Shown here piece after piece: positions 1-10,689 of a stretch of DNA of 10,689 bases (positions are counted from its first letter, which is position 1; every line of letters starts with the position of its first letter). The stretch is from contig CAPQQE010000027.1 of assembly GCA_948687865.1 (NCBI GenBank), positions 2,247-12,935 of the forward strand, in the 5' to 3' direction. The notes below the pieces were generated by a model. That model did no database searches. It was not told where the DNA came from and was given only the letters and a program-made list of their open reading frames with translations. The DNA is from an uncultured Bacilli bacterium. Its GTDB lineage: Bacteria; Bacillota_I; Bacilli_A; RF39; UBA660. The position numbers and the translations under genes were made by a program.

Positions 1-47
1 GTTAATAATGAAACTATTAACTAAGACGTAATGAGAGGAGACAAATT
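1..47 (+). promoter_or_regulatory. Leader of the PBP gene with strong RBS
   Basis: AGAGGAGA at 35-42 is a strong Shine-Dalgarno sequence seven bases before the ATG at 48, which fixes the start of the penicillin-binding protein. Bases 1-7 (GTTAATA) and 15-21 (TATTAAC) are perfect inverted repeats around a 7-nt loop, but no T-tract follows, so this is not a convincing terminator. Short open frames run in from the left edge and stop at 22-24 or 30-32; one could be the tail of an upstream gene, but too little is visible. No clear -10/-35 pair is present, so the promoter probably lies left of the window. Confidence 0.6.
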
Positions 48-2162
48 ATGGAAAAAAAGAAAAAAACAACTAACCGAAGTAAAAACAAGGTTAAAAATGT
101 TAATAAAAATACTGTATCAAAAAAGCAGAAAAAGAAAAATGTGAAAAAAGTATTAAAAATTCTTTTTAATATATTTCTGTTACTTCTTTTACTAGGACTT
201 ATTGCATTTATAATATTTATTATATATGTAGTATCTAATGCTCCTGACTTTAATCCTGAAAACCTATATAGTACTGAAGCATCAATCCTATATGATAAAG
301 ATGGCAATCAATACGCAAAATTAGGTGTTGAAAAAAGAAAAAATGTAAATTATGATGACTTACCTGAAGTTTTAGTTGACGCTATTATTGCTACTGAAGA
401 TTCAAGATTTATGCAACATAATGGTTTTGATTTACCACGTTTCTTGAAAGCTTCACTTACACACCGTGGTAATGCTGGTGGTGGTTCTACTTTAACTATG
501 CAAGTTTCAAAAAATAATTATACATCTGTTGAAGCATCTGGTTTTGAAGGTATAGTTAGAAAGTTTACCGACATATATATATCAATATTTAAACTTGAAA
601 GGAATTATTCAAAAGAAGAAATTATTGAGTTTTATGTTAATATTCCTTTTCTTGGAAATAATTCATATGGTGTTGAACAGGCTTGTCAAAGTTATTTCGG
701 AAAATCAGTTTCTGATATTAATCTAAGTGAGGCATCTTTAATAGCTGGTTTATTCCAAGCTCCTGGTGCATACGATCCTTATAGACATCCTGAATATGCA
801 GAAGAAAGAAGAAATACTGTTTTATATCTTATGAAAAGACATGGTTATATAACTGAAGAGGAAGCTAATTATGCTAAAAGTATTCCTGTTAAAAGTTTAC
901 TTAGACAATCAAATCCAGAAAATAGTTCTAATGAATATCAACGTTATATAGATGTTGTTATTGCTGAAATTGACAAAAAGACTGGTCTTAATCCTTATAC
1001 TACAGGTATGAAAATATATACTAATTTAGATACAAGTAAGCAAACATTATTAAATGATATAATGAGTGGAAAAACTTGGTCATGGAAAGATGATAAAGTT
1101 CAAGCTGGTATTGCTATTGTTGATGTAAATACTGGTGCACTAGTAGCAGTTGGTGGGGGTAGAAATCAAACTGGTGAAAGACAGTTCAATTATGCAACAG
1201 ATATAACAAGACAAATTGGTTCTTGTGCTAAGCCATTATTTGATTACGGTCCAGCAATAGAATATAATAACGCCTCTCTTGCTAATCAAGTATATGATGG
1301 ACCTCATACATATTCAAGCGGTGTTGCTATCAAAAACGCAGATGGAGGATATAAAGGAACATTAACTTATAAATATGCGCTTGCAGCATCTAGAAATATA
1401 CCTGCGCTTAAGGTATTCCAATCTGTTGAAAATTCAAAAATAAAAGAATTTGTTACTAAACTTGGTATGAATCCTGATATTGATAGTTACGGTGGATTGC
1501 ATGAAGCACATGCCCTTGGGGCGTTTGGTGGTTCTAATCCAAAAGATATGGCTGCTGCCTATGCAGCGTTTGCAAACGGAGGATATTATACAAAAGCTTA
1601 TACCGTTAATAAAATAGAATATATAGATACTGATAAAACAGTTAGTTTAAAAGAAAAAAGAGAAAAGGTTATGTCCGATTCTACGGCATATATGATAACA
1701 GATACATTATTATATGCAGTTTCTGGATATGGAAATATAGGTGGTTCTGTTAGTGGCGTTCAACTTGCGGCAAAAACTGGTACATCAAACTTTAGTACAG
1801 AAGCTAGAAGAAAATATGGTTACCCATCTTCTGCAAACATGGATATGTGGGTTACTGGCTATACTCCTGAATACGCAGTATCATTATGGTATGGTTATAA
1901 AAATGCCGAAAGAGGTTACTATCTTGCAAATGACGGATATACTGCTCGTGGTAAACTATTTAGACAAGTAATATCTGGTATATCTGATAGAAGTGGTTCC
2001 AAAAAATTTACAGTACCTAATAGTATTGTTAAAGTTACCGTAGAAAAAGAGACTGATCCACTTGCATTACCTAGTGCAAATACACCAGCTGATATGAAGG
2101 TTACAGAATACTTCAAAAAGGGAACTCAGCCTACAGAGGTATCCCCAATGCTACTGGATTAA
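48..2162 (+). CDS. Class A penicillin-binding protein (PBP1A-like transglycosylase/transpeptidase), cut short by a frameshift
   Basis: Bifunctional peptidoglycan synthase that polymerises lipid II into glycan and cross-links stem peptides outside the membrane. A Lys-rich cytoplasmic tail (1-36) precedes one membrane segment (about 37-62). The GT51 domain shows the catalytic motif ATEDSRFMQHNG (Glu117), GGSTLTMQ (145-152) and the EEIIEFYVN region with YFGKS near 216-220. The transpeptidase domain has the three penicillin-binding motifs: S392-C-A-K395, S448-R-N450 and K576-T-G-T579. All catalytic elements look intact. The frame stops at TAA 2160-2162, just after KKGTQPTEVSP, a motif that in related PBPs leads into a C-terminal FN3 domain. 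That domain is present downstream in the -1 frame, so the natural protein is probably about 929 aa. The RBS at 35-42 supports the start. I avoid the name ponA because the family has many paralogues. Confidence 0.93.
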   Translation: MEKKKKTTNRSKNKVKNVNKNTVSKKQKKKNVKKVLKILFNIFLLLLLLGLIAFIIFIIYVVSNAPDFNPENLYSTEASILYDKDGNQYAKLGVEKRKNVNYDDLPEVLVDAIIATEDSRFMQHNGFDLPRFLKASLTHRGNAGGGSTLTMQVSKNNYTSVEASGFEGIVRKFTDIYISIFKLERNYSKEEIIEFYVNIPFLGNNSYGVEQACQSYFGKSVSDINLSEASLIAGLFQAPGAYDPYRHPEYAEERRNTVLYLMKRHGYITEEEANYAKSIPVKSLLRQSNPENSSNEYQRYIDVVIAEIDKKTGLNPYTTGMKIYTNLDTSKQTLLNDIMSGKTWSWKDDKVQAGIAIVDVNTGALVAVGGGRNQTGERQFNYATDITRQIGSCAKPLFDYGPAIEYNNASLANQVYDGPHTYSSGVAIKNADGGYKGTLTYKYALAASRNIPALKVFQSVENSKIKEFVTKLGMNPDIDSYGGLHEAHALGAFGGSNPKDMAAAYAAFANGGYYTKAYTVNKIEYIDTDKTVSLKEKREKVMSDSTAYMITDTLLYAVSGYGNIGGSVSGVQLAAKTGTSNFSTEARRKYGYPSSANMDMWVTGYTPEYAVSLWYGYKNAERGYYLANDGYTARGKLFRQVISGISDRSGSKKFTVPNSIVKVTVEKETDPLALPSANTPADMKVTEYFKKGTQPTEVSPMLLD

Positions 2163-2836
2163 ATGCTAAAACCGTAGATAAACAAGTAGAACTTACATGG
2201 ACTGCCGCTGCTAAACCTGAGTATTTAACTGATGATTATTTTAGAAATTATTATAAAAAGTTCTATGGTAAAAAGTTAGAAGAACAATTAGCAGCTAGAA
2301 AAGCAAGTGATGGAGAATACGGGTACGAAGTTTTAATGAAAGATAATCAAACAGGTGCAGTAAGTTCATTAGGATTTACTACTAATACTTCATTTAAAAC
2401 TACTAAACAAAGTAAAAATGTTACTTATATAGTAAAGACATGTTATAGCAATCTTAGAATAACTGCTAGTTCTGGTGCTTCAATAGAAGTTAAAGGTGAA
2501 CCTGAAATAACTACTAGCTTGATAACTTATAAAATGAGTGGTAATGAGCAAGATAAAGCAACTATAGGAACCCCTTATATAGATCCTGGATTTACAGCAA
2601 TATATAGTGATGGTATAGATGTAACGAAAAACGCTAAGGTATTAGTTTCATGTGCACAATTAAACATTGATAATAAAGCTCAAAAAGAGTCATATACATT
2701 TACTAAAGCAGGAACATATACATTAAAATATACAATTACATATGCAGGAACTACAGAAGTTGCAACTAGAACAATAACTGTTTCTGAAGCCCCAACTCCA
2801 AAACCAGATGATGATAGTAAATTAGAAACGCAATAA
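2147..2836 (+). pseudogene. Frameshifted C-terminal part of the PBP: FN3-like plus DUF5011/Ig-like domains
   Basis: This frame encodes 229 residues to TAA 2834-2836 and continues the PBP after a one-base shift. At the junction, GTA TCC CC must be followed by AAT GCT ACT; one base is missing from the frame-0 reading within TCCCCAA (2142-2148). The first part (NATGLNAK, VELTWTAA, then YGYEVL) looks like an FN3 fold with an insertion. Nucleotides about 2522-2785 match the DUF5011/Ig-like pattern: GTPYIDPGFTA, DGIDVTKN, AGTYTLKYTI and a closing TRTITV. A Pro/Asp-rich tail follows. Such domains sit outside the cell in PBPs and cell-wall proteins. The first in-frame ATG is at 2336 and I see no good RBS for it or near the junction, so separate translation is unlikely. 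A real mutation, a sequencing error in the C run, or recoding are all possible; an error or recent indel is most likely, because the downstream frame is undamaged. Confidence 0.8.
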
Positions 2837-2843
2837 TATCAAA

Positions 2844-2871
2844 AAAGATATAGGGATTTTCCTATATCTTT
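2844..2871. terminator. Bidirectional terminator between convergent genes
   Basis: AAAGATATAGG (2844-2854) and CCTATATCTTT (2861-2871) form a perfect 11-bp stem with a 6-nt loop. A-rich sequence lies to the left (from 2841) and T-rich sequence to the right (TCTTTT). It therefore has a U-tract in either direction and can end both the PBP transcript and the minus-strand cca-dnaD transcript, whose stop is at 2875-2877. Confidence 0.85.
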
Positions 2872-2874
2872 CTT

Positions 2875-3507
2875 TTATTCATTTAACCAATCATAATCAT
2901 ATATCTCTTCTATTATTTCATCTTTGTTATTTTTCTTTACTATATCTTCTTCACTCTTATATCCTTTTTTATTCCACTCAAATAATATCTTATCTATATA
3001 TCTTATGCTATTTACCCCACTAAGTATAGCTTCTTTTAATGCTGCTTCTATTAAATTAATAGATATCTTACTTTCTATCCATTTACTAATGGTTTCATAT
3101 TCTACAGGTGACAAAGTTCTACCGAATTCGCCCTCAAATTTTGAATATATATCACTAGAAACGTCAATTTTATTATTATTTATTATATAAGAATTTATTT
3201 TTTCAAAAAATAAATCAAGGGATATATATTCCTCTATTATTCCATTAACCTTATTCATTTCAATTGATATATATTGTTTTTCAACCAAATTATTTATTGT
3301 TACTAAGACCTCATTTTGATCAATACTCAATTCATCCGATATTTTTTTATTATTAAAAATCAATCTTTCATTACAATTAAGAAGATATATAATCATTATA
3401 AATTCATCTAAACTTAAATCAAAATTCTTATAATTTCTAATAAAATAATTTGGTATTATTAAATGATTATTAACTTTTATTAAACTATCTAATATATTCC
3501 TATTCAA
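2875..3507 (-). CDS. dnaD: DnaD-like replication initiation protein
   Basis: In Bacillota, DnaD acts with DnaB and DnaI to load the replicative helicase at oriC and during restart. This 210-aa product has the expected size and layout. An N-terminal winged-helix (DDBH1) region covers about residues 1-100 (for example LSLDEFIMIIYLLN and ISDELSIDQNEVLVTINNLV). A DDBH2/DnaB_2 domain covers about 117-185: FEGEFGRTLSPVEYETISKW, then YIDKILFEWNKKG (170-182), the diagnostic C-terminal motif. The start is TTG at 3507-3505, chosen because AAGGAGG at 3523-3517 lies nine bases upstream. That RBS overlaps the last codons of cca, and the intergenic gap is only 4 nt, so the two genes are probably co-transcribed and coupled. 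In Bacillus subtilis dnaD and a PBP1 gene are also close neighbours, which agrees with the convergent PBP here. Confidence 0.85.
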   Translation of the reverse strand: MNRNILDSLIKVNNHLIIPNYFIRNYKNFDLSLDEFIMIIYLLNCNERLIFNNKKISDELSIDQNEVLVTINNLVEKQYISIEMNKVNGIIEEYISLDLFFEKINSYIINNNKIDVSSDIYSKFEGEFGRTLSPVEYETISKWIESKISINLIEAALKEAILSGVNSIRYIDKILFEWNKKGYKSEEDIVKKNNKDEIIEEIYDYDWLNE

Positions 3508-3511
3508 AGTA

Positions 3512-4588
3512 TTACTCCTCCTTATAGTTATTTTCTAAATACTCTATTATATTTCCTTTTTCGTTATTTAGTTTATTATACAATATTTGAGTTTCTAAAT
3601 CCATATATATTTTATTTATATTTAAATTAGGAAATATTCTGATTATTTCATCATATGTTATATCTATATCTTTTTTACTATGTATTTTTAAATTTGATTT
3701 CTTTTTCAAATAATCATCATCAATATTTAATATACTTGCGGATATAAGAATTTCATCTATATCATACTTATATAATATATAGTCATCTATAATAGATTGA
3801 TTTACTATTTCTCTTATATTATTAATTTTTCTCTTTTCTATTTTAGAAAAATTATAATCCATAGAATAATCAAGTTGTGCCCATATTCCAAGATAATCAC
3901 TACACTCTATAACCCTATTTTTAGGCTGTATTTTTATTATTTCAAATATTTCTAATTCATTCATAAGTGATAGAATATTATTTGCCTTATTTGCTTTAAA
4001 AACTATATCTAATTCTGCTTTTATTCTATCATAAGATATATTAATCAAATATTTCTTATTATTTAATATTGAAGTTTTTAATTCATCACTTAATTTAAAA
4101 TTATATAGACTTGAAAATCTAAGTGCTCTCAATATCCTAAGTGGATCCTCTTTTAACTTTTTATCACTATTACCAATAATATTTATCACTTTAGAATTTA
4201 TATCTTTTATTCCATTAAGTAAATCTATATAATTACCATCTTTATCAATGCATATAGAATTAATAGTAAAATCTCTTCTTAATAAATCCTTTTTTAAACT
4301 ATTAACGTAATTTATCATAGGTTTTCTACTGTCATTTAAATAAATTTCCTCTCTATAGGTTGTTATTTCATATGCATAAGCACCATATTTTAAATTAATA
4401 CAACCATATCTTTCCTTTTCATGAATACCAAATATTTCTTTTATTTTATATGGTTTTGCATTCGTTATTATATCTATATCATTTGATTTTACATTTAATA
4501 ATTTATCACGTACATAACCACCAACAATATATGATTCATAACCTTCATTATATAAAATATTTAATATCTTTATTGCAGTTTCGAACAT
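3512..4588 (-). CDS. cca: CCA tRNA nucleotidyltransferase (class II, poly(A) polymerase family)
   Basis: Adds or repairs the 3'-terminal CCA of tRNAs from CTP and ATP without a nucleic-acid template. The class II nucleotidyltransferase head is clear: VGGYVRD (22-28) binds the nucleotide phosphates, D37-I-D39 supplies the metal-binding carboxylates, and EITTYREE (74-81) holds the third acidic position. LLRRDFTINS (102-111) matches motif B/C, and KEDPLRILRALRF (146-158) is the motif D region, with E147-D148 and R151/R154 for base selection. The remaining ~200 residues form the helical tRNA-binding body and are divergent. No HD domain is seen. At 358 aa it is slightly shorter than the Bacillus enzyme (~397 aa). 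A poly(A) polymerase cannot be fully excluded from motifs alone, but Bacillota normally carry the CCA enzyme. Start is ATG at 4588 with GGTGA a few bases upstream. It overlaps the dnaD RBS. Confidence 0.9.
   Translation of the reverse strand: MFETAIKILNILYNEGYESYIVGGYVRDKLLNVKSNDIDIITNAKPYKIKEIFGIHEKERYGCINLKYGAYAYEITTYREEIYLNDSRKPMINYVNSLKKDLLRRDFTINSICIDKDGNYIDLLNGIKDINSKVINIIGNSDKKLKEDPLRILRALRFSSLYNFKLSDELKTSILNNKKYLINISYDRIKAELDIVFKANKANNILSLMNELEIFEIIKIQPKNRVIECSDYLGIWAQLDYSMDYNFSKIEKRKINNIREIVNQSIIDDYILYKYDIDEILISASILNIDDDYLKKKSNLKIHSKKDIDITYDEIIRIFPNLNINKIYMDLETQILYNKLNNEKGNIIEYLENNYKEE
3515..3523 (-). promoter_or_regulatory. RBS for dnaD embedded in the end of cca
   Basis: On the minus strand AAGGAGGAG is read both as codons near the end of cca (K-E-E before the stop) and as the Shine-Dalgarno sequence for the TTG start of dnaD at 3507. 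The 9-nt spacing decides the unusual start codon and implies translational coupling. Confidence 0.75.
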
Positions 4589-4605
4589 TTTACTTCACCA
4601 TATTA

Positions 4606-4614
4606 ATTATAACA
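4606..4614 (-). promoter_or_regulatory. Candidate extended -10 promoter for cca
   Basis: On the minus strand TGTTATAAT gives a perfect TATAAT (4611-4606) with the TG dinucleotide of an extended -10. No recognisable -35 is present; the region 17 nt upstream falls in the HU terminator. The predicted transcript would start around 4599, leaving a leader of only about 10 nt. Read-through from the HU gene is the alternative. Confidence 0.35.
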
Positions 4615-4615
4615 T

Positions 4616-4647
4616 AAAAAGAAAAATCATTCTTAATGAATGATTTT
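4616..4647 (-). terminator. Rho-independent terminator of the HU gene
   Basis: Read on the minus strand, AAAATCATTC (4647-4638) pairs perfectly with GAATGATTTT (4632-4623) around a 5-nt loop. The stem is followed by a T-rich run (TC then TTTTT, 4622-4616). It begins three bases after the HU stop codon (4653-4651), so HU is probably a single-gene transcript separated from cca. Confidence 0.85.
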
Positions 4648-4650
4648 CTA

Positions 4651-4926
4651 TTATTTATTAACTGATTCTTTAAGTTTGCTTCCAGCTTTGAAAGATACGC
4701 TATTTCTAGCAGCAATTTTAACTGGTAAACCAGTTTTTGGATTTCTTCCTTCTCTAGCAGCTCTTTTGCTAACTGAGTATGTTCCAAATCCAGTTAATGT
4801 AATTTTTTCTCCTTTTTGTAATTCTTCGGCAACTACATTCATAAATGCTTCTAGAGCACGAGATGAATCTGCTTTTGTTAAACCAGATTTTGCTGCCATT
4901 GCTTCAATTAATCCTGCTTTTGTCAT
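4651..4926 (-). CDS. hup: HU-family histone-like DNA-binding protein
   Basis: Small basic nucleoid protein that binds and bends DNA as a dimer. The 91-aa length is typical. The N-terminal helices (MTKAGLIEAMAAKSGLTKAD) are followed by the family signature GFGTYSVSKRAAREGRNPKT (47-66), where GRNPKTG and the downstream VKIAARNSVSFKAGSKLKE form the beta arm and the closing strand. The arm tip usually reads NPxTG, as here; the usual proline after it in IPA is replaced (IAA). Start ATG 4926 is preceded by GGAGGT at 4939-4934, seven bases away. It has its own promoter and terminator, as expected for an abundant single-gene transcript. IHF can be set aside because Bacillota normally encode HU alone. 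Confidence 0.95.
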   Translation of the reverse strand: MTKAGLIEAMAAKSGLTKADSSRALEAFMNVVAEELQKGEKITLTGFGTYSVSKRAAREGRNPKTGLPVKIAARNSVSFKAGSKLKESVNK

Positions 4927-4953
4927 GTTCTAAACCTCCGTATTTCTGACTTA

Positions 4954-4972
4954 ATAAGCATACTATGCTTAT
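4954..4972. promoter_or_regulatory. 19-bp palindrome at the HU transcription start (possible operator)
   Basis: ATAAGCATA (4954-4962) and TATGCTTAT (4964-4972) are perfect 9-bp inverted repeats around one central base. The site begins at the predicted +1 of the HU promoter and lies 14 bases before the HU RBS. The short centre and symmetry suit a dimeric DNA-binding repressor. As RNA the arms could also pair, but a 1-nt loop is too tight for the full stem. No T-tract follows, so it is not a terminator. Confidence 0.45.
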
Positions 4973-4978
4973 AAGTAT

Positions 4979-5007
4979 AGAATACCACCTTTTTACTATT
5001 TTTACAA
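4979..5007 (-). promoter_or_regulatory. Candidate sigma-A promoter of the HU gene
   Basis: On the minus strand a -35 of TTGTAA (5007-5002) is separated by exactly 17 nt from a -10 of TATTCT (4984-4979). Predicted start of transcription is near 4972, giving a leader of about 46 nt. TATACT (4979-4974) is an alternative -10 but has poor spacing to the -35. Confidence 0.5.
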
Positions 5008-5050
5008 TACCTTTTTGTCATTTTCGTTTAAAAATAAAGAAAAAGAAGCG

Positions 5051-6217
5051 TTAAGCTGCTTTATTCATTGAAAGAAATTGATTTATATCAATAACATTAT
5101 TTACTTCTTTTTGTTTTATATCCGTTTTTATAATAGTATTTTCTGTTCTTCTCTTGTTAAAATTATTTAATATTGAAGTTTTTTTAGCTTGCGTAGAATT
5201 AGCTATTTTTACAGGATTCATTGCTGAAGTTATTGTTACTATATAAGAAGGATTATTATCCTCACTAGGAATGCTATCTAATTTATACATAGATGAATTA
5301 ATATCCATATTGTCATTATTATTTAGAGTATTAATATTTCTATCTAAATTAGGTAATTCTATTTTATCATTATTATTTGGAGTATTAATATCTCCAGTTA
5401 TATTAGTTAATTCTACTTTATCATTACTATTTGAAGTATTAATATCTTCTATTAAATTAGATGATTCTATTTTATTTGTATTTACCTCAAGAATACTACT
5501 TTCTAAATTATTATCTTGATTATTTAATTCAATATTAGTATCATCTTTTTTATCTTTGTAATATTGCAAATTATCAAGTAATGCAGATTCTTCATAGCTT
5601 TGTGCATTTCTATTATTAAATAAAACTGCTAATTTTGAATGGATAGAATCATCTTCTTCTATATCCATACCGTTTTTTCTAAATGTACGTTCTATTATTT
5701 GAGTAGTTGAAATATCACTTTTAGATATTATACTTCTATTTGAAATCTGTTTATAAATGCCATCTACATTAGTATTTATAATATTTATATTGGAATTTAG
5801 CGATTCTATATATATTCCTTCTTTTACATCGATTTCTTGTTTACTATTAATAATACTGTCAATTCTTTCTTTAATATTATCTATTTCTTCATTTATAGCT
5901 AGATATCGTTCATATAAGTCTTTATCCATAGGTTCTAATTTTTGCTTTTGTTCTTTTTTATAATTTATTTGAAAAACAATATCTCTTGCTTTTTGGGCAT
6001 CAATAGAAGTTAAATTTACAGAATCCTTCATTTTTTCATTTAACCTATCATATTCTTCATTAAATACTTTTAACTCTGAAACGATTTTATCATATTCTTC
6101 TATCTGCTTTTTTATTTCTTTATCTAATTCATTTCTTTTATTCAATGAATCTACCAACGAATCATGTAATTGCGCCAATGCTGATGACTGTTCTTCCTTT
6201 AACTGAATAATTCCCAT
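5051..6217 (-). CDS. Coiled-coil protein of unknown function with internal 18-residue repeats
   Basis: I do not recognise this family. The 388-aa product has no signal peptide or membrane segment and is predicted to be cytoplasmic. Residues 1-130 are long charged helices with heptad character (NKRNELDKEIKKQIEEYDKI and LAINEEIDNIKERIDSI), probably an antiparallel coiled-coil hairpin. Residues 249-302 are three consecutive 18-residue repeats (K-[IV]-E-L-x-N...-I-N-T-x-N-x-N-D), Asn/Asp-rich and likely disordered or extended. The C-terminus (324-388: PSYIVTITSAMNPVKI, then INQFLSMNKAA) is less biased and may be a conserved docking segment. RBS GAGGTG (6230-6225) lies seven bases before ATG 6217. 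It is the last of four closely spaced genes (18-nt gap from the preceding one). I see only a weak hairpin with T-rich sequence after its stop. Confidence 0.75.
   Translation of the reverse strand: MGIIQLKEEQSSALAQLHDSLVDSLNKRNELDKEIKKQIEEYDKIVSELKVFNEEYDRLNEKMKDSVNLTSIDAQKARDIVFQINYKKEQKQKLEPMDKDLYERYLAINEEIDNIKERIDSIINSKQEIDVKEGIYIESLNSNINIINTNVDGIYKQISNRSIISKSDISTTQIIERTFRKNGMDIEEDDSIHSKLAVLFNNRNAQSYEESALLDNLQYYKDKKDDTNIELNNQDNNLESSILEVNTNKIESSNLIEDINTSNSNDKVELTNITGDINTPNNNDKIELPNLDRNINTLNNNDNMDINSSMYKLDSIPSEDNNPSYIVTITSAMNPVKIANSTQAKKTSILNNFNKRRTENTIIKTDIKQKEVNNVIDINQFLSMNKAA
5313..5474 (-). repeat. Three tandem 54-bp repeats inside a coding region
   Basis: Units at 5313-5366, 5367-5420 and 5421-5474 each begin TCATTA on the plus strand and end near TTCTA-TTTA. 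They share most bases, with differences scattered as substitutions and no indels, and encode residues 249-302 as three 18-residue repeats. The exact multiple of three keeps the frame open. An imperfect, shorter copy may lie just N-terminal (NLESSILEVNTN). Confidence 0.9.
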
Positions 6218-6235
6218 GATTTTTCACCTCTTATC

Positions 6236-6508
6236 TTATTTATCTTGTTCCCTAAGTGATTTATATGTCTCGGAAAATATTTTATATGCTTCCTGTCTTT
6301 CCTCTTCATTTTCTAAATCTTTCATCACAGATTGATTATTTTCGGAAACTATTTTAGATGAATATATTGAAACATTATTATTATCTTTTTCATCTGTTAT
6401 AAAATAATAAATATATTCATTAGTGTTATTTGATGATTTTAATCTTGTTATAAAGGTAGCCTCTGCCTTTTTACCATTTGATAATTCTACCTCAAACTTA
6501 TTTTCCAT
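6236..6508 (-). CDS. DUF1292-like small acidic protein, copy 2
   Basis: A 90-aa soluble protein. It starts with short strands (FEVELSNGKKAEATFITRL), then EYIYYFITDEKD, a variable Asn/Ser-rich stretch, and an acidic C-terminal helix (NEEERQEAYKIFSETYKSL). The same landmarks occur in the 86-aa gene at 8014-7754: TRL, EYIYY, EKD, and an EEE...A..[FL]F..TYK.L ending. The layout resembles DUF1292 (YrzB-like) proteins, whose function is unknown; that assignment is by pattern only. RBS AAGGAGGG (6522-6515) is six bases before ATG 6508. It lies 15 nt after one coiled-coil gene and 18 nt before the other, so it is clearly co-transcribed with them. Confidence 0.75.
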   Translation of the reverse strand: MENKFEVELSNGKKAEATFITRLKSSNNTNEYIYYFITDEKDNNNVSIYSSKIVSENNQSVMKDLENEEERQEAYKIFSETYKSLREQDK

Positions 6509-6523
6509 TTTTATCCCTCCTTA

Positions 6524-7738
6524 TTACATTCTCATATTTTGGCTATTACTAATATACATAGCATTTTGTATTTTTTGTTCTTCTAATTTATGTTCTAATT
6601 CTGCCTTTATAGATTTTGCCTTATCTATATCAATTGCACGTTTTACCTCTTCTGAATCTGCAGATAAAACATCACCTTTTAAAACTGGGATTACTTCTTT
6701 TGCCTTATTCATATCTGTATGAAAATACTTAACCATCTCATGATTTAATTGTGAATTTTTTTGATTATTATAATCAATATCTTTTATTTGTGCTTCAGAC
6801 ATAAAATCTAAAATTTCCTGATCAGAATAATGTACACCATTATTTTTTACATCATCAAAAGCTTCATTTAAATCTTCTTGTCTTTCAATATGAGATTTCA
6901 TTTGATCTATTTTTTCATTTAAATTATCAATAGTATTTAATGCTTCATCTAGTTTTTCTTGGATATCTTTAGTTATAATATTACAAAACTTATTGTATAT
7001 TCCTTTTATACCCCCTACTAACTTACCAATTGATTTTTTATAAAGATCTTTCATTGTTCCTATTGTTTCATCTTTACCTTTAGCAACTATACTATTTTTC
7101 TTAGATTTTAATGTAAATTTTTTCTTTTGTTTTACCTTAGGTTCTTTTATTTTTACGTTAGGGGTATCAACTAGTTTATTATTTTCTGAAATTCTAGAAT
7201 CAATTTTTTGCTTAATGTCATTTTTCTCTTCTATAGTTAAGAAATTATATGAATGTATATTAGATGCTATAATAACTAACTCAGTTACTTCTTTTGCTTT
7301 TAATAATCCAGGTTTATTCATTATTGCATTATACTTTTCTATAAACTGCTCTTTTTTACTTTCCGATTCAACTCTTTTTATTTCCTTTTCTTGCTTTCTC
7401 TCTTTTGAATTTTCTATTTCATTAATTACTTTCATTTTTTTCTCTTCTAATTGTTTATTAACTATTTTCTCAAAATCCCTAACATCATCTTGTAAATATA
7501 TATACTCTTGTCTTATTATATTTCTATTTTTTTCTAGTTCTCTATATTTAGATCTTTTTTCTAAATATTCATTTACATCCACATTAGAAGATATTAGTTT
7601 ATCAATAGATATATCTGGATAATTCTGTTCTATATTGGTAACTTCTTTATCTAACTTTTCAAATAATTCCTTTGCTTTTGACTCTTGATTTCTCAAATCT
7701 TCCAATTTTTTTAAATTTTCTTCATAACTTGAATCCAT
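6524..7738 (-). CDS. Large coiled-coil protein of unknown function
   Basis: I do not recognise this family. The 404-aa product lacks signal peptide and transmembrane segments. Residues about 5-135 are nearly continuous charged helix with heptads (EENLKKLEDLRNQESKAKEL; RELEKNRNIIRQEYIYLQDD), interrupted near 40-55. A globular-looking part follows (140-190: MNKPGLLKAKEVTELVIIAS). Residues 196-222 form a very basic linker (KIKEPKVKQKKKF, then KSKK and AKGK), which could contact nucleic acid or membrane phosphates. An amphipathic stretch (IGKLVGGIKGIYNKFCNII, 237-255) leads into a second coiled coil (257-295). The C-terminal ~100 residues are mixed helix, ending NSQNMRM. RBS AGGAGG (7749-7744) is five bases before ATG 7738. 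The 15-nt gaps on both sides place it in a four-gene operon between the two DUF1292-like genes. Confidence 0.75.
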   Translation of the reverse strand: MDSSYEENLKKLEDLRNQESKAKELFEKLDKEVTNIEQNYPDISIDKLISSNVDVNEYLEKRSKYRELEKNRNIIRQEYIYLQDDVRDFEKIVNKQLEEKKMKVINEIENSKERKQEKEIKRVESESKKEQFIEKYNAIMNKPGLLKAKEVTELVIIASNIHSYNFLTIEEKNDIKQKIDSRISENNKLVDTPNVKIKEPKVKQKKKFTLKSKKNSIVAKGKDETIGTMKDLYKKSIGKLVGGIKGIYNKFCNIITKDIQEKLDEALNTIDNLNEKIDQMKSHIERQEDLNEAFDDVKNNGVHYSDQEILDFMSEAQIKDIDYNNQKNSQLNHEMVKYFHTDMNKAKEVIPVLKGDVLSADSEEVKRAIDIDKAKSIKAELEHKLEEQKIQNAMYISNSQNMRM

Positions 7739-7753
7739 AAAATCCTCCTATAC

Positions 7754-8014
7754 CTACTGTAAATTTTTATATGTGTTTGCGAAAAGTTCAAATGCTATTT
7801 TCTTCTCTTCTTCACTTTCTATTTCTATTATCTCTTCTTCACCATCATCATCTATATCTACTCTTCCTGAAAATAAATAATTATCTCCACTACTATCTTT
7901 TTCTCCGTCAACATGATAGTAAATATACTCGATACCAGTACCATCTACTTCCAATCTTGTGACTACATGGGCAATTTTATCTACCCCATCTACATTTATA
8001 CTAAACTCATTCAT
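7754..8014 (-). CDS. DUF1292-like small acidic protein, copy 1
   Basis: The 86-aa product is strongly acidic, especially DIDDDGEEEIIEIESEEE in the C-terminal half. Pattern: FSINVDG, VVTRLEVDGTGIEYIYYHVD, EKDSSGDNYLFSGRV, then a helix KKIAFELFANTYKNL. It aligns without difficulty to the 90-aa protein at 6508-6236, so the two are paralogues. The order of strands, a central Tyr-rich strand and an acidic C-terminal helix fits DUF1292 (YrzB-like), of unknown function; I infer the family from layout. It is the first gene of the four-gene operon. RBS AGGAAGGG (8033-8026) lies 11 bases before ATG 8014, a little far. The stop is TAG. Confidence 0.75.
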   Translation of the reverse strand: MNEFSINVDGVDKIAHVVTRLEVDGTGIEYIYYHVDGEKDSSGDNYLFSGRVDIDDDGEEEIIEIESEEEKKIAFELFANTYKNLQ

Positions 8015-8082
8015 ACTCTAATATACCCTTCCTATTATATATATTATAATAACATTTTATTTGAAATAAGTCTACATTTTTG
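8015..8082 (-). promoter_or_regulatory. Leader and probable promoter of the four-gene operon
   Basis: The space between the cpsB terminator and the first small gene contains a perfect TATAAT on the minus strand (8048-8043), in a very AT-rich run. The position 17 nt upstream reads ACTTAT, a poor -35. The strong terminator just upstream makes an independent promoter likely, but the exact site is uncertain because a second TATAAT occurs in the AT run (8039-8034). Confidence 0.4.
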
Positions 8083-8121
8083 AAAAAAAATAATGCTATT
8101 TAAGTAATTCTTTAGCATTAT
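8083..8121 (-). terminator. Rho-independent terminator overlapping the end of cpsB
   Basis: On the minus strand ATAATGCTA (8121-8113) pairs perfectly with TAGCATTAT (8098-8090), and an inner AAG/CTT pair can shorten the 14-nt loop. A run of seven T follows (8089-8083). The first arm and loop are inside the last codons of cpsB, and the second arm contains its TAG stop (8098-8096). Confidence 0.85.
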
Positions 8122-8803
8122 CTTCTAAAATTGCATTTATTTCTTGTTCTGTTAAATATTTTTTAAATATTTTTCTTGAATTTTCTATATAATTATAATC
8201 TTTTTTATTATGATGAATATCACTAGCTACAAATTGTACTAGATGTTCTTTTAGCATTCTCTTCATCATTTTTTTTGCGTGTTTTCCATAATCCCCTAAT
8301 ATACTTCCTATATTACACTGAAAACTTACTCCAATGTCTTTTAATTCATATAATTTACTAAAATCCGCTTGGAAAGATGCATACCTTTCTGGGTGAGCTA
8401 ATATTACTTTATATCCTTCTTGAATTAAATCTAAAAATATATCCAAGTAATTTTCATATATACCACTCATAGGAAGTTCTATTAGTAAATTCTTTGTACC
8501 ATTTATTCCAGTTATTAACTTTTCTTCAAGAAGTTTATCTATTTCTCTATCTATATATATTTCATTTCCTAAATACAAGTTAATATCTACATTTTCGTCT
8601 TTTAGCATTTTTTTTAGTACATTTAATTTTTTTATATTAATACTGTGTGGACTACTGTGTGAGCTAGAGTCTATATAATGAGGTGTTAAAACTAAATCGG
8701 TAACACCTATACTTTTTAGTTTTTTTATTATATATATACTTTCCTCAACAACTTTAGCACCATCATCTACACCATATAATAAATGTGAATGTATATCAAT
8801 CAT
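8096..8803 (-). CDS. cpsB: PHP-family tyrosine-protein phosphatase (CpsB/YwqE-like)
   Basis: Metal-dependent phosphatase that removes phosphate from the tyrosine cluster of the partner BY-kinase and so controls capsule or exopolysaccharide chain synthesis. The metal ligands of the PHP fold are visible in order: IDIHSHLLYGVDDG (His5, His7, Asp13/14), TPHY (His42), GNEIYID (Glu81), LAHPERY (His137, Glu139) and ASDIHH (Asp195, His197). The length of 235 aa is close to the ~250 aa usual for the family. Its ATG (8803-8801) overlaps the TAA of the kinase gene by one base (TAATG), so the two are translationally coupled and should be made in fixed ratio. It is the last gene of its operon. A general PHP hydrolase such as histidinol phosphatase is excluded by the motif set and by the kinase partner. 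Confidence 0.93.
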   Translation of the reverse strand: MIDIHSHLLYGVDDGAKVVEESIYIIKKLKSIGVTDLVLTPHYIDSSSHSSPHSINIKKLNVLKKMLKDENVDINLYLGNEIYIDREIDKLLEEKLITGINGTKNLLIELPMSGIYENYLDIFLDLIQEGYKVILAHPERYASFQADFSKLYELKDIGVSFQCNIGSILGDYGKHAKKMMKRMLKEHLVQFVASDIHHNKKDYNYIENSRKIFKKYLTEQEINAILEDNAKELLK

Positions 8804-10167
8804 TATCTATCATTCCCATAATAACTATAGTATTTTCCATATGTTCCACCCTTAGCATTTATATTGTTTAATACACTACCTGCGATTGGAGCATTGACCT
8901 TTTTTAAAGAACTAATTGTAGTATTTAATACAGATTTAGGTGTTACAGAATCTGAACTAACAACTAATACTCTATCAACTAATGTAGACATAATTATTGA
9001 ATCAGGTAAACCATTACATGGAACTCCATCAAATATAACTATATCAAACTTTTCACTTAATAATTTTATTAATTCTTTATTTGCTTTTGAATTTAATAAT
9101 TCACTTGGATTAGGTGGACATGTTCCTCTTGTTATTACAAATAAGTTTTTTATACTTGTTTTATTAATGTATTGACTTACCTTATTTATATCATCTATTA
9201 ATAGGTTTGATAATCCTCTTGTATTAGATAATTTAAACATCCTATGTTGTCTTCCTTTTCTCATATCACAATCTACTATTAATACTCTTTTACCTGTTTG
9301 TGAAAAGGCTATTCCAAGGTTTGCACTTATAAAACTTTTACCTTCACCTGGTATTGAACTTGTTACTAATATTGTTTTCAATTCTGAGTCTACAGATGAA
9401 AATTGTAAATTCGTTCTAAGTGTCTTTATACTTTCACTTACTAGTGCCTTAGGATATTTATTTAATATTAGCTCTATTTTTATATTTTTATCTTTTGACT
9501 TAACATCACTTTTGAAAACTTTTGCGACTACTGGAATTCCTAATTGTTCCTCTAAATTATCATTTAATTTTATAGAATCATCAAAGTAATATATTACAAA
9601 AATTATAGCTGCAGATCCTACTACCCCAACTACTATAGCAAGTATAATATCTCTTAATAATGTATTATTAGAAACCTCAGTTGGTACTTTTGCAACATCT
9701 ATTGTACTTACATTGTTCAATTTGTATATTTTTGCAACTTCACTGCTAAATACCTCTGCAATAGAATTTGTTATTTTAGCAGCTACTTCGGGTTCAGGAT
9801 CAGCAACAGATATCCTTAACACCTCGGTATCTTTAACAGATTCTACAGAAATATATTCTGATAATCCTTCAACATCATAAGATAGTTTTTCATTTTCTAT
9901 AACTTGTTCTAGTACTAAATTACTTTTTACTATCTCTGTATATGTTGATACCAAGTTTTTATTTAAGTTAATATCATTTTGAGTTATAGTTGATGTTTGA
10001 TCACCAGCCTTTGCAAGTACAATTGTTGTTGAAGCCCTATATAATGGTGTTTTTATACTTTTATCATATATAAATACTCCCATTACAAGTACTATCACTG
10101 CTACTACTATTAAAACTATATATTTTTTTATAAGTTCTATAAAATCCTTTATATTAATTTCTTCCAT
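8803..10167 (-). CDS. Fused Wzz-type chain-length regulator and BY-kinase (Wzc-like tyrosine kinase)
   Basis: Autophosphorylating bacterial tyrosine kinase that regulates polysaccharide polymerisation and export at the membrane. Residues 1-195 are a Wzz domain: membrane segment ~17-34, an extracellular part with coiled-coil-like polar sequence, and a second membrane segment ~173-195. Residues ~215-454 are the cytoplasmic kinase. Walker A is S-I-P-G-E-G-K-S (271-278), Walker A' is LIVDCDMR (296-303) and Walker B is FDIVIFDGVP (374-383). The usual D-T/S-P-P after Walker B is here D380-G-V-P. GTCPPNPSELL (348-358) is typical. The C-terminus carries the tyrosine cluster Y443, Y446, Y447, Y449, Y450. 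In most Bacillota the two halves are separate proteins (CpsC/CpsD, CapA/CapB), so this single-chain form is noteworthy. RBS GAGGGA (10180-10175) is seven bases before ATG 10167. Confidence 0.93.
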   Translation of the reverse strand: MEEINIKDFIELIKKYIVLIVVAVIVLVMGVFIYDKSIKTPLYRASTTIVLAKAGDQTSTITQNDINLNKNLVSTYTEIVKSNLVLEQVIENEKLSYDVEGLSEYISVESVKDTEVLRISVADPEPEVAAKITNSIAEVFSSEVAKIYKLNNVSTIDVAKVPTEVSNNTLLRDIILAIVVGVVGSAAIIFVIYYFDDSIKLNDNLEEQLGIPVVAKVFKSDVKSKDKNIKIELILNKYPKALVSESIKTLRTNLQFSSVDSELKTILVTSSIPGEGKSFISANLGIAFSQTGKRVLIVDCDMRKGRQHRMFKLSNTRGLSNLLIDDINKVSQYINKTSIKNLFVITRGTCPPNPSELLNSKANKELIKLLSEKFDIVIFDGVPCNGLPDSIIMSTLVDRVLVVSSDSVTPKSVLNTTISSLKKVNAPIAGSVLNNINAKGGTYGKYYSYYGNDR

Positions 10168-10208
10168 ACTTCATTCCCTCTCTTAAACTTTTATTTTATA
10201 TTTTGACA

Positions 10209-10689
10209 CTATTTAGTCTTCTTATTTAATAAATGTAAAAACAATGATACTATAACTACATTAGATAGTGATATTAATATATTGTCAATATTACTTCTAT
10301 TCATACGATCTATTTGTTTTTTATCTATCATATAGTGATATTTACAATTTTCTTTTCTCTCAGCATCAGTTTCTTTTTTACATTCATCACCCGTACATTC
10401 ATATGGTAACTTATCAAGAACACATACATTTTTTGCATATTCTTCATACGTACCAATTTCTTCTTTATTAATAATTTTTACACCAACACCTAGTGTTATA
10501 ACAATAGATATCATTATCCAAATAATAAGTATTGAATTAATTATTTTTAAAAATATATCAGCTCTGAATAACTTTGCATACCGAAATGAACCAATAAAAT
10601 AAACTCCATGAAAATTCTCAAGTGCATATTCACTCTTGTTGTTATGACGTGGTTGCTGAACACCACTCCGGCGTGGTCGAAGAATGATT
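10209..10689 (-). CDS. Partial two-TM membrane protein with Cys-rich external loop, 5' end beyond the window
   Basis: I do not recognise this protein. The frame is open from TAG 10211-10209 to the right edge, at least 159 residues, with no in-frame stop. An ATG at 10514-10512 would give 101 aa, but it lacks any Shine-Dalgarno sequence and falls in the middle of a membrane segment that begins upstream (FLKIINSILIIW, then MISIVITLGVGVKII). No ATG, GTG or TTG lies further upstream in frame, so the true start is probably outside the window. After the first membrane segment comes a ~45-residue charged loop with four cysteines (NVCVL, YECTGDEC, NCKY), able to form two disulfides, then a second membrane segment (ILISLSNVVIVSLFLHLL) and a basic tail. 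It precedes the Wzz-kinase gene by 41 nt without a terminator, so it is likely in the same operon. The last ~70 bases differ in composition, and the reading there is less safe. Confidence 0.6.
   Translation of the reverse strand, partial: IILRPRRSGVQQPRHNNKSEYALENFHGVYFIGSFRYAKLFRADIFLKIINSILIIWIMISIVITLGVGVKIINKEEIGTYEEYAKNVCVLDKLPYECTGDECKKETDAERKENCKYHYMIDKKQIDRMNRSNIDNILISLSNVVIVSLFLHLLNKKTK

Follow-up and report, generated by a model that had tools for sequence, protein, structure and literature searches.

Gene organization of the module

The stretch of DNA analysed here (hereafter the window; 10,689 nucleotides from an uncultured Bacilli bacterium) carries on its minus strand a module of four genes in which two small genes alternate with two large ones, separated by gaps of 15, 15 and 18 nt, which is the layout that an earlier note on this DNA had described. 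We refer to the products as SmallA, LargeA, SmallB and LargeB, and to the two small-large units as pair A and pair B (Table 1). Along the minus strand the gene order is CpsD-like kinase, CpsB, SmallA, LargeA, SmallB, LargeB, HU, CCA tRNA nucleotidyltransferase and DnaD. No Rfam families were found in the window, and a sequence search of solved structures gave no relative (best E 0.56). Elsewhere in the window (2336-2836), a 166-aa protein with weak matches to surface repeats is encoded between PBP1A and DnaD, and tblastn matches to this protein occur at the equivalent place in several relatives.

Table 1. Position and properties of the module genes, their conserved elements and the flanking genes in the window.
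Feature	Position	Strand	Description
CpsB-like gene (context)	8096..8803	-	immediately precedes pair A in the window, G419, G134 and G064
Promoter block heading the module	8044..8074	-	TAGACT, 17 nt, TATTAT, with TG preceding TATTAT
SmallA	7754..8014	-	86 aa, acidic, net charge -16, DUF1292-like
LargeA	6524..7738	-	404 aa, helical; residues 201-250 form a basic segment of net charge +13
LargeA conserved stretch	7034..7090	-	residues 217-235, IVAKGK..TI..M...Y type
SmallB	6236..6508	-	90 aa, DUF1292-like; highest conservation among the module's four
LargeB	5051..6217	-	388 aa; N-terminal heptad periodicity, second half polar
LargeB conserved stretch	5156..5209	-	residues 337-354, KIA....K...I...F type; anchors in relatives chosen by eye
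LargeB C-terminal NKAA, ssrA-like ending	5054..5065	-	
HU gene (context)	4651..4926	-	directly downstream of LargeB in 12/12 loci

The small proteins are paralogues of the DUF1292 type

The small proteins had been called DUF1292-like and plain paralogues, and both statements held up. Against the Pfam family DUF1292 (PF06949) they score 21.0 and 21.7 bits, slightly below the gathering cut-off of 24, which neither reaches singly, and the matches cover positions 2-72 and 8-72 of the 75 in the profile. When an alignment of SmallB proteins was compared with PF06949, 59 of its 73 members matched with E values of 1 or lower, the best being 2.3e-5. A profile of the module's small proteins (alignment A3) also finds members of the family that are linked to ruvX, such as G076:C25:4585 (E 1.8e-9), which itself scores 45.5 bits for PF06949 and sits between the RuvX and YceG/MltG genes. 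This ruvX-DUF1292-mltG gene order is absent at the module, where the small genes have CpsB, HU and the genes of the large proteins beside them.

SmallA and SmallB share 28% identity (BLASTP, E 2e-7). In a tree of 29 small proteins the A proteins form one clade (support 99/98) within an A+B clade (94/98, marginally below the starred level of the tool) that excludes the ruvX-linked and other DUF1292 proteins. Of 200 bootstrap trees, only 1% show the B proteins alone as monophyletic, and A is therefore probably nested somewhere within B. These comparisons support the view that the small proteins are paralogues of the DUF1292 (YrzB) type, and the position of the A clade inside the A+B clade indicates that the small gene was duplicated.

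The large proteins evolve fast

The large proteins share little obvious sequence, as had been noted: BLASTP detects no similarity between LargeA and LargeB (best E 0.62). Profile-profile comparison, which had been put forward as a check on their relationship, did not support it, with hhalign probabilities of 0.3, 2.7 and 15%, and cross-HMM searches between the two yielded nothing solid. Homology of LargeA and LargeB was consequently set aside as a candidate, since none of the three approaches gave it solid support. The earlier proposal that a two-gene unit was duplicated thus stands for the small half only, where BLASTP and the tree agree, because the large proteins are not demonstrably homologous. 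One short stretch common to LargeA and LargeB gives a hint of homology that we take as a pointer: it is significant in LargeA of G134 and G064 (p 0.003 and 0.014), but in LargeA of the window and of G419 the best-scoring place falls elsewhere (p 0.10 and 0.21), and hhalign placed the short LargeA stretch at two different places in LargeB.

A heptad-like periodicity in the N-terminal 130 aa beats that of shuffled sequences (p < 0.05) in 15 of the 16 large proteins tested, the sole exception being LargeA of the window itself (p 0.19). Of the N-terminal coiled-coil layout ascribed to both large proteins, the periodicity is significant in LargeB and falls short of significance in the LargeA of this genome.

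Among the window, G419, G134 and G064, pairwise identities are 23-31% for LargeA and 25-38% for LargeB, as against 36-63% for SmallA, 54-74% for SmallB and 63-80% for CpsB; for CCA, DnaD and CpsD, compared in three of these four, they are 54-59%, 69-76% and 69-79%, respectively. The large proteins thus evolve fast, with 23-38% identity while neighbours retain 54-80%. Protein searches with LargeA and LargeB returned only the window's own copies (the LargeA search scored 7995 candidates, those with most words in common), a result that is evidence of divergence rather than of absence because these searches missed orthologues that were later reached by synteny. Likewise, a search of 145 genomes of the family of G134 with LargeA (Large1) found nothing at E ≤ 0.01, but it was too weak, since G134 itself has an orthologue, which was found by position. 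The speed at which the large partners change hides their orthologues from protein searches, and synteny reaches them.

Distribution of the pairs in related genomes

Starting from the CCA protein, we reached an uncultured Bacilli genome (L001) and, through it, 385 sampled genomes of the same order, which we take to be RF39 by way of the CAG:433 link. Strong matches to the small-protein profile (E < 1e-15) were found in 8 of the 385 genomes, plus three more in one genus, and SmallB is present in all eight genomes of that genus that were examined. With a SmallB profile of nine proteins, 249 matches reached E ≤ 1e-3, and among the best 120 of these is a protein named after Clostridium sp. CAG:433 with 71% identity to SmallB of the window.

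Pair B was found in the window and 11 relatives, and in all 12 the small gene, the large gene and HU follow in that order, the large gene lying at -1 to +28 nt 3' of SmallB. A LargeB profile of six proteins recovers LargeB of G418, G092 and G167 and does not recover that of G144, G024 and G190; in these three, orthology rests on position, on the small partner and on the KIA-type stretch, as well as on the AA end in G024 and G190. Pair A was found in the window, G419, G134 and G064 only, in each case between CpsB and SmallB. Small and large genes are therefore adjacent in 12/12 pair-B loci and 4/4 pair-A loci (window included), as expected from the pairing that had been claimed, and the recurrence of the same gene order in relatives shows that the module is more than a chance arrangement. 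Pair A occurs in one subclade only, with a small gene that belongs to the B lineage, and pair B is the wider and presumably the older of the two.

Since a small acidic gene precedes a variable long gene and the large protein evolves fast, the pairs might be toxin-antitoxin, effector-immunity or chaperone-effector units. We regard this as very improbable: PADLOC and PHROGs gave no match for the four proteins at E up to 0.1, the window's large proteins have no significant Pfam or NCBIfam domain, and the position before HU is fixed in the chromosome at 12/12 loci.

An aligned block lies upstream of the first small gene in 11 modules (four headed by pair A and seven by pair B; G024 was omitted) and consists of an ACT box, 8-12 nt, and AAATG(G/T)TA(T/A). 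A regular expression for this block matches the head of the module in 10 of 12 cases (not in G190 or G024) and has just two other matches in 215 kb of 14 related loci, counts that are descriptive because the expression was derived from the sequences that it scored. By our judgement the block is a housekeeping promoter with an extended -10, and the best explanation of the locus is a short transcription unit holding two partner pairs. In the window this block separates CpsB from SmallA. It thereby bears on the reading that pair A regulates capsule or exopolysaccharide export together with the CpsB and CpsD-like kinase genes, which do lie directly upstream of pair A at all four of its loci. This reading is improbable in our estimate, since apart from the intervening promoter block, CpsB and CpsD-like genes precede pair B in G417, which has no pair A, and 7 of the 12 pair-B loci have no CpsB directly upstream.

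DUF1292-like genes across the order

The co-occurrence of DUF1292-like genes with an adjacent gene was surveyed at 72 places, two of them in the window and the other 70 drawn for the most part from the higher ranks of the match lists; these are high-scoring matches that are partly mutual orthologues and form a non-random sample. A co-oriented ORF begins within -60 to +66 nt 3' of the DUF1292-like gene at 64 of the 72 places. Under the same rule, other genes of the fetched loci have such a neighbour in 384 of 844 cases, and genes of 75-125 aa in 86 of 191 (Fisher p 1e-13 and 3e-11 for the two comparisons, kinship ignored); an earlier background of 260/484 tight neighbours had been obtained under a rule other than that of the survey. 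In this survey a DUF1292-like gene is thus usually placed shortly before a co-oriented gene. The 8 places without a tight partner comprise tandem DUF1292 genes (L089, L159), a contig end (L148) and five partnerless genes under the longest-ORF rule (L094, L135, L146, L147, L165), a shorter ORF being close in L094 and L147.

The 64 tight partners fall into 34 clusters. The largest, with 10 members of which two were checked against Pfam, is YceG/MltG-like and corresponds to the partners in the ruvX-linked loci; one other partner is MurD-like. A Pfam scan of 42 partners, from which the YceG cluster and near-copies were excluded, found no family common to two members, and single partners match SLT and MgtE_N. 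Most DUF1292 partners outside the module are anonymous helical or disordered proteins. In two natural fusions, an N-terminal DUF1292-like domain is followed by a long tail (E 1e-16 and 3e-11, searched against a small target set). One, chosen by eye (L079:140-1075), is a 311-aa protein of G064 with a long helical tail, encoded 2-3 kb from the four-gene module; the other (L086:4911-5948) is preceded by a separate DUF1292-like gene.

Two further arrangements were seen by eye at these loci. Tandem DUF1292-like genes stand before one longer gene in L089, L132, L139, L153 and L159, and several of the longer proteins appear to end in a membrane helix. In L141, L142, L144, L145, L152, L156 and L157, a second small gene, encoding ~90-108 aa of the 'YEL..NYK..F' type, often lies just upstream of the DUF1292-like gene.

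The pairs could also be unrelated genes held together by operon structure and by synteny around HU, and about 45-54% of the other genes in these loci are indeed tightly followed by a gene. Such mere neighbourhood nevertheless has only a small chance of being the whole explanation, given that the module and HU remain intact in G064 although they lie at another contig place than CCA-DnaD, that small-large pairing is seen at many other loci, and that two fusions exist.

The earlier note had also suspected a system that had not been described. DUF1292 is a named family, and with the small-large theme recurring at many places in the order, the window is not alone in having such a module; what stands of the claim is that the literature searched gives no function. 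Word searches, mostly of titles, brought up none for DUF1292/YrzB, and a search for DUF1292 brought up one passage in PMC13014144, the term being absent from the main text of PMC8528326.

Pair B and spoIVA

In G190 and G144 pair B is located between spoIVA and HU, and in G092, G167 and G418 a C-terminal piece of spoIVA lies upstream of it. Moreover, PMC10868615 predicts RF39 to form spores, with an unusual gene set. Pair B might then be a sporulation component, helping SpoIVA or the spore coat's base layer. We consider this unlikely: spoIVA is found in 347 of the 385 genomes of the order as against strong SmallB matches in 8 of the same 385, G024 has pair B without a spoIVA match, the gene directly upstream is CpsB and not spoIVA in the window, G134, G064, G419 and G417, and the promoter heading the module is, by our judgement, of the housekeeping type. 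A sporulation role could not be argued from co-occurrence either, as spoIVA is near-universal in the sample and its neighbourhood is therefore uninformative.

Independently of the module, spoIVA is split near residues 119-124 (loci L202, L036, L037 and L189). Four of the eight examined genomes of the genus (G092, G167, G418 and G360) carry it as two pieces with a boundary near residues 119-123. A fifth, G417, yielded the first piece (1-124) alone, and in G419, G134 and G064 the gene is whole. Both pieces lie on one contig, ~10.4 kb apart, in G418 (L202, G418:C4:51500-64000). The element between them encodes a serine recombinase of 526 aa (Pfam Resolvase, Recombinase) and a protein of 2740 aa that matches Peptidase_M26_N and GLUG, and an exact inverted repeat of 22 nt marks its two ends. 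Homologous recombinase genes adjoin the C-terminal piece in G092 and G167, and a recombinase-like fragment was seen by eye beside it in G360. Counted by eye, 33 of the 347 genomes have two or more spoIVA matches, some of them perhaps owing to contig breaks. The element is a candidate for a skin-like, developmentally excised insertion. None of the titles listed by a word search for spoIVA and intervening elements concerned an interrupted spoIVA, and the splitting of this gene by a recombinase-bearing element merits a study of its own.

The C-terminal end of LargeB

LargeB ends in AA in 8 of 12 cases and in A in 10 of 12. Among 813 other naive ORFs (≥100 aa), some of which are surely spurious, the last residue is A in 12 and the AA end does not occur (Fisher p 1e-16 for AA, kinship ignored). 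The remaining four LargeB proteins and all four LargeA proteins lack the AA end, and 7 of 39 other DUF1292 partners end in A, three of these seven belonging to one cluster. The conserved Ala-Ala end might make LargeB a target of ClpXP-type proteolysis, with the small partner either preventing its breakdown or favouring it.

A possible role for the pairs

Partnership between small and large proteins is supported by adjacency, joint inheritance, recurrent pairing and fusion; the roles of chaperone, inhibitor or scaffold subunit that the earlier note had suggested are an inference. Each pair consists of a DUF1292-like small protein encoded immediately before a long, fast-evolving, helical and partly polar or disordered protein. 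We tentatively favour a reading to which we give somewhat less than an even chance, namely that two partner pairs make up one short transcription unit, in which the small proteins bind the helical large ones as a dedicated chaperone or adaptor of scaffolds. The small protein would bind its large neighbour during synthesis and act, once bound, as a dedicated chaperone or adaptor, while the large protein would be a cytoplasmic coiled-coil scaffold. Charge could bring the acidic SmallA (net charge -11 to -18) into contact with the basic stretch of LargeA. The YceG/MltG-like partners (10/64) count against the scaffold part, since these are a membrane enzyme and no scaffold, and 34 partner clusters are odd for one chaperone family unless something generic is recognised.

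More speculatively, and with a rather low probability in our view, DUF1292 proteins may be a general class of small co-translated adaptors that were copied often within this order of Bacilli with small genomes, each with its own fast-evolving scaffold, the small protein controlling the lifetime of LargeB via the ssrA-like tail. If true, this would be the first function suggested for YrzB, which is encoded beside mltG. The recurrent pairing of DUF1292 with long partners in this lineage, together with the two fusions, in any case offers a testable binding hypothesis.

Comparison with known systems

The sigK gene is interrupted by the skin element, which the recombinase-bearing element between the spoIVA pieces of G418 resembles. 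ssrA-like degrons are marked by a terminal Ala-Ala, and LargeB shares it with such C-degron substrates of ClpXP in 8/12 cases, kept in orthologues, whereas none of the four LargeA proteins does.

With DUF1292/YrzB/UPF0473 (PF06949), the small proteins of the module share their size, most of the profile and a profile link to the ruvX-linked members, but they score below the cut-off, form a clade apart from those members and have other neighbours. Finally, operon-encoded chaperone-client pairs exist, for example the class I chaperones of type III secretion. Although no secretion system is known in this case, here too a small acidic protein is encoded just upstream of one long protein.
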